Below, piece after piece: positions 1 to 64,000 of a stretch of 64,000 nucleotides of DNA (the first letter of the stretch is position 1; every line of letters begins with the position of its first letter). Below the pieces are notes generated by a model. The model was given only the letters and a program-made list of their open reading frames with translations. It had not been told where the DNA came from and searched no databases. The stretch lies in contig NZ_CP080649.1 in NCBI RefSeq assembly GCF_019603315.1, forward strand, positions 310,001 to 374,000, read 5' to 3'. The translations under genes and the position numbers were made by a program. The stretch is from Ruficoccus sp. ZRK36 (GTDB lineage: Bacteria > Verrucomicrobiota > Verrucomicrobiia > Opitutales > Cerasicoccaceae).

Positions 1-999
1 CGCAAAGGCATTCGGCCCGAGCTTCTCCATCTTACGCGCCAAGCCCTCATGGTCAGCCCGCGTCACGGTGACATTAAACTGCCCCACGCCGAGGCGCTCC
101 ACCTTCTGGTAATCGCCCTGCGGCAGGCTCAGGTCCGGGTCGGCCCCATCCACGCTGACATGGTAGACCACTTCGGTCGCATCGGCGGGGATCGCCTTGT
201 TGAGCTGAACCAGATTGGATTCAAAAATTTCCGCCGGGGCAAACCCTGTCAGCGCTGTTTCCTCGTCGCAGGAGATCATTTCCATCGGCATCCCCATGAT
301 CGAGGCCGAGGTTTTCAGCACCCGATAGTCTTCATCGGTCCAGATCGTCGTGCTGAAGTCCGTAGCCCCCAGCTGGATGTCCATCTGGGCTTTCCAGGCG
401 GTAACGGTGCGCTGGCCGAGCGCAAGCTCCTCCTGACCGATCACACGATAATCAACATCGACGGCGGCGTCCGTCGTCAGGGAGGGGCTGTACATCTTTG
501 CGCTGAACGACTGCCCGGCCTCCAGAGGTGTGTCCAGGGTGCGCAGCATGAGCCCCCATGTCATCAACGCGCCAGCGGGATAAGGCAGCTCGCGGCGTTG
601 ACCGCGCCCCTGCTGGCTAAGGGTGAGCGTCAGCGTCCCGTCCTGAATCTCACCACTCTGGACAATCGGCTGGCCTGCCATGGCGACCTCCACGCTGAAT
701 GCCTCCGGCTCTCCGGCGAGGGTTTCAGTCGTTTTCTCCAGGGTTTCAAAGACCATCGGCACGGCCCCTCGGCGGATCTCCATGTAGGTCTTTGTCTCAG
801 TCATCACATGAGAGCCATCACGCGTCAGGCTGAGCCGGGAGTAGCCGACCTTGTTCCCCAGCAGATAGACCTCCATCCACTCTTCCGAGAACAAGCCCTC
901 TGGTGGGTCCTGCGGATCAAAGGGCAACCCAGCCTGAGCAACAGGGGGTAGCAGGACGAGCAGGCAAACGGCGAGCAGGGCTTTCATCAAATCCATCAT
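1..999 (-). CDS. Exported protein, N-terminal part; possibly transglutaminase-like (partial)
   Basis: The reading frame is open from the start near 999 to the window edge, giving 333 codons without a stop; the C-terminus lies outside. Two in-frame starts are possible, at 999 and 987. The second gives a clean signal peptide, MKALLAVCLLVLLPPVAQA, with a cleavage site after AQA. The mature part begins with segments such as EEWMEVYLLGNKVGYSRLS, a beta-rich region with many Thr/Glu residues. This kind of N-terminal region, with a G-x-KVGY motif, is common ahead of transglutaminase-core domains in exported proteins, but the catalytic Cys-His-Asp part would be off the window. Function therefore stays open. 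It is divergent from the flavoenzyme gene at 1092. Confidence 0.7.
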   Translation of the reverse strand, partial: MMDLMKALLAVCLLVLLPPVAQAGLPFDPQDPPEGLFSEEWMEVYLLGNKVGYSRLSLTRDGSHVMTETKTYMEIRRGAVPMVFETLEKTTETLAGEPEAFSVEVAMAGQPIVQSGEIQDGTLTLTLSQQGRGQRRELPYPAGALMTWGLMLRTLDTPLEAGQSFSAKMYSPSLTTDAAVDVDYRVIGQEELALGQRTVTAWKAQMDIQLGATDFSTTIWTDEDYRVLKTSASIMGMPMEMISCDEETALTGFAPAEIFESNLVQLNKAIPADATEVVYHVSVDGADPDLSLPQGDYQKVERLGVGQFNVTVTRADHEGLARKMEKLGPNAFA

Positions 1000-1091
1000 T
1001 GTAAGGACAAGCAGAGCCGTTAGACTAAGTGTTCGCATCCTCACCGCAATGCTTTATCCCGCCGTCACACGTCTACCTGTAACAAAAAGCC

Positions 1092-2468
1092 ATGCCTGAA
1101 CATTTTGATTATATCGTCATCGGAGGCGGCAGCGCCGGCTATGCCGCCGCACGCACCGCCCGTGAAACCCGTGAACGCGTCGCCATCGTCGATGCGGCGG
1201 ACACGCTGGGCGGGCTCTGCATCCTGCGTGGCTGCATGCCCTCCAAGACCCTCATCTACTCCGCCGAGATCCTTCATCTGGCGAAGCTGGCCGACCGCTT
1301 TGGGCTGAACATCCCCGTGGCCAAGGCCGACATGCCGCGCCTGCACCAGCGTAAGCTCGACACGATCGCCGAGTTCGCCGAGTACCGGCAGGAGCAGCTC
1401 GCCTCGGACCGCTTCACGCTCTACCGCAGCAAGGCGAGCTTCACCGGTGCACGCGAGCTGACGATCGCCGATGGCACCGTCCTGACCGCAGACAAGTTCA
1501 TGATAGCCACCGGCTCATCGGTCGCCTGGCCCCCCGTGCCCGGCCTGAAGGAGTCTGAGCCCTGGACCAGTGACGACGTGCTCGAGCTGGACCACCTGCC
1601 CGAGTCGGTCATCGTGCTCGGGGGCGGAGTCGTCGCCTGCGAACTGGCGCAGCTGTTGCATCGCCTGGGCTCCCGCGTCACGCAGATCCAGCGCAGCCCG
1701 CACATTTTAAAGGAGCATTCCCCCGAGGCGAGCACCGTGATCGAGGAGGTCTTCCGAGGCGAGGGCATCGAGCTGATCACTGACACGCAGCTTCAGCAGG
1801 TCGAGCGCACGGAAAAGGGCTTCCGCGTGACCTTCGAGCATGCGGGCAAGACCATCGTCCGCGAAGCCGCTCACTTACTAAACGCGCTCGGCCGCAAACC
1901 TGCCACCGATGGCCTAGGACTGGACAAGGCAGGCATCGAGCTGCGCAAGTCCGGACACATCGTGACCAACGAGCTCCAGCAGACGACCAACCCCGATGTC
2001 TATGCCGCCGGGGACGTCGCCGGGCCGCACGAGATCGTCCACGTCGCGATCCTGCAAGGCGAGTTGGCCGCACGCCACGCCACCGGGCGCACCGCACAGC
2101 CCGTTGACTACGACGCGCTCGTTTCCATCGTTTTCACCGACCCGCAGATCGCCTACGTCGGCATCCCGGAGCCCGACCTGAAGGAGCGCGGCATCGACTA
2201 CGTAAGCGCGGACTACCCCTTTGACGACCACGGCAAGTCCATCCTCATGGAGGCCAAGCACGGCTTTGTCAAAATCCACGCCGAGAAGAGCACCGGGCGC
2301 GTCGTCGGTGCCGAGTGCGTGGGCAAGGACGCCTCGGAGCTCATCCACAGCCTCGCCGTCGGCGTCGCCCTCAAAGCGACCGCCGCCGACCTGCTAAAAA
2401 CACACTGGTACCACCCCACGCTCTCCGAGATCTGGACCTACCCGCTCGAAGACGTGCTGGATGGATAG
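1092..2468 (+). CDS. Dihydrolipoyl dehydrogenase-like pyridine nucleotide-disulfide oxidoreductase
   Basis: A 458-residue class I flavoprotein disulfide oxidoreductase. The FAD-binding GGGSAGYAAA motif lies at residues 11-20. The redox-active disulfide is in LCILRGCMPSK (Cys42, Cys47). An NAD(P)-binding VIVLGGGVVACELA segment lies near residue 175, a second FAD contact (YAAGDVAG) near 305, and the C-terminal dimerisation domain ends with HPTLSE, holding the His-Glu pair of this family. Family members include dihydrolipoyl dehydrogenase, mercuric reductase and glutathione reductase. No 2-oxoacid dehydrogenase gene is nearby, so the electron acceptor cannot be set from context. The gene stands alone and is followed at once by a type A palindromic element. 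Confidence 0.9.
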   Translation: MPEHFDYIVIGGGSAGYAAARTARETRERVAIVDAADTLGGLCILRGCMPSKTLIYSAEILHLAKLADRFGLNIPVAKADMPRLHQRKLDTIAEFAEYRQEQLASDRFTLYRSKASFTGARELTIADGTVLTADKFMIATGSSVAWPPVPGLKESEPWTSDDVLELDHLPESVIVLGGGVVACELAQLLHRLGSRVTQIQRSPHILKEHSPEASTVIEEVFRGEGIELITDTQLQQVERTEKGFRVTFEHAGKTIVREAAHLLNALGRKPATDGLGLDKAGIELRKSGHIVTNELQQTTNPDVYAAGDVAGPHEIVHVAILQGELAARHATGRTAQPVDYDALVSIVFTDPQIAYVGIPEPDLKERGIDYVSADYPFDDHGKSILMEAKHGFVKIHAEKSTGRVVGAECVGKDASELIHSLAVGVALKATAADLLKTHWYHPTLSEIWTYPLEDVLDG

Positions 2469-2470
2469 AC

Positions 2471-2606
2471 TTTTATGGGAGCTACGCGCCCCCATACCCC
2501 GCGGCAGCCGAGGGCTGCACTTTCGATGCTGCGCATCGTGTCAGCAATTACCTTAAGCAGCGACGCTGCTTAAGGTAATCGCTGAGCAAAGCATCAAAAC
2601 GGAGTC
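2471..2606 (+). repeat. Type A multi-hairpin 3'-end element, copy 1
   Basis: It begins three bases after the stop codon at 2468. In order: a T tract; a hairpin GGGAGC-TAC-GCGCCCCC; the linker CCGCG; a hairpin GCAGCC-GAG-GGCTGC; the conserved box CACTTTCGATGC with loop TGC and arm GCATCG; the linker TGTCAGC; a long variable stem (ATTACCTTAAGCAGCG against CGCTGCTTAAGGTAAT); and the closing box GCTGAGCAAAGCATCAAAAC. The T tract lies before the first stem, so this is not a normal rho-independent terminator for the gene upstream. Other copies are at 10.2, 28.8, 29.1, 34.9, 36.5 and 36.7 kb. Confidence 0.85.
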
Positions 2607-2676
2607 CCACCATTGTAGAAAGTGAAGTGGCTCATTGAATGTCAAATGGCGAACCTGTACCAGAGAACACCCCACT

Positions 2677-3411
2677 CTATGCCGTAGGAGTAGCCACTTT
2701 CAGGGCTTCATCGACGGTGAACTTCTTTTCGTAGAGGGCCTTGCCGACGATGACACCGTCGAGATTGGAAAACTTCTGGGCCATTTCAGAATAGACCACC
2801 AGGTCGTGCAGATCGCTGACTCCGCCCGAGGCGATGACCTGGATCGGCACGGCGCTGAGCATTTCCTCCTGCCCCTCGAAATTCGGCCCGACCATCATGC
2901 CGTCAGTGCTGATGTCGGTGTAAATGATCCGCTGCACACCGGCCTCGGCCAGCTTCTCGGCGAAGCTTATGGCGGGCATATCGGTCACCTCGACCCAGCC
3001 GCGCACGGCGACCTTGCCTTCGCGGGCGTCGATACCGATGGCGAGGTTTTCCGGCCAGCGCTTGACCAGCTCCTCGACAAAGGCGTGGTCCTTGCAGGCA
3101 CGGGTACCGACCACAATGCGGCTGACACCGGCGGCCAGCAGGGCCTCGGCGTCCTCCAGCTCACGGATACCGCCTCCAAACTCGACCTTCAGGCCCAGAT
3201 CGGCAATGCCCTTGACGACGTCGAAGTTCGCGGGTTTGCCCTTAAAGGCCCCGTCGAGGTCCACCACGTGCACCCACTCCGAGCCAGCAGCCTTAAAAAT
3301 ACGGGCCGGCTCCAGCGGGTCGTGAAAATACTCGGTTTCCTGGTCTTCAAGACCCTGTGTCAGGCGGACGCAGGCGCCGTGTTTGATGTCGATTGCGGGA
3401 TAAATCCTCAT
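2677..3411 (-). CDS. hisA: HisA, phosphoribosylformimino-5-aminoimidazole carboxamide ribotide isomerase
   Basis: A 244-residue TIM-barrel enzyme that carries out the fourth step of histidine synthesis, an Amadori rearrangement of ProFAR to PRFAR. The N-terminus MRIYPAIDIKHG holds catalytic Asp8, and GIDAREG holds the second acid, Asp128. Phosphate-binding loops FGGGIR (about residue 78) and ASGGVSD (about 199) are present. The length matches the family. The start at 3411 was chosen because the family begins at this Met; the open frame runs further upstream into the shadow of the M42 peptidase gene. No other his gene is in the window, so histidine genes are dispersed. It is divergent from the peptidase at 3514 and convergent with the flavoenzyme. 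Confidence 0.95.
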   Translation of the reverse strand: MRIYPAIDIKHGACVRLTQGLEDQETEYFHDPLEPARIFKAAGSEWVHVVDLDGAFKGKPANFDVVKGIADLGLKVEFGGGIRELEDAEALLAAGVSRIVVGTRACKDHAFVEELVKRWPENLAIGIDAREGKVAVRGWVEVTDMPAISFAEKLAEAGVQRIIYTDISTDGMMVGPNFEGQEEMLSAVPIQVIASGGVSDLHDLVVYSEMAQKFSNLDGVIVGKALYEKKFTVDEALKVATPTA

Positions 3412-3513
3412 AGTGTTCCGGGGTAAAGGGTTAAGAGGTATAAGGCCGTCCAGCAGATTGCCCATCAAAAAAACATTTTGCGATAGGCGTCTTTTTGGAC
3501 ATTTTACTCCCCT

Positions 3514-4587
3514 ATGGCCAAAAAACAAACGACAGTCCCCTCTTTTCTCAAAGCCCTGCTCGATGCACGCTCGCCTACCGGCGCCGAAAACGAAGCTCAG
3601 GACGTGCTCGAAAAGTACCTCAAGCCCGCCGCTGACAAGTACGAAAAGGACCGCATGGGCAACCGCATGGCCACGCTCAACCCCAAGGGCGACCCCACGC
3701 TCATGCTCGCCGGCCATATGGACGAACTGGGCCTGATCATCCGCTATATCGACGACAAGGGCTTTGTCTACTTTGACGTGCTCGGCGGCCATGACCGCAT
3801 CATGATCCCCGGTCGGCGCGTCGTCGTCCTGAGCAAGAAGGGCGACGTCACCGGTGTCACCGGTAAGCGCGCCATCCACCTCATGAGCCCCGAGGATCGC
3901 AAGAAGGTCCCCGAAATCCACCAGATGTGGATCGACATCGGTGCCAAGAGCCGCGATGAGGCCCTGGAGCGCGTCTCCATCGGCGACCCGGTCGTCTACC
4001 AGCACAACTTTGAGCTGATCTCCGGCACGGTCGGCGCTTCGCGCGCCTTTGACAACAAGAGCGGCTGCTACGTGGTCAGCGAAACCCTGCGCCGTCTGGC
4101 CCAGACCAAGAAGAAGCTGACCGCCAAGGTCGTCAGCGTCGCCACCACGCAGGAAGAAATCGGCACGCGCGGGGCCGTCACCTCCAGCTACGCGATCAAG
4201 CCGGACTTCGGGATCGCCGTGGACGTCGGTCACGCCACCGACCACCCGGACTGCGACCCGAAGCAGTACGGCCTGCAAAAGCTGGGCGGGGGTCCGATCA
4301 TCGGCCGTGGCCCGAATATCAACCCCTTTGTCTTCGAGCGGCTGGTCAAGTGCGCCGAGAAGGAAAACATCCCCTACCAGATCGAGTGCGAGCCGCGCCC
4401 GACGGGCACCGACGCACGCGCCATCCAGATGGCTGGCGAGGGTGTCGCCGCCGCCGTGGTCTCGATCCCGCTGCGCTACATGCACACGCCCAGCGAGGTC
4501 GTGGATCTGGCTGACGTGGAAAACACCGTCAAGCTGATCACCGCCTTTGCGCTCAGCCTCAAAAAGAGCGAAAAGGGCATCTGGTAA
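3514..4587 (+). CDS. M42 family metallo-aminopeptidase
   Basis: A 357-residue cytosolic co-catalytic metallopeptidase of the M42 (glutamyl aminopeptidase, FrvX/YsdC) family. Metal ligands and catalytic residues are all visible: GHMDE with His68, AFDNKSG with Asp180, TQEEIGTRG with Glu214/Glu215, DVGHATDHP with Asp237, and RYMHTP with His324. Such enzymes form dodecameric tetrahedral particles that trim peptides from the N-terminus. It starts at the ATG at 3514 with a short Lys-rich N-terminus and no signal peptide. The gene stands alone between hisA (divergent) and a strong terminator at 4632. Confidence 0.93.
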   Translation: MAKKQTTVPSFLKALLDARSPTGAENEAQDVLEKYLKPAADKYEKDRMGNRMATLNPKGDPTLMLAGHMDELGLIIRYIDDKGFVYFDVLGGHDRIMIPGRRVVVLSKKGDVTGVTGKRAIHLMSPEDRKKVPEIHQMWIDIGAKSRDEALERVSIGDPVVYQHNFELISGTVGASRAFDNKSGCYVVSETLRRLAQTKKKLTAKVVSVATTQEEIGTRGAVTSSYAIKPDFGIAVDVGHATDHPDCDPKQYGLQKLGGGPIIGRGPNINPFVFERLVKCAEKENIPYQIECEPRPTGTDARAIQMAGEGVAAAVVSIPLRYMHTPSEVVDLADVENTVKLITAFALSLKKSEKGIW

Positions 4588-4631
4588 GCCAGCCCACCAG
4601 CACCGGTTTTACTCCCCCATCTGGGGACAAC

Positions 4632-4661
4632 AAAAGCCCGCCGAATTGGCGGGCTTTTTTA
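4632..4661 (+). terminator. Rho-independent terminator of the M42 peptidase gene
   Basis: A 9-bp GC-rich stem (AAGCCCGCC paired with GGCGGGCTT) with loop GAATT is followed by a run of T. It lies 45 bases after the stop codon. An A run on the other flank makes it potentially bidirectional, so it may also serve the convergent gene at 4700. Confidence 0.9.
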
Positions 4662-4699
4662 TGTCGGGAAATAGAACCGGGAAAAGAAGTCCAGGCCAC

Positions 4700-5614
4700 T
4701 CAGTTCATATTCATCTCAGGACGCGGCTGCATCTCTGCGAACTGGGGAGCGGGCTTGCTGTTGGCCATGACCTGGAGAATCCGGTGGCTGTAGGGGGCGA
4801 GATTGATCGAGATCGTGACGTTACCGAAGACACCTGAGCCGATCGTTTTCGGGCCACCGGGCTCCTTGTTCACACCGGGCTGCTCCGGGAAAAGCTTCGA
4901 AACTGTGATCATGATGCCCGCCAGCTTCCACTCACCGTTGGTTTCGGTAAAGAGCGCGCCGCCGTTGTCATAGGAAACGGCCTGCGCCTCGAAGGTCGTG
5001 CGGGTGGCCGGGTTTTCCGTAAAGTCAGTGATGATCAATGCGCCCAGCTTGGGGTGCGGCATGACGTTAGACACGAGGTTCGTACCCCAGCTGATGATGC
5101 TGCCTTCGTTCGAGAGGACCCCTCCGGCATTGGCCTCGCCACGGGTCGGGACCTCTGTCCATGTGATCGGTTGCGCCGTTTTATCCACATACCAGTAGGT
5201 CACATGGTCTTCACAATCGCGCCCGGCTCCGACCATGATGACGTTTTCACCGGGGCGCGGCGTTTGGCTGATCATCGGCAGTACCGGCATCTCCGGGGCG
5301 TTTGCCAAGCGGAACAGGCGCAGCTCCGTATCGGGAAATTTATAATCGTTCACGCCGTCCCACTCGTAGGTGACACCGTCGAGCGTGAAGGTCTTGGCGG
5401 GCAGGTGGCGGGCCGTCAGGACCCAGCCCTCGCCCAGATAAACACCTGAGGCCGAGCCATTGAAGCCAACACGATCAAAGCCCGGATCGGCGGGCTCACC
5501 ATTGAGCCCGGTCGGTGCGGTGCGATTGCCCCCCGGATTTCCGCTGTTGACCAGCGCACATACAGGTAGCGCAGCGGTCAGCATAACCGCCAAGAATAGA
5601 TTACAGGTACGCAT
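4700..5614 (-). CDS. Exported trypsin-like protein lacking the catalytic serine
   Basis: A 304-residue exported protein with a signal peptide (residues 1 to about 20, MRTCNLFLAVMLTAALPVCA). The body follows a chymotrypsin-fold plan: SGVYLGEGWVLTARHLP gives the His70 position, and FPDTELRLFRL the Asp95 position. The segment that should read GDSGGP reads SYDNGGALF, so Asn217 replaces the nucleophilic serine. The oxyanion-hole glycines remain. By family knowledge an Asn here cannot act as the nucleophile, so this looks like a pseudoprotease that may bind rather than cut. I cannot exclude a specialised activity. The gene stands alone; no transporter or partner is adjacent. Confidence 0.8.
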   Translation of the reverse strand: MRTCNLFLAVMLTAALPVCALVNSGNPGGNRTAPTGLNGEPADPGFDRVGFNGSASGVYLGEGWVLTARHLPAKTFTLDGVTYEWDGVNDYKFPDTELRLFRLANAPEMPVLPMISQTPRPGENVIMVGAGRDCEDHVTYWYVDKTAQPITWTEVPTRGEANAGGVLSNEGSIISWGTNLVSNVMPHPKLGALIITDFTENPATRTTFEAQAVSYDNGGALFTETNGEWKLAGIMITVSKLFPEQPGVNKEPGGPKTIGSGVFGNVTISINLAPYSHRILQVMANSKPAPQFAEMQPRPEMNMN

Positions 5615-5723
5615 ACAGAATGCGCGTTCCTTCTATATGAGGCCGTCACCCCACGCAATCAATTAGTGCAAAGACAGGACGCAATAAGCCCATCTTTTAT
5701 TTTGTGCGTATACGAAAAGCGTA

Positions 5724-7022
5724 TCAGGCAGCTGGCTCGTCGGCCTCGCTCTGCTGACCACGGCGCTTGACCTGCGGCTTGCGGGTACCCCGTACGACCG
5801 GACCGCTGATGATGACCTCCTCGATGGTGTCGTCCTGCGGGATGTCGTACATGATCTCCAGCATGATCTGCTCCATGATAGCGCGGAGGGCGCGGGCACC
5901 CGTCTTGAGCTCGAGTGCTTTCTTGGCGATGGCGGCAACGGCGTCCTTGGTAAAGCGCAGCTGCACATTTTCCATCGAAAAGAGCTTGGAGAACTGCTTC
6001 ACGAGCGAGTTGCGCGTGTTTTGCAGGATGTGCTCGAGGTCAGACTGGGTCAGCTCGTTGAGCACGGAAACCACCGGCAAGCGGCCGATGAACTCCGGGA
6101 TCATGCCGTAGCGGACGAGGTCCTCGGGCTGAACAAGGCCCATCAGGGCATCGCGCCCCTCGACCCGCTCGGACTCAGCCTGCCGGTCGAAACCGAGGAC
6201 TTTCTTCCCCGCGCGGTCAGAAACGAGTTTTTCCAGGCCGACAAAGGCCCCACCACAGATAAAGAGGACGTTAGCGGTGTTGAGCTGGATGTACTCCTGG
6301 TTCGGGTGCTTGCGCCCACCCTGCGGCGGCACGTTACACACGGTGCCTTCGAGGATCTTCAGGAGAGCCTGCTGGACACCTTCACCGGACACATCGCGCG
6401 TGATCGAGACGTTGTCGGTCTTGCGGCCGATCTTGTCGATCTCGTCCACATAGATGATCCCGCACTCGGCCTTGCGCACGTCAAAGTTAGCCGACTGCAG
6501 CAGGCGCAGGACGATATTTTCCACGTCCTCACCCACATAGCCAGCCTCGGTCAGCGTGGTGGCATCGGCGATGGCAAAGGGCACATCAAGCAGCTTGGCG
6601 AGGGTCCGCGCGAGCAGGGTCTTACCGCTGCCAGTCGGGCCGATGAGCAGGATATTGCTCTTCTCGATCTCGACATCATCGAACTCCGGGGCCAGCGAGA
6701 CCTCGGACTTGTTCATGATGGACTGAAGGCGCTTGTAGTGGTTGTAAACGGCTACCGAAAGAACCTTTTTGGCGTGGTCCTGACCGATGATATAATCGTC
6801 CAGGTGCTCCTTGATGGCGACGGGCTTGACCAGGTTGAACTGCTGGCCCTGGGGCTCAGGCTGAGCACCGCCCTCTTTCAGCTCGCGGTCGATAATCGTC
6901 TTACAGACCGTGACGCACGAGTCACAGATGTACACCCCGGCCGGTCCCGCAATCATCTTGCGGACTTCGTTCTGCGACTTACCGCAGAAGGAGCAGAAGG
7001 TCATCTTTGTGGATTTAGCCAT
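5724..7022 (-). CDS. clpX: ClpX, ATP-dependent Clp protease unfoldase subunit
   Basis: A 432-residue AAA+ unfoldase that delivers tagged proteins to ClpP. The N-terminal zinc-binding domain has four cysteines (Cys10, Cys13, Cys33, Cys36) in a CxxC-x19-CxxC pattern. Walker A is GPTGSGKT near residue 128 and Walker B is [12 protein letters not shown] loop VLGFDRQ stands where the ClpP-docking IGF tripeptide is found, here LGF. The C-terminal tail is short, charged and ends in DEPAA. It is the last gene of tig-clpP-clpX. A stem-loop with a T run between clpP and clpX (7069-7104) may lower read-through, so clpX could also have its own promoter. Confidence 0.97.
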
Positions 7023-7068
7023 AACAACAGGGAGTCTGTTTATCGACAGACGAAAGGAAGAGGTTTAG

Positions 7069-7104
7069 GAAAAAACCGCGATTGTGCAACTGCAATAACC
7101 GCGG
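7069..7104 (-). terminator. Possible internal terminator or attenuator between clpP and clpX
   Basis: On the minus strand the clpP-clpX gap holds CCGCG then ATTG, a loop with TTGCA, CAAT then CGCGG, followed directly by six T. The two paired blocks are separated by a 3-base bulge. It lies 22 bases after the clpP stop codon. A smaller hairpin, GTCTG/CAGAC, follows at 7034-7051 in the clpX leader. Confidence 0.55.
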
Positions 7105-7126
7105 GCGGCGGAACGCCAAGCCTCGC

Positions 7127-7720
7127 TTACTGGGCGGGCTTATTTTCGATCACCTTGTCCACCAGGCCGTAGGAGCAGGCCTCCTGTGCGGTCATGTAGT
7201 AGTCCCGGTCGGAGTCCGCGTTGATCTTATCCTCGGTCTGGCCGCTGTGCTTGGCCAGGACAGTGTTGATCGTCTGGCGCCAGCGCAGGATTTCCTTGGC
7301 GGCGATAGAGATATCCGAAGTCTGACCGGTCGCGCCGCCGGTGGGCTGGTGAATCATCACGCGGCTGTTGGGCAGCGCGTAGCGCTTACCCTCTGTGCCA
7401 GCGGCCAGCAGGACGGTAGCCATGCTGGCGGCCATGCCGACGCAGTACGTGACCACGTCGCAGTGCAGGAAGTTCATCGTGTCGTAGATGGCCATACCGG
7501 CCGTGACACTGCCACCGGGCGAGTTGATGTAGATGTGGATGTCCTTTTTCGGGTCATCCATCTGCAAAAACAGAAGCTGGGCGACGACAGCATTAGCCAC
7601 CTCGTCGTAAATCGGCGTGCCGATAAAGACGATGCGGTCCCGCAGCAGGCGGCTGTAGATGTCATCGCGACGCTCGTTACGCCCGTCGCGCTCGGTAATA
7701 AAGGGAATGATATAGCTCAC
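7127..7720 (-). CDS. clpP: ClpP, ATP-dependent Clp protease proteolytic subunit
   Basis: A 197-residue serine protease subunit that forms the barrel-shaped tetradecamer used by ClpX. The catalytic serine is Ser99 in [10 protein letters not shown], the histidine is His124 in [10 protein letters not shown], and the Asp lies in [11 protein letters not shown] near residue 172. The oxyanion strand INSPGGSV (about residues 65-72) is intact. The start codon is GTG at 7720, 29 bases after the tig stop, with no clear Shine-Dalgarno site. The N-terminus is close to the mature form, so the propeptide is very short or missing. Confidence 0.97.
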
Positions 7721-7749
7721 TGGTATTTCGTTGCTGGGCCTTTAGGGGC

Positions 7750-9087
7750 TCAGTGCGAATGCGAATGAGCCTCTTCCGGTTCGGTTTCCGTAACGGTAGC
7801 CTCCTTGACCAGGAAATCAAGCGCCTTGTTAACAAGGATGTTGCGCTGCATCTCAACTACACGCTGGCGGTCCTTCTGCAGCTCCTTGACGAGGTCGTCC
7901 GGCTTCTGCTGGCGGGACATAGCCTCCATGTAGATAGCGCGGTTCAGGTCTTCGTTCTCGACCTTGAATTCTTCCTTCTTGGCCACCTCGGTGAGGAGCA
8001 TCTGTGCCTTGACGCGCTTTTCAGCGGCTTCACGGGCACCCTTGTAAAGCTCGTCCTTGCGCTCTTCGAACTGCTCCTGAGTAGCGCCCTGGGCCATACC
8101 GCGCTGCATAAAATCGCGCAGGAGGTCCTGGGTTTCGCCCTCTACGAGGCTCTCGGGCAGCGGGAACTCAACCTTTTCGGAGAGCTTGGTAGCGGCCTGC
8201 TCGCGCTTGGCCTGCTCTGCCTGCTGCTCCTTCTGCGACTTGATGTCGTCGCGGATGCGGTTGTTAAATTCTTCTTCGGTCTCGACCTGGAAGGTCTTGA
8301 GGAACTCTTCGTTGATCTCGGGCAGGATGCGCTCACGCACTTCATGCACCTCGATGTGGTAGCTCACGGTCTTACCCTTGAGGGCTTCGATCTCGTACTC
8401 TTCCGGGAAAGTTTCCTCGGCGTCCTTCACGTCACCGGCCTTCATGCCGACGATACCTTCGACGACAGCCTTGACGCCCGGGCCATGCTCGGCACCGGCT
8501 TCTTCCCAGGTGTTCTTCTGGGTGCCGAAAATCGGCTGGTCAGGGGCGAGGTCGGCCACCAGTTCGTCGCCGATCTTACCTTCGTAGGAGACCTTGACGT
8601 AGTCGCCCTTCTTGGCGGGCTGCTCCACGACATTGAACTCAGCACGCTGGCCGAGGATGTGGTCGCGGGCATGCTCGACCTCATGGTCGGTCACGTCGGA
8701 CTTGGGGACGCTCAGCTCCAGACCCTTATACTCGGGCAGCTCGAACTCGGGCTTGATGTCCAGGGTGAACTTGAAAGCAGTGTCGCCCTCTTCGGGGAAC
8801 TCGGGATCTGCAAGCTCAACCAGGCTGATCACATTCAGGCCGGAGTCCTCAAGCGCCTTGGAATAGGCCTCGCTAACGAGCTTTTGACGGACTTCCTGCT
8901 GGATTTCCTTGGCGTAGCGCTTTTTGACCATCGCAGTGGGGGCCTTACCGGGGCGGAACCCGGGCAGGCGGGCCTGCTTGGCAAAGTCAGCCAGGAGGCT
9001 GGCTTCTTTTTCGGCGATTTCATCGCGTGTCACGGAAACCGTGACGAGCTTGCGGGTGTCGTTGATATCTTCGACTTGTATATTCAC
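7750..9087 (-). CDS. tig: Trigger factor
   Basis: A 445-residue ribosome-bound chaperone with peptidyl-prolyl isomerase activity. The N-terminal ribosome-binding domain has the signature GFRPGKAP (about residue 45). The middle FKBP-like domain begins near KGDYVKVSYEGKI (about 160). The C-terminal part is a long helical, Glu/Lys/Gln-rich arm, and the protein ends in a small His/Ser tail, HSHSH. I chose the GTG start at 9087 because trigger factors begin with the segment NIQVED; the open frame extends to 9198 but would then overlap the start of the divergent gene at 9192. It heads the tig-clpP-clpX cluster, a classic arrangement. Confidence 0.93.
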   Translation of the reverse strand: MNIQVEDINDTRKLVTVSVTRDEIAEKEASLLADFAKQARLPGFRPGKAPTAMVKKRYAKEIQQEVRQKLVSEAYSKALEDSGLNVISLVELADPEFPEEGDTAFKFTLDIKPEFELPEYKGLELSVPKSDVTDHEVEHARDHILGQRAEFNVVEQPAKKGDYVKVSYEGKIGDELVADLAPDQPIFGTQKNTWEEAGAEHGPGVKAVVEGIVGMKAGDVKDAEETFPEEYEIEALKGKTVSYHIEVHEVRERILPEINEEFLKTFQVETEEEFNNRIRDDIKSQKEQQAEQAKREQAATKLSEKVEFPLPESLVEGETQDLLRDFMQRGMAQGATQEQFEERKDELYKGAREAAEKRVKAQMLLTEVAKKEEFKVENEDLNRAIYMEAMSRQQKPDDLVKELQKDRQRVVEMQRNILVNKALDFLVKEATVTETEPEEAHSHSH

Positions 9088-9191
9088 GGGAATTGCAGGA
9101 TCGTTGAGCAAAAGATGCCGGATATTGCCCAGGTTTTGCTCCGGGTCAAGGCCTGAGTAACACCTGAGCGCCTTCAATTTACTATACGGCC

Positions 9192-10163
9192 ATGACATTA
9201 TCCCATAAGAAGCTGAGCACGTGGTACCTGCAACTGGCCCAACTCATGGAGGCCGGGATCGGACTGCCGACCGCCTTGGAGTCCACCAGCGGGCCACCCG
9301 CCCACGACCGCCAGCGCATGGCTGCGGCCCTGCACACCGGGCAGGACATCGAGCAGATGCTCAGTAAGGCCCCCGACTGGCTCCCCACTGCCGACCGGCA
9401 GTTTCTCGGGGCTGCGGCGCTCACTGGCCGATTCCCCCAGACCCTCGCCGGGCTGGCTGAGCGCCACCGGCGCATCGCCTCGACCCAGCAAAAATGCCTG
9501 CTCGCCTGCGCCTATCCGCTGGGTATCCTGCATCTGGGGGTCCTCGCCCACGCTATCCTGAGCCAGATCAACAAGCAGGGAGGCTTTGTTTTTAATCTCC
9601 CCCACTTTCTCATCAATTTGCTGCTCCCGCTGGGCATCCTCTGGGCACTCTTTTTCCTGGCCGCCTTTTTGGTAAAAACCGGTAGCCCGATTATCACATT
9701 CCTGATGGGGCTGTTGCCGGGACTGCGGGGCTATTCACGCTCTCAGCGCATCGCCGACCTGTCCTTTGCCCTGAAAAGCTTCGTCGAGGCCGGACTGCCC
9801 ATCGGCGAGAGCTGGGCACGCGCGGGAGCTATCACCGGGGACGCCCGCCTGAACCGCGCCGCTCAAAACATCTGCGAAGCCATCCGCCGCAGTGAGCAGC
9901 CCAGCCGCCACCTAGCTTCCAGCGGCTGCTTCCCCGCAGATTTTATTTCGCTCTATACCAGCGGTGAGCAAAGCGGACAGCTCGACACCACGCTCGGTGC
10001 GATCGGCCGCCGCTATCAGGACAAGGCGAACATGGGGCTCAACGTCGCCATGATCCTCTACCCGACCCTACTCTTCGCCATCGTAGCTGTGCTCGTCGTC
10101 ATCCAGATATTCAGCTTCTACGCCGGATACTTCTCTCGCTACGACGAGATTATGAGTGCGTGA
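9192..10163 (+). CDS. Type II secretion system F-like (GspF/PilC) membrane protein
   Basis: A 323-residue inner-membrane protein with two T2SF-type helical domains (about residues 5-110 and 190-295). These are separated by a hydrophobic pair (about 95-165) and closed by a C-terminal membrane segment (AMILYPTLLFAIVAVLVVIQ). SLEAGLP-type motifs appear as LMEAGIGLPTALE and FVEAGLPIGES, as in GspF/PilC. Such proteins form the platform on which pseudopilus or pilus fibres assemble. It stands alone, without GspE/PilB ATPase or GspG genes nearby, so the system is split across the genome. A pseudopilin gene lies 13 kb away. The stop codon sits in the loop of a small hairpin that belongs to the 3' repeat. 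Confidence 0.85.
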   Translation: MTLSHKKLSTWYLQLAQLMEAGIGLPTALESTSGPPAHDRQRMAAALHTGQDIEQMLSKAPDWLPTADRQFLGAAALTGRFPQTLAGLAERHRRIASTQQKCLLACAYPLGILHLGVLAHAILSQINKQGGFVFNLPHFLINLLLPLGILWALFFLAAFLVKTGSPIITFLMGLLPGLRGYSRSQRIADLSFALKSFVEAGLPIGESWARAGAITGDARLNRAAQNICEAIRRSEQPSRHLASSGCFPADFISLYTSGEQSGQLDTTLGAIGRRYQDKANMGLNVAMILYPTLLFAIVAVLVVIQIFSFYAGYFSRYDEIMSA

Positions 10164-10217
10164 CCGCACTGGACAATGATGGGGCTCTGCCCCATCGCTC
10201 CTTTCAGTCGCTGCCCC
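10164..10217 (+). repeat. Type B 3'-end repeat, copy 1
   Basis: It starts with CCGCAC, which closes a hairpin (GTGCG, loop TGAC, CGCAC) whose loop holds the TGA stop of the T2SF gene. Then follow ACAATGATGGGGC, loop TCT, GCCCCATCGCTCC and a TTTCAGTCGCTGCCCC tail. The block ATGATGGGGC...GCCCCATCGCTCC returns at 63.7 kb on the other strand, and variants occur at 29.0 and 15.9 kb. Confidence 0.8.
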
Positions 10218-10225
10218 GAATTAAT

Positions 10226-10332
10226 GGTGCGACCCAGTTTTGATGCTCTGCGCAGCATCGAAAGTGCAGGCTAAAATGCTGGTCCAGCCGGACCTGTTGC
10301 GGGTCTGGGCCGCATCAGCCCAGAGAAAACTC
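10226..10332 (-). repeat. Type A multi-hairpin 3'-end element, copy 2 (short form)
   Basis: On the minus strand this follows the argH stop. It has a T tract, hairpin CTGGGC-TGATGC-GGCCCAG, linker ACCCGC, hairpin GGTCCGGCTGGACC, CCTGCACTTTCGATGC, then directly AGAGCATCAAAACTGGGTCG. The long variable stem seen in other copies is missing, so the CTTTCGATGC and GCATCAAAA boxes pair with each other. It faces the type B copy of the convergent gene. Confidence 0.82.
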
Positions 10333-10334
10333 TC

Positions 10335-11738
10335 CTAGCCGAGGCGCTTACGCCAGGCGGCTATCCGGGCGACGGTTTGCTCGGGCCCGGGCATACCGGG
10401 GCGTTCGCGCAGGCTGAGGGCACGCTTGAGGTCAAAGACATCCACCCAGTCGGCGTCAAAGGCCGGGTTGACCTTTTTCACCGCGTCAAAGGGGAGCTGG
10501 TTGAGCGGCACGTTCTGCTCCTCGGCCATACCAACCAAAGTCCCGATGGCGTGGTGTGCCTCACGGAAGGGCACTTCTTTCGCCACGAGGTAGTCGGCCA
10601 GATCCGTTGCCAGCAGGAGCGGGTCGGAGACCGCAGCCGTGCACTTGTCGGCACGCACCGTCATCCCGGCAAGCGTGCCAGCCAGCACCTCAAGGCTGAT
10701 CATGAGCGTATCAAAGGTGTCGAAGACCGGCGGCTTGTCCTCCTGCAGGTCGCGGTTGTAGGTCAACGGCAGGCCCTTGGAGAGCGTGAGCAGCGTCTGC
10801 AGGTTACCCTGAAGGCGGGCCGATTTGCCCCGGAGCAGTTCCAGCGAGTCCGGGTTCTTCTTCTGCGGCATCAGGCTGGAGCCCGTCGTAAAGGCATCGG
10901 AGAAGCGCACGTAGCCGAACTCCGCGCTGTTCCACAGGATACCGTCCTCCGAGACGCGGGAAAGATGCACGCCGCAGATGGCCCCGGCGTTGGCGAACTC
11001 GATAAAGAGGTCACGGTCGGCCACGGCGTCCATGCTGTTGGCGGTGAGGCGCGGCTCGCCGTTCGCATCGACGAAGCCCAGCTCCTTCGCCACGAAAGCG
11101 CGGTCGATGGGCAGAGTGCTCCCGGCCAATGCACCCGAACCGAGCGGGCAGATATTGGCGCGCTCGGCCAGCGCCTCAAAGCGCTCCAGGTCACGCCCGA
11201 ACATCTGCGCCCAGGCCAAGAGATGATGGGCCATCGAGACCGGTTGAGCCCGCTGCAAGTGCGTATAGCCGGGGATCACGATCTGCTGGTTGGCCTCGGC
11301 CTGCTCCACGATGACACGCAGGAGTTGCTTCAGTTGGGCGGAAACTTTACCGCAGGCGTCACGGAAAAACAGGCGCATATCCGTGGCGACCTGATCATTA
11401 CGGCTGCGGGCCGTCTGCAGGCGCGCCCCGGCAGGGGTCTTTTTCGTGAGGGCCTGCTCGATATTCATATGAACATCCTCACTGGCGATATTGGGAACGA
11501 GCTCGCCCGACTCGATGTCGGCCAGCACAGCGTCGAGCCCGTCACGCACGGCCTGCAGCTCGTCCGCACTCATCAGGCCGATGTGGTTCAGCATGGCTGC
11601 GTGGGCCTTACTGACCTGCACGTCAAAGGGTGCCAGACGCCAGTCGAAGGAGATCGACTCGCTAAAGCGCTGCATCAGTTCTGCGGGGCCGTCCTTGAAC
11701 CGCCCACCCCAGGTCGCCTGTTTGTTTTCGTTCGCCAT
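10335..11738 (-). CDS. argH: Argininosuccinate lyase
   Basis: A 467-residue cytosolic homotetrameric enzyme that splits argininosuccinate into arginine and fumarate, the last step of arginine synthesis. The superfamily signature [12 protein letters not shown] (about residues 277-288) includes the catalytic serine of the flexible loop. [12 protein letters not shown] and [10 protein letters not shown] (substrate-binding and catalytic His) are also present. I chose the ATG at 11738 because family members begin [14 protein letters not shown]; the frame extends 14 codons further upstream. It lies downstream of two lipoprotein genes on the same strand but 142 bases away, so co-transcription is uncertain. 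Confidence 0.96.
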
Positions 11739-11880
11739 AATCAAAGCTCTAGGCATGCCACAGCCACGCGCGAAAATCACGCTTTTTATCTGATTGCCCA
11801 GGAATGGTCCATACGCTCACGCACCGCGCATTTGCGGGACACAGCGGGAGCAGATGAGGCCAGCGCCCCTGACGGGTGCC

Positions 11881-12351
11881 TTACTTCCCGGGTGTACGAG
11901 AGCGAGGGTTGCTGGATGTGCCGCCCACGCCACCGCTGGTGGGGTTGAGCGAATCGAGCAGCTCTAGCCGGAAGTCAGCCGCGTTCGGGCTGGGAGAAAC
12001 GCCGGATACATAAACGGTCTCGCGACCCTCGACCTGGCTGGTACGCCACGGCGGAGCAGCGCGGGTGACCTGCATACCGTCCTTGTCGAACCACTGGAAG
12101 CGGTAGAGGAAGCGATGGTAGCTGTTGGTCTTGTTCTTCAGCTCGACCTGGATCTTCAGCAGATTACCGCTGACCGTACTCTGGATGACGTTTTCTATCG
12201 AAACGATGTCAGCCAAACTGGGGTCGGTGACCACCTTCTTGGCAGCAACGTAGTCGGGCGTCATTTCCGGGTTGGCACGCTCGACAGTGTTAACCGTATC
12301 GCAACCGCTCAGGACGAGCGCCAGCAGTGGGAGGAGAAGGAGTTTTTTCAT
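11881..12351 (-). CDS. YcfL-like (DUF1425) lipoprotein
   Basis: A 156-residue predicted lipoprotein. The signal peptide MKKLLLLPLLALVLSGC ends in a clear lipobox (LSGC, lipidated Cys17). The mature part has IENVIQSTVSGNLLKIQVEL and YRFQWFDKDGMQV, features shared with the YcfL/DUF1425 family of small beta-sandwich lipoproteins linked to LpoB. The C-terminus is a low-complexity Gly/Ser/Pro tail (SGGVGGTSSNPRSRTPGK). No lpoB or penicillin-binding protein gene is adjacent, so the role is not fixed by context. The start at 12351 is preferred over the upstream in-frame Met because it gives a standard lipoprotein signal. Confidence 0.75.
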   Translation of the reverse strand: MKKLLLLPLLALVLSGCDTVNTVERANPEMTPDYVAAKKVVTDPSLADIVSIENVIQSTVSGNLLKIQVELKNKTNSYHRFLYRFQWFDKDGMQVTRAAPPWRTSQVEGRETVYVSGVSPSPNAADFRLELLDSLNPTSGGVGGTSSNPRSRTPGK

Positions 12352-12500
12352 ACAGAGAGAGCCTCGCCCCCGTGGCATAATAGCTCGCCGTTATCACGAG
12401 CCCAGCCACCACATGGAGCATTGGGTGAACGATAATGTACGCCAATTACCCTTAACGATTCTGCCCAAAACGTCAATCGTAAGGAGCGCTTGGTCCGCGG

Positions 12501-12950
12501 CTATTCGGAGACCTTGATGGTGACTTCAAATACCTTGGCCGGGTCCGAGTCCTTCTCCCAGGGGCGCAGATACTCAAAATGCAGGGGCGCCTCCCCGGCT
12601 TTGCTCGCGGTGAAGGTCCAGCTTTTGAGCGTAGGGGCTCCCAACATCGCGGGAGCGCCATCGTTCATCGCGGTCTGATGGTCCGAGGTCATATTCTGCG
12701 TATTACCTCCGCCCTGACGGAGCACGCTCTTGTAAGAGTCGCTCAGCTCCCAGCTGTATCCCGTCGAGGCATTGGTAGGCAGGCTGACGACAAAAGACTC
12801 GCCCACCTTGAGCAGGAGGGTGCTGCCGTTACTGCCCAGGCCAATCGTATCACCGTCGGAAAGGCTCTGGGTAGAGCCAGCACCACTTTGGCAGGCACTG
12901 AAGAAAAACGAAAAGAGAGAGAGGAGACAGAAGGAGAGGATGTACTTCAT
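12501..12950 (-). CDS. Chagasin-type (I42) cysteine protease inhibitor lipoprotein
   Basis: A 149-residue predicted lipoprotein (signal MKYILSFCLLSLFSFFFSAC). The mature domain has the three loop motifs of the I42 chagasin/amoebiapin family: LPTNASTGYSW (loop L2, consensus NPTTGY), a Gly/Ala segment around GAPAMLGAPTLKSWTF, and FEYLRPWEKD (loop L6, consensus RPW). Family members block papain-like cysteine proteases by inserting these loops into the active-site cleft. As an outer-surface or periplasmic lipoprotein it may guard against the cell's own or foreign proteases. The upstream hydrolase gene is 71 bases away on the same strand, so the two may share a transcript. Confidence 0.85.
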   Translation of the reverse strand: MKYILSFCLLSLFSFFFSACQSGAGSTQSLSDGDTIGLGSNGSTLLLKVGESFVVSLPTNASTGYSWELSDSYKSVLRQGGGNTQNMTSDHQTAMNDGAPAMLGAPTLKSWTFTASKAGEAPLHFEYLRPWEKDSDPAKVFEVTIKVSE

Positions 12951-13021
12951 GCCGCTATCATGCTTTACCCCAGCCTTTCGGCAAGGCGAAAGCCCCATGA
13001 GCCGAACGCTCAAACAGCGCA

Positions 13022-13813
13022 CTACTTCGAAGGACTAGCAGCCTCTTCTCCGGATTCACCCACCGGGAAATACCGCTTCAGAAAAGCCGTCACGGCCTGC
13101 CAATACCCTTCATGGTCGGGCGACTCAGCCCATAGCGCGCGTGAGCCATGGACGCCGCCGCGCTCGGGGATGTAGGCAACCCTGTCCTCGGAGTAAATCC
13201 CCTGATAGATGTGGCCCCAGAGGCGTTCCTCGTGGTGCGCTGAAGCAATAAAAACCGGCATCTCCAGCGTACGGCTACTCTCGGCGATCCAATTGTTCGG
13301 CTTGCCGAGGTGGTTAAAGTACTCTCCCGGCGAGAAGGCGATGACGCCCTGAACCAGTCGGGGACGGTCTGCGGCCATCTTTAGCGCCAGCGAGGCCGAG
13401 TAAGAGCTCCCCCACAGGATCAAGTCACCGCGTGCATAGTGGTCACGGGCATAGTAGATCGCATCCAGGATGTCCGTTATCGCGTCCAGATAGGTCGGAG
13501 ATTGACGGGCCTCCACCGCCTCGCGGGCAGTTTCATTGATGACCGTTCGCACGCCGCTGCCGCTGCGCAAATCCACCGCCATGCAGTTATACCCCATGGC
13601 CACCAGCTTCGGCGCGATCTCCCGGTACTCCCCCCGGCTGTATCCGGCCTGATGCAGCAACACAATAAAAGGGGTCTGCGGGTCATCCTTGTCCGCCCAA
13701 TAAACATCCGCCGTGATGTCGATCCCGTCAAAGGCATCGAATCTCACCGTCTCGTAAGCTGCCACCACCGGCAGGCACGCCAGCAGGACCACTATGGATA
13801 GAAAGGTTTTCAC
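13022..13813 (-). CDS. Exported alpha/beta hydrolase
   Basis: A 263-residue protein with a signal peptide (VKTFLSIVVLLACLPVVAA) and an alpha/beta-hydrolase fold of the dienelactone hydrolase or lipase/esterase type. HQAGYSRGEYREIAP is the oxyanion-hole region. The nucleophile elbow is WGSSYSA (Ser near residue 139). An Asp/Glu around SAHHEER and the catalytic His in GVHGSRA complete the triad pattern. I prefer the GTG start at 13813 because it gives a compact signal peptide; a TTG start at 13852 in the same frame is possible. The substrate is unknown. Confidence 0.8.
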   Translation of the reverse strand: MKTFLSIVVLLACLPVVAAYETVRFDAFDGIDITADVYWADKDDPQTPFIVLLHQAGYSRGEYREIAPKLVAMGYNCMAVDLRSGSGVRTVINETAREAVEARQSPTYLDAITDILDAIYYARDHYARGDLILWGSSYSASLALKMAADRPRLVQGVIAFSPGEYFNHLGKPNNWIAESSRTLEMPVFIASAHHEERLWGHIYQGIYSEDRVAYIPERGGVHGSRALWAESPDHEGYWQAVTAFLKRYFPVGESGEEAASPSK

Positions 13814-14013
13814 GGATGAGACATTTCTTACCACTCCTGTTGCCACACGCAAGCGCCGAGCCCACCAACCTTACCCCATGCTTCAGGATTAAAAAAACGA
13901 CATCCAGCCCCGACCAGGAGTCTCCATGATCATTTGCAAACAGTTAGCCGTTGACACCTCGGCGGGGTTTTACGATTTCATACGCCCAATAAGCTAAGTT
14001 TATTGGATCCAAT

Positions 14014-14688
14014 ATGACACCTAATCGCATCACTCTATTCGCTATTTTTCTGGCCATCACCATCCCGGCCTCAGCTGCGGTCTACACGACCACTCTCATA
14101 GGGGTCACGAGCTATAACGGCTCAGGCTCGGCTCCCAACTTTAACGCAGAGTTCCCCGTGGGCTCTGCCTGGTCGGCCACCCTGCAGTGGGACACCGCGG
14201 CAACCCCTCTCTCCTCGACCTCGACCCAGGCGCAGTTTCGCCTGACGGAATTTGAGCTCACCCTCTACGGAGAGAACGAAAACTTCACGACAGCGGCGGT
14301 TGAGGACGCGGCCTTGTTCACCATAACGAATTATTCAGGCGGCAGTGGCGACTACCACAGCATCCAGTTCACCACCAATTATGGCACCGAATACCTCACG
14401 GATAGCACCATTTTGGATAGAACCTTCCTGAGTCTCAACATTACGCTGGAGCCGATCATCCCTAACGGTGCGGCCAGCCTGACGGCACCGCCCGCAACGC
14501 TGGACCCCTCACTCTATGACCTCGAGAACTCGCAGACCGGGCTCAAGGTTTACATGGAGAACCTTGGCTGGCAGAACCTGCCGCTGACAGGCACCATCGA
14601 CGCTATCCCCGAGCCGAGCACCTATGCACTGATGGCTGGCGCCGTCATCCTCGGCTATGCTGCCCTGCGCCGCCGCAAGGCCCAGTAG
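14014..14688 (+). CDS. PEP-CTERM sorting domain protein
   Basis: A 224-residue exported protein. It has a signal peptide (MTPNRITLFAIFLAITIPASA), a Ser/Thr/Asn-rich beta-sandwich-like body without cysteines, and a C-terminal sorting signal: IPEPSTYALMAGAVILGY followed by AALRRRKAQ. That is the PEP motif, a membrane helix and a basic tail. By family knowledge this tail is cut by an exosortase (EpsH/XrtA type) and the protein goes to the surface or the exopolysaccharide matrix. No exosortase gene is in the window. The body itself has no family I recognise. The gene stands alone and ends in a terminator at 14713. Confidence 0.88.
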   Translation: MTPNRITLFAIFLAITIPASAAVYTTTLIGVTSYNGSGSAPNFNAEFPVGSAWSATLQWDTAATPLSSTSTQAQFRLTEFELTLYGENENFTTAAVEDAALFTITNYSGGSGDYHSIQFTTNYGTEYLTDSTILDRTFLSLNITLEPIIPNGAASLTAPPATLDPSLYDLENSQTGLKVYMENLGWQNLPLTGTIDAIPEPSTYALMAGAVILGYAALRRRKAQ

Positions 14689-14712
14689 TCGCCCTCTCCT
14701 TTTCCCATTTTG

Positions 14713-14748
14713 CAGCCGGTTGTTCCCATGCGGGGCAACCGGCTTTTT
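14713..14748 (+). terminator. Rho-independent terminator after the PEP-CTERM gene
   Basis: AGCCGGTTG pairs with CAACCGGCT, with a loop of about 12 bases, and is followed by a T run. It lies 25 bases after the stop codon. Confidence 0.9.
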
Positions 14749-14801
14749 CGTCAGTAAGTCAAGCTTGTCGTCGGCGTGCGCACGGTTCACAATGTCGGCT
14801 T

Positions 14802-15848
14802 ATGTCGATTACCCGCGAATCCTTTGGTAAACTTCGTGACGGCCGCGAGGTCGAGAAGTTCACCCTCACCAACAAGAACGGCGTGCGCCTCTGCGTCAGC
14901 AACTACGGGGGCCTGCTGCTCTCCCTGGAGGTGCCGGACAAGGACGGAAACATGGCTGACATCCTTCTGGGTAAAAAGGGCATCAAGGGCTACATCGCCG
15001 GACACCCCTTCTTTGGAGCGATCACCGGGCGCGTAGCCGGGCGCATCACCGGGGGGAAGTTCACCCTCGACGGTACCACCTATGAACTGGAGAAAAACAA
15101 CGGCGAGAACGCCCTGCACGGCGGCACCGACGGCTTTGACAAGCAGGTCTGGGAGCCGACCGCTCTGGAAGAAGACGGCGCCTCCGTCCTCAAGCTCCAC
15201 TATCTCGACCCGGACGGCCACAACGGCTTCCCCGGCAACCTCGACGGCACCGTCACCTACACCCTCACCGACGACAACGAACTCGTCATCGACTACGCCT
15301 TTACCACCGACAAGGCCACCCCGCTGGCCGTGACCAATCACGCCTACTTCAACCTCAAGGGCGAGGCCAACGGCAACATCCTCGGGCATGAGTTCCAGAT
15401 CCTGGCCGACTCCTACGCCGTCGCCGACGGCGAAATGACCCTGACCGGCGAGGTACGCAGCGTCGAGGGCCAGGCCAACGACTTCCGCCAACCGGTGATC
15501 CTGCGTGAGCGCATCGCCGGCATGCACAAGAAGCACGGCGACAACTACTTCTTTGAAGGTGGCCGCACCGACGAGCCCCGTCTGGTGGTCCGCATCCGTG
15601 AGCCCGAGAGCGGCCGCGTGCTGGAGTGCCTGACCACCGAGCCCGGCATGCAGCTCTACACCAGCGCCATGATCGAGGAGGAGGTCGTCACCGGCAAACA
15701 CGGCGTCTACCAGCTGCACGCGGGCTTCTGCCTGGAAACGCAGGCCTGCCCCGAAGGCATCAACAAGCCCGACACCCTCGGTGACATCGTCCTGCGCCCC
15801 GGACAGGACTTCACCTCGCGCACGATCTTCCGCTTCTCGGCAGAGTAA
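14802..15848 (+). CDS. galM: Aldose 1-epimerase (mutarotase)
   Basis: A 348-residue galactose mutarotase-like enzyme that interconverts alpha and beta anomers of aldohexoses. Key segments are GAITGRVAGRITGGKF (substrate-binding Arg), NALHGGTDGFDKQVW (His107-type region), VTNHAYFNLKG (catalytic His) and GFCLETQACPEGINKP (catalytic Glu). The length is standard and there is no signal peptide, so it acts in the cytosol. It stands alone, with no gal operon nearby. The mRNA end carries a type B repeat and then a terminator. Confidence 0.93.
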   Translation: MSITRESFGKLRDGREVEKFTLTNKNGVRLCVSNYGGLLLSLEVPDKDGNMADILLGKKGIKGYIAGHPFFGAITGRVAGRITGGKFTLDGTTYELEKNNGENALHGGTDGFDKQVWEPTALEEDGASVLKLHYLDPDGHNGFPGNLDGTVTYTLTDDNELVIDYAFTTDKATPLAVTNHAYFNLKGEANGNILGHEFQILADSYAVADGEMTLTGEVRSVEGQANDFRQPVILRERIAGMHKKHGDNYFFEGGRTDEPRLVVRIREPESGRVLECLTTEPGMQLYTSAMIEEEVVTGKHGVYQLHAGFCLETQACPEGINKPDTLGDIVLRPGQDFTSRTIFRFSAE

Positions 15849-15906
15849 GTGCGGCAGGTGCGTGACCGCACGGGACATTGAGGGGCGTCGCCCCTACGGC
15901 ACTGCG
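15849..15906 (+). repeat. Type B 3'-end repeat, copy 2 (variant)
   Basis: Directly after the galM stop comes the 14-base palindromic string GTGCGTGACCGCAC, identical to the one at 10154-10167. Then GGGACATTG and a hairpin AGGGGC-GTC-GCCCCT follow. Here the TGA in the hairpin loop is not the stop codon in use. Confidence 0.7.
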
Positions 15907-15938
15907 TGCCTACCCCTGTTATTAATCGAATCAAGACC

Positions 15939-15967
15939 AAAGCCTCCGCACATGCGGAGGCTTTTTT
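15939..15967 (+). terminator. Rho-independent terminator after galM
   Basis: AAGCCTCCGC pairs with GCGGAGGCTT across a 4-base loop and is followed by a T run. The A run on the left makes it potentially bidirectional. Confidence 0.9.
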
Positions 15968-16030
15968 GTGGTCTTGAACGGTGCCGGCAGACGAAGGCCA
16001 CGAGTCCGTTGATTCTGCACTGGCCTATCC

Positions 16031-16546
16031 ATGGTCGGTCGTTCAGCATGCCCGAAACGCAGGCTTCCCGTGCTCCGCAGATTCGTCCGCCATCATCCGT
16101 TTATCAACTGGCTGATCGTCATCCTGACGCTGGGCTGCCACGGCTTTATTTGGGCGTTTATGCTGATGAAGGACGCCAACCGCCTCAACGGCGGGCCACG
16201 CATCCCCCTGAAGCTGCTGGTGTGGACCTTTCTGGCCTGTACGGCCGTGTGCCTGAGCGCGTTTTTCACGGAGAAAATCTTTATCAAGGACGAGATCGCG
16301 GGCGGGCAGGAGCATTTCTCCCTGATTTTGTTGGTGGTCGCGGTTATCACGGGCACCGCGATGCTCTTCATCGTCTGCTATGGGCTCGTCGGGGTGACCA
16401 AAACGCTCCGCGCCCACGGCATAAAGCCCCTCCCGGCACCCATAGTAACCGTCATCCTCACCTGTGCCTACATGGTCTCCCTGCCCTTACTCCAGCACCA
16501 GCTGAGACGTGCAGAGGGAATGAAGCAAGCAACCCCAGACGTCTGA
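16031..16546 (+). CDS. Small multi-pass membrane protein of unknown function
   Basis: A 171-residue protein with a basic N-terminus (PKRRLPVLRRFVRHH) and four predicted membrane helices, at about residues 24-44, 62-82, 100-122 and 138-152. I do not recognise the family with confidence. The start of the first helix (HPFINWLIVILTLGCHGFIW) resembles DUF4234-like proteins. It ends 158 bases before carB on the same strand, but there is no sign the two work together. Confidence 0.65.
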   Translation: MVGRSACPKRRLPVLRRFVRHHPFINWLIVILTLGCHGFIWAFMLMKDANRLNGGPRIPLKLLVWTFLACTAVCLSAFFTEKIFIKDEIAGGQEHFSLILLVVAVITGTAMLFIVCYGLVGVTKTLRAHGIKPLPAPIVTVILTCAYMVSLPLLQHQLRRAEGMKQATPDV

Positions 16547-16704
16547 CGCCAAAAAACACGTTGAAGGCGACTTCCATTGCCCCAGAAACCAAGCGTAAAT
16601 AAGAAGTCTAACTGCCTGGTTTGACATCCCTTGAGCAGACTTTCCCGGAAAATGCTTTTCATCCGGCGAAATTCTGCAAGGGTACCCGGTTAAACATTTC
16701 TCTG

Positions 16705-19700
16705 ATGCCCAAGCGTACCGATATCGACACTATTCTCATCATTGGCTCCGGCCCCATCGTCATTGGGCAGGCCTGTGAATTCGACTATTCTGGCACCCAG
16801 GCCTGTAAGGCCCTGCGCGAGGAAGGCTACCGCGTCGTCCTCGTGAACTCCAACCCGGCCACCATTATGACCGACCCGGAGTTCGCCGATGTGACCTACA
16901 TCGAGCCGCTCACGCCCGAGATCCTGGAAAAGATCATCGCCCGCGAAAAGCCGCAGGCGCTCCTGCCCACCCTCGGGGGGCAGACCGGCCTGAACCTGTC
17001 GCTCAAGCTCGCTGAGCTGGGCATCCTCGACAAGTACAACGTCGAGCTGATCGGCGCTAAGCAGGACGCCATCGAGCGTGGTGAGGACCGCGAGAAGTTC
17101 CGCCAGATCATGATCGAGATCGGCCTGGACATCCCGGACAGCCACACCGCCCACACCATGGACGAGGCGCGCGACGCTGCCGAGAAGATCGGCAAGTACC
17201 CGCTCATCATCCGCCCCAGCTACACCCTGGGCGGCACCGGCGGCGGCATCGCCTACAACAAGGAAGAATTTGAGCAGATCGTGTCCTTCGGGCTCGACGC
17301 CTCCCCCGTGACCGAAGTCCTCGTCGAGGAGTGTCTCCTCGGCTGGAAGGAGTACGAGATGGAGGTCATGCGCGACCACAAGGACCAGTGCGTGGTCATT
17401 TGCTCGATTGAAAATCTCGACCCGATGGGTGTCCACACCGGTGACTCGATCACCGTGGCCCCGGCCATGACGCTGACCGACAAGGAGTACCAGCTCATGC
17501 GCGACGCCTCCTTTGCCGTTATCCGCGCTATCGGCGTGGAGACTGGCGGCTCGAACATCCAGTTCGCGACCGACCCGAAAACCGGCCGCATGGTCGTGAT
17601 CGAGATGAACCCGCGCGTCTCCCGCTCCTCCGCGCTGGCCTCGAAGGCCACGGGCTTCCCGATCGCCAAGATCGCGGCCAAGCTCGCCGTCGGCTACGCT
17701 CTGGACGAGCTGCGCAACGACATCACCCGCGAGACCCCGGCCTCCTTTGAGCCGACCATCGACTACGTGGTGACGAAGATCCCGCGCTTCACCTTTGAGA
17801 AATTCTCCGGCGCGGACAAGACCCTGACCTCCTCCATGAAGAGCGTGGGCGAGGCCATGGCTATCGGCCGCACCTTTAAGGAGTCCCTGCAAAAGGCCCT
17901 CCGCTCGCTGGAAATCGGCGCCCGCGGCCTCGGCGGCGGCGGCAAGTTCGGCGACACCGACCTGACCGACCTGGAAGTCATCCGTGGTGGCCTGGCCCAC
18001 CCGACCTCCGAGCGCCTCTTTTACGTCCGCTACGCCTTCGTCAACGGCATGACCCTCGAAGAAGTCGAGCGCTACACCAAGATCGACCCGTGGTTCCTGC
18101 ATCAGATCAAGGGCATCGTGGACCTCGAAATGCAGATGATCCGCAGCGGCTTCAACGGGCTCACCCCGGAAACGCTGCGTGAGGCCAAGGAAGCGGGCTT
18201 CACGGACAAGCAGCTGGCAGAAATCCTCGGCACCAAGATCCGCAACATCAAGAAGATGCGCGAGGACAACAAGATCAACACGGTGTACCGCCTGGTTGAT
18301 ACCTGTGCCGCCGAGTTCGAAGCCTTTACCCCGTACTACTACTCCAGCTACGGCGACGAAAACGAGATCACCCCCTCGGACAAGAAAAAGATCATGATCC
18401 TCGGGGGCGGGCCGAACCGCATCGGCCAGGGGATCGAGTTCGACTACTGCTGCGTGCACGCCTCTTTCGCCCTGCGCGAGATCGGCTACGAAACCGTCAT
18501 GGTCAACTCCAACCCCGAGACCGTCTCGACCGACTACGACACCTCGGACCGCCTTTTCTTCGAGCCACTCACGCTTGAGGACGTCCTCGAAATCTACAAG
18601 CAGGAAGGCTGCTCGGGCGCGATCGTGCAGTTTGGCGGGCAGACCCCGCTCAACCTCGCCACTGAGCTCCAGAACAACGGCGTCAACATCATCGGGACAA
18701 ACCCCGACATGATCGACGCCGCCGAGGACCGTAAACTCTTTAAGGACATCCTCAACCGCATCGGCCTGCAACAGCCGATCAATGCCATCGCCAACACCTC
18801 CGAGGAGGCCTACGAACTGGCCGGCCAGATCGGCTTCCCGATCCTGCTCCGTCCGAGCTTCGTGCTGGGTGGCCGGGGCATGTTCATCGTCTACGGCATG
18901 GACGAGCTCAAGCAGGTCGTCCGCAACGCCTTTGACGCCGCCCCCGGTAAGCCTGTCCTGCTGGACAAGTTCCTCGAAGACGCCATCGAGCTCGACGTGG
19001 ACGCCATCAGCGACGGCGAGACAACTGTCGTCGGCGGCATGCTCGAGCACATCGAGTTCGCCGGTGTCCACAGTGGTGATGCCGCCATGGTGCTGCCGCC
19101 GCACACGCTGGAGCGTAAGATTCTCGAAACCGTCCGCCAGGCCACCTACGCCCTGGCCAAGGAGCTGCAGGTCGTCGGCCTGATGAACGTCCAGTACGCG
19201 ATCAAGGACGGCGAGCTCTACGTCCTGGAGGTTAACCCCCGCGCCTCGCGCACGGTGCCCTTCGTCTCGAAGGCAATCGGCGTGCCGCTGGCCAAGTTCG
19301 CCTCCCGCGTCATGGCGGGCGAAAAGCTGGTAGACATCGGCTTCACCGAGGAGGTCATCCCCCACTACTGGGCGGTCAAGGAATCCGTTTTCCCGTTCGC
19401 GCGCTTCCCCGGCGCCCCGATCACGCTTTCCCCGGAAATGCGCAGCACCGGTGAGGTCATGGGCGCAGACTACGATCTGGGCATCGCTATGGCCAAGGCA
19501 CAGATGGCCGCACAGCCACCCCTGCCGCTCGAAGGCAACGTCTTCATGTCCGTCAAGGACGCCGACAAGCCCCGCGCGATCAACATCGCCCGCCAGCTCG
19601 TCAGCCTCGGCTACAAGATTTTCTCCACCTCTGGCACCGCCGACATTCTGGAGGAGAACAACGTAGAGGTGCAGCGCCTGTTCAAGCTCAGCGAAGGCGC

Positions 19701-19935
19701 CCGCCCGAACGTGCTGGACATGCTCAAGAACGACCAGGTGGACCTGATCATCAACACCCCCTCCGGCCAGATCCCGCGCGTGGACGAGAACGTCATCCGC
19801 TCGGAGGCTGTCATGCGCCGGGTGTGCATCATGACCACCATCACCGGTGCCGAGGCTGCCCTCGAAGGCATCAAGGCTCTGATGAACCGCCCGCTCGAAG
19901 TCCGCTCCCTCCAGGAGTACGCCCGCGAGCTCTAA
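16705..19935 (+). CDS. carB: Carbamoyl phosphate synthase large subunit
   Basis: A 1076-residue enzyme that makes carbamoyl phosphate for arginine and pyrimidine synthesis. It has the usual duplicated ATP-grasp halves: the first begins at [20 protein letters not shown], the second near residue 556 with [20 protein letters not shown]. Both contain Asn/Gly-rich ATP loops ([17 protein letters not shown] and [16 protein letters not shown]). A C-terminal MGS-like allosteric domain follows residue 940 ([19 protein letters not shown]). The start at 16705 (MPKRTDIDT) matches the family; an in-frame TTG 28 codons upstream is unlikely. No carA is in the window. Confidence 0.97.
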
Positions 19936-19968
19936 GGCACGACCACACGACGATTCTTTGATTCACGT

Positions 19969-19998
19969 TGGGGGCAGGACACTGCCCCCAATTTTTTT
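19969..19998 (+). terminator. Rho-independent terminator between carB and the U32 gene
   Basis: TTGGGGGCAG pairs with CTGCCCCCAA, loop GACA, followed by seven T. It serves carB and lies 27 bases before the stop of the convergent gene. Confidence 0.92.
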
Positions 19999-20024
19999 AT
20001 ATACGGAGCTGGCGAAGACACGCC

Positions 20025-21314
20025 CTAGCGCTCGACGCGGATATAGACAGTGTCGTTACGGCGGACTTTGTCCGGTACCGGGAGGGTGATTTCCTCGCCG
20101 GGCTGAGCTTCGGTGAGCACGCGCTCCTCCAGCCGCATCTCCGGGCAGGAGAAAGCGACCACCCCGGTCGTCGGCCCGAGCACCATCACCTCTGCCCCAG
20201 CCTTCAGGCCCTGATTCTCCACACGCACATGGGCGACCCCGGACTTGGAGTAGTAGTTGAGGACGCGCCCGATATGGAATTTCTTCCGGGAGGCTGAGCT
20301 GCCCGCAGACTCACTCCAGGCGTTAAGCGGTTGCCCATGGTAAAAGCCCTCGGAGAAGCCCCGATGGTAAACGCTGTGCAGCCGCTCCATCTCTTCGGTT
20401 TTGATAGCATCGAGCTGGGCTTCCCAGGCCTCATCAGGGGCATCGGGGCGGCTCATACAGTGGTCAAGCACCCGCCGGTAGGCAGCCGTCACCAGCGAAA
20501 CGTACTCGGGGTTGCGGTTGCGACCCTCGATCTTGTAGCTGTGCACCCCGGCCTCGATGAGCTGCTCGATAAAGGGCAGCGTACACAGATCCTTCGGGCT
20601 CATGACGTAGTCACGCCCGAGGTCAAAGGCCAGATCGCCGTCCTTGGAGGAGACGCTGTATTCGCGGCGGCAAGGCTGCAGGCACTCCCCCCGGTTGGCG
20701 GACTTGCCGTACTGGTGGTAGGACATGAAGCACCGGCCGCTGATGGCCACGCACATCGCCCCGTGGGCAAAGGTTTCGAGCTCCAGATGCTCCAAGCCAG
20801 CCTCGTCGAGCTCCGTGCGAATCTGGCGGATCTGCTCCAGCGTGCATTCACGGGCGAGGACCGCACGGTTCACCCCCAGGCTGTCATGGTAAAAGCGCAA
20901 CGCCGCGGTGTTGGCGACTGAGGCCTGCGTAGAGAGCATCACGGGCAGCCCATGCTGGCGCGCGGCGAGCAGGACGGCTGGGTCCCAGGCGATAATAGCA
21001 TCCACCCCCGCCTCAGCGGCACGAGGAAGCAACTGGTCGAGCACACTGCGCTCGTCCTCATAGACGATGGTGTTAACGGTCAGGTACGCCTTCGCTCCGG
21101 CCGCATGCGCCTGAGAGGTGATATCCGGCAGGTCGGTATCCGAAAAAGCCGACTGCGAGCGCATGTTGAAGTTATCAGCGCCAAAGTAAACCGCGTCCGC
21201 CCCTGCCTTTAAGGCAGCCGTCAGGCAGGTGAAGTTCCCGGCAGGAGCCAGCAGCTCCAGCTCGGGACGCCGTAAGGTGGCGCCGCTATCCAATGATCCG
21301 TCCATCAGACCCAT
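20025..21314 (-). CDS. U32 family protein, likely tRNA hydroxylation protein TrhP
   Basis: A 429-residue protein of the U32 peptidase-like family. LELLAPAGNFTCLTAALKAG opens the TIM-barrel part. The family signature lies at about residues 178-213 (ELETFAHGAMCVAISGRCF, then SANRGECLQPCRREY), with cysteines that in related proteins bind an iron-sulfur cluster. By family knowledge TrhP/YegQ and TrhP2 proteins use prephenate to hydroxylate U34 of some tRNAs. The C-terminal domain (about 350-429, ending VRRNDTVYIRVER) is a beta-barrel-like extension seen in longer members. Whether it is TrhP or another U32 protein (RlhA, ubiquinone factors) cannot be settled by eye. Confidence 0.85.
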   Translation of the reverse strand: MGLMDGSLDSGATLRRPELELLAPAGNFTCLTAALKAGADAVYFGADNFNMRSQSAFSDTDLPDITSQAHAAGAKAYLTVNTIVYEDERSVLDQLLPRAAEAGVDAIIAWDPAVLLAARQHGLPVMLSTQASVANTAALRFYHDSLGVNRAVLARECTLEQIRQIRTELDEAGLEHLELETFAHGAMCVAISGRCFMSYHQYGKSANRGECLQPCRREYSVSSKDGDLAFDLGRDYVMSPKDLCTLPFIEQLIEAGVHSYKIEGRNRNPEYVSLVTAAYRRVLDHCMSRPDAPDEAWEAQLDAIKTEEMERLHSVYHRGFSEGFYHGQPLNAWSESAGSSASRKKFHIGRVLNYYSKSGVAHVRVENQGLKAGAEVMVLGPTTGVVAFSCPEMRLEERVLTEAQPGEEITLPVPDKVRRNDTVYIRVER

Positions 21315-21429
21315 TTAAACGCGAAAACACCCTTTCTAGCAAGCGCGATGCACTGGCTGAAAAACGTCTCCGATCAACCGCTTGCCATCAAGACAACGGC
21401 CGATCCCACCAAGATCGCCTTGCGGGCGA

Positions 21430-22287
21430 CTACTGCTGGTTGTCCTGATCCTGGATGATATTCTTCGTATCCATGTCCGGCAGGATATTCTGTGTATCCA
21501 TGTCAGAGGTCGGATCGTTGCTCATGTCCGGCAAGATGTTGTTGTTCATCTTCGGCAGCGGCTTCTGGGACATATCGGGCAGGATATTCGTGTTCATATC
21601 GGCAATGATGCCGCCCACTCCGTCTTCCTGGTAGTGGTTGACCACCTTATCGAGCATCTTCTTGTCCTTGGTCACGGTCAGACGCACCGTGCTGTTGTTC
21701 GCATTGAACTGATAGAGATCGTCCTGCCCGTCCTCGATGCGCAGACCATCCTGCTCAAAGCGGACGATGAGCCAGCGCCCCTTGTCGAGGTCACTCTTGA
21801 TCACACTGCTGACGTCCACCAGCTTGAGACCGGGCTCGGCGGTCTGCTCCAGCACATTGTTGGCGCGGTGGATTTCGTTTGCCTGAAACTGCTGTGTCCG
21901 GCTCTTGTCGGAGTCTTTGTCCTTAAAAGTACCGATGTACTCAACGCGTAGCGGGCGGGGCTTACCCACGACCTGCAGCAGGACAAAGCTCAGGACGACA
22001 TGCTCCCCCTTCTTGGAGGCTTCCTTTAGCTCCTCGCGCAAATCATCGCTCTCCAGATCGAAGTAGGCAAAGCCCTTCATGGTGGGATTACCCGTATCAC
22101 CATAATCATACGGAACGTTTGCGCTGCCTGCAACAAACTGGGAAAAATCAACCGCGCCGAAACGATCAGCGGCATTACTCTGGCTCTGCATAGAGCAGAC
22201 CTCCGCAGCTTCGAAGTAGTCTGAGGCTGAGGCTGAGGCCGTGAGTCCGAGTACGAGTAGAGAGTAGAAAGACGCTTTTAGGAACAT
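21430..22287 (-). CDS. Exported protein with a C-terminal ILPDM repeat tail
   Basis: A 285-residue protein with a signal peptide (MFLKASFYSLLVLGLTASASA) and a middle domain of about 190 residues. That domain is acidic, holds pairs such as KGFAYFDLESDDLREEL and DKGRWLIVRFEQDGLRI, and is of no family I recognise. The last 65 residues are a repetitive, Asn/Asp/Met-rich tail: NILPDM occurs three times (once each in TNILPDMS, NNILPDMS and QNILPDMD) with degenerate versions PLPKMN, PTSDMD and NIIQDQ between. The tail has no predicted structure and ends in DNQQ. It stands alone; the promoter region shared with ptsH lies upstream (divergent). Confidence 0.75.
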   Translation of the reverse strand: MFLKASFYSLLVLGLTASASASDYFEAAEVCSMQSQSNAADRFGAVDFSQFVAGSANVPYDYGDTGNPTMKGFAYFDLESDDLREELKEASKKGEHVVLSFVLLQVVGKPRPLRVEYIGTFKDKDSDKSRTQQFQANEIHRANNVLEQTAEPGLKLVDVSSVIKSDLDKGRWLIVRFEQDGLRIEDGQDDLYQFNANNSTVRLTVTKDKKMLDKVVNHYQEDGVGGIIADMNTNILPDMSQKPLPKMNNNILPDMSNDPTSDMDTQNILPDMDTKNIIQDQDNQQ

Positions 22288-22418
22288 AATATCTATCGGG
22301 TTAGGTGTTCACGGACAAATAATTACCATAAGTCCCTGCCCGGCAATGCAATTTTGCCCGATCAAAAGCTGCCGTGTCGGAGCGTTGGCAAGAAATTAGC
22401 TTTACTTGACACCTCTCC

Positions 22419-22448
22419 TTGACAATCTTAACCCCACCGTTGTAATAG
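22419..22448 (+). promoter_or_regulatory. Sigma-70-like promoter of ptsH
   Basis: A perfect -35 TTGACA (22419-22424) is followed after 18 bases by TAATAG (22443-22448). A second TTGACA lies at 22406. Transcription would begin near 22455, only about five bases before the ATG at 22460, so the mRNA could be leaderless. Confidence 0.5.
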
Positions 22449-22459
22449 TTGCACCTTAT

Positions 22460-22762
22460 ATGGATTTGAAAGACAGAGCCAACAATGGCAACGAAGTCAC
22501 CCGTGTTCTGAAGGTGCAGAACAAAATGGGTATCCATGCACGGCCCGCTGCCATGATCGTGCGTATCTCTAACAAGTACGAGAGCGTGGAAGTGTGGGTC
22601 GAAAAAGACAGCGACCAGATTAATGGGAAAAGCATTATGGGGCTGATGATGCTCGCAGCCGGTCAAGGCTCGGAGCTGAAATTCATCGCCTCAGGCCCCC
22701 AGGCCACCGAATTGCTGGATGAGCTCGAAGAGCTTTTCTCTCGCAAGTTCGAAGAAGCCTAA
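22460..22762 (+). CDS. ptsH: HPr, phosphocarrier protein of the PTS
   Basis: A 100-residue HPr. The active-site motif GIHARPAAMIV places the phosphorylated histidine at His26. The regulatory site INGKSIMGLMML keeps the serine (Ser58, Ser46 in usual numbering) that HPr kinase/phosphorylase modifies, with the full hydrophobic patch. An N-terminal extension of about ten residues (MDLKDRANNG) precedes the usual start of the fold. The matching enzyme I gene lies 1.7 kb away on the opposite strand. No sugar-specific EII genes are in the window, so this may be a regulatory PTS. No Shine-Dalgarno site is visible. Confidence 0.93.
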   Translation: MDLKDRANNGNEVTRVLKVQNKMGIHARPAAMIVRISNKYESVEVWVEKDSDQINGKSIMGLMMLAAGQGSELKFIASGPQATELLDELEELFSRKFEEA

Positions 22763-23087
22763 GCACCTGAAGATTTGAAGATTCCCCCGGCGGGAATCAG
22801 ATTTTACCCTATCTGCGGCGGGCGGATGGATATTTTTGGCGTGCAAGGTGTTCCTCACTAGCAACTTCAATCACGTATTATGACGCTATTACCGATTTGA
22901 TCGATAGCCATTAATCGTCTTGTCTATTTTTACTCCATAGCCATACTTAGGGCCTACAACCTAATCGGTTGCCTTCAAAACACCCACCTAAATGGAGTAA
23001 CACCCCCGCCCCAGGTGATTATTTTATTTATGTTCATTGCTGAACTCAATGGCCCCCCAGTTGCGAGTAAGCACGCCGACCAAAGGC
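22763..23087. other. Intergenic stretch between ptsH and the pseudopilin gene
   Basis: About 325 bases. Just after ptsH, GATTCCC pairs with GGGAATC (about 22778-22800), a weak terminator. The middle is AT-rich. It has one inverted repeat: TTACTCCAT at 22930-22938 and ATGGAGTAA at 22992-23000. The last 50 bases are open in frame with the pseudopilin gene but are probably leader. I see no RNA gene. Confidence 0.4.
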
Positions 23088-23585
23088 ATGCCCTTTAGTG
23101 TCCAGCCACGCACCAAGTCGGCTGGTACACGACGCAAGCGACCCGGATTCACCCTGGTCGAAATCATGGTCGTTGTGATTATCGTGGGATTGTTGGCAGC
23201 GATCGCTGTCCCGAATATACGCAATGCTCGTATACGCTCGCAGAACAGCTTCATCATGAACGGGTTTCGCCAGTTCAAGTCTGCCTTCACCATCTACAAC
23301 ATGGAGCATGGCACATGGCCATCCGATGTTAACGAAGGGATACTGCCAGATGAAATGGAGGGGTACCTCAAATCGTACGACTTCGAAGCAGAACTCCCCG
23401 TGGGCGGTCAATGGGACTGGGAACAAGGAGTCTTCGACATCATAGCTGGCATATCGTTACGGGACGCAAATGTATCCGACGAGCAGATGACCATCATAGA
23501 TCAGGCGCTCGACGACGGCGATATAGAATCAGGCAACTTCCGCGTAGTGGATGATGGTGCCTATACCCTGATCCTGGAAGAATAA
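23088..23585 (+). CDS. Pseudopilin (prepilin-type N-terminal methylation domain)
   Basis: A 165-residue type II secretion or type IV pilus-like pseudopilin. The prepilin peptidase site is RKRPG|FTLVEIMVVV, with Glu at position +5 of the mature protein, followed by the usual hydrophobic helix (VVVIIVGLLAAIAVPN). The short C-terminal domain starts with a Phe/Gln-rich helix (NGFRQFKSAFTIYNMEHG) as in GspG-like proteins of Planctomycetes/Verrucomicrobia, then acidic loops. Starts are also possible at 23049 and 23037; I chose 23088 because AAAGG lies a few bases ahead of it. The gene is an orphan, with no secretion genes adjacent. Confidence 0.85.
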   Translation: MPFSVQPRTKSAGTRRKRPGFTLVEIMVVVIIVGLLAAIAVPNIRNARIRSQNSFIMNGFRQFKSAFTIYNMEHGTWPSDVNEGILPDEMEGYLKSYDFEAELPVGGQWDWEQGVFDIIAGISLRDANVSDEQMTIIDQALDDGDIESGNFRVVDDGAYTLILEE

Positions 23586-23643
23586 CCGCCATACAGGCTT
23601 TGGGATTGCCTGACACCACAATGACGGCTCAGCTTCTGCCAGT

Positions 23644-24396
23644 ATGAAACTGGCCAGAAACGGCACAGGCCCGGAACTATTCGAGAGTCTGCAGGGCGAG
23701 GGCGTCAGCGTGGGCACCCCGAGCGTTTTCGTGCGTCTGTCTCTGTGCAATCTGCACTGCCGCTGGTGTGACACCGCCTACACCTGGAACTGGGAGGGAA
23801 CGCCCTACCCTCACGATGCCGACACGGCACAGCATGCCCGTAAATATCGGCGCGAGGAGGAAATCATCGAGTTAAACACCCGCGAGGTCGTCCAGCACAT
23901 CCTCAGCTATAAAGCGCGTAACATCGTGCTAACCGGGGGGGAACCCCTTGTGCAGGGACGTGAGCTCGCGGCCCTCGCCACCCAGCTTCGCGAGACAGAC
24001 CCCGGCTATCGCTTCGAAGTGGAGACCAACGGCACACTCACGCCCCCTCCCGCGCTCGATAGCCTTGTCGCCCAATATAACGTCTCCCCCAAGCTCGCCA
24101 ACTCCGGTAATACAGCACCCGAACGTGAAAAGTCGGAGGCTCTGGGCTTTTTCGCCAGTTGTGACCGTGCGTGGTTTAAATTCGTGGCGGCGACACCGCA
24201 GGATCTGGAGGAGATCCGCACCCTGCAGAGCCGTTACCATCTGCCCGCCGAGCGCATCCTGCTCATGCCCGAGGGAACGACCTCTGCCGCTCTTTACGAG
24301 AAAATGCGCTGGCTCGCCCCCCTGTGCCAGCAATACGGTTATCGTCTGGGCGACCGCCTGCATGTCCACCTCTTCGGCCAAAAGCGCGGGGTATAG
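23644..24396 (+). CDS. queE: 7-carboxy-7-deazaguanine synthase QueE
   Basis: A 250-residue radical SAM enzyme that converts 6-carboxy-tetrahydropterin to 7-carboxy-7-deazaguanine in queuosine synthesis. The iron-sulfur motif is CNLHCRWC (Cys35, Cys39, Cys42), in the normal CxxxCxxC spacing. The N-terminus ESLQGEGVSVGTPSVFVRL is the family substrate pocket, and NIVLTGGEPLVQ binds SAM. Residues 50-75 form a longer insert (TWNWEG...ARKYRREE). It starts 58 bases after the pseudopilin stop. No queC, queD or queF gene is in the window. Confidence 0.94.
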   Translation: MKLARNGTGPELFESLQGEGVSVGTPSVFVRLSLCNLHCRWCDTAYTWNWEGTPYPHDADTAQHARKYRREEEIIELNTREVVQHILSYKARNIVLTGGEPLVQGRELAALATQLRETDPGYRFEVETNGTLTPPPALDSLVAQYNVSPKLANSGNTAPEREKSEALGFFASCDRAWFKFVAATPQDLEEIRTLQSRYHLPAERILLMPEGTTSAALYEKMRWLAPLCQQYGYRLGDRLHVHLFGQKRGV

Positions 24397-24469
24397 CGGG
24401 CCCCACCCGGAGTGGCTCTGCCTTAGCGGAGCCATTAATGCCACCGGGTGTAACCCGGCCGCGTCCTGC
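24397..24469. other. Nested hairpins between convergent queE and ptsI
   Basis: The gap holds GGCTC/GAGCC inside a larger pairing of CACCCGG with CCGGGTG, plus CCGGGT-GTA-ACCCGG. There is no T run on either strand, so it is more likely a shared mRNA end structure than an intrinsic terminator. Its layout recalls the 3' repeats elsewhere, but the conserved boxes are absent. Confidence 0.4.
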
Positions 24470-26248
24470 CTACTCTTCGTCCTTGAAGAGGTCGCCCATA
24501 TTCTGGGCATAGAAGGCCGATAGCGCCATAAAGATGGCCTCGGGGTCAGTCAGTCCGGCAACTTTCTTGGCCAACGCCTGAGCCTCCTTAAAGTTCATGC
24601 GGCGCAGCAGGTACTTGATCTCGGGCAGCGAGGTCGGAGCCACACTGATGGTATCCGCGCCCAGCCCGAAGAGCAGCGGCACATAGATCGGGTCAGCCGC
24701 CATTTCACCGCAGACCCCTACCGGGATGTTCTTCTTGCGGGCCACAGCCATCAACTGGCTGAGGGTACGGATGACCGCCGGGTGATTCGGCTGATAGAGG
24801 TGGGCGATCCGGTCATTGACACGGTCGACCGCCAGCAGGTACTGGATGAGGTCGTTTGTACCGACGCTGAAAAAGTCGCAATGCTCGGCCAGCAGGTCCG
24901 CCACCAGAGCTGCACCGGGGATCTCGATCATACTGCCGACGCGGACATTCTCGTCGAAGGCCGCATGCCGATGACGCAGCTCTTCCTTGGCCTCTTCGAG
25001 CACGCGGTTGGCCTGGATAAGCTCCTCCACGCTGCTGATCATCGGGTACATGATGCTCACGTCCCCAAAGGCGCTGGCGCGCAGGATAGCACGCAGCTGG
25101 TCCTTGAAAATATCGGTATGCTCCAGGCAGAAACGGATGGCCCGGAAGCCCATGAAGGGATTTTCCTCATCCTGAGTGTAATTCAGGCTGCTGACCATCT
25201 TATCACCGCCCAGGTCAAGGGTACGGATGACAATCGGATGCGGCTGGATAGCCTCCACGGTCCGGCGATAAGCCTGATACTGCTCTTCCTCAGTCGGGAA
25301 CTTGTCCGCCCCGATAAAGAGCGACTCGGTACGGTAAAGACCGACGCCTTCACCCCCGTTAGCAAGGACAGCCCCGCACTCTTCCGGCCCGCCGATATTA
25401 CCGCAGACCTTAAAGGTGACACCGTCCTGCGTCTTGGCAGGCATGAGGCTGCTCTTTTCAAAGGCCTTCTGGATATTCAGGCGCTCCTGCTTGAGCCTGC
25501 CATAGCGGAAAAGCGTTTCCTCGCCGGGATTGATGATGACAGTGCCGTCATAGCCATCCACCAGCACATAGTCACCGCTGGCCAGACGCTTGGTGATGTC
25601 GTGCAGGCCGACCACAGCGGGGATTTTCAGCGAACGGGCCATGATGACCGCGTGGCTGGTGCGGCTACCCGCATCGGTAACGACGGCGATGACCTTGCTG
25701 CCCTCCAGCTGGGCGGCATCGGAGGGGGAGACATCCTCGGAGGCGACGACGCGCTCCGAAGTCAGCTCGTAAAGATTCTGGGCACTCTGCCCGAGGAGGT
25801 TTTGCAGGACGCGGCGCGTGACGTCGCGGATGTCCGTCATGCGCTCCTTGATGTACTCGTCGTCCAGCGCGGCAAACACCTCGATGTACCGCTGGGCGAC
25901 CTCCGCATAGCAATGCTCGACATTGTAGTGCGTATCCTGCACCTGACGGATGGTCTCATCGATGAGAGCCGTATCCTCAAGCACCAGCAGGTGCGCATCG
26001 AAAATCTTGGCCTCGCCCTCGCCCAGACGCTCGGCCACCTCGTTACGCACACGCATGATCTCCTTGCGTGTTTCCACCAGGGTTCTCTCGAAACGCTCAA
26101 TCTCCCGCGGGATGAACGTAGACTCCAGCTCCAGCACGGGAATCTCCAGGTCGCGCTGATGGATAACAAAGACCTCTCCATGGGCAACGCCGGGCGAAGC
26201 GGCGACCCCCTGGATAATTTCCTCTTTTTTGTTAGTACGGTCTGTCAT
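24470..26248 (-). CDS. ptsI: PTS enzyme I (phosphoenolpyruvate-protein phosphotransferase)
   Basis: A 592-residue enzyme that passes phosphate from PEP to HPr. The N-terminal domain begins with IIQGVAASPGVAHGEVFV. The phosphohistidine is His199 in TDAGSRTSHAVIMA. The PEP-binding TIM barrel has GVGLYRTESLF, the DLGGDK segment and the signature VGTNDLIQYLLAVDR with the active-site region VGVCGEMAADP. The length fits classical EI, and there is no GAF or PTS-Ntr extension. ispE lies 99 bases upstream on the same strand, so the two may be co-transcribed. Confidence 0.95.
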   Translation of the reverse strand: MTDRTNKKEEIIQGVAASPGVAHGEVFVIHQRDLEIPVLELESTFIPREIERFERTLVETRKEIMRVRNEVAERLGEGEAKIFDAHLLVLEDTALIDETIRQVQDTHYNVEHCYAEVAQRYIEVFAALDDEYIKERMTDIRDVTRRVLQNLLGQSAQNLYELTSERVVASEDVSPSDAAQLEGSKVIAVVTDAGSRTSHAVIMARSLKIPAVVGLHDITKRLASGDYVLVDGYDGTVIINPGEETLFRYGRLKQERLNIQKAFEKSSLMPAKTQDGVTFKVCGNIGGPEECGAVLANGGEGVGLYRTESLFIGADKFPTEEEQYQAYRRTVEAIQPHPIVIRTLDLGGDKMVSSLNYTQDEENPFMGFRAIRFCLEHTDIFKDQLRAILRASAFGDVSIMYPMISSVEELIQANRVLEEAKEELRHRHAAFDENVRVGSMIEIPGAALVADLLAEHCDFFSVGTNDLIQYLLAVDRVNDRIAHLYQPNHPAVIRTLSQLMAVARKKNIPVGVCGEMAADPIYVPLLFGLGADTISVAPTSLPEIKYLLRRMNFKEAQALAKKVAGLTDPEAIFMALSAFYAQNMGDLFKDEE

Positions 26249-26347
26249 TACCCTTTTTCAGCGGCTCAGGTGTACAGCTATTTCCGTGCGAGAAAACCAT
26301 GAAGGCAAGGAATTTCTGCACCCCACCGAGGCAGGGGCAAACGTCCC

Positions 26348-27247
26348 TCAGAGCGTGCGGGCCGCTTGTATAAAGGCCTCAGGTCCCCAAGCCTCCGCAA
26401 TTGCCTGCCTAACCGAGGACAGCTTTTCCTCACTCACCCCGTCGGTCAGGGCAAAACAGGAGCTGCCGCTACCGCTCATCAGGCAGGTCAGTCCCAAGTC
26501 CGTCCGCAGCTGCTCCAGGAGGACCGGGAGAGCCCGATGCTTCTCAAAGGCAACGCTTTGCATGTTATTGTAAAACGGGAATTTAGACAAATCCGGGGCC
26601 GATACCCAGTCACTCAGACCCGCCTCAATCTGCGTAGCATCGGCGTAGACATCACCCCGGGCCTTCATCCTGCCATAGGCCCAGCCAGTCGCCACTCCGA
26701 AGGGGGGCTTAAATAAGAGCAACCCTATGCCACGTAACGCCTTACCGGCCTCATCCGGGAGTATTTCGAGCCGTTCGCCACGACCGCGCATGACGACTGG
26801 CCCCTCCTGCAGGAAGAGCGGGCAATCCGAGCCCATCTCAGCGGCGAGTTCAGCCAGTTCCGCATCGTTGAGCGGCTCCCCGGTGAGGCGGTTCATGGCC
26901 CGCAGCGCCGAGGCGCCGTCGCTACTGCCGCCACCGAGCCCGGCCCCGTGGGGGATCCGCTTCTCGAGGTCAAAGTCAAAGCGCCCCTTTACCCCCGTCC
27001 TGGCCCGGAAAAGCTCGGCCGCACGCAGCACGAGATTGGTGTTGTCCGTGGGGACACCGGGCATCTCGCAGCGGAGTGTGTCGGGCCCCTCCGCCTGAGG
27101 GTCGTAAATAGTTTCCAGCGTGTCGCCAAAGTCCAGCGGCGCAACCACACTGACCAGCTCGTGAAAGCCGTCCTCACGCACTCCGGTGATGGCGAGCAGC
27201 AGGTTGACTTTGGCCGGGGCAGCGAGCGTCAGTTTATCAGCAGTCAT
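26348..27247 (-). CDS. ispE: 4-diphosphocytidyl-2-C-methyl-D-erythritol kinase
   Basis: A 299-residue GHMP-family kinase that phosphorylates CDP-ME in the MEP isoprenoid pathway. APAKVNLLLAITGVREDGFH is the N-terminal substrate motif with catalytic Lys/Asp neighbours. PHGAGLGGGSSDGASALRA is the ATP-binding GHMP loop, and LMSGSGSSCFAL is the third motif. I chose the ATG at 27247 (MTADKLTL); an in-frame start eight codons upstream exists. It is divergent from pyrF by 58 bases. Together with ispD and ispF, three steps of the same pathway lie within 3.3 kb, though on both strands. Confidence 0.95.
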   Translation of the reverse strand: MTADKLTLAAPAKVNLLLAITGVREDGFHELVSVVAPLDFGDTLETIYDPQAEGPDTLRCEMPGVPTDNTNLVLRAAELFRARTGVKGRFDFDLEKRIPHGAGLGGGSSDGASALRAMNRLTGEPLNDAELAELAAEMGSDCPLFLQEGPVVMRGRGERLEILPDEAGKALRGIGLLLFKPPFGVATGWAYGRMKARGDVYADATQIEAGLSDWVSAPDLSKFPFYNNMQSVAFEKHRALPVLLEQLRTDLGLTCLMSGSGSSCFALTDGVSEEKLSSVRQAIAEAWGPEAFIQAARTL

Positions 27248-27305
27248 TTTTAAATCGAAAGAAGTTGGCACACTGTCGGCTATGCGTTCAGATGAAAAGC
27301 CATTT

Positions 27306-28010
27306 ATGAGTCAGCCCAGAGAGGATTGTAAACTGATACTGGCCCTCGACGTGCCCACACGTGAGGATGCCTTCGCGATGCTCGACCGCTGCGGCGATGA
27401 GCTCAGCTGGGTCAAGATCGGCCTGCAACTGTTCGTCAAGTACGGCCCGGACTTCGTCAGGGAGGTAGCCGACCGCGGCTACCAGGTCTTTCTCGACCTC
27501 AAGCTGCACGACATCCCGAACACCGTGGCATCCGCCGTACGCAGCCTCAAGGGCCTGCCCATCGGCATGCTGACGCTCCACTCCATGGGCGGCCAGGAGA
27601 TGATGAGCCGCGCCGCCGAGGCTGCCGCAGAGATCAACCCGGACCTCACCCTGCTGGGCGTGACCGTGCTCACCTCCATGAACCGCACGAACCTCGCCAC
27701 GATCGGCTTTGACGATGACCCCGAGGCCATGGTCCTGCGCCTGGCCCGCCTGACCAGCGAATCCGGCCTGGGCGGACTGGTCTGCTCCCCGCTGGAGCTG
27801 CCCATGGTCCGTAAGGAGCTGGGGCCGCAGATCAAGATCATCACCCCCGGCGTGCGCCCCGAGGGCGCCAGTGCCGACGACCAGAAGCGTATCCTCACCC
27901 CCGCCGGTGCCCGCGCCAAGGGCGCGTCGTTCATCGTGGTGGGCCGCCCCATCCTGAAGGCCGACGACCCCAGCCAGGCCATCACACGGATTCTCGCTGA
28001 GCTGCGCTAA
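27306..28010 (+). CDS. pyrF: Orotidine 5'-phosphate decarboxylase
   Basis: A 234-residue TIM-barrel decarboxylase that makes UMP, the last step of pyrimidine synthesis. ILALDVP at the start and FLDLKLHDIPNTV hold the catalytic Lys-Asp network (DxKxxDI). Phosphate-binding PGVRPEG and VVGRPI follow near the C-terminus. The ATG at 27306 (MSQPREDCK) is chosen by family length; an ATG eight codons upstream (27282) is also possible. It is followed 67 bases later by ispD on the same strand. Confidence 0.95.
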   Translation: MSQPREDCKLILALDVPTREDAFAMLDRCGDELSWVKIGLQLFVKYGPDFVREVADRGYQVFLDLKLHDIPNTVASAVRSLKGLPIGMLTLHSMGGQEMMSRAAEAAAEINPDLTLLGVTVLTSMNRTNLATIGFDDDPEAMVLRLARLTSESGLGGLVCSPLELPMVRKELGPQIKIITPGVRPEGASADDQKRILTPAGARAKGASFIVVGRPILKADDPSQAITRILAELR

Positions 28011-28077
28011 TCCGCACAGCCTGCAAGTTGACCGCTTTTCCGCCATCCATTCCTTAGCCTGAACCACACTTGCTCCC

Positions 28078-28788
28078 ATGTCTTACGCAGCCATTTTCCT
28101 GTGTGCCGGTAGCGGTACGCGCATGCGCGGGGCCGTGCAGGATAAAGTCCTGACCCCGCTCAACGGCCTGCCCGTCGTCGCCCACTCGCTGAGGGCTTTC
28201 CATCAAGCAGACATCATTGACGAGATCACCGTCGTCTACCGCGACGAAGAGCAACGCCAGGAGATCGAGCAGGTGCTCGCCGCAAACAACCCCGCCCAGT
28301 ACCCGATTCACTGGGTTGAGGGGGGGCGCGAGCGCCAGGATTCGGTCTTCAATGCGCTGACCGAGCTCTCCCTGCTGGTGGACTATGTTTTTATCCACGA
28401 CTGTGCCCGACCGCTCGTCCACCCCGAGGCCCTGCGCAAGCTCCGTGACGCCGTCAAAAGCGATAATGCCGCCGTACTCGCCCACAGGGTCACCGACACG
28501 ATCAAAAAGGCCTCCACCAAGCGGTCCGTGCGTAAGCGTAAGCTGCGCGACGTGCCCCGCTCCGGACTCTGGGCCATGGAGACCCCGCAGGCCTTCCAGC
28601 GCGAAATGATCGTCGAGGCCTACCGCCGCCTGCGCTTCAATAACCTCTCCGTCACCGACGACACCGCCGCCCTCGCCTACCAGCACATCGGCGTCACCCT
28701 CGTCGAGAACGAGTGGCCCAACCCGAAAATGACCGTGCCCGGCGACCTCGACTACCTCGAGTTCCTCATGAATAAGCGCGGCGCGTGA
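28078..28788 (+). CDS. ispD: 2-C-methyl-D-erythritol 4-phosphate cytidylyltransferase
   Basis: A 236-residue nucleotidyltransferase that forms CDP-ME from MEP and CTP. The Gly-rich CTP loop is LCAGSGTRMRG (about residues 8-18) and the following Lys lies in QDKVLTPLNG. VEGGRERQDSVFNAL and HDCARPLV are the other family motifs, and TDDTAALAY is the late acidic motif. The end of the gene (GGCGCGTGACCGCG) places the TGA stop in the loop of a small hairpin, as in the T2SF gene at 10.16 kb. It is convergent with ispF across a 327-base repeat-filled gap. Confidence 0.95.
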   Translation: MSYAAIFLCAGSGTRMRGAVQDKVLTPLNGLPVVAHSLRAFHQADIIDEITVVYRDEEQRQEIEQVLAANNPAQYPIHWVEGGRERQDSVFNALTELSLLVDYVFIHDCARPLVHPEALRKLRDAVKSDNAAVLAHRVTDTIKKASTKRSVRKRKLRDVPRSGLWAMETPQAFQREMIVEAYRRLRFNNLSVTDDTAALAYQHIGVTLVENEWPNPKMTVPGDLDYLEFLMNKRGA

Positions 28789-28798
28789 CCGCGAGCTT

Positions 28799-28937
28799 GT
28801 TTTTGCGGGCTTACGCAGCCCGCGCCCGCGGCAGGCCAGGCCTGCACTTTCGATGCTGTGCATCGTGTCAGCGATTACGGGAAACAGAGAATCTGTTTGC
28901 CCGTAATCGCTGAGCAAAGCATCCAAACTGGATCACC
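28799..28937 (+). repeat. Type A multi-hairpin 3'-end element, copy 3
   Basis: It follows the ispD stop. Order: TTTTT; hairpin GCGGGC-TTACGCA-GCCCGC; CCCGCGGCAG; hairpin GCAGGC-CA-GGCCTGC; CACTTTCGATGC with TGT loop and GCATCG; TGTCAGC; a variable stem (GATTACGGG.AACAGA against TCTGTTT.CCCGTAATC); then GCTGAGCAAAGCATCCAAACTGGATC. The boxes match copies 1, 6 and 7, but the long stem sequence is different and still self-complementary. Confidence 0.85.
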
Positions 28938-29014
28938 CCACAACCATTGGGACGGACACGTGATGGGATGAACCTCAATGACGATTAAAGGCTGAGCCAG
29001 CATTCGCTAAGAGG
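28938..29014. other. Middle of the ispD-ispF convergent gap
   Basis: It lies between two facing repeat elements. It holds the 18-base string CAATGACGATTAAAGGCT (28976-28993), found again exactly at 34878-34895. No open reading frame or terminator with a T run is visible. Confidence 0.45.
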
Positions 29015-29115
29015 GCATCGGGGTAGCGACTGCAAGGAGCGTAGGGGCGAAGCCCCTCAGTCGGATCAAACGCCGAGCGTTTGCCGCGGGTGCGGGGCGC
29101 GCAGCCCCGCAAAAA
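29015..29115 (-). repeat. Composite type A/type B 3'-end element, copy 4
   Basis: On the minus strand, after the ispF stop: TTTTTGCGGGGC-TGC-GCGCCCCGC, then ACCCGCGGCA, a hairpin AAACGC-TCG-GCGTTT, then the type B block GACTGAGGGGC-TTC-GCCCCT-ACGCTCCTTGCAGTCGC. The type A middle boxes are absent. This copy shows that the two repeat types share modules. Confidence 0.8.
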
Positions 29116-29598
29116 TCACGCCTTTTCCAGCATGACGACCGCGTGGGCGGCGATGCCCATGCTGCGGCCGAGGTCGCCGATTTTCTCGTTGGTGGTGGCC
29201 TTGAGGCCGACCTCGGTCGTTTCGATCTGCATACTGGCGGCCAGAGCGCGCTTCATGGCGTCGAGGTGGGGAGCGATCTTCGGCTCCTCGGCGATGAGGG
29301 CGATGTCGCAATTACCCACGCGGAAGCCGCGGCTGTGCGCCTCTTCGACGGCCTTGCGGAGAATATCCTGCGAGTCCATCCCCTCGCAGCGCGGGTCGGT
29401 ATTGGGGAAAAAGTGGCCGATGTCGGGCAGGCCGAGCGCACCGAGCACAGCGTCGGCGAGTGCGTGAGTCAGGCAATCGGCATCCGAGTGCCCATCGAGG
29501 CCTTTGTCGTGCGGGATTTCGACCCCGCCGAGGATCAGCTTGCGCCCTTCGGCGAAGCGGTGGATGTCGTAGCCCAGTCCGATACGAAATTGACTCAT
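29116..29598 (-). CDS. ispF: 2-C-methyl-D-erythritol 2,4-cyclodiphosphate synthase
   Basis: A 160-residue trimeric zinc enzyme of the MEP pathway. FRIGLGYDIHRF supplies the zinc ligands Asp and His, and GHSDADCLTHALADA the third His and the catalytic region. NTDPRCEGMDS and the C-terminal KATTNEKIGDLGRSMGIAAH hold the CMP- and substrate-binding residues. The ATG at 29598 (MSQFRIG) fits the family; the open frame runs 12 codons further up. It is convergent with ispD and 69 bases downstream of radC. Confidence 0.96.
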   Translation of the reverse strand: MSQFRIGLGYDIHRFAEGRKLILGGVEIPHDKGLDGHSDADCLTHALADAVLGALGLPDIGHFFPNTDPRCEGMDSQDILRKAVEEAHSRGFRVGNCDIALIAEEPKIAPHLDAMKRALAASMQIETTEVGLKATTNEKIGDLGRSMGIAAHAVVMLEKA

Positions 29599-29667
29599 GC
29601 GGCCCATTGAGGCCGAGCTCGCCCCCATTGGCAACCCTGTTCAGGGAGAGCTGCCCCGAAACTGCCC

Positions 29668-30363
29668 TCAGCACTTCTGTAGCAAGCCCTGATCGAGGAA
29701 GCTCAGGGCGTCATCCGGGGTGACAATGAGGTGGTCGAGCAGGGTCAACCCCACCGCATTGGCGGCCGAGATCAGACACCGCGTCAGGTGCAGGTCCTCC
29801 GAGGAGGCCTTGAGCTGGCCGCTGGGGTGGTTGTGGGCCACCACGATAAAGACCGCGTGCCGCGCGAGCGCCGCCTGCATGACCTTGCGCGGGTAAACGG
29901 TGGTACGGTCCGGCACCCCCTCCTCCAGCCGCTGCACACCGTCGGGCAGGAGCTGGTAGCGCTTGTCCAGATAGGCGACCTCGAAAACCTCGTGTCGCAG
30001 CCCGCCCAGGCGCGCTCGCCAGAAGTCAATCAATTCGTCCACCCCGTCCAGCAGTGAGCGCGCCTCGGCCCGTTGGCGGAGGTACAAACCCGCCGATTCC
30101 CGGATAATGCGCAGGGCGACAGGAGCGACTTCACCGATCCCCGCGATCTCCCGCAGCTGCTCCGGCGATGCGTCGAGGATGCCCCTGACGGAGCCGAAAC
30201 GCTGAAGCAGGGCCTTGGCGGGGGCCTTCACGTCGCGCCGGGGGATGCACAGCGTCAACAGCACCTCAACGATCTCGTGGTCTGCAAATCCGTCGAAACC
30301 GGACTTGAGAAAGCGTTGACGCAATCTGGCGCGGTGGCCCTCTCCCGGCGTAGCTGGTTTCAT
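29668..30363 (-). CDS. radC: RadC family JAB-domain protein
   Basis: A 231-residue protein with an N-terminal helix-hairpin-helix part (GHRARLRQRFLKSGFDGF, then REIAGIGEVAPVALRI) and a C-terminal JAB1/MPN-type metal domain. Its motif is VVAHNHPSGQLKASSED, i.e. HxHx(7)SxxD. The family was once linked to DNA repair; its real role is unclear. I chose the ATG at 30363 because GGGAAG lies at a good distance before it and the family usually begins there. Longer forms from 30459 or 30468 would overlap the start of the divergent gene at 30458. Confidence 0.9.
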   Translation of the reverse strand: MKPATPGEGHRARLRQRFLKSGFDGFADHEIVEVLLTLCIPRRDVKAPAKALLQRFGSVRGILDASPEQLREIAGIGEVAPVALRIIRESAGLYLRQRAEARSLLDGVDELIDFWRARLGGLRHEVFEVAYLDKRYQLLPDGVQRLEEGVPDRTTVYPRKVMQAALARHAVFIVVAHNHPSGQLKASSEDLHLTRCLISAANAVGLTLLDHLIVTPDDALSFLDQGLLQKC

Positions 30364-30457
30364 CGGCTTCCCAGCCAAGTCCAAGCCACGCCGGAGGTCA
30401 ACTGAAAGCACCTCCCCGCGCTTGCCTTTTCGCTGAAATCGCCGTAATTTCGTAATC

Positions 30458-31339
30458 ATGTGCGGCAAGCTCTACGCCACCGCGAGTTTAGTGTTTATGC
30501 TCTGCTGGGCAACGGCAGCGCATGGGGCAGACGTTGCCCCCGGAGACAGCTACGAGGACATGATCTCCGCTCTGGGCCAACCGCAGGGCTACTTCGAGCT
30601 GGATGATAAAACCCTGTACCTTTATCGCGCCGGAAAAGTCACCGTCGTCGACGGCACCGTGGCGGTGGTTGAGCTCAAATCTGCTGATGAACTTGCCCGC
30701 GAGGAAGAGCTCAAGGCCGAAGCCGCCCGCCAATGGGAAGCTCACAAAGAGCAGAAAACCGCCAAGCGCATAGAAACCGGGGAGCGCATCAAGGCGGACA
30801 AGCTGTCCGACCCGGATTTCCTCTCGCAACCATCCGGCGACCAGCTCGCCTACTGGAAGCGCTTCCAGCGCGACTACCCCGAGGTCTCAGTGACCGAAGT
30901 CGTCAACCCGCTGGCCGAGCGCTTCACCCGCGAGCAGGAGGAGTTGGCCAAGGCTGAAAACCAGCTCAAAGCCCAGCAGCAGAAAATCGACACGCTCCAG
31001 CAGCAGGTCGCACAGGCCGAGAAAGACGCCCAGCAGGCAGAGCTCAATGCCCAGCGCCAGAGCAGCTACTCCGCTTTTTACGGCACCGAGTATCCGGCCT
31101 ACTACTACCCCTACCCGCAGAACCGCGTGGTCATCGTGGGCAGTGACGGTAACGCCACGGTCATCCCCTCCAATCCCCGGCCCGTGTACCGGCGCAGTGG
31201 AGTGCAGGTCAACGGCAGCATCGGCAGCGTAAACTTCCGCTACTCTTCGGGGAATAACTACCCCTATGGCTGGTCTGCTCCCGGTGGCTCCACTGTCATC
31301 GTGCGCACTCCTCAAAAGCCCGCGCCTCCTCCCCAGTAA
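30458..31339 (+). CDS. Exported coiled-coil protein, unknown function
   Basis: A 293-residue protein with a signal peptide (residues 1-23, ending AAHGA). Residues 25-75 (APGDSYEDMISALGQPQGYF, then LYLYRAGKVTVVDGTVAVV) resemble the short BamE/SmpA-like fold in which a genetic-context motif GxPxG is followed by paired strands. Residues 75-115 and 150-205 are Glu/Lys/Gln-rich helices with heptad patterns (AENQLKAQQQKIDTLQQQV), typical of coiled coils. A Tyr-rich stretch (YGTEYPAYYYPYPQNR) and a low-complexity Pro/Gly end follow. No family name is certain. It is divergent from radC. Confidence 0.7.
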   Translation: MCGKLYATASLVFMLCWATAAHGADVAPGDSYEDMISALGQPQGYFELDDKTLYLYRAGKVTVVDGTVAVVELKSADELAREEELKAEAARQWEAHKEQKTAKRIETGERIKADKLSDPDFLSQPSGDQLAYWKRFQRDYPEVSVTEVVNPLAERFTREQEELAKAENQLKAQQQKIDTLQQQVAQAEKDAQQAELNAQRQSSYSAFYGTEYPAYYYPYPQNRVVIVGSDGNATVIPSNPRPVYRRSGVQVNGSIGSVNFRYSSGNNYPYGWSAPGGSTVIVRTPQKPAPPPQ

Positions 31340-31421
31340 AGCGGTTGCAGCCTCGTCCGCTTAACGACGATATGGGTTTTCGCTCGCAGCCGGAAAGGGT
31401 CCTCCCTTAGGCTGTTCGGCA

Positions 31422-32291
31422 ATGGAGAAAATCGTTTGCTTTGGCGAAGTTTTGTGGGATTGCCTGCCCAAGGGCCTTTTCCTCGGAGGCGCGCCGTTTA
31501 ATGGCGCCTGCCATCTGCGCAAGCTCGGCTGCCGTCCGATCGTGATCAGTGCGGTCGGTGACGATTTCCTCGGCGAGGAGACACTCCAGCGCGCCCAGGC
31601 ACAGGGGCTGGATACCTTCGCCTTTGGTATCAAAAAAGGCCTGCGCACCGGTGTGGCTAAAGTCGTCCTCGATGACAAGGGCTCCGCCAGCTACGTTTTC
31701 CCGGAGCCCTGCGCATGGGACCGGATCGAAATCAGCGACTCCGCCCGCGCCGAACTCTCCAGCGCCAGCGCCATTCTTTTCGGCTCGCTGGCCGCCCGTA
31801 GCGAAAGCAATGCCGAGCTGATCGACAGCATCCTCAGCGAGACCCACGCCCTGCGCATTTTCGACGTAAACCTGCGCCCACCGCATGACGACCGCAAGAC
31901 CGTCCTCGCCCTCGCGCAAAAGGCGGATGTCCTCAAGGTCAACGAGGACGAGCTGGCTGTGCTCGCCGGAAAACCCTTCTCCCCCGATGATCTGGAGGAC
32001 GCCGTCAAGGCGGTGATCGACAATACCGGCGTGCGCAAGCTATGCGTCACCCTCGGCTCAAAGGGCGCGGCGTTTTATGATGGCCGCCGCCTGCTCACGG
32101 CCGAGTCACCGCCGGTCGAAGTCCGCGACACCATCGGTGCCGGAGACGCCTTTACTGCGGCCTTCATCGCCGGTCTCGTGCGTGGCGATTCCCCGCAGGA
32201 GCTGCTTGAGCGCGCCTGCCGACTGGGGGCCTATGTCGCCAGCTGCGACGGCGCCACCCCGGACTACGACTCCTCGATCCTCCAGGGCTAA
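31422..32291 (+). CDS. PfkB family sugar kinase, fructokinase-like
   Basis: A 289-residue ribokinase-fold enzyme. The N-terminus KIVCFGEVLWDCLPKG, the substrate motif LGGAPFNGACHLRKLG and the C-terminal signature DTIGAGDAFTAAFIAGL (with catalytic Asp) are typical of bacterial fructokinases. An anion-hole and ATP-binding segment, VTLGSKGAAFY, lies near residue 205. No transporter or sugar hydrolase gene is adjacent, so fructose as substrate is inference from sequence type. Confidence 0.88.
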   Translation: MEKIVCFGEVLWDCLPKGLFLGGAPFNGACHLRKLGCRPIVISAVGDDFLGEETLQRAQAQGLDTFAFGIKKGLRTGVAKVVLDDKGSASYVFPEPCAWDRIEISDSARAELSSASAILFGSLAARSESNAELIDSILSETHALRIFDVNLRPPHDDRKTVLALAQKADVLKVNEDELAVLAGKPFSPDDLEDAVKAVIDNTGVRKLCVTLGSKGAAFYDGRRLLTAESPPVEVRDTIGAGDAFTAAFIAGLVRGDSPQELLERACRLGAYVASCDGATPDYDSSILQG

Positions 32292-32423
32292 GATACCCAA
32301 GCGAGAGGGGCCAGCTTTCAGCGCCCGTCACCACCGAGGCGATAAATAGCCACGCCGTCAGTTCGTGGTTGAATTCGCTACCGTAGCCCGCCTTACTAGG
32401 GCCACTCGCTGCCCAGGATCGGA

Positions 32424-34244
32424 TTGAGAATTTTACGCGTCAAAGCCCTTGCCCGCTGGCTGGTTACTCAAAACCAGCTCGATTTCTTTCCCCTGCGCAG
32501 GCACCTCCGGGGCTATGGCCCGAGTGCCCTTAAAGGCGACTTCCGGGCCGGGCTGAATGTCGCGTTGCTGGCCTTCCCGCAAGGCATGGCCTACGCCATG
32601 ATCGCCGGGCTCCCCATCCAGTACGGGATCTATGGCTCCGCGATAGCCGCCATCGCGGCCACGTTCTTTGCCGGTTCGCGCTTCATCACGCTGGGCCCGA
32701 CCAATGCCACCTCCGTCACACTGGCCAGTGCTTTTGCAGCGATGGAGATCATGCATCCGGAGATGCGGGCTCAGTACATGCCACTGCTGCTGCTCCTGAT
32801 CGGACTCCTCCTGATCGTGGGTGCCTACCTGAAGGTGGCCAACCTCATCCAGTACATTTCGCGAACCGTGGTGGTCGGCTACATCACGGCGGCAGCGCTA
32901 CTGATCATCGCCGGACAGCTCAAGAACGTCTTCGGGATCAAGTTCTCACCCGGCGAAGAGGCGATCACCTTTTTTGACAAGCTCTACCTGACGATCAAAC
33001 ACCTGCCTGAGCTACATCCCGAGTCGCTCATCCTCAGCGTACTGACGCTCGTCCTCTATTACCTGCTCAGCCGCAAGCTCCCAAAGCTGCCCAATGTCGC
33101 CATCGTGCTGGTAACGATGTCCGCACTGGCAGTGGGTGCCGATGCCATCGCCACTGCACGAGGGACTCCGCTTCACTTTTCCTGGCTGCAGTCCATTGAT
33201 GCCTCCCAGTGGAAGTTCACCCCGCCGGAGCTGAATTTCGACGCTATTAGCCAAGTGGGTAACATGGCGCTGGCCATTGCCCTGCTGTGTGTGCTGGAAG
33301 GCACCTCCATCGGTAAGTCGCTGGCCGCCCGCGCCGGGGAGCGCCTCGACGCCAACCAGGAGATGTTCAGCATCGGTGTCTCAAACATGTGCTGCGGATT
33401 CTTCAGCGGGATGCCCGCCTCCGGCTCGCTCACCCGCTCGCAACTGAGCTGGAGCAGCGGCGGCGTCACCCCGATGGCGAGCCTGCTCAACGGCCTGATC
33501 GTGGCCGGTGGAGCCTTTGCCATCGGGCCATTCATCCGCTACGTCCCCCAATCCGTGCTGGCCGTGCTGGTCATCACGATCGGCCTCTCGCTCGTCAACC
33601 GCCGTGCGATCAAGCTTGTCTCCCGCACGACTCAGGGCGATGCCATCGTGTTTTTCTCCACCCTCATCGCGGGTCTGCTTGTCCCTCTGGATACGGCGAT
33701 CTACTTCGGCGTCGGCCTGAGCATCATCCTCTTCCTCCGCAAGGCCGCCTCCCCGGAGCTGGTCGAGTACGGCTTTACCGATGAGGGGCAGCTCACCGAA
33801 CTGGAGGAGAAGGCCACCCGCCGCGACCCGGAGATTTCCATCATCCATGTCGAGGGCGACCTGTTCTTTGGGGCGGCGGAAATCTTCCGCGACCAGATGC
33901 GCCGCGTCTGCGAGGACGCCAACCTGAAGATCGTCATCGTGAAAATGCGCAACGCACGCCACCTCGACGCCACCGCCGTCATGGCGATTGAGGAGCTGCT
34001 CAAGTTCATGCACGAGCACGACCGGCACCTGCTCTTTTCCGAGTGCAAAAAGGACGTCATCCGGGTCTTTAAAAACTCGGGGCTGCTCGACGAACTGGGC
34101 CGCGGCCACGGAGTCTTCCCCGACACCCCGCACAACCCGACCAAGTCCACCGCCAACGCCCTCAAGCGCGCCATGCAGATCATGGGCGGCCAGCAGGCGG
34201 ACATCAAAATCTACGTCAATCCCGGCCGCAAAAAGCGCGAATAG
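32424..34244 (+). CDS. SulP (SLC26) family anion transporter with STAS domain
   Basis: A 606-residue inner-membrane transporter. The SulP signature FPQGMAYAMIAGLPIQYGIY lies near residue 50, and 10-14 membrane helices run to about residue 440. A cytoplasmic STAS domain follows (about 470-560: ISIIHVEGDLFFGAAEIF and ARHLDATAVMAIEELLKF). SulP proteins carry sulfate, bicarbonate or other anions, often with sodium or protons; the substrate cannot be read from sequence. The start is TTG at 32424 with AGGA 5-6 bases before it; no ATG fits the N-terminus. The C-terminus is Lys/Arg-rich. Confidence 0.92.
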   Translation: MRILRVKALARWLVTQNQLDFFPLRRHLRGYGPSALKGDFRAGLNVALLAFPQGMAYAMIAGLPIQYGIYGSAIAAIAATFFAGSRFITLGPTNATSVTLASAFAAMEIMHPEMRAQYMPLLLLLIGLLLIVGAYLKVANLIQYISRTVVVGYITAAALLIIAGQLKNVFGIKFSPGEEAITFFDKLYLTIKHLPELHPESLILSVLTLVLYYLLSRKLPKLPNVAIVLVTMSALAVGADAIATARGTPLHFSWLQSIDASQWKFTPPELNFDAISQVGNMALAIALLCVLEGTSIGKSLAARAGERLDANQEMFSIGVSNMCCGFFSGMPASGSLTRSQLSWSSGGVTPMASLLNGLIVAGGAFAIGPFIRYVPQSVLAVLVITIGLSLVNRRAIKLVSRTTQGDAIVFFSTLIAGLLVPLDTAIYFGVGLSIILFLRKAASPELVEYGFTDEGQLTELEEKATRRDPEISIIHVEGDLFFGAAEIFRDQMRRVCEDANLKIVIVKMRNARHLDATAVMAIEELLKFMHEHDRHLLFSECKKDVIRVFKNSGLLDELGRGHGVFPDTPHNPTKSTANALKRAMQIMGGQQADIKIYVNPGRKKRE

Positions 34245-34277
34245 CCGCCGTACCGATCAGGCTGGTTGCTGCGCCCT

Positions 34278-34730
34278 TTAGCTGAGGACGCGCTTGATCA
34301 ACAGCCGCACGAGGTAGACCAGCAGGCCAATCGGCCCAAGCACCCAGCAGGCGATCAGCTCGCCGGGGATACGCAGCCCCACCCGGCAGGCATGCTGAAA
34401 GAGGACGAGCCCCAGAAACAGGTGCATAATCTGCAACTGGCACCACAGGATCAGGAAGCCCATCGGATGCAGCACCACAGACTGCGCCTCGGTGTAGCCG
34501 ATGCCCCCCGGCCAGACCATCCCGCCCAGCTCCCACGTCTGGTAGTACAGATACAGCAGCGGGATCAGCAGAATCGTCGGTGCAACCATCGGGTGGCAGA
34601 TGCGCCGCACGACCTGCGAGGAGGGGAAAAATATAACCGCCAGCCAAAACGGTACAGGCATCGCAAGGATCAGCCAGAAGCCCCGCGTCAGGCGCTCCCC
34701 GGCCAGTAATTCAATCGTCCACCCCGGCAT
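34278..34730 (-). CDS. Small membrane protein, ABA4-like (DUF4281)
   Basis: A 150-residue protein with four predicted membrane helices. The pattern MPVPFWLAVIFFPSSQVVRR at the N-terminus, the central His-Pro segments and the end LIACWVLGPIGLLVYLVRLLI resemble the ABA4-like DUF4281 family. Plant members act in neoxanthin formation, but most bacterial members have no known job. It is convergent with the SulP gene, with only 33 bases between stops. Confidence in the family name is moderate. Confidence 0.65.
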   Translation of the reverse strand: MPGWTIELLAGERLTRGFWLILAMPVPFWLAVIFFPSSQVVRRICHPMVAPTILLIPLLYLYYQTWELGGMVWPGGIGYTEAQSVVLHPMGFLILWCQLQIMHLFLGLVLFQHACRVGLRIPGELIACWVLGPIGLLVYLVRLLIKRVLS

Positions 34731-34877
34731 ATCCGTTTTTTAAATATCACTCCGCCCACCAGGGCAAGCCCTGGACCCGTGATCCTTCGGATCACCAATG
34801 ACTCCACTAACATGGAGTCTGGGATAGATTTCGGGTTCTTACAGGATTAACATTGGGAGCCGAGACACGATAAACCC

Positions 34878-34990
34878 CAATGACGATTAAAGGCTCGTGC
34901 GGAGCACGAGCCTTTAATCGAAAGTGCAGGGTCCGGCTGGACCAGCAATCGCCTGCCGCGGGTGCGGGGCGCGTAGCCCCACAAAAAAGA
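34878..34990 (-). repeat. Type A multi-hairpin 3'-end element, copy 5
   Basis: On the minus strand, after the gene ending at 34999: TTTTTTGTGGGGC-TAC-GCGCCCC, ACCCGCGGCAGGCG, hairpin GGTCC-GGCT-GGACC, CCTGCACTTTCG, then a long stem ATTAAAGGCTCGTGC-TCC-GCACGAGCCTTTAAT and CGTCATTG. The stem sequence is again unlike the others, and its far end carries the 18-base block shared with 28976-28993. Confidence 0.83.
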
Positions 34991-34998
34991 CATCTGCG

Positions 34999-35610
34999 TT
35001 AATGGGCGTACTTGACGCCACAGCCGTAGGGCTGGGTGCTGGCCTGCGAGACGGGCTCACCGGCAGTAGCTTCAGCCATGGCGGCGTTGACGTAGTTGGT
35101 GGCGGTCTTGATGTCAGCCGGATTGGTCGAGCGGACGTTGTCGATCGCCCCGTGGTAGACGATCTCGCCCTCGGGATTGATGATAAAGATCTCGGGCGTA
35201 CGCTTGGCGCCATACTCCTTACCGACCTTGCCCGTCGGGTCCAGCAGCACGGCTGTCGCCTTCGACTCCATCTGCTTGGCAGTCTTCTGCGCATCAGCCG
35301 GCGTCTCATAGCCCTGCGTGCCGGGAGCGGAGGAGACGATGCTCAGCCAGACGGCCCCGTCACCGGTTTGCTTGGCCTGGGTGGCCTGCATATTGCCGGT
35401 GCCGTAGTGCTTCTTCACGTACGGGCAGCCATGGTTGAGCCATTCGAGGATGACGAACTGACCCTTGAAATCAGAAAGAGTGTAGGTTTTACCATCGGCC
35501 CCCTGGAGACTAAAGTCCGGGGCAGCATCGCCGGGCTTGGGAGCGGCGTGCGAGAGGTTGGCCATGCCCAGCATGCTGAGCAGAATCAGAGAGTAAGTGA
35601 GGATCTTCAT
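34999..35610 (-). CDS. Exported thioredoxin-fold (redoxin/AhpC-TSA) protein
   Basis: A 203-residue exported protein with a signal peptide (MKILTYSLILLSMLGMANLSHA). The redoxin fold begins at APKPGDAAPDFSLQGADGK. The active-site segment is LEWLNHGCPYVKKHY, with a single cysteine in place of the CxxC of disulfide exchangers, so it resembles one-Cys peroxiredoxin-like proteins. A second cysteine pair position lies at the very end (QPYGCGVKYAH). The conserved cis-Pro region is KRTPEIFIINPEG. Redox or metal-thiol work in the periplasm is likely; the partner is unknown. It is divergent from cysE. Confidence 0.88.
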   Translation of the reverse strand: MKILTYSLILLSMLGMANLSHAAPKPGDAAPDFSLQGADGKTYTLSDFKGQFVILEWLNHGCPYVKKHYGTGNMQATQAKQTGDGAVWLSIVSSAPGTQGYETPADAQKTAKQMESKATAVLLDPTGKVGKEYGAKRTPEIFIINPEGEIVYHGAIDNVRSTNPADIKTATNYVNAAMAEATAGEPVSQASTQPYGCGVKYAH

Positions 35611-35723
35611 AGTCGATTGGGTGAGTGGTTAAGCTTGGAACAGGCAGGAACGGGAAAGTTCCCTCAAAAAACTTTGCTGTCAAATCCCTTGCTCAATCCA
35701 CAAAGGCGGTTTACCTAGGCGGA

Positions 35724-36503
35724 ATGGAAAACGACCCGGTCTGGGAACAGTTACGACAGGATGCCGAGCAGGCCGCCAGCAAGGAACGCGCGCTGGCCAG
35801 CCTGTTCGAAGAGGTCGTGCTCACCCAGGACAGCCTGGAGAGTGCGCTCGCCGTGCGTCTGTCCCGTAAGCTCGCCTACCACGCCACCCCCGAAGGGTAC
35901 CTCAAGGAAGTTTTCTGCGAGTGTTTCCGTGACAACCCTCAGATCGGTGAGCGCATCCGTGCCGACATCACCGCCATTAAGGAACGTGACCCGGCCTGCC
36001 GGAACTACCTGGCCCCCCTGCTCTACTTCAAGGGCTTCCAGGCCATCACCTGCTACCGTGTCGCCCACGAGCTTTGGAACAACGGGCGCGAGGAGCTCGC
36101 CCTGTACCTGCAGAGCCTGATCTCTGAGGTCTTCGCGGTGGACATCCACCCGGCTGCCCGGATCGGCTGCGGCATCCTGCTCGACCATGCCACCAGCTTT
36201 GTCGCGGGTGAGACCAGCGTGATCGAGAACCATGTCTCCATCCTGCACGAGGTCACCCTCGGAGGCACCGGCAAGACCGCTGGTGACCGTCATCCGAAGG
36301 TGCGCCACAGCGTACTCATCGGAGCCGGAGCCAAGCTGCTCGGCAACATCGAGATCGGCCACTGCGCCCGCATCGGTGCCGGCTCAGTCGTGGTCGAGGA
36401 CGTACCGCCGCACGCCACCGTCGTCGGCGTCCCCGCCGTCGTCACCGGCTTCTCCAAAGACCCCGACCCGGCCCAGAGCATGGACCAGTGCATCAAGCAC
36501 TGA
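35724..36503 (+). CDS. cysE: Serine O-acetyltransferase
   Basis: A 259-residue hexameric enzyme that acetylates serine for cysteine synthesis. An N-terminal helical domain (residues 1-150, with a DPACRNYLAPLLYFKGFQAI segment) precedes the left-handed parallel beta-helix of hexapeptide repeats (about 160-240). Catalytic His and substrate contacts lie in DHATSFVAGET and HEVTLGGTGKTAGDRHPKV. The C-terminal tail ends QCIKH rather than in the Ile that docks into CysK, so cysteine synthase complex formation is uncertain. I chose the ATG at 35724 (MENDPVWEQL) by family length. Confidence 0.95.
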   Translation: MENDPVWEQLRQDAEQAASKERALASLFEEVVLTQDSLESALAVRLSRKLAYHATPEGYLKEVFCECFRDNPQIGERIRADITAIKERDPACRNYLAPLLYFKGFQAITCYRVAHELWNNGREELALYLQSLISEVFAVDIHPAARIGCGILLDHATSFVAGETSVIENHVSILHEVTLGGTGKTAGDRHPKVRHSVLIGAGAKLLGNIEIGHCARIGAGSVVVEDVPPHATVVGVPAVVTGFSKDPDPAQSMDQCIKH

Positions 36504-36507
36504 GCGA

Positions 36508-36606
36508 ATTTGTGGGGGCTACGCGCCCCCAAACCCTGCGGCAGCCAATGGCTGCACCCTCGGTCCATCGTTTGTGCTGCGCACAAACGATGGACCGACA
36601 TTGAAG
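36508..36606 (+). repeat. Type A 3'-end element, copy 6 (variant)
   Basis: After the cysE stop: TTTGTGGGGGC-TAC-GCGCCCCCA, ACCCTGCGGCAG, hairpin GCAGCC-AAT-GGCTGC, CACC, then TCGGTCCATCGTTTGTGC-TGC-GCACAAACGATGGACCGA as one perfect 18-bp stem. The CTTTCGATGC and GCATCAAAA boxes are replaced by this stem. It faces copy 7 across the convergent gap. Confidence 0.8.
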
Positions 36607-36663
36607 TCTCACCTGGCGCACGATTTGCCCAGCTAAACACCACACGCGGGTGGAGTCGAAAAA

Positions 36664-36801
36664 GTGGCGACCCAGTTTTGATGCTCTGCTCAGTGATTGC
36701 CGCAACCAGCTTTGCTGGTTGCGGCAATCACTGACACGATGCGTAGCATCGAAAGTGCAGACTTCGTCTGCTGCGGGTCTGGGCTGCACAAGCCCAGAAA
36801 T
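36664..36801 (-). repeat. Type A multi-hairpin 3'-end element, copy 7
   Basis: On the minus strand, after the dehydrogenase stop: CTGGGC-TTGTGCA-GCCCAG, ACCCGCAGCAGAC, GAAGTCTGCACTTTCGATGC-TAC-GCATCG, TGTCAG, a variable stem (TGATTGCCGCAACCAGC against GCTGGTTGCGGCAATCA), CTGAGCAGAGCATCAAAACTGGGTCG. Together copies 6 and 7 fill the 319-base gap between the convergent cysE and dehydrogenase genes; the roughly 57 bases between them hold nothing I recognise. Confidence 0.85.
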
Positions 36802-36822
36802 AACATCCCCCCACAATCCCCC

Positions 36823-38049
36823 CTAGAGGCGGTGGTCGATCATGATCTTGACGCCTTCCTGCCGGATATTGGTGGCAAAGGCTTCCTCGATCTGCTCCAT
36901 CGGGAAACGGTGCGTGATGAGCGAGGTCATGGGCAGGCCGATACGCTCGGCACGCTGGAGGAAGTGGTACGCGTTCGGGTATTCGACGCTGTTATAAACC
37001 CAGCTGCCGGTCACGGTGATCTCCTTTTGGCAGATGTCAAAGTGCGGGTTGATCGAGCACTGTCCGCCATCCACGAAGTGCCCCACCTCGCAGATGCCCC
37101 CGCCGCGACGGATGCACTTGAAGAGGCTGGCAAAAGCCGCCGGTACGCCCGTGACCTGAAAACCGAAATGCGCGCCGACACCCTTCGTCATGGAGTTGAC
37201 CGCTGCGGCCAAATCGTCGATGCCGTCATAGTCGCGGTAGTTGAGGGTCTCATCCGCGCCCATCTTTTTGGCCAACTCCAGGCGGCCGGGATTCCCGTCG
37301 ATCGCGATGAGGGTGTTGATCCCGTAGGTGCGGAGCACGGCAAGCATCATCAGGCCAATCGGGCCGCAGCCCTGCACAATGACGCGCGTGCGGAAGTTCA
37401 GCTTCACCCCGCAGGTCTTGGCCCGCTCAAGCGCGTGGCAAACGACGGCGGCAGGCTCGATCAGCGTGCGCAGCTCCACGCTCATGTCGTTGACGACAAA
37501 AACCGAGGCGTCCGGGCGGATGATCAGGTACTGGCCAAAGTATCCGTTAAAGTGGTTGTCGGGCTCGTCAGGCAGAAGCCCATAGAGCCGCATATCGTCA
37601 CACAGGTTCGCCTTCAGCGGGTTGTACTTGGCGATCATGCAGGCCTCGGAGGTCTTCATCAGACTCGTGACGATGCGGTCGCCGGGCTTGATCGGCTTAC
37701 CCACGCTGTCCACCTGGATGTTTTTACCTACCTCCAGCACGATGCCTGTGCCCTCGTGCCCGAGCACGACCGGAGCCAGCCCAAATGGGTCGGCGTTGTA
37801 GCAGTGGATATCCGTCCCGCAGACCCCGCAGGCCTCGACTTTCACCAGAATCTCATCCGGCCCGATCGCACGCAGCGGAAACTCCCGGATCTCGACCTTT
37901 TTCGGTGCGACCAGCACCGCAGCCTTTGCCTTGGCAGGAACCGAGTTCGTGGCGGCAATGGGTTGGCCGCTCGAAGCGACACCGGGGCGCTGGGACTGGG
38001 TCACGACCTCGCGGACGATGCGGTCGATGTCATCTCGGGAAAACTGCAT
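36823..38049 (-). CDS. Zn-dependent alcohol dehydrogenase family protein with N-terminal targeting-like peptide
   Basis: A 408-codon medium-chain dehydrogenase in the rhamnose locus. The catalytic zinc pocket is visible: Cys77 in ACGVCGTDIH and His98/Glu99 in VLGHEGTG. The NAD-binding GCGPIGLMML motif follows near residue 222. The structural zinc lobe normally has four cysteines, but here (SEACMIAKYNPLKANLC) only two remain. Before the catalytic domain sits MQFSRDDIDRIVREVVTQ, an amphipathic helix, then a flexible Pro/Ala/Ser linker of about 20 residues. This is the layout of peptides that steer enzymes into bacterial microcompartments. A role in lactaldehyde or propanediol turnover is inference from the neighbour rhaA. 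I chose the ATG at 38049; the frame extends further but has no fitting start. Confidence 0.88.
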   Translation of the reverse strand: MQFSRDDIDRIVREVVTQSQRPGVASSGQPIAATNSVPAKAKAAVLVAPKKVEIREFPLRAIGPDEILVKVEACGVCGTDIHCYNADPFGLAPVVLGHEGTGIVLEVGKNIQVDSVGKPIKPGDRIVTSLMKTSEACMIAKYNPLKANLCDDMRLYGLLPDEPDNHFNGYFGQYLIIRPDASVFVVNDMSVELRTLIEPAAVVCHALERAKTCGVKLNFRTRVIVQGCGPIGLMMLAVLRTYGINTLIAIDGNPGRLELAKKMGADETLNYRDYDGIDDLAAAVNSMTKGVGAHFGFQVTGVPAAFASLFKCIRRGGGICEVGHFVDGGQCSINPHFDICQKEITVTGSWVYNSVEYPNAYHFLQRAERIGLPMTSLITHRFPMEQIEEAFATNIRQEGVKIMIDHRL

Positions 38050-38104
38050 GGCTGTCAGACAGTGCGCAAAAGGCCTCTCAAAAACAAGTGTGAAAGTGGT
38101 GCTC

Positions 38105-38138
38105 CGGTGCGCCCGATGCACAGCAGAAGGGCGCACCG
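38105..38138 (-). other. Intercistronic hairpin between rhaA and the dehydrogenase
   Basis: CGGTGCGCCC and GGGCGCACCG form a perfect 10-bp stem with a 14-base loop. No T run follows on the minus strand, so it may stabilise or process the rhaA-dehydrogenase mRNA rather than end it. Confidence 0.55.
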
Positions 38139-38170
38139 AAGTCCACGATCAGGCTTAGTTATGCAAAAAA

Positions 38171-39412
38171 TCAAGAACGCGCAGCCAATACTGTGCGCTC
38201 ATATTGCCGGATCGCGTCGAGTAAGGCAAGCTCTCCGGGCACATTATTTCGGTGGCAGAACTCCTCCCATATCACGCTCCAGGGCAGGGCCTTAGCCGTC
38301 TCCAGCATCATCAGGCGAGCGGTGTAATCACCGGCCAGCTCAGCCTCACGGAGCTTTTCACGCGGCTCCAGCAGGGCCAGCAGCAGACACTTCTGGGCGG
38401 CGCGGGTGCCGATGGCCCAGGCGGCGATGCGGTTGATGGATGCGTCGAAGAAGTCCAGGCCGATGTGCGTACGCGGGAGCGCGTCGCAACGGACCAGCTC
38501 CTGCATGATGGCCTGAGTCGGGTCGTCGAAGAGCACAACGTGGTCGCTGTCCCAGCGGACACCCCGCGAGACGTGCAGAAGCAGCTCGGGCACCACCATC
38601 AGGACGGAGGAAATCTTGTCCGCGATGCCCTCGGTCGGGTGGAAGTGGCCCGCGTCCAGACAGAGCGCGGTCTGGCGGCTGGCGGCATAGCCGAGGTAAA
38701 ACTCGTGCGAGCCGACCACGAAGCTTTCCGAGCCGATGCCAAAGAGCTTGGACTCGACCGCGTCGATGTTCTGCGCCGGGTCGAGCTTTTCCTCAAAGAC
38801 CACGTCGAGGCTCTCCTGCAGGCGCTTGCGGAAGCCGAGGCGGTCCACCGGCAGATCCTTCATCCCGTCGGGGATCCACACATTGGTCACGCAGGCGCTG
38901 CCCAGCTCCTGACCGATGACTGCACCAATCTTACGGCTGGCCTTGCAATGCTCGATCCAGAAGCCGCGGATGCCCTTGTCGGGGCTGCTCAGGGTAAAGC
39001 CCGCATCGGCCTTCGGGTGGGAGAAGCAGGAGGGGTTAAAGTCCATGCCCATGCCGTGGGACTTACACCAGTCGATCCAGCTCTGGAAATGCTCGGGCTC
39101 GATGGCGTCGCGGTCGACGCTCTTGCCGCCGAAGTCACCGTACATGGCGTGGAGGTTGAGCCGGTGCGTCCCCGGCAGCAGCGAGACGGCCTGATCGAGG
39201 TCCTGGCGCAGCTCGTCGATGGTGCGGGCCTTTCCGGGATAGTTACCGGTCACAGCCAGGCCGCTGCCCAGCTCACCGTCGCCCCCTTCGAAACCGCCGA
39301 CATCATCCCCCTGCCAGCAGTGCAGCGAGATCGGGGTCGAAGCCATGGCTTCGAGCGCTTTTTCCACATCGACGCCGAGCGAGGCGTACTGGTCTTTTAC
39401 CTGGTCAAACAT
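38171..39412 (-). CDS. rhaA: L-rhamnose isomerase
   Basis: A 413-residue TIM-barrel isomerase that turns L-rhamnose into L-rhamnulose, the first step of catabolism. The family motif [14 protein letters not shown] stands at residues 29-42. Metal ligands lie in the segments [34 protein letters not shown] and [13 protein letters not shown]. The length fits the E. coli type. It is transcribed ahead of the dehydrogenase and away from an AraC regulator, so the three genes look like one regulon. rhaB and rhaD are not in the window. Confidence 0.95.
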
Positions 39413-39498
39413 AACGGAAGGGGGTTGTCGGGTTTATCGGGGACTCAATCGGGGGAGAACCGAGAAGGCACATCCCTGAAGGCCGAGAGTATAGCATC

Positions 39499-39520
39499 TG
39501 CGCATACAACGCGATATGCA
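39499..39520. promoter_or_regulatory. Possible AraC-type operator between rhaA and its regulator
   Basis: TGCGCATA and TATGCA form an imperfect inverted repeat separated by eight bases, in the 165-base divergent promoter region. A possible promoter for the regulator lies at 39537 (TTGCAC, 17 bases, GAATAT). These are weak, unaligned calls. Confidence 0.35.
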
Positions 39521-39577
39521 CGGACTGACTTCTTATTTGCACTTTTTGACAGGATTTATGAATATTCAGAAACCGCC

Positions 39578-40468
39578 ATGGACACCGACCGCATCGACAC
39601 CTTTAGCCGCTACCTCCCCCCTGGCCCCAACGCTACGCGCTGGGGATGGCGGCTGATCGATGCCGGACGCCAGCAAGTCCCTCCCGGCAGCCCCTACCCC
39701 CTCACCGGGCATCCCCTACCCTACGCTTTTGACAAAAATGGACGCCGCACCCTGAGCGAATACCAGCTGGTCCTCATCACTGCCGGGGGCGGGCACTTTC
39801 AGTCCCGCTCCTGTCGTGAGCGCAGCGTCTCCGCCGGGGACACCCTGCTGCTCTTTCCCGGCGAGTGGCACCGCTATCGCCCCGGTCCACGCACCGGGTG
39901 GAGCGAATACTGGCTGGGCTTCGAGGGCACGGAGGCCAGCCGCATCATGAAAAATTTTTTCAGTCGCTCGCGTCCGATCCAGCCGGGCGCCTACACCGAC
40001 GAGGCGATCCACATCTTTGAGCGCCTGCTGGACTGGCTCCGCCACCCTCGCCCCGGCGGCGAGCAGGTAGCGGCCAGCTTCATCCCACAGCTTCTGGCCC
40101 TGCTGCGAGCCGGTAGTATCGCAGCGGGCGCTCCCCGTGCGCGAGAGCAGGAGCTCGTCATGGCCGTACGTGCCCGCCTGCTGGAAAACCCCGCAGAGCG
40201 CACGGCGCTCTCATCGCTGGCAGAGGAGCTCGGCGTGAGCTACTCCCTGCTGAGGAGTCTTTTCAGGAAGCATACCGGCCACTCCCCCCGGCAGTTTGAG
40301 AACTTGATCCGCCTTAACCGCGCACGCGACCTGCTCGCCGCCGGGAGCAGTGTGAGCGCTACCGCCGAGTCCCTCGGCTACGCCAGCGTCCACTACTTCT
40401 CCCGCGCGTTCAAGCAGCAGTTTGGGCAGGCCCCGCAGCACTGGATGCGCGAGCGAAGCGGGCAATAA
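39578..40468 (+). CDS. AraC family transcriptional regulator
   Basis: A 296-residue regulator. The N-terminal cupin-like sensing domain includes GGGHFQSRSCRERSVSAGD, then LLLFPGEWHRYRP and WSEYWLGFEG, as in AraC/XylR-type sugar sensors. The C-terminal HTH domain has two helix-turn-helices: LSSLAEELGVSYSLLRSLFR with GHSPRQFENLIRLNRARDLL, and SVSATAESLGYASVHYFSRA, ending in the usual Phe-x-x-Pro-x-x-(Trp) segment. The start at 39578 gives the normal length. It is divergent from rhaA and likely controls it, with rhamnose as effector by inference. Confidence 0.9.
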   Translation: MDTDRIDTFSRYLPPGPNATRWGWRLIDAGRQQVPPGSPYPLTGHPLPYAFDKNGRRTLSEYQLVLITAGGGHFQSRSCRERSVSAGDTLLLFPGEWHRYRPGPRTGWSEYWLGFEGTEASRIMKNFFSRSRPIQPGAYTDEAIHIFERLLDWLRHPRPGGEQVAASFIPQLLALLRAGSIAAGAPRAREQELVMAVRARLLENPAERTALSSLAEELGVSYSLLRSLFRKHTGHSPRQFENLIRLNRARDLLAAGSSVSATAESLGYASVHYFSRAFKQQFGQAPQHWMRERSGQ

Positions 40469-40510
40469 GCACCACACCTCGTCGACTCCGCCACACGTAT
40501 CCGTATTCAA

Positions 40511-43500
40511 CTACATTTTGGCAGGAGCGTCCTCGCCGGGCACGTGGCCAGGGGCTTCTTCGCCGACTCCGGGCTTATGGTGGGTACGCCCGCGCAGGTC
40601 TTCCAGGATCACGTAGAAACACGGGACCAGCACCAGCGTAATCAGCGTGGCAAAGAGGATACCAAAGCCCAGCGAGATCGCCATCGGGATCATGAAACGC
40701 GCCTGACGGGAGGTCTCCAGAATCATCGGGAAAAGACCGCCAAAGGTCGTCAGCGTGGTCAATATGATCGCGCGGAAGCGCGCGGATGCGGCTCCGGTCA
40801 CCGCCTCGGCCGCCGTGCGCCCCTCTCTGCGCAGCCGGTTCGTAAAGTCGATCAGCACCAGCGAGTCGTTCACCACCACCCCACTCAGGGCGACGATCCC
40901 GAGCAGACTCATGAGCGAAAGATTATAGCCCATGATGATGTGGCCGATGACCGCGCCGACGATCCCAAACGGGATGGCGAGCATCACGATAGCGGGCTGC
41001 AGGTAGCTGTTGAAAGGGATCGCCAGCAGGGCATACACCGCGAGCATCGCCAGCAGCAGGCCGATCATCATGGCCTTGATACTGTCGTTCATATCCGCCT
41101 GGCGCCCTTCATAGCCATAGCTCAACCCCGGGTAGCGGGCTGCCAGCTCGGGCAGGACATTCGCGGTCAGGTCCGCCGTGATCAAAGGCGCGTCAGCCGG
41201 GTCGGCCGTGTCCGCCGTCACCGTGAGGATACGACGCCCATCGCGGCGGGAGATCGTGGTAAAGCCTCTGTCACGCCCAATTGTTACGACATCGGTCAGC
41301 GGCACCTCACCACCGGCCGGGGTCATTAAAATCAGCGAATCCACATCCGCCTCGGAGGAGCGCTCCTGCTCGGGCAGCCGGACCATCACCTTGATCTCGT
41401 GCCGCCCGCGAATCTGCCGCAGAGCTTCGGCCCCGTAGAAGGAACCGCGCACCTGCCGTGCCACGTCACGCGCAGTAAGTCCGAGGCTTTGGCCCTCGGG
41501 CTTGAGCTTGAGGTTAAACTGCTCCTTGCCGGGCTGGAAGCCGTCGTTGGAGTCCGTCGTCTCGGCATACTCCAGCAGAGTCGCCGCCAGGTCCGATGCC
41601 GCCGCCTCCAGAGTGGGAATACTCCGGTGGCTAAGCTCGACCGTCACAGCCTGCCCGGAGCCGGGTCCTCCGCGGTCGGACGCAAAGCTGGAGGTATCGA
41701 CCCCGTACAGGGTGCCTACCTCCTCGCGCCATTTACGGGTAAAGTCCAGGGTCGAAATCGGCCGGGTATTCGCATCGGTCAGGTAGACACGGAAGGTCAC
41801 CACATGGCTACCGCCGCGCCCGACGATGGAGTAAATGCCCTTGGCCAGTTGGTCGCCGCCGTTATCGGCGACAACGCGCTCGGCCGCGGCCAGCACCTGC
41901 TTGCGAATGCGCTCAGTCTGCGATACCGGTGAGCCATAGGGCAGCTCAACCGAGGCGTAGGCATAGTCCTGCTCCACGCGCGGCATGAGGATCATGCGCA
42001 TGCGGCCACTATCCACCCAGGCGAAGATCAGCGTCATCGCCCCCAGGCCAATGGCGCATACGACATAGCGCCAGCGCAGCACCCGCGTCAGCCAGGGGTG
42101 GTACCGATCCTGCACAAAGTGGATGAAGGCGCGGCTGAAGCGCTGCTGCAGATGGTGCAGCCGCCCGCCGATCCCGTGCGGATGGATATCTTTCTGGTGG
42201 CTGAGGTGAGCCGGCAGGATAAACAGCGACTCGATCAGCGACACGGCAAAGACAGACACGACCACTGCCGGGATAACGCTAAAGATTTTCCCCATCACCC
42301 CGGGCACGAAGAACAACGGCGTGAAGGCCGCGATATTCGTCAGCACGCTAAAGACAACCGGCATGGCCACCTCGCGGGCTCCGTCAATCGCCGCCCGGTG
42401 GAAGGGCTTCCCCATCTGGTGGTGGCTGTAGATATTTTCACCGACCACGATAGCGTCATCCACCACGATCCCCAGCGTGATGATAAACGCGAACATCGAG
42501 ATCATGTTGATCGTGATGTCAAAGGCCGGGAAAAACAGGAACGCACCGAGGAAGGAAATGGGGATGCCCAGCATGACCCAGAAGGCCAGCCGCGCCTCCA
42601 GAAAGATACCGAGCACAAGCAGCACCAGGAGCAGCCCCATGAAAAGATTTTTCAGCAGCAGCTCTGCGCGCTGGCTGTATATCTCTGAGCGGTCGTCCAG
42701 CACATCGATCGAGATGCCCTTGGGGAGCGTCTGCTTCAGCGTGGCGACCTCATCGAGCACGGCGGATGCGACACTGATTGGCGTCTGGTCGCCGATACGG
42801 TAGATATCGATCAGCACGGCCCGGTCTTCATTGTAGTAGGCGTAGAGGTCAGAGTCCTCAAAACCATCGGAAATGTCGGCGATATCGCTCAGTAGCACAC
42901 GCACGCCGTCCCCGCCGGTGATGACAGGGATATCCGCAAACTCCTGCGCAAAGTCGCGGCGCTGCTTGAGGCGTACCAGGATCTCCCCTGAAACGGTGTC
43001 CACACCGCCCCCGGCCATATCCAGGGCCGAGTCGTTGATAGCGTCGGCCACGTCCTGAAGCGTCAGCCCGTAGCGCCGCAACCTTTCACGCGGCACCGTA
43101 ATCGTCACTTCGTAGTCGCGCGCACCGGATAGCTCGACCTGCGTAATCTCGGGGTTCGATAGCAGGGTATCGCGCACCGTCTCGGCCACCGAGCGCAGGG
43201 TCCACTCGTCCTGATTGCCATGGATGACGAGCGTCACCACATCTCGCTTACGGCTGACGATGGAAACGGTCGGCTGCTCGGCCTCATCCGGGAAAGTCGT
43301 GATGCGGTCCACCTCGTTTTTAATGTCAGCGGCGAGCTGCTGGAGGTTTTCTCCCTCGATCAACTCAACCCTGACCGTGCCGCTGCCCTCGCTCGCCGTA
43401 GAGGTGACCTCCTCGACGCCGTCCAGCCCCTGCACGGCCTCCTCGACCGGCAGTACGATACTTTGCTCGACCTCCTCGGGGCTGGCCCCCGGGTAGCTCA

Positions 43501-43672
43501 CCGCGATACTGACCACATCCAGCTCAAACTCGGGGAACACCTCCTGCTTGACCCGCATGGAGAAGATCAGCCCGCCCACGATAAACACGCACATGAGCAG
43601 GTTGGCGGTGACGGAGTGTCCGGCCATCCAGGCAATCGCGCCGCGGCGCCGGGTAGAGTTGGGTGTATTCAT
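40511..43672 (-). CDS. RND family efflux transporter permease (AcrB/MdtB-like)
   Basis: A 1053-residue inner-membrane RND pump. It has 12 predicted membrane helices in two blocks (after residues 10, 330-540 and 860-1030) and two large periplasmic loops. The first helix is followed by VYPGASPEEVEQ-type text (SYPGASPEEVEQSIVLPVEE). Proton-relay Asp residues sit in helix 4, in the segment IITLGIVVDDAIVVGENI. The C-terminal half has GIVALSGVVVNDSLVLIDF. It is the last gene of the efflux operon, 27 bases after the MFS gene. The substrate is unknown. Confidence 0.95.
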   Translation of the reverse strand: MNTPNSTRRRGAIAWMAGHSVTANLLMCVFIVGGLIFSMRVKQEVFPEFELDVVSIAVSYPGASPEEVEQSIVLPVEEAVQGLDGVEEVTSTASEGSGTVRVELIEGENLQQLAADIKNEVDRITTFPDEAEQPTVSIVSRKRDVVTLVIHGNQDEWTLRSVAETVRDTLLSNPEITQVELSGARDYEVTITVPRERLRRYGLTLQDVADAINDSALDMAGGGVDTVSGEILVRLKQRRDFAQEFADIPVITGGDGVRVLLSDIADISDGFEDSDLYAYYNEDRAVLIDIYRIGDQTPISVASAVLDEVATLKQTLPKGISIDVLDDRSEIYSQRAELLLKNLFMGLLLVLLVLGIFLEARLAFWVMLGIPISFLGAFLFFPAFDITINMISMFAFIITLGIVVDDAIVVGENIYSHHQMGKPFHRAAIDGAREVAMPVVFSVLTNIAAFTPLFFVPGVMGKIFSVIPAVVVSVFAVSLIESLFILPAHLSHQKDIHPHGIGGRLHHLQQRFSRAFIHFVQDRYHPWLTRVLRWRYVVCAIGLGAMTLIFAWVDSGRMRMILMPRVEQDYAYASVELPYGSPVSQTERIRKQVLAAAERVVADNGGDQLAKGIYSIVGRGGSHVVTFRVYLTDANTRPISTLDFTRKWREEVGTLYGVDTSSFASDRGGPGSGQAVTVELSHRSIPTLEAAASDLAATLLEYAETTDSNDGFQPGKEQFNLKLKPEGQSLGLTARDVARQVRGSFYGAEALRQIRGRHEIKVMVRLPEQERSSEADVDSLILMTPAGGEVPLTDVVTIGRDRGFTTISRRDGRRILTVTADTADPADAPLITADLTANVLPELAARYPGLSYGYEGRQADMNDSIKAMMIGLLLAMLAVYALLAIPFNSYLQPAIVMLAIPFGIVGAVIGHIIMGYNLSLMSLLGIVALSGVVVNDSLVLIDFTNRLRREGRTAAEAVTGAASARFRAIILTTLTTFGGLFPMILETSRQARFMIPMAISLGFGILFATLITLVLVPCFYVILEDLRGRTHHKPGVGEEAPGHVPGEDAPAKM

Positions 43673-43699
43673 AGTTGGATACGCAAAGAGATTAAAAGC

Positions 43700-44884
43700 T
43701 TAGAAACGCAGGCGACGCATCAGCAGCGGCCACATCATAAGGATCGAGCCGAACATGCCGAGGATGCACAGAGAATAGACCATGACCGGGTTTGACCACC
43801 CAGCCGTTACGATGGCCATGCACATCGCCCCCGCCATGAACGAGGTAAAGATGATCGTCGAGGAGGCCGCGCCGATGTCCTCAGTGACTTGCTCGAGGAT
43901 AACATGGTTACTCAAAGGCCGGCTAATACCGGCGAAGAATGAAAAGCATGCTGCCCCCACCATGAAAAACAGGAAGTGCACATTACCAAGAAGCAGCAGA
44001 AAGACACCCGCCACAAGACCACCGATCAAGCTGCCGAAGATCAACTGCTTGTCGGAGAAATGCTGGAGCAGCCGCGTACAGGCATACGCTCCCGACATCG
44101 AGAGCAGCGGCGCAGCGGCGAACAGGATGGCAAAGGTCGATTCGCTCAGCCCGTACTGGTCCATGTAAACACCCGAAGCGATCCCGACATAGCCCAGCAT
44201 TGGAGCCCCCAGCAGGCACATACTGCTGTTGGCCAAGATGAACTTGCCATTGCGGGTGAGCCGCAGGTAGCGCTTAAGAGCCGCCAGCACGCCGCCTTTC
44301 TCAAGGGACTCTGCACTCTCGCGAAAGTATCGAAAGGCCAGCGTCAGCTGGATAAGCCCGACAACAGCCAGCACCGCGAAGATGACCCGCCAATTCGCCA
44401 CCTTTAGAATCATGGCCCCAATGCTCGGTGCCACCATCGGTGCCACCGAGATGATAATCCCGAGCCATGCCAGCAACTGCTGGCGCGCACGCCCGGTGAA
44501 GCAGTCACGGCAGTAGGCCATCGTCATAGCAGAGGGTGCCGAGGCCGCGATGCCCTGAAGGACACGAAAGATGATCAGTGACACCGGGCCGTTAGCCAGA
44601 GCACAGAGGCCGGAGGTAATGGCAAAGGCCAGCAGCCCGCCCAGCAAGACCGGACGGCGCCCCACCCGATCCGAGAGCGCGCCGAAAAACAGCAGGCTGA
44701 TACTGAACGCCACGAACCACAAGACCAGCGACAGATTGATCTGACTGATCGGCGCCTCCCACTGATCGGCGATATGCGGAATCGCCGCCAGATACATATC
44801 CGTGGACAAGGGGGGCGTCGCACTCAGCAGGGCCAGAAAAAGCACCAGCAGGCGGCGCGGTGGCTGTTCGGTGCGTTCGCTCAC
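43700..44884 (-). CDS. Bcr/CflA-type MFS drug-resistance transporter
   Basis: A 394-residue MFS transporter with 12 predicted helices. LSTDMYLAAIPHIADQW after the first helix and GALSDRVGRRPVLLGG as the loop 2-3 motif A mark the Bcr/CflA (DHA1) group, and VLQGIAASAPSAMTMA is motif C-like. The start is GTG at 44884, whose last two bases overlap the TGA of the adaptor gene (GTGA), so translation is coupled. An MFS pump between the adaptor and the RND pump is an unusual place for it. Confidence 0.93.
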   Translation of the reverse strand: MSERTEQPPRRLLVLFLALLSATPPLSTDMYLAAIPHIADQWEAPISQINLSLVLWFVAFSISLLFFGALSDRVGRRPVLLGGLLAFAITSGLCALANGPVSLIIFRVLQGIAASAPSAMTMAYCRDCFTGRARQQLLAWLGIIISVAPMVAPSIGAMILKVANWRVIFAVLAVVGLIQLTLAFRYFRESAESLEKGGVLAALKRYLRLTRNGKFILANSSMCLLGAPMLGYVGIASGVYMDQYGLSESTFAILFAAAPLLSMSGAYACTRLLQHFSDKQLIFGSLIGGLVAGVFLLLLGNVHFLFFMVGAACFSFFAGISRPLSNHVILEQVTEDIGAASSTIIFTSFMAGAMCMAIVTAGWSNPVMVYSLCILGMFGSILMMWPLLMRRLRF

Positions 44885-46113
44885 CGAGCCTCCTCTTCCT
44901 CAGCCCTGAGCGGGTTGTCGACCTCTGCCACCACGAGCTTCAAGCCCGGCGCAGGCATGGCCAGATTACTGAGGACAAGCCGCTCGCCCTCGGTGAGTCC
45001 CTCGTCGATAATTACCGAGTCATCCCCCATCCACACCGGTGTAATGGGCCGGACCTCCAGAGCATCGTCGCCATCGGCGATCCAGACACGCGACCCCTCG
45101 TGAAAGGTCTCGCGGGGCAGCTCAAAGACATCGCTAAGCTCAGCGCCGTCCATCTCCACTCTCACATAATCACCCAGCAGCAGGACGGGCTTACCCTTAT
45201 TCTCAGGCTGGATGGCGAGAGGGTCCTCTACGGCCACCAGCAGGCGAGCCATACGGCCCTGTGGATCGAGGTCACCAAGCAGGGCGACCACGTAGCCCTC
45301 ACGGTAAACGTCTGTCGTAGAATTCGGATACACGCGGGCCATACTCCCGGCATCCTCTCCCGGCGCCGGTACATTCAGCCAGTGCAGTTGATTCTCGGGG
45401 ATGGCAACCTGCACCCAGTAAACATCCACTCCGGCCAGGACGGCCACCGTGGTCTGCTGGGGCACATAGGAACCCATGTCGGCGTTTTTCTCCAACACGA
45501 TTGCGTTAAAAGGAGCGCGGATACTGGTACGCTCGAGGTCGAGCTTGGCGTCGGCCAGATCAGCCTCGGCAGTGGTGACAGAGGCCTTGGCCTGCTGGAG
45601 CTGAGGCTCACGCAGGGCCAGAGAGGCGTTAGCACCGGAGACGGCGGCGGCCTCTTTGATCAAGTCCCATTCGCGCCGGGCAATGGTCTGGCTACCGTCC
45701 TCGATCGCGAGATCCCCCTGCGCCTGCAGGAGCGCAGCCTCGGCCTGCTGAAGCGCGATCTGGTAGTCACGGTCATCGAGCCGCAGCATCAGCTCGCCCT
45801 TTTCAACGCGGCGACCTTCTGAGAAATGCGAGCCCAGCTCGACGACTTCACCGCTGACCTGCGCCAGGATATTGACCGAGCGCTGCGGGATCAATTCCCC
45901 CATCCCCTCGACGACGACACGTGCGCTCGTGCGCTCCAGTGAGATGACCTCAACATCGGCCTGCATCGGAGCCGGAGGACGGCGCGAGGTTTTCGGGCCA
46001 GTCTCGATGAGGATAAAGGCACCGACAGCGGCCACCAGAGCCACCAGAAAAAGAGCCAGCGTACGCCGCCAGGGGAAGCGGCCAGAGGGACGGGTATCAG
46101 TTGCGTCGGACAT
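44881..46113 (-). CDS. Efflux RND periplasmic adaptor subunit (membrane fusion protein)
   Basis: A 410-residue periplasmic adaptor. An N-terminal membrane anchor (about residues 14-32, TLALFLVALVAAVGAFILI) follows a short cytoplasmic part. Then come the half-lipoyl motif (RVVVEGMGELIPQRSVNILA), a coiled-coil hairpin of about 100 residues (LQQAEAALLQAQGDLAIEDG and on), the other lipoyl half (TSIRAPFNAIVLEKNADMGS) and beta-barrel and membrane-proximal domains. It links the inner-membrane RND pump to an outer-membrane factor. It overlaps the next gene by four bases. Confidence 0.94.
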   Translation of the reverse strand: MSDATDTRPSGRFPWRRTLALFLVALVAAVGAFILIETGPKTSRRPPAPMQADVEVISLERTSARVVVEGMGELIPQRSVNILAQVSGEVVELGSHFSEGRRVEKGELMLRLDDRDYQIALQQAEAALLQAQGDLAIEDGSQTIARREWDLIKEAAAVSGANASLALREPQLQQAKASVTTAEADLADAKLDLERTSIRAPFNAIVLEKNADMGSYVPQQTTVAVLAGVDVYWVQVAIPENQLHWLNVPAPGEDAGSMARVYPNSTTDVYREGYVVALLGDLDPQGRMARLLVAVEDPLAIQPENKGKPVLLLGDYVRVEMDGAELSDVFELPRETFHEGSRVWIADGDDALEVRPITPVWMGDDSVIIDEGLTEGERLVLSNLAMPAPGLKLVVAEVDNPLRAEEEEAR

Positions 46114-46142
46114 GTCAGGACGGGTTTCGATAAAAGATAGTG

Positions 46143-47621
46143 TTATTGGTCAGAGGAAGAATCGCCTTCAAAGACTTCGGCGATGGCGGGAACAAAGGGG
46201 ATGGTGTCCTCGGGGGACAGGATCGGCTCGGGCTGCGGGTTCTCCAGAGGGATGGCTCCACCGAGAGCGAGGTACAGGTCGATCCGTGAGCCGAGGACCT
46301 GCGCCACGGCGTCAATGCGCTCGCGCTGGAGCCCCTGCAGCGTGGACAGGGATGAAATGACATCGAGGTAGTCGGTCTGGCCATTGACGTAGCGCAGCTG
46401 GGCCTCGGAGAACTCCTGCTGAGCGGCCTCCAGCTCAATGTCCAGCGCAGCCAGCGCCTGCTTGTACCAATATTCGTTGGCGAGCGCGTCGCGGACCTCC
46501 TTGTAGGCGGCAAGGACCACCGAGCGGTACTGGAGCATGGCCTGACGGGCAAGTGCCAGCTGACGCTCCACCTCGGCCTGACGCGCACCCGCGTCAAAAA
46601 GCGGCTGAGCCAGCCCCGCGAGGAATGAAGCCGACCATGAGTCGAAAACATCGCTGAAGGCGGCAGCCGCCGTGCTCGCGTCGGCGCTCAAAGATATCTG
46701 CGGCAGGCGGTTGGCCTTAGCCTCCGCGACGTTCCAGCTGGCCGACTCCAGGGACATATAACTGGAGCGCACATCGGGGCGGCGCAGCAAGAGGTCGGCA
46801 GGGACGCCGGTCTGCGGCATCGGCGGCAGGTCGGGCATGGTGTGATCGCCATCCAGCTCATAGGTGCGATCGGCGGGCACCCCCAACAACAGGGAAAGTT
46901 GGTTCTCCAGCAGACGGATGTTACGCTCGGCGTCCGGCAGACGCGCCTCAGCCCCCGCCAGCAGCTGGCGCTGCTGGAGCACATCCAGTGCGCTGGACTG
47001 CGCATTGGCGAAGCGCAGCAGGATCAGTTCAAGCTGGGTGCGGTTGGTCTCGACCTGCTGGTTGAGCAGGCGCATCCCCTCGCGATAGGCCAGCAAGTTC
47101 AACCATGTCGAGGCAATGTCCCCGCTCAAGATCAACGCTGTCGCCTGCACATCATACTCGCTACCAATGGCAAGTGCCTCAGCACTCCTGGAGCCAGCAC
47201 GGATGCGCCCCCACAGGTCCACCTCGTAGCCGATACCGATCCCGAGGCCGATCCCGGTATCCGTCCCCGAGCCCACGCCGTAGGTCCGGGTCTTACTCTA
47301 GGACGCATCTGCATCGAAACCCGGATAGAGGTCCGCACCGGCGATAATGGCCTCGGCCTGCGCCTGACGCAGACGCGCCCAGGCAGACGCGAGATCGAGA
47401 TTCCCGCCCATGCCCTGGTCTTCCAGCTCGTTCAGGTCAGCCCTGGCGAAAGCTGTCCACCACTGGTCTTCCCGGGCGACGGCGGAGACGGTTTCGTCGT
47501 CACCATAACCGGCCGGGAGCGGCTGTGTCGTCTCTGCCGACGGGGTATTGGCAGAGTATTGGCAGCCACCAAAGACGGCGGCTACAGTGAAAGCGACTGA
47601 GATGCTGTAGATTTTATTCAC
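46143..47621 (-). pseudogene. Outer-membrane efflux factor (NodT/OprM type) interrupted by an in-frame amber codon
   Basis: The reading frame from GTG at 47621 encodes a lipoprotein signal (VNKIYSISVAFTVAAVFGGC) and the first 107 residues of an OprM-like factor. A TAG codon at 47298-47300 (context TCC TAG AGT) breaks it, and the same frame then runs on to 46143 with the rest: GYEVDLWGRIRAG, the AAYKEVRDALANEYW helices and the second TolC-like repeat. Read through, it would be about 492 residues, normal for the family. The break lies between two normal segments, LYPGFDADAS and TYGVGSGTD. It may be a true nonsense mutation or a base-call error. The start overlaps the TetR stop by eight bases. 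Confidence 0.85.
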
Positions 47622-48261
47622 GCTCCTGGATCTCCTTTTGCTTTTCATGGATGCCTGCCAAGGCAAAACGCAAGGTATGCTCAATCACCATTTCGACGTC
47701 AAAGGGCTTATGGGCTCGGCGGCGGGTAGCCATCTGCCGAATGGCCCGGTTGAAATTAAAAAACTGAAACAAGGCGATGATTGAGAGGCGGCACAGACCG
47801 CAGTCCTCGTCGGTCGCCTGCTCACCGAGCAGCTCGCGCACGATGCGGATCAAGACGCTTCTCTCATCGCTGACCACCTCGTCAAAGATAAACTCAAGCG
47901 CATCGGTGGGCTCGGCGATCTCTTTGGCGAACATGCGGGGGAAAAGCCCGCCAACGCCCTCGTCAAAGATCCGGCGACAGTGCATGGCCAGATATTGGCG
48001 CAGTTGGTCTTCCGTGGCCAGTCCACCCATATCGGGGAGAGGATGCTTCTCCTGCGCCTGCCCATAGGCATGGCACAGCGCCTCCCGATAGAGCCCGGCC
48101 TTATCCCGGAAGTGGTAGTTCGCGGCAGCCTGATTAGCACCGGCCTCCTGACAAATCTGAGCCAGCGTCGCCCGCTTGTACCCGTGCAGGGCAAAGCACT
48201 CGGCCGCCGCCTGTAGCAGGCGCACCCGGGTTTCTCCATTTTTCTTTACCAACTGGCTCAT
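47614..48261 (-). CDS. TetR family repressor of the efflux operon (CecR-like)
   Basis: A 215-residue repressor with the N-terminal HTH: TRVRLLQAAAECFALHGYKR, then TLAQICQEAGANQAAANYHF with the recognition helix. The C-terminal ligand domain has QLRQYLAMHCRRIFDEG and FPRMFAKEIAEPTDAL, like the CecR/DUF1956 group. It is the first gene of an operon with an outer-membrane factor, adaptor, MFS and RND pumps. By family knowledge it represses this operon until a drug binds it. Three tandem 13-base repeats stand in its own promoter region. Confidence 0.93.
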   Translation of the reverse strand: MSQLVKKNGETRVRLLQAAAECFALHGYKRATLAQICQEAGANQAAANYHFRDKAGLYREALCHAYGQAQEKHPLPDMGGLATEDQLRQYLAMHCRRIFDEGVGGLFPRMFAKEIAEPTDALEFIFDEVVSDERSVLIRIVRELLGEQATDEDCGLCRLSIIALFQFFNFNRAIRQMATRRRAHKPFDVEMVIEHTLRFALAGIHEKQKEIQERE

Positions 48262-48283
48262 GAACGAACCATAAAACGACAGA

Positions 48284-48322
48284 TTCGAACAAAAGTTTCA
48301 AACAAACACTTCAAATAAATAT
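48284..48322. promoter_or_regulatory. Three tandem 13-base repeats upstream of the TetR gene
   Basis: TTCGAACAAAAGT (48284), TTCAAACAAACAC (48297) and TTCAAATAAATAT (48310) follow each other head to tail with an exact 13-base period and no gap. They end 23 bases before the TetR start on the minus strand and are the likely operator or promoter zone. Confidence 0.55.
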
Positions 48323-48499
48323 TTTAATAATAAAAGCCGACGAATCGCGTAAGCAAAGCTATTACCCCTCGACGGCCATGCTTAAATCTAGCCCCTTCGG
48401 CCCCTGGCCGCTGGACACGCCCCTGCCCCACGGCACAGACTGTGCCCAGCTGGCGGAAATCGTCTGCCCAAATATCCACACAGAGAAAAACAACGACCG

Positions 48500-48877
48500 A
48501 TGAAAACGATACCCGAAGCGATCCTGAAAGCCTGGGACGAAGAACGAGAAGGCTTCTGCATCCTCACAACCGCCACCCCGGACGGCGAACCCAACGCCAT
48601 CTACGTGGGCATCGTCGGGCACTGCCCCGAAGGCTTCTTCATCGCCAACAACTACTTCCACAAGACGCTGGCCAACCTGGAAGCCAACCCGAAGGCCTCG
48701 CTGCTGTTCATCACCAAGGAGCGCAAAGCCTACCAGATCAAGGGTACGATCTCGTTCCTGACGGAAGGCCCCGTCTACGACGCCATGAAGGCCGCCAACA
48801 AGCCCGAGTACCCCGGCCACTCTGCTGCGCTCCTCAGCGTTGAGACCATCTACAGCGGCGCCGAGCAACTCGTCTAG
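48500..48877 (+). CDS. Pyridoxamine 5'-phosphate oxidase-like (FMN-binding split barrel) protein
   Basis: A 125-residue protein of the split-barrel flavin family. GFCILTTATPDGEPNAIYVG is the first strand pair, FFIANNYFHKTLANLEANPK the FMN-phosphate region and ASLLFITKERKAYQIKGTI the next strands. Such short members bind FMN or F420 or act as general stress proteins; no clear catalytic call can be made. It is convergent with the sigma factor gene, and a terminator stands between them. Confidence 0.85.
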   Translation: MKTIPEAILKAWDEEREGFCILTTATPDGEPNAIYVGIVGHCPEGFFIANNYFHKTLANLEANPKASLLFITKERKAYQIKGTISFLTEGPVYDAMKAANKPEYPGHSAALLSVETIYSGAEQLV

Positions 48878-48906
48878 GCGAAGCCGTACACCATCCGTTT
48901 ACAAAA

Positions 48907-48938
48907 AAACCCGGACGCCATAAGCGCCCGGGTTCTAT
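48907..48938 (-). terminator. Terminator between the flavin-fold gene and the sigma factor gene
   Basis: AACCCGGACGC pairs with GCGCCCGGGTT with one mismatch. Seven T follow on the minus strand, so it mainly ends the sigma factor gene; the plus side has only TTCT. Confidence 0.88.
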
Positions 48939-48968
48939 TGCTGCTGTTCGTTGACCTCTTGAAAAAGT

Positions 48969-49718
48969 TTACTTAACGCGCTGAATCAGGCGGCGAAGCG
49001 TACCCAAAGCCTGCGTGTGAATCTGGCAGATACGGGCCTCCGAGACGCCGAAGACCTCGGCGATTTCCGCCAGGCGCATACCTTCGTGGTAGTACATGGC
49101 GAGCACCTTGCGCTGACGCTCAGGCAGCTCCTCGATCAACTCGACCATCATCTCGATGTACTCGCTCTTCTCAAGGTCTTCGTAGCAAGGGCGGCTATTC
49201 TGGTCGGCAATCGCCTCATGCAGGGTCGCTTCAGTGTCTTCATCCTGACCACCGGCCCCATCGAGCGAGACCAGAACGATCGGGCGAGCCTTCTGCTGAT
49301 AGCGCTCAAGCTCAGCCATCGTCAGGCCCATGGCATCAGCGACTTCGGCATCCTGAGGAGCGCGACCCAGCTTCTGCTCAAGCTCTTCGACCACCTTGCT
49401 CAGCTCACGCACCTTGGCGCGGCGCGTACGCGGCAGAGAGTCCATGCGGCGCAGCTCATCGAGAATGGCCCCGCGGATGCGGAGGGAGGCGTAGGCCTTA
49501 AAGGTACCGGATTGCTCGGGGTCGAACTTCTGGACCGCGGCGACCAGGCCTGTAACCCCGACGCTGTGCAGTTCCTCAAAGTCGGCACAGCGAGGCAGGT
49601 ACGAAAGCATGCTCTTAACCACGGTGTTCACTAACGGGTAGTGTTCCTCAAGCAACTCATGCTGGCAGTTATCCAGTTTGCGAGGCTCGGGCTTGCGGAC
49701 AGTGGTTTCAGATTTCAT
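48969..49718 (-). CDS. FliA/WhiG-type RNA polymerase sigma factor
   Basis: A 249-residue sigma-28 family factor. Region 2 is intact (YPLVNTVVKSMLSYLP, then FEELHSVGVTGLVAAVQKFD, and the AYASLRIRGAILDELRRMDS helix). Region 3 has RAKVRELSKVVEELEQKLGR and ADAMGLTMAELERYQ. Region 4 has LPERQRKVLAMYYHEGMRLA and IAEVFGVSEARICQIHTQAL. By family it may drive flagellar or other late genes. No flagellar or chemotaxis genes are in the window and no anti-sigma factor is adjacent. The gene stands alone behind a long AT-rich leader. Confidence 0.9.
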   Translation of the reverse strand: MKSETTVRKPEPRKLDNCQHELLEEHYPLVNTVVKSMLSYLPRCADFEELHSVGVTGLVAAVQKFDPEQSGTFKAYASLRIRGAILDELRRMDSLPRTRRAKVRELSKVVEELEQKLGRAPQDAEVADAMGLTMAELERYQQKARPIVLVSLDGAGGQDEDTEATLHEAIADQNSRPCYEDLEKSEYIEMMVELIEELPERQRKVLAMYYHEGMRLAEIAEVFGVSEARICQIHTQALGTLRRLIQRVK

Positions 49719-50080
49719 GGGTGGTGTTGGTAATGTCGTTTTCGCTATGCCCTATTTATACCACGCCCCGTGCCAACAACACAAACACACACACAAGTAG
49801 TTGATTTAGAATGTTATAAAAAATATTAAAATTTTCAACCCCAAAGCCCAGCCCCAAATCGCAATGCATAATCACTGCAAAATATAACCAAAATCATGCA
49901 TTTGCATTCCTTAAAATAGAGTAATAACCCTTTATCACTGGGGGATTCCCAAATACACAAGAGCCATTTAACCCTACTCCTCCACCCAGCAAAAAACCCG
50001 CCCCCAGACAGGGACGGGCTGAAATCTACAGGCCTTACTTAAGTTGGATAATAGCCGGACAAATGCACCAGTGCCGGCAC
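49719..50080. other. AT-rich gap between the sigma factor and pqiC-like genes
   Basis: About 360 bases. The first 250 are much richer in A and T than the surroundings and hold the sigma factor promoter, e.g. TTATAAAAAATATTAAAA near 49815. The rest holds the terminator at 49991 for the gene at 50081. I see no open reading frame or RNA gene. Confidence 0.5.
49991..50020 (-). terminator. Terminator of the mla operon
   Basis: On the minus strand AGCCCGTCCC and GGGGGCGGG form a stem with a short loop, followed by six T. It lies about 60 bases after the last gene of the operon. Confidence 0.82.
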
Positions 50081-50827
50081 CTACTCCGTGGAGATGGTGC
50101 GGTAGTGCGATTTGAGCATGCCCTTACCGGCATCAGCGGTATCGTCCTTACCGGGCATTGTCGCGCTGTCCTCCTTAGACTTACCATCATCACCAGAGCC
50201 CTCTGCCTGGCTATCGAGCTTCTTGATCTCGGAGGCGATGTCCCTACTCAGGCGAATAAGCGTCTGACTCTCGGCCTTTACGATATCATCAAAGTTCTGC
50301 GTATTACCGGCGATGGGCTGAGTATAGGTGACCTCGCTGACAGCGACGGTCTCGCGGTCGCCCCCATCAAGCCGCTCGATGCGGTAGACCGCACGCAGCA
50401 CAACCTCATTCCGGTAGGTGTATGCGCCAAACTCCTGGACGATGACCTGGACGTTGTAATCACGCGGGAAGGTCTGCATCCACGGGAAAGCCGATACCTT
50501 ACCCGGTCCCATGAGGACGAGCAGGTTGCGCCGGATCGTCTCGCCAATGCCCTGAGACAGGGGCTCGCTCCAGCGATTAAACTCGTTGTACTTAACTTCG
50601 TTGGGAGCGGTATAGATAACCATCTGGGGGCGATCCAGGGTCGAGGGGATCTGCACTCGCGTCAGGCCGACACTGGGCGGCTCCCCCTCAAAGGAGACCG
50701 CCTCGCTGCCCTCGGGCATAGGCGTGAGCACGTAGAAGCGCGACGGCGAGGAAGAATCGCCGATGGAACAGCCGCCCAACGCGAGCAGGCTGACAAACAA
50801 AAGCGGAGCAAGGATGATGTTACGCAT
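50081..50827 (-). CDS. PqiC-like ABC transport auxiliary lipoprotein
   Basis: A 248-residue lipoprotein. The signal MRNIILAPLLFVSLLALGGC carries a lipobox (LGGC). The mature domain (FYVLTPMP, then GLTRVQIPSTLDRPQMVIYT and FNRWSEPLSQGIGETIRRNL) matches the PqiC family. It sits in the outer membrane and partners with MCE proteins. A charged, low-complexity tail of about 40 residues (SQAEGSGDDGKSKEDS and on) follows. It is the last gene of the mla/MCE operon. Confidence 0.9.
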   Translation of the reverse strand: MRNIILAPLLFVSLLALGGCSIGDSSSPSRFYVLTPMPEGSEAVSFEGEPPSVGLTRVQIPSTLDRPQMVIYTAPNEVKYNEFNRWSEPLSQGIGETIRRNLLVLMGPGKVSAFPWMQTFPRDYNVQVIVQEFGAYTYRNEVVLRAVYRIERLDGGDRETVAVSEVTYTQPIAGNTQNFDDIVKAESQTLIRLSRDIASEIKKLDSQAEGSGDDGKSKEDSATMPGKDDTADAGKGMLKSHYRTISTE

Positions 50828-50844
50828 GATAAATAATCTGAGGA

Positions 50845-51861
50845 TTAGTTCTCCTGTTTACCGATCAACAGTGCGCTGGGGTTGCGCTCCAGATAGTCGG
50901 CCAGCACACGGATAGAGCGCATGGCCTCGCTCATCTCGAAGAGAGAGCTTTCGAGCTGATAGCGCAGCGGTGATTCCGGCTCTATCATATTGTTCAGGTT
51001 CCCGGTCAGGCTATCGATACGCGTCAGCGTCGTCCGGGCACCATCGAGAGTGAGCTTGAGGTCGGCGATGACCCCGTCGAGGTCCTTATCCAGCATGGCG
51101 ATAAACTGGCGCCCGTCAGCGAGAGTCTTGTTCAGATTACCCGACAGGCTCTTGAGCTCCGGATCAGAAGTGATCGCGTCGAGATTATCGAGCAGGGCGA
51201 CCGCCTTGTCGTTAATTTCCTTAAACTGGATCTGGGCTACACCGTCATCGAGCCGGGTCAGAATATCGTTCGTCTTTTCACCGATGCCCTGAAAGTCGAT
51301 CTTACTGATTTTATCGACCATAGTGGTGACCTTCTTGATCACTTCGGTCAAACCGGAGGAAACGGTCGGAATCTCCTTATACTCGTACTCACCGGACTCC
51401 GGGTCGCGCTGCTGCACGTAGTAGGCAGGCCCGGCATTCGGGTCGTAGTCCAGCTCGATAAAGAGCATACCCGTGACAAAGCTGGCCTGCTGGAGCTGGC
51501 CGCGCAGCCCGAGGATGTCGACCTGCTCCTGAAATATCTTGTCGTCACTGAGATCTACGTCCACGCCGAGCGTGTTTTTGAGCCGATCGATGTCGATCTG
51601 GATAAAGACCGGAACGTGCGGCGACTCGTCATCCTGATTGAAGCGGATGCGAATCTGAGTGACCTGGCCGATGCGTACGCCCTTGAACTTGACGGGCGCG
51701 CCGACCTCCAGGCCGTTAATGGAGTCCTCGAAGTACAGGATGAAGGTCTCGGTCTTACGGAAGATGGTGCCCGAGCCGAAAATGACCAACGAGACGACTG
51801 CCAGAACGACGGCCCCCACCACGAACATGCCGATGGCGGCAGGATTGGCTTTTTTGCTCAT
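50845..51861 (-). CDS. MlaD-like MCE domain protein
   Basis: A 338-residue periplasmic protein. An N-terminal membrane anchor (AAIGMFVVGAVVLAVVSLVI) precedes the MCE domain (YFEDSINGLEVGAPVKFKGV, then RIGQVTQIRIRF). A second beta part and a long C-terminal helical region (about 190-310) follow, as in PqiB/MlaD-type proteins that form hexameric rings carrying phospholipids. It follows mlaF by 59 bases and precedes the lipoprotein gene by 17. Confidence 0.93.
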   Translation of the reverse strand: MSKKANPAAIGMFVVGAVVLAVVSLVIFGSGTIFRKTETFILYFEDSINGLEVGAPVKFKGVRIGQVTQIRIRFNQDDESPHVPVFIQIDIDRLKNTLGVDVDLSDDKIFQEQVDILGLRGQLQQASFVTGMLFIELDYDPNAGPAYYVQQRDPESGEYEYKEIPTVSSGLTEVIKKVTTMVDKISKIDFQGIGEKTNDILTRLDDGVAQIQFKEINDKAVALLDNLDAITSDPELKSLSGNLNKTLADGRQFIAMLDKDLDGVIADLKLTLDGARTTLTRIDSLTGNLNNMIEPESPLRYQLESSLFEMSEAMRSIRVLADYLERNPSALLIGKQEN

Positions 51862-51920
51862 ACGGTATATTAGGAAGTTAGCGGATTAGGTAAGTTGGGC
51901 AATGGCTTTTTTAGCGGGGC

Positions 51921-52694
51921 TCAGAGGATTTGAGGAACCTCCTCCTCGCCACGACGCAGGAAGGTGCGCACGGCCATGTTCTCGGTCTGATCCCGCAAGT
52001 CATGCGGGTTACCAATGGCTCCCTGGCGCCGCGTGGCGGCGTCGAGGAAGATCGCCTTGTCGGCAATCGCGAAAATACTGGCCAGCTCGTGGGTCACGAC
52101 CACGACGGTCGCCCCGAGGCTATCACGCAGCTCCAGGATCAAGTCGTCCAGGCGGCGCGAGCTAATCGGGTCGAGACCGGCGGAGGGCTCATCGAAGAAG
52201 AGCACATCGGGGTCCAGGGCCATCGCGCGCGCCAGGCCGGCACGCTTGCGCATCCCGCCGCTGATCTCGGACGGGTAAAAGTCTTCGAAACCGCGTAAGC
52301 CCACCAGCGACAGCTTGAAGGTGGCAATGTCGCGGATCTCCTTCTGGGAAAGCTTGGTAAACTCGCCCAGGGGCAGGCCGACGTTTTCCGCCAGCGTCAT
52401 GGAGCTCCACAGCGCCCCGCCCTGGTAGAGGACCCCGAACTTCTGGAGCATGAGCAGCTTCTGCTCGTCCTCGGCGTGGTTAAAGTTCTCCCCGTCGTAG
52501 AAGATATCGCCTTTGGCCGGGTCTTTGAGGCCGATCAGGTGCTTGAGGAGCGTGCTCTTACCGCAGCCCGAACCGCCCATGATCACGAAAACCTCGCCCT
52601 TTTTGATCTCAAAATTGAGGTCCTGCATGACCACAAATGAACCGTAGGCCATGGTCAGATTCTCGACTTTGATCTTTGCGGGGTCTTCGCTCAT
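51921..52694 (-). CDS. MlaF-like ABC transporter ATP-binding protein
   Basis: A 257-residue ATPase. Walker A is GGSGCGKSTLL (about residues 36-46), the signature EISGGMRKRAGLARAMALDP lies near 146, and Walker B is VLFFDEPSAGLDP. These features fit the Mla/Ttg2A group that drives phospholipid transport. Its start overlaps the stop of the permease gene by four bases. The C-terminal part (RQGAIGNPHDLRDQ) is the usual end of this family. Confidence 0.94.
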   Translation of the reverse strand: MSEDPAKIKVENLTMAYGSFVVMQDLNFEIKKGEVFVIMGGSGCGKSTLLKHLIGLKDPAKGDIFYDGENFNHAEDEQKLLMLQKFGVLYQGGALWSSMTLAENVGLPLGEFTKLSQKEIRDIATFKLSLVGLRGFEDFYPSEISGGMRKRAGLARAMALDPDVLFFDEPSAGLDPISSRRLDDLILELRDSLGATVVVVTHELASIFAIADKAIFLDAATRRQGAIGNPHDLRDQTENMAVRTFLRRGEEEVPQIL

Positions 52695-53827
52695 ATCCCG
52701 AGGATGTTAAAGATGACGGCGAAAATCGCGTCAGCGACGATGATGCAGGTGATGCCCGTCACCACCGCTGAGGTGGCGGAGACACCGACGGCAGCGGAAC
52801 TGTCCCCGCACTGCATACCGCGCAGACAGCCCGTGGCGGCCACGATCACCCCGAAGACGACGGACTTGATCAGGCCACTGAAGAAATTCGGCAGGTCAAT
52901 CGCGGCAATGGTACGCCCGACAAACTGCTGAAAGGAGATATCCAGCGTGGTCAGGCTGACGACCAGCCCCCCGAGGATACCAATAAAGTCAGAGAAAATA
53001 ACCAGCAGCGGCAGCATGCAGCACAAAGCGATCATGCGCGGCAGCACCAGAAACTCCATCGGGGAGATGCCGAGCGTTTGCAGGGCGTCGATCTCTTCAG
53101 AGACTTTCATCGTCCCCAACTGCGCCGCAAAGGCCGCCCCCGTCCGGCCACACATGACAATACCGGTCATGATGGCACCCATCTCGCGGACCATGGCCAG
53201 ACCGACCAGGTCGGCCACATACACGGTGGCGCCAAACTGCGCCAGCTGTACCGCACCGACATAGGCCAGAATCAAACCGACCAGAAAGCTGATGAGGGCA
53301 ACAATCGGCAGGGCCTCGGCCCCAGTCTGCTGCACAACCAGCCACAGGTCACGCCAGCGGAAGCGGGCTCGCCCTGTGAAAAAGCGGAAAAACGAAATCG
53401 CTGCATCCCCCAGAAAGGTCAAAATGTCCCAGACCTCTTCGGCCAGTGCCAGACTGTGCGAGCCGACACGGTAGAAGACCGAGCGGGTGATCTCGCCACG
53501 GGCGGCATCCTTTTTCTCGGGAACGGCGGTAGCCAGATCCATCAGGCCGCTGGCCCCCTTGGGCAGGCCGGTATAGTCCACCTCCAGGTTTTTCTCCTGG
53601 GCGAGATCCCAGCAGCGCAGGATAAAAGTCATCAAGCCACTGTCCCATGCCGTGACCCCCTGCGCATCAAAGGCCAGCTTGTTCAGGCCGGAGGCAAGCT
53701 CCTGCTGCACGCGGTCAGACTCAGGAAGCTGCTGCTGCATCTTCCAGGTTCCACTGAGCACGATCGTCAGACAGTCGCCGCCATCGCGACGAAAGTCCAG
53801 TACGGGTGGTGCGTCTGGTTCCGGCAT
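52691..53827 (-). CDS. MlaE-like permease with N-terminal STAS domain
   Basis: A 378-residue membrane protein. Residues 1-115 form a STAS-like domain (VLDFRRDGGDCLTIVLSGTW, WDSGLMTFILRCWDLAQEKN), which in E. coli is the separate protein MlaB. The rest is the MlaE permease with five or six helices, including LPIVALISFLVGLILAYVGA and the family segment MVREMGAIMTGIVMCGRTGA. The fusion explains the lack of a mlaB gene. It heads the operon mlaE-mlaF-mlaD-pqiC. Confidence 0.92.
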   Translation of the reverse strand: MPEPDAPPVLDFRRDGGDCLTIVLSGTWKMQQQLPESDRVQQELASGLNKLAFDAQGVTAWDSGLMTFILRCWDLAQEKNLEVDYTGLPKGASGLMDLATAVPEKKDAARGEITRSVFYRVGSHSLALAEEVWDILTFLGDAAISFFRFFTGRARFRWRDLWLVVQQTGAEALPIVALISFLVGLILAYVGAVQLAQFGATVYVADLVGLAMVREMGAIMTGIVMCGRTGAAFAAQLGTMKVSEEIDALQTLGISPMEFLVLPRMIALCCMLPLLVIFSDFIGILGGLVVSLTTLDISFQQFVGRTIAAIDLPNFFSGLIKSVVFGVIVAATGCLRGMQCGDSSAAVGVSATSAVVTGITCIIVADAIFAVIFNILGI

Positions 53828-53965
53828 AGTTTAGGGGGAGACGAACATCATGCCCGTCAGGTGAGAAAGTCAGGGGTCATCCCCCCGGGGTCAAGCAAAA
53901 GGCTGGCCATCTTGGCCGGGATTGGCAATTTATCATGCGCAGCCTTTATTTTTAGCCACTTGAAG

Positions 53966-53977
53966 TGCACATGTGCA
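53966..53977. promoter_or_regulatory. Perfect 12-base palindrome upstream of the HAD gene
   Basis: TGCACATGTGCA lies 49 bases before the HAD gene start and 139 bases from the divergent mlaE start. It could be an operator; nothing in the sequence shows which protein would bind it. Confidence 0.3.
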
Positions 53978-54025
53978 TGCGGTGTGCTGCCTAAAGGCGG
54001 ACTTGAGCTACGCTATCTTTATACT

Positions 54026-54703
54026 ATGGGGCAGGACATACAGAGCATTCTCTTCGATCTGGACGGGACACTGATCGACCATTTCACGACCATTTACCGC
54101 TGCTACCGCCACGCCCAGAAGGTCTTCGGGCTGGAGCCGGCCAGCTACGAAAAGGTACGGGCGACCGTGGGCGGGTCCGTCCCGATCACCATGGAGCGCC
54201 TGCTCGGCAAGGAATACGTCGAGGAGGGTGTGAAGCTCTTCCGGGCGCACTATGCGGAGATCTGGAAAGAGGACCTGCGCGCCCTGCCCGGCTCCTTGGA
54301 GCTGCTCAAGGCACTTCACGAGAAAGGCTACCGTCAGGCGATGTTTACCAACAAGGAGGGTAGCAACGCCCGCCTCATCTCCGACTATCTCGGCTACACA
54401 CCGTATCTGGAAAAGGTCATCGGTACCGGCGACACCCCCTGGCGCAAGCCGCAGCCGGAGTTCACGCACTATGCGCTGGAGCAGTTGGGAGCCCATACGG
54501 AGACGACGATCATGGTCGGGGACTCCCCCTGGGATATCGCTGCCGCTGACGCAGCCGGGCTGCCCTGCCTCGTCGTAGCCACCGGCAGCCACTCGATCGC
54601 AGACCTCGCCGCCAACTCCCCCGCTCCGCTCGGGGCCTATGCCGACCTGGCCGAGCTGGGACGCGAGTTCTTCAATGTGGAGATCGAACCCTGCCCAGCG
54701 TAA
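54026..54703 (+). CDS. HAD-superfamily phosphatase, phosphoglycolate phosphatase-like
   Basis: A 225-residue HAD hydrolase. Motif I is LFDLDGTLID with the nucleophile Asp and the acid Asp, motif II FTNKEGSN (Thr), motif III RKPQPE (Lys) and motif IV MVGDSPWDIAAADAAG. A small helical cap lies between residues 20 and 90, so it is a subfamily I enzyme of the Gph/PGMB type. The substrate cannot be read from sequence. It starts at the ATG at 54026; the frame is open far upstream, but no family match precedes this Met. Confidence 0.9.
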   Translation: MGQDIQSILFDLDGTLIDHFTTIYRCYRHAQKVFGLEPASYEKVRATVGGSVPITMERLLGKEYVEEGVKLFRAHYAEIWKEDLRALPGSLELLKALHEKGYRQAMFTNKEGSNARLISDYLGYTPYLEKVIGTGDTPWRKPQPEFTHYALEQLGAHTETTIMVGDSPWDIAAADAAGLPCLVVATGSHSIADLAANSPAPLGAYADLAELGREFFNVEIEPCPA

Positions 54704-54726
54704 GCTGGAGCCCATTTCATTTTAAA

Positions 54727-54897
54727 TTAACCGCAAAGGGCGCCAAGTGCACGAAGGCCTTGCGAATAGATGGACATTTTCTTAAACAATACCCACTTCG
54801 GAAAAACATGCTAAAATAGCATTTTCCCCGCAAAGTCACTCGAAGGAGCGCAAGGCAATGTCTTTTTTCTTTCCAACTTTGCGACCTTTGCGGTTAA
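54727..54897. repeat. Inverted CCGCAAAGG-type repeat upstream of recD2
   Basis: The arm TTAACCGCAAAGGGCGCCAAG (54727-54747) is mirrored at 54877-54897, which reads TTAACCGCAAAGGTCGCAAAG on the other strand; 19 of 21 bases agree. Between them are a partial direct copy (CCGCAAAGTCACTCGAAGG, 54828-54846) and a small palindrome, TGCTAAAATAGCA. The arms resemble CGCAAAGG-type repeats I have met in other environmental bacteria. Confidence 0.75.
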
Positions 54898-54918
54898 AGA
54901 CCATTCTCACCCACAGCT

Positions 54919-57159
54919 TTGCCCAATCCCACTGACAGTCCCGATACCCTGACCGGCACGCTGGAGCGTATCGTCTTCGCGAACGAGGAAAACCACTACA
55001 CGATCGGCGAATTCCGGCCCAATGGCCAGCGCCAGCCCGTGACGATCGCCGGGAACCTGCCCGGTGTGCAATGCGGTGAGACCCTGGAGCTCAACGGCGA
55101 GTGGCAGCGCCACCCCGTCCACGGCCCGCAGTTCAAGATCAAGACCTTTACCAGCAAACTGCCCTCCACCGTCCACGGCATCCGCAAATACCTCGGCAGC
55201 GGAATGATCCCCAACATCGGCCCGAAGTTCGCCGAGAAGATCGTGGACCACTTCGGGGTCGAGACGCTGAAGGTCATCTCGGAGGAGTCCGGCCGCCTGC
55301 GCGAGGTGCCCGGCGTGGGCAAGCAGCGCGCCAAGGACATCAAGCTCGCCTGGGAGTCCCAGCAGGCTCAGCGCGAGATCATGCTCTTTTTGCACACCTA
55401 CGGCGTCAGCACAGCCCTGTGCACCCGCATCTACCGGCGCTTCGGCAACGAGGCCAAGACCATCCTCGAGCGCGACCCCTACCGCGTGGCCCGCGACATA
55501 CAGGGCATCGGCTTTAAAACCGCCGACCAGATCGCCCGCAACATGGGCCTGCAAAACGACAACCCCCGCCGTCTGGAGGCCGGGCTCATCTTTGCGCTGG
55601 AGGAGGCCGAGAGCGAGGGACACACCGCCTTTGCCACACCCGACCTGATCGAGCACGCCGTAAAGCTCCTTGAAGTCGATCCGCACCTGCTGAACAAACC
55701 GCTGAAAAGCCTCGTCGAGCAGGGCGCGCTGGTCCCCTCCGGTGCCGGAGCCACCGACGCGGCGGAGCTGTTTTCGCCGCAGACCATTCTCCAGCTCCCC
55801 AACTCGCACCGGGCGGAGATTGTCGTCGCGCACGCCCTCCGCGACCTGCTGGACACCTCCTCGTGCCTGCCCCCTATTATTATAGACAAGGCCGTGGAGT
55901 GGGCGCAGCAGCGAGCGGGCTTCGAGTTCGCGCCCGAGCAGGCGACCGCGATTTCCTCCGCTATCGCCAACAAGGTCTCGATCCTTACCGGCGGCCCCGG
56001 CACCGGTAAGACCACCATCCTCAAGGCGCTGGCCGACATTTTAAAGGCGAAGAAAGTCCGCCTGCTCATGGCCGCCCCCACCGGGCGCGCCGCCCAGCGT
56101 ATGGGTGAAACGACCGGCGCACCCGCGCAGACCATTCACCGGCTGCTCAAGTTCGACCCCTCGGCGGGGGGATTCAGCGTCAACGCCGATAACCCGCTCC
56201 CGGCGGACTTCGTCATCGTGGACGAGACCTCGATGCTCGACAGCAAGCTCGCCGCCTGCCTCCTTCGCGCCATCCCGGCACGGGCGCACCTGCTGCTGGT
56301 GGGCGACGCCGACCAGCTCCCCAGCGTCGGCGCGGGTAATGTGCTCGGCGACCTCATCGGTCTGGCCGAGAAAAGCGGCGGCCTGCCGCACGCTCCAGCC
56401 GTCACGCGTCTGTCCCAGATTTTCCGGCAACAGGCGCGCAGCCGCATCGTGCTGACCGCCCACGCCATCCTCCACGGCGAGGCAGCCCCGCCCGCCCCGG
56501 TCGAGGACCCCGCGCACTGCGATCCGTCCGAGGATCTGCACTTCATCGCCGCCCCCGAGCCGGAACTGTGCGCAGAGACAGTCGTGGCCCTGTGCCGAGA
56601 CTGCATTCCCCGCTGGTATCCGCACCTCGACCCGGTCATGGATGTGCAGGTGCTCCCCCCGATGCACAAGGGCGCGGGCGGCACGCTGAACCTCAACGCC
56701 CTGCTCCAGCAGTCGCTCAACCCCGGTCAGCCGGGCGTGACGCTCGGCCCCTTCCGCTACCACCGCGGCGACAAGGTCATCCAGCAGCGCAACAACTACG
56801 ACAAAAACCTTTTCAACGGCGACCTCGGGCGTATCAGCCATATCAATACAGAGGCCGGGACCGTCGCCGTACGCTTCGAGAACGAGGTGCACGACTTCAC
56901 GCGCGGGGAGATGACGGACCTCAACCTGGCCTACGCGATCAGCATCCACAAGAGCCAGGGCAGCGAGTTCCCCATCGTGATCATCCCGCTGCTCAAGCAG
57001 CACTTTGTCATGCTCCAGCGCAACCTGCTCTACACCGCCATCACCCGCGGCCGTAAGAAGGTCTTCCTCGTGGGCGACCCCACCGCCTACGCCATGGCCG
57101 TCCGCAACCGAGAAAGCGCCAAGCGCCTCACCGCGCTACGGGACAAGATCGAGGCGTGA
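54919..57159 (+). CDS. recD2: RecD2-type ATP-dependent DNA helicase
   Basis: A 746-residue SF1B helicase that acts outside RecBCD. An N-terminal OB-like part (TLTGTLERIVFANEENHYTI) precedes two helix-hairpin-helix motifs (GMIPNIGPKFAEKIVDHFG and LREVPGVGKQRAKDI). Walker A is LTGGPGTGKTTILKAL near residue 358 and Walker B VDETSMLDS. Motif III LLVGDADQLPSVGAG and motif VI LLYTAITRGRKKVFLVGD follow. The start is TTG at 54919; an inverted repeat stands just upstream. Family members work in replication-fork repair and mismatch tolerance. Confidence 0.93.
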   Translation: MPNPTDSPDTLTGTLERIVFANEENHYTIGEFRPNGQRQPVTIAGNLPGVQCGETLELNGEWQRHPVHGPQFKIKTFTSKLPSTVHGIRKYLGSGMIPNIGPKFAEKIVDHFGVETLKVISEESGRLREVPGVGKQRAKDIKLAWESQQAQREIMLFLHTYGVSTALCTRIYRRFGNEAKTILERDPYRVARDIQGIGFKTADQIARNMGLQNDNPRRLEAGLIFALEEAESEGHTAFATPDLIEHAVKLLEVDPHLLNKPLKSLVEQGALVPSGAGATDAAELFSPQTILQLPNSHRAEIVVAHALRDLLDTSSCLPPIIIDKAVEWAQQRAGFEFAPEQATAISSAIANKVSILTGGPGTGKTTILKALADILKAKKVRLLMAAPTGRAAQRMGETTGAPAQTIHRLLKFDPSAGGFSVNADNPLPADFVIVDETSMLDSKLAACLLRAIPARAHLLLVGDADQLPSVGAGNVLGDLIGLAEKSGGLPHAPAVTRLSQIFRQQARSRIVLTAHAILHGEAAPPAPVEDPAHCDPSEDLHFIAAPEPELCAETVVALCRDCIPRWYPHLDPVMDVQVLPPMHKGAGGTLNLNALLQQSLNPGQPGVTLGPFRYHRGDKVIQQRNNYDKNLFNGDLGRISHINTEAGTVAVRFENEVHDFTRGEMTDLNLAYAISIHKSQGSEFPIVIIPLLKQHFVMLQRNLLYTAITRGRKKVFLVGDPTAYAMAVRNRESAKRLTALRDKIEA

Positions 57160-57269
57160 ACGGCAGCGAGCAGCGCACAATGCTTGCAGTCTATCCCCGG
57201 ACACCCAAGAGCTTCCAAGCCTCCGATGATAAAAGCACTTTGTCCTATTAGTGCCTCAGTGAATGAAAA

Positions 57270-58310
57270 TCATACGGGCTTGCTCGCACTCACCAAATAG
57301 AAATAGCCGAAGAGCGGTTCGCAGGAAAAGTCTGTAAAACCGGCCTGGGCGAGCATGGCTTCGAATTCGCCGGGCGTGTACTTCTTGCCGCGTTCGTGCA
57401 CCAGCATGGCCAGCGTGGCGCAGGCGGCAAAGAGCGGACCGTCTCTGGTTTCGGCCAGCGGGATTTCGCACAGCAGGATGCGGCCACCGGGCTTGAGGGC
57501 CGCGTAGGCACGCCGGGCCAGTTCTTCGCAGAGCTCCGGCGGCCAGTCGTGAAAGATATTGCTGAAGAGAGCGGCGTCGTAGCCGCCCGGCCACTCGTCC
57601 CGAAACATGTCCGCCGCCAGCGTCGTCACCCGATCGCCGACCCCGTAGTGGTCGATCCGCTCCTGCGTCAGCGGGCAGACCGCCGGCAGGTCCATCGCCG
57701 TGACCAGGATGGAGGGATTTTTCAGCGCGAGGGCGCAGGAGTGCGAGCCCGAGCCCGCCGCCACATCGAGCAGCCTCGAAATCCCCCGCAGGCACGCATG
57801 CTCGGCCAAGGCACTGGCGACCGGCAGGGTGTGGACGTGCATCAGGTCGATGAAGGTCCGCATCTTCTCCGTGCTCAGGGCATCCATGCTGACGGCGCGG
57901 GTATCTGTCGGCCGGTCGCCTTCGAGGATGGCACGCCGCATGGCGGTATAGAGAGTGTCGCCCCCGGCAGGCTTGGAGACGAAGTCCATCAAATGCGGGG
58001 GATAGAAATAGGGACTCTCGGGCGTGAAATAAGTGCGCCCTAATTCCGTCGTTCCGAAGCGGCCGTCCTCACCGCGCTTGAGCAAACCGAGTGCAGCGCT
58101 GACCGCCACCAGCGCCTCGGCCGCGCGAGGCCCGATCGACAGCAAAGATTCAACCTCCTTGATTGTGCGCGGGGTGACGTTGAGTTTTTCGTACAGGCCC
58201 AGCTCCTGGGCGATGGCAACTGCCGGGAGCGCATAGGGCCGGTAGATCAGTTCATGAATACTATGGTCGTCCGCGACCGGGAGGGGAAGGTCGTGACGGG
58301 TGTCTACCAT
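57270..58310 (-). CDS. SAM-dependent O-methyltransferase (plant-type, family 2)
   Basis: A 346-residue methyltransferase. Residues 20-100 form the winged-helix dimerisation domain of small-molecule O-methyltransferases (IHELIYRPYALPAVAIAQEL). The SAM-binding motif I is LLDVAAGSGSHSCALA (about residues 179-194), motif II VTAMDLPAVCPL, and the acid/catalytic region is ALFSNIFHDWPPE, with the His found in these enzymes. The substrate is unknown; related enzymes modify carotenoid or polyketide-like compounds. I chose the ATG at 58310, with AAGGTG upstream. The permease gene 75 bases upstream is on the same strand. Confidence 0.88.
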   Translation of the reverse strand: MVDTRHDLPLPVADDHSIHELIYRPYALPAVAIAQELGLYEKLNVTPRTIKEVESLLSIGPRAAEALVAVSAALGLLKRGEDGRFGTTELGRTYFTPESPYFYPPHLMDFVSKPAGGDTLYTAMRRAILEGDRPTDTRAVSMDALSTEKMRTFIDLMHVHTLPVASALAEHACLRGISRLLDVAAGSGSHSCALALKNPSILVTAMDLPAVCPLTQERIDHYGVGDRVTTLAADMFRDEWPGGYDAALFSNIFHDWPPELCEELARRAYAALKPGGRILLCEIPLAETRDGPLFAACATLAMLVHERGKKYTPGEFEAMLAQAGFTDFSCEPLFGYFYLVSASKPV

Positions 58311-58385
58311 GCCCACACCTTGATCAGGCCCCCTGCCCCTGTCGAGAAAATCGTCGGAGGGCGGCAACCCGGAACGGCGCTCCGC

Positions 58386-59219
58386 TCAGAAAAGCGTCTG
58401 GTAAAAATGATCGCGGCCCCAGATGAGGACGAACGAGGTGATGCAGCCCAGCACGAGCGAGAAGATATAGATCGTAAAGAGCGAGGACTCGGAACACTTG
58501 CGGTAGGTCAGCGCACCGGCCCAGCCCCCCACGATCAGCACGGGCAGCAGCAGCACTGCCGTCCCGAAGTTACCCAGATGCAGGATACCCAGTAGGAGCA
58601 GTGGCGCGAGCTTGAGCAGGTTTTGCACGCCCAGAAAGCAGGCCTGCGCCGCCACGAAGCGCTCCTTGTGCTGGTGGAAGCGGACAAAGAAAACCGTCAG
58701 CATCGGGCTGCCGGAGTTTGCGACGACCTGACTGGCCCCCACCGCCGTCCCCGCACAAAAGGTCTCCCACCAGCGCGGCAGGCGATCCGGGCCGCCCTTG
58801 GCGATGCGGGCGCGCAGCATGATCAGCACGGTATAAAAGAGCGTCAGCCCGCCGACCACGTACTCGAGGTTGTGCTCGACATCCGCCTCCTCGCCGGAGT
58901 TTACCAGCGCCCACAGCGCCAGCCCGCCCAGCCCCGTCCCGACCACGGCGGCGAATAGCAGCGGGCTCAGCAGCGTCCAGACGACCTCCTTGCGGTGCTG
59001 CCAGCTACTGATCGCACTGGCCACGAGCATGAGCGTCGCCAGCACGGCCAGCCCGTCTTTCGCGCCGATAGCGAGGATGATGAGCGGCGAAATGACAAAA
59101 CCGCCCGCCCCCAGCGCACTCCGGGTGAAGCCCATGTAAAACGACGCAAACAGCGCCAACGTACAGCAGAACCACGGTGCCGGATGTTGCAAGAGCGGCT
59201 GAAGGGCGGCCTCGAACAT
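58386..59219 (-). CDS. TauE/SafE family sulfite/organosulfonate exporter-like permease
   Basis: A 277-residue membrane protein with seven or eight helices. GFTRSALGAGGFVISPLII after the first helix is the N-terminal half signature, and GTAVGASQVVANSGSPMLTV is its counterpart in the second half. Family members move sulfite, sulfoacetate or other anions; substrate not determined. A GTG start at 59228 is an alternative to the ATG at 59219. It stands just upstream of the O-methyltransferase gene. Confidence 0.88.
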   Translation of the reverse strand: MFEAALQPLLQHPAPWFCCTLALFASFYMGFTRSALGAGGFVISPLIILAIGAKDGLAVLATLMLVASAISSWQHRKEVVWTLLSPLLFAAVVGTGLGGLALWALVNSGEEADVEHNLEYVVGGLTLFYTVLIMLRARIAKGGPDRLPRWWETFCAGTAVGASQVVANSGSPMLTVFFVRFHQHKERFVAAQACFLGVQNLLKLAPLLLLGILHLGNFGTAVLLLPVLIVGGWAGALTYRKCSESSLFTIYIFSLVLGCITSFVLIWGRDHFYQTLF

Positions 59220-59292
59220 GTCCCGCACTGTAGGGGACAGTTCGGCTCTGGCCAGCGAAAAGCTCCGACCAGACAGAGCGGTTAAAATAGGG

Positions 59293-59829
59293 ATGAAACA
59301 TTACATCGACTCAACACGCACTTTGCGTTCTATAAATGTCATGGAAATTTCGTCCAAAGAAGCACGCGGAAGAGGTTACGAAGCAGACGAGATTGCCCGC
59401 ATCGAACTCTCCGAAGAAGGCCATCTCGAAGCCACTAAGTTGCTAAAACGTATCGATCAAACGTTTGTCAATATCCCGAAACCCGCCATTACCCTGAGCG
59501 TAGCTCGGGAGATTGATGAGTGCTGGACAGTCACGCCCAAACGGGCTGCCGAGCTTGCTCTCGAGGACCCGGAAACCGATTGGCGAGAGGTATCCAAAGA
59601 AAAGGTCAAAGCATTCCAAGAGTACTTTTCCTTTTCCGATGCCCCCGGCTGGAGATTCTACTTACCCGCCTTCATGAGCCACTACCTGAGAGACTTCCCG
59701 CATAATGGCTATAACGCGGTCTATCAGGCGTGCCTCAACAGGGAGCATATCGACGAGCTACCCAAAGCGGAAATGGAAATCGTGGATGCCTTTGTCTCCC
59801 TGTGCCAAAAGTACGACTTTCTCGGATAA
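59293..59829 (+). CDS. DUF6714-like protein of unknown function
   Basis: A 178-residue soluble protein without a signal peptide. FSDAPGWRFYLPAFMSHYLR is the clearest family-like motif (aromatic and Phe-Tyr-Leu-Pro rich), preceded by DETDWREVSKEKV-type acidic helices (EDPETDWREVSKEKVKAFQE). Two starts are possible, at 59293 and 59341 (MEISSKEARG). Function is not known. It stands alone, upstream of a TPP riboswitch but probably not part of the thi unit. Confidence 0.65.
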   Translation: MKHYIDSTRTLRSINVMEISSKEARGRGYEADEIARIELSEEGHLEATKLLKRIDQTFVNIPKPAITLSVAREIDECWTVTPKRAAELALEDPETDWREVSKEKVKAFQEYFSFSDAPGWRFYLPAFMSHYLRDFPHNGYNAVYQACLNREHIDELPKAEMEIVDAFVSLCQKYDFLG

Positions 59830-59908
59830 CCGACCCAGCCCGCCCTGGCGGCTATTTGAGATATGGGGTTGCGAAGCGCGCGATTTTACCTAAAGGTGTG
59901 CCTAAACA

Positions 59909-62025
<2,117 letters not shown>

Positions 62026-62033
62026 ATCGCTAG

Positions 62034-62681
62034 CTAATCACTAAGCAGACGAGTCATTTCATGCTTAGTCATCACTCGGTTTTTATTTGTTTCACTGTCT
62101 AGAGAAAGATAAACAACACCTCTTCGTATTGATTGGTTTGAGTCTCTTTGCGAGAAGCTTTCGTTTAATCTGTTAGCTTCCTCATCCGAAACCGTTAGAT
62201 CATGCTCGACGGTAGCGAACGGCAAATCGGCTTCAGACCAAAAATCAAATCTAAGACGATACGATCCAGAAGACAAAGAAAGCTTAGGAGACGAGCGATA
62301 GTCCCATATATACTCAACATTGGCTGTTTTTGTTGATCGTCCAATAACAGGTAAAGCATGTGCCGTTTCAGCCTGTATCCACGTAGCTCCGTCATTTGAA
62401 ATTTTCCGAAAATGATGCCAGACCATGTAGAAGTTATCGTTAGTCGAGTCAGCCTTATTTAAGGTAAGAGAACATCGCCTGACGACTCCGACCTGATTAG
62501 ACTGATTTGCGATAGTAGTCGGTACGGTTATAGTCAGGCCTCGATCATTATAAATAACAACAATAGATGGCCCAACATAAGCAGATAAATCCGGACGCTT
62601 AAAATAAGCCATGTAAAGAGAGAATCCTGATCCACAAAGGCTTAACAACGAAATAATAATAGCAAGAGCCTCAGGAGTCAT
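62034..62681 (-). CDS. Small N-terminally anchored protein, unknown function (AT-rich gene)
   Basis: A 215-residue protein with one N-terminal membrane segment (EALAIIISLLSLCGSGFSLY) and a soluble domain rich in beta strands (PSIVVIYNDRGLTITVPTT, then SYRLRFDFWSEADLPFATVE). No family is recognised. The gene is clearly richer in A and T than its neighbours and uses AT-ending codons, which suggests recent transfer. Its stop lies only eight bases from the thiC stop. A matching pattern of single small orphan genes is common at chromosome hot spots. Confidence 0.65.
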   Translation of the reverse strand: MTPEALAIIISLLSLCGSGFSLYMAYFKRPDLSAYVGPSIVVIYNDRGLTITVPTTIANQSNQVGVVRRCSLTLNKADSTNDNFYMVWHHFRKISNDGATWIQAETAHALPVIGRSTKTANVEYIWDYRSSPKLSLSSGSYRLRFDFWSEADLPFATVEHDLTVSDEEANRLNESFSQRDSNQSIRRGVVYLSLDSETNKNRVMTKHEMTRLLSD

Positions 62682-62750
62682 ATACCATCTATTGCCAACA
62701 AATACTCAGAATTTCAATTATAATCCATCCAGACAGAAAATGCGACCCCG

Positions 62751-63578
62751 CTAGAAGCCCAGCCGCATGAGCCAGTTTTCGGCGAGGGCGCGCCACTGGT
62801 CGGTGCCGGGTTGGCGGCGGTTTCCGATAGAGACGAGGCCGAGGCCGTGCGCTCCTTCGGGGAAGACGTGCACCTCGTGCGGCGTACCGTTGGCCTGCAG
62901 GCCCATGGCCATGAGGTAGGTGTTTTCGACAGGGACCCCGGCGTCGGCAGCAGTGTGCCAGAGGAAGGTCGGGGGCGAGTTCGGGTTGATGTGTTTTTCC
63001 CAGCCGAGGGCCTCAGCCTGCTCCTTGGTCACGTCCGGACCGAGCAGGTTTTTAAAGCTGCCCACGTGCATAAAATCGCTGGCCGAGAGGACCGCATAGG
63101 AAAGGATCGAGGCATCGGGGCGGGCACTGGTGTCACCCAGCGTGCCGTCGGGGTCGAGCAGCCAGTCGGCGCGGTCAAAGCCCTGCGAAGTGCAGGCACA
63201 GAGGTGGCCACCGGCGGAGAAGCCGATCACGCCGATGCGGTTCGGGTCGATGTTCAGCTCGTCGGCGTTGGCGCGCAGGTAGCGCATCGCGTAGAGCGCC
63301 TGCTGCTGCGGCTGCGGGTAGAGCTCGGGCTCCGGCTCGTCCACGCGGTTGACGGTGTACTCCAGCACGGCGGCAGCGATGCCCATGGAGTTAAACCACG
63401 CGGCCACGGGAGGCCCCTCCTGGTGGCTCACACCGGAGTAGCCGCCACCGGGCAGCACCAGCATGCAGGCTGGCTTCTCGGCATCTTCCAGAAAATGCGG
63501 GTAGAAGCGCGCTTTAGACAGAACCGCATCCGTGGGATGCAGGGGTTGGGAGGGCTCGTTGAACATAGCGGCACCCAT
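62751..63578 (-). CDS. Alpha/beta hydrolase, BD-FAE/acetyl esterase-like
   Basis: A 275-residue esterase-like protein. The oxyanion-hole segment VLPGGGYSGVSHQEG (HGGG-like), the nucleophile elbow IGFSAGGHLCA, an Asp in TAADAGVPVEN and the His in PEGAHGLG form a full catalytic set. It resembles BD-FAE or acetyl-xylan esterases, often used on acetylated polysaccharides. I chose the ATG at 63578 (MGAAMFNEP); the open frame extends upstream through a terminator and a repeat and is not expected to be coding there. No signal peptide is evident. Confidence 0.9.
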   Translation of the reverse strand: MGAAMFNEPSQPLHPTDAVLSKARFYPHFLEDAEKPACMLVLPGGGYSGVSHQEGPPVAAWFNSMGIAAAVLEYTVNRVDEPEPELYPQPQQQALYAMRYLRANADELNIDPNRIGVIGFSAGGHLCACTSQGFDRADWLLDPDGTLGDTSARPDASILSYAVLSASDFMHVGSFKNLLGPDVTKEQAEALGWEKHINPNSPPTFLWHTAADAGVPVENTYLMAMGLQANGTPHEVHVFPEGAHGLGLVSIGNRRQPGTDQWRALAENWLMRLGF

Positions 63579-63628
63579 GCTAGGACTGTTTAAACCCACC
63601 CGACAAGCCGACATACATGCACAGGCAC

Positions 63629-63665
63629 AAAAAAGCGAAGGCCCGTATGGAGCCTTCGCTTTTGA
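63629..63665 (-). terminator. Terminator downstream of the parvulin gene
   Basis: AAGCGAAGGC pairs with GCCTTCGCTT around a short loop, with a run of six T on the minus strand. It follows the type B repeat at 63721. It may also block read-through into the esterase gene. Confidence 0.88.
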
Positions 63666-63720
63666 AAGGATGTGCCATCTGCGGCCCGCATTCCCGGGGT
63701 AGCCGCCTTTCTGCCAGCGC

Positions 63721-63782
63721 AGGGGCAGCGACTGCAAGGAGCGATGGGGCAGAGCCCCATCATTGCCCGCGGGGGCACCCCG
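63721..63782 (-). repeat. Type B 3'-end repeat, copy 3
   Basis: On the minus strand, directly after the parvulin stop: GGTGCCCCCGCGGGC, then AATGATGGGGC-TCT-GCCCCATCGCTCC, TTGCAGTCGCTGCCCC. The ATGATGGGGC...GCTCC part is identical to copy 1 at 10.2 kb, and the tail differs by one or two bases. Confidence 0.82.
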
Positions 63783-64000
63783 CTAGCTGCGGGCGGTGAC
63801 TTCGATCAGGTGGAAGCCAAAGTCGGTCTTGACCGGGCCCTGCACCTCGCCGACCGGCGCGGTGAAGACCACGTCTTCAAATTCCTTGACCATCTGGCCC
63901 TTGCCGAAGGTGCCCAGCTCGCCACCACGCTTACCGGAGGGGCACTTGCTGTGCTCAGCGGCGACGGCTGCGAAATCCGCACCACCGGAGATCTGTTTCT
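63783..64000 (-). CDS. Parvulin-type peptidyl-prolyl cis-trans isomerase, C-terminal part (partial)
   Basis: The frame is open from the window edge to the TAG at 63783-63785, giving 72 codons. It carries the end of a rotamase domain: GGADFAAVAAEHSKCPSGK, RGGELGTFGKGQMVKEFEDV, then TDFGFHLIEVTARS. The Gly-Gly-Glu-Leu-Gly and FGxHLI signatures match PpiC/SurA-type parvulins, and the match to E. coli PpiC text is close. If the protein is short it is PpiC; if long it may be an exported chaperone. The rest is outside. Confidence 0.93.
   Translation of the reverse strand, partial: KQISGGADFAAVAAEHSKCPSGKRGGELGTFGKGQMVKEFEDVVFTAPVGEVQGPVKTDFGFHLIEVTARS

What the first reader, a model, noticed from the sequence alone, without database searches (positions are those of the whole stretch)
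46143..47621. Efflux outer-membrane factor broken by one in-frame TAG
The frame is intact on both sides of a TAG at 47298-47300 and the two parts join into a normal NodT/OprM-like lipoprotein of about 492 residues. All other genes of the operon look intact. TAG is used as a real stop elsewhere in the window (the flavoenzyme, hisA and the parvulin gene), so recoding of TAG is unlikely. Either the pump lost its own outer-membrane channel very recently, or this is a sequencing error.
Basis: seen in the sequence. Interest (0 to 1): 0.5.

Follow-up and report, generated by a model that had tools for sequence, protein, structure and literature searches.

The report
Efflux-pump channel gene with early stop
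In this Verrucomicrobiota bacterium, the outer-membrane channel gene of an otherwise intact efflux-pump operon carries one early stop signal that its close relatives lack, most simply a very recent gene loss or a sequencing error, and ordinary either way.

Summary
On the minus strand (47621 to 46143) a NodT/OprM-type outer-membrane factor (OMF) gene of 492 codons is interrupted once, at codon 108, by TAG (47298-47300). It is gene 2 of a TetR-OMF-adaptor-MFS-RND operon whose other four genes are full length. Of nine same-genus or same-family genomes, six have the orthologue and the whole operon; all six OMF copies are open, with one shared residue at the stop's position. TAG is an ordinary stop here: the RND gene of this operon ends in it, prfA is intact, and none of 44 typed tRNAs (45 found) reads UAG. 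Behind the stop there is no second lesion, dN/dS is about 0.14, and amino-acid changes are not in excess. So the stop is very young or an error. Among 49 sampled conserved genes it is the only stop inside a gene. Without reads the two cannot be separated. If real, the pump need not be dead: 11 other OMF genes are open in the genome, and borrowing a channel is known from MexXY.

The parts
47614..48261 (-). TetR-type regulator with CecR-type C-terminal domain, 215 aa, intact; its end overlaps the OMF start by 8 bases
   Evidence: Pfam TetR_N and CecR_C; orthologues in six relatives
46143..47621 (-). NodT/OprM-type outer-membrane factor gene, GTG start, 492 codons, interrupted by one in-frame TAG
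47298..47300 (-). In-frame TAG, codon 108
47301..47621 (-). Front fragment, 107 aa: probable signal sequence and lipidation Cys (motif recalled, read by eye) and start of the channel
46143..47297 (-). Rear fragment, 384 aa, open to TAA; first in-frame start codon GTG at 47276 (377 aa), with no signal sequence seen by eye
44881..46113 (-). RND periplasmic adaptor (MFP), 410 aa, intact, starts 29 bases after the OMF gene
   Evidence: TIGR01730 132.5 bits against cut-off 94.9; orthologues
43700..44884 (-). MFS transporter of Bcr/CflA type, 394 aa, intact
   Evidence: TIGR00710 198 bits, just under its cut-off 200.9; Pfam MFS_1; orthologues
40511..43672 (-). RND permease, 1053 aa, intact, itself ends in TAG
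   Evidence: Pfam ACR_tran 561.8 bits; stop codon

Best explanation
A nonsense mutation has very recently inactivated the outer-membrane channel gene of a five-gene efflux operon in this strain or species. Translation ends at codon 108 (follows from the code, prfA and tRNA evidence; not shown by experiment). It leaves a 107-residue lipoprotein stub, and a rear part without a signal sequence that would not reach the outer membrane (inferred). The other four genes are intact. The adaptor, MFS and RND proteins then either stand idle or borrow one of the 11 other OMFs encoded in the genome (inferred by analogy with MexXY-OprM).
For: One TAG in an otherwise open, homologous frame. Six of six orthologues found are open (9 same-genus/family genomes searched, 3 without a close orthologue) and share one residue at that column. 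In a sample of 49 genes, 46 end within 15 residues of the relative's end, 9 of them with TAG. RF1 gene prfA intact at 470.9 bits. None of 44 typed tRNA loci, of 45 found, reads UAG. dN/dS behind the stop is 0.136 and 0.147 against two sister species; 32 lineage-specific amino-acid changes against 30.7 expected. Among the 49 genes this is the only stop that lies inside a gene. Among 104 matches of four families in this genome (26 + 17 + 39 + 22), one holds a stop, this one.
Against: Nothing shows that the base is real: no reads and no second strain were available. Absence of further damage fits an error as well as a recent event. The front part has more lineage-specific changes than expected (16 against 9.5, P 0.033, uncorrected, one of three partitions tested), and the gene as a whole 48 against 40.2 (P 0.126); a very recent loss or an error would not predict this, though it is weak and the excess lies mostly in the part still translated.
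Confidence: 0.6

Rival explanations
1. Sequencing or consensus error: the gene is intact in the organism and one base of the deposited sequence is wrong.
For: A single substitution explains the whole lesion; no second lesion, and constraint behind the stop is like that of the neighbours. The stop lies one substitution from a common cytosine-methylation motif, and the genome has one C5-methyltransferase gene of unknown specificity; miscalls at methylated sites are a nanopore problem that I recall, and of my one paper search on it I saw only the listing with abstract beginnings. The sequencing platform is unknown to me. The assembly's second contig looks like a laboratory vector, so the record was not fully cleaned.
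Against: The chromosome is one contig of 3.75 Mb. In 49 conserved genes with 18,866 aligned residues no other stop inside a gene was seen, and 32 conserved codons in the same upstream context are unharmed. Errors of this kind are thus not systematic in the sample; a single chance error is not excluded.
Confidence: 0.36
2. The TAG is read through or recoded, at this site or in general, and a full-length channel is made.
For: The frame stays open and conserved behind the stop.
Against: TAG is a normal stop in conserved genes at the place where relatives stop (9 of 49 sampled), including the RND gene of the same operon. prfA is intact. No tRNA reading UAG was found among 44 typed; the 45th, weak locus was not called by ARAGORN, and by eye its loop does not give that anticodon (sequence). 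A masked stretch of 7,500 bases lies in the 464 kb sample, so the tRNA list may be incomplete. The six orthologues have no stop there, so read-through is not a conserved feature.
Confidence: 0.03

Closest known systems
Pseudomonas aeruginosa mexXY with lost oprA (PMC3516279, passages seen)
   Same: An RND operon whose own OMF gene is broken while adaptor and permease stay intact; the paper reports a truncated oprA in the majority of a serotype panel and MexXY using OprM, encoded in another operon.
   Different: There the loss is widespread, oprA lies behind the pump genes, and OprM use was shown by experiment. Here it is one nonsense codon in one genome, and no replacement channel has been shown.
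Acinetobacter baumannii adeAB without adeC (PMC3516279, passages seen)
   Same: The pump's OMF gene is dispensable or missing in many isolates, and another OMF is thought to serve.
   Different: Gene absence in about 40% of clinical isolates, not a point lesion; different phylum.
Six intact orthologous operons in the same genus and family (G001, G002, G003, G007, G008, G009)
   Same: Same gene order TetR-OMF-MFP-MFS-RND; OMF 60-80% identical.
   Different: Their OMF genes have no in-frame stop.

Membership tests
NodT/OprM-type outer-membrane factor (TIGR01845, Pfam OEP) | Match to the family model over its curated cut-off | tested here: met
   Rear part alone 217.4 bits against 210.05; front part matches profile 3-103 at 54.2 bits
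NodT/OprM-type outer-membrane factor (TIGR01845, Pfam OEP) | Two OEP repeats | tested here: met
   Two matches over the cut-off, at 86.3 and 78.1 bits; the first spans the TAG
NodT/OprM-type outer-membrane factor (TIGR01845, Pfam OEP) | Sequence similarity to solved channels | tested here: met
   OprM 4.7e-30, CusC 1.3e-23 for the rear part
NodT/OprM-type outer-membrane factor (TIGR01845, Pfam OEP) | Lipoprotein signal with lipidation Cys | tested here: inconclusive
   Hydrophobic start followed by GGC seen by eye; no signal-peptide program run, motif recalled
NodT/OprM-type outer-membrane factor (TIGR01845, Pfam OEP) | One uninterrupted reading frame giving a full channel | tested here: not met
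   TAG at codon 108; intact in six orthologues
Tripartite RND efflux operon | Adaptor and RND permease next to the OMF | tested here: met
Tripartite RND efflux operon | Drug or solute export | not testable with these tools
   needs experiment
Genetic-code variant with TAG as sense codon | TAG not used to end genes; release factor 1 or tRNA altered | tested here: not met
   TAG ends 9 of 49 sampled conserved genes, prfA intact, no such tRNA among 44 typed

The most novel reading that the evidence does not exclude
The lesion is real and marks the first step of an operon that gives up its own outer-membrane channel and is served by a shared one, caught at its very beginning in a Verrucomicrobiota lineage.
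Probability: 0.2. Interest if true: 0.35.

Novelty: new member of a known kind. Interest (0 to 1): 0.14.

Why it matters
On its own it matters little: single nonsense alleles and single consensus errors are common in bacterial genomes (general knowledge). If real, it is a clean, very young natural loss of a dedicated efflux channel with its partners intact, so it could show whether a Verrucomicrobiota pump with two inner-membrane transporters can run on another channel.

Tried and rejected
Considered and rejected. Code change or suppressor tRNA. Old pseudogene (no second lesion, constraint kept). Assembly with many errors (none elsewhere in the sample). Systematic miscalls at one motif (32 conserved codons in the same context unharmed). 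A known RNA element at the site (no Rfam match over gathering score in 44000-50000). Defence-system component (no PADLOC match for the rear OMF part and the adaptor, the only two proteins given). Promoter and terminator scan of 46000-48500 was near its shuffled background.

Led nowhere. Another strain of the species: the held genomes are one per species, so none could be compared. Searches gave listings with abstract beginnings, nothing opened. only checked that a stretch near the gene start occurs once in the genome. The first comparison with G002 was swamped by antisense shadow frames and its output was cut; one search repeats it on 49 non-overlapping genes.

Rows set aside. In one search, 15 of 49 rows show stops. 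I count only the OMF as a stop inside a gene. The other 14 have their stops within about 60 columns of an end of the stop-to-stop frame, mostly with poor identity on one side; the two with fair identity on both sides (r267, r827) have the stop at codons 15 and 17, ahead of an ATG at 23 and 25. The five SPLIT rows I take for shadow frames from their coordinates; I did not test each. In one search, 8 of 104 rows show a stop inside: this gene and seven distant matches in six same-order genomes. For three of the seven a locus was held, and there the stop lies in the last three codons of the match, a natural end; the other four were not looked at.

Full report
What is there. The gene lies on the minus strand from 47621 to 46143. 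It starts with GTG, overlapping the end of a TetR/CecR-type regulator by 8 bases, and ends with TAA. Its frame is open for 492 codons except for one TAG at codon 108. The front part matches positions 3-103 and the rear part positions 131-459 of the NodT family model TIGR01845; the rear part alone passes the family cut-off and resembles OprM at 4.7e-30. Behind it follow, on the same strand, an RND adaptor, an MFS transporter of Bcr/CflA type and an RND permease, all full length.

Relatives. A search of 54 genomes (own, 3 same genus, 6 same family, 44 same order) with the protein, X at the stop, finds a close orthologue in 6 of the 9 same-genus or same-family genomes: G001 80%, G002 78%, G003 65%, G009 63%, G008 62%, G007 62%. 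None of the six has a stop inside. G004, G005 and G006 gave only distant matches. Of all 104 rows of that search 8 show a stop inside: this gene and seven distant same-order matches; in the three of the seven for which a locus was held, the stop is the natural end of the match, the other four were not looked at. The six close relatives carry the same five genes in the same order. At the column of the TAG all six have the same residue. Further away, a Holophagae locus (L011) has OMF, adaptor and RND but no detected relative of the MFS gene.

Is TAG a stop here? By the tests available, yes. In a sample of 49 non-overlapping genes compared with G002, 46 end within 15 residues of the relative's end: 20 with TAA, 17 with TGA, 9 with TAG; the other 3 did not coincide or ran off the stretch. 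The RND gene of this operon ends with TAG. prfA is intact at 470.9 bits. Of 45 tRNA matches, 44 were typed and none reads UAG; the 45th is a weak match (30.1 bits) whose loop, by eye, does not give that anticodon. tRNA-Ile(GAU) and tRNA-Ala(UGC) are not among the 44, and a 7,500-base masked run lies in L108, so the tRNA list may be incomplete.

How old is the lesion? Against G001 and G002, dN/dS behind the stop is 0.136 and 0.147, near the 0.107 between the two intact genes and within the 0.07-0.18 of the other operon genes (dS is near 1 or above, so these are rough). Amino-acid changes unique to one member of the trio: OMF 48 in G000 (G001 23, G002 32), adaptor 42, MFS 37, RND 54, TetR 27. 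The OMF does not stand out from the other four (Fisher P 0.43; rear part P 0.90). A simple Poisson bound on the rear part puts the time without constraint at no more than about 4.5-10% of this genome's own branch, depending on the assumed dN/dS; the whole gene gives 6-13% and the short front part only 17-39%. Against a recent event, the front part has 16 changes where 9.5 are expected (P 0.033, not corrected for the three partitions tested). There is no second stop and no frameshift in the frame.

Error or mutation? Among the 49 conserved genes (18,866 aligned residues) the OMF holds the only stop inside a gene, with identity 20 of 25 before and 18 of 25 after; 14 further rows show stops near the ends of the stop-to-stop frames, and the two least clear of these lie ahead of an ATG. 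Among all matches of four families in the genome one stop is seen, this one: OEP 26 matches, ACR_tran 17, ABC_tran 39, GFO_IDH_MocA 22. The assembly is therefore not error-ridden, but one error in 3.76 Mb is not excluded. The stop lies one substitution from a common cytosine-methylation motif, and a C5-methyltransferase gene is present (specificity unknown), a setting in which nanopore miscalls are known (recalled; one search gave only a listing). Yet 32 conserved codons in the same upstream context are unharmed. The second contig looks like a laboratory expression vector, which says nothing about single bases but shows that the record was not fully cleaned. I put a real recent mutation at 0.6 and an error at 0.36; this split is a judgement, not a computation.

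What it would do. Translation stops at codon 108, leaving a stub with the signal sequence. The first in-frame start behind it, GTG at 47276, gives 377 residues without a signal sequence that I can see, so no channel would form (inferred). The early stop may also lower expression of the genes behind it (inferred). Eleven other genes with two OEP matches each are open in this genome; by coordinates nine lie next to RND genes, one near ABC genes, and one at 1186 kb has no RND gene near it. A replacement channel is thus conceivable, as in P. aeruginosa, where the majority of a serotype panel has a truncated oprA and MexXY uses OprM (PMC3516279, passages seen).

Verdict. Observation confirmed, interpretation supported, ordinary in kind.

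Noticed in passing
L102 (G000:C2:1-6050), outside the window: The second contig of the assembly looks like a laboratory pET-28-type expression vector (His-tag/T7-tag leader, lacI, aph(3')-Ia, Rop region, tet(C) pieces) with a phage-tail-like insert (vector name and insert kind recalled from the translation); four PLSDB records cover at least 80% of it at 99.7-100% identity, so they may be the same kind of contaminant.
   Followed up: partly
40511-46113: One adaptor gene stands with two different inner-membrane transporters, an MFS (Bcr/CflA type) and an RND permease, in one operon; the arrangement is kept in six of six relatives that have the operon, while in a Holophagae locus no MFS relative was detected.
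   Followed up: partly
G000:C1:1026431-1030123 and 3195634-3199326: Two RND genes with the same frame length (1273 aa) and nearly the same scores at their matched pieces, perhaps a recent duplication, each with an OMF gene nearby.
   Followed up: no
63783-64000 and beyond (G000:C1:373795-374331): Two parvulin-type domain matches of nearly equal score in a row across the window's end, each in an open frame given as 199 aa, possibly tandem copies.
   Followed up: no
G000:C1:1477891-1477953 (L097): Weak, short tRNA-like match followed closely by CCA (30.1 bits) that ARAGORN does not call; perhaps a tRNA remnant.
   Followed up: partly
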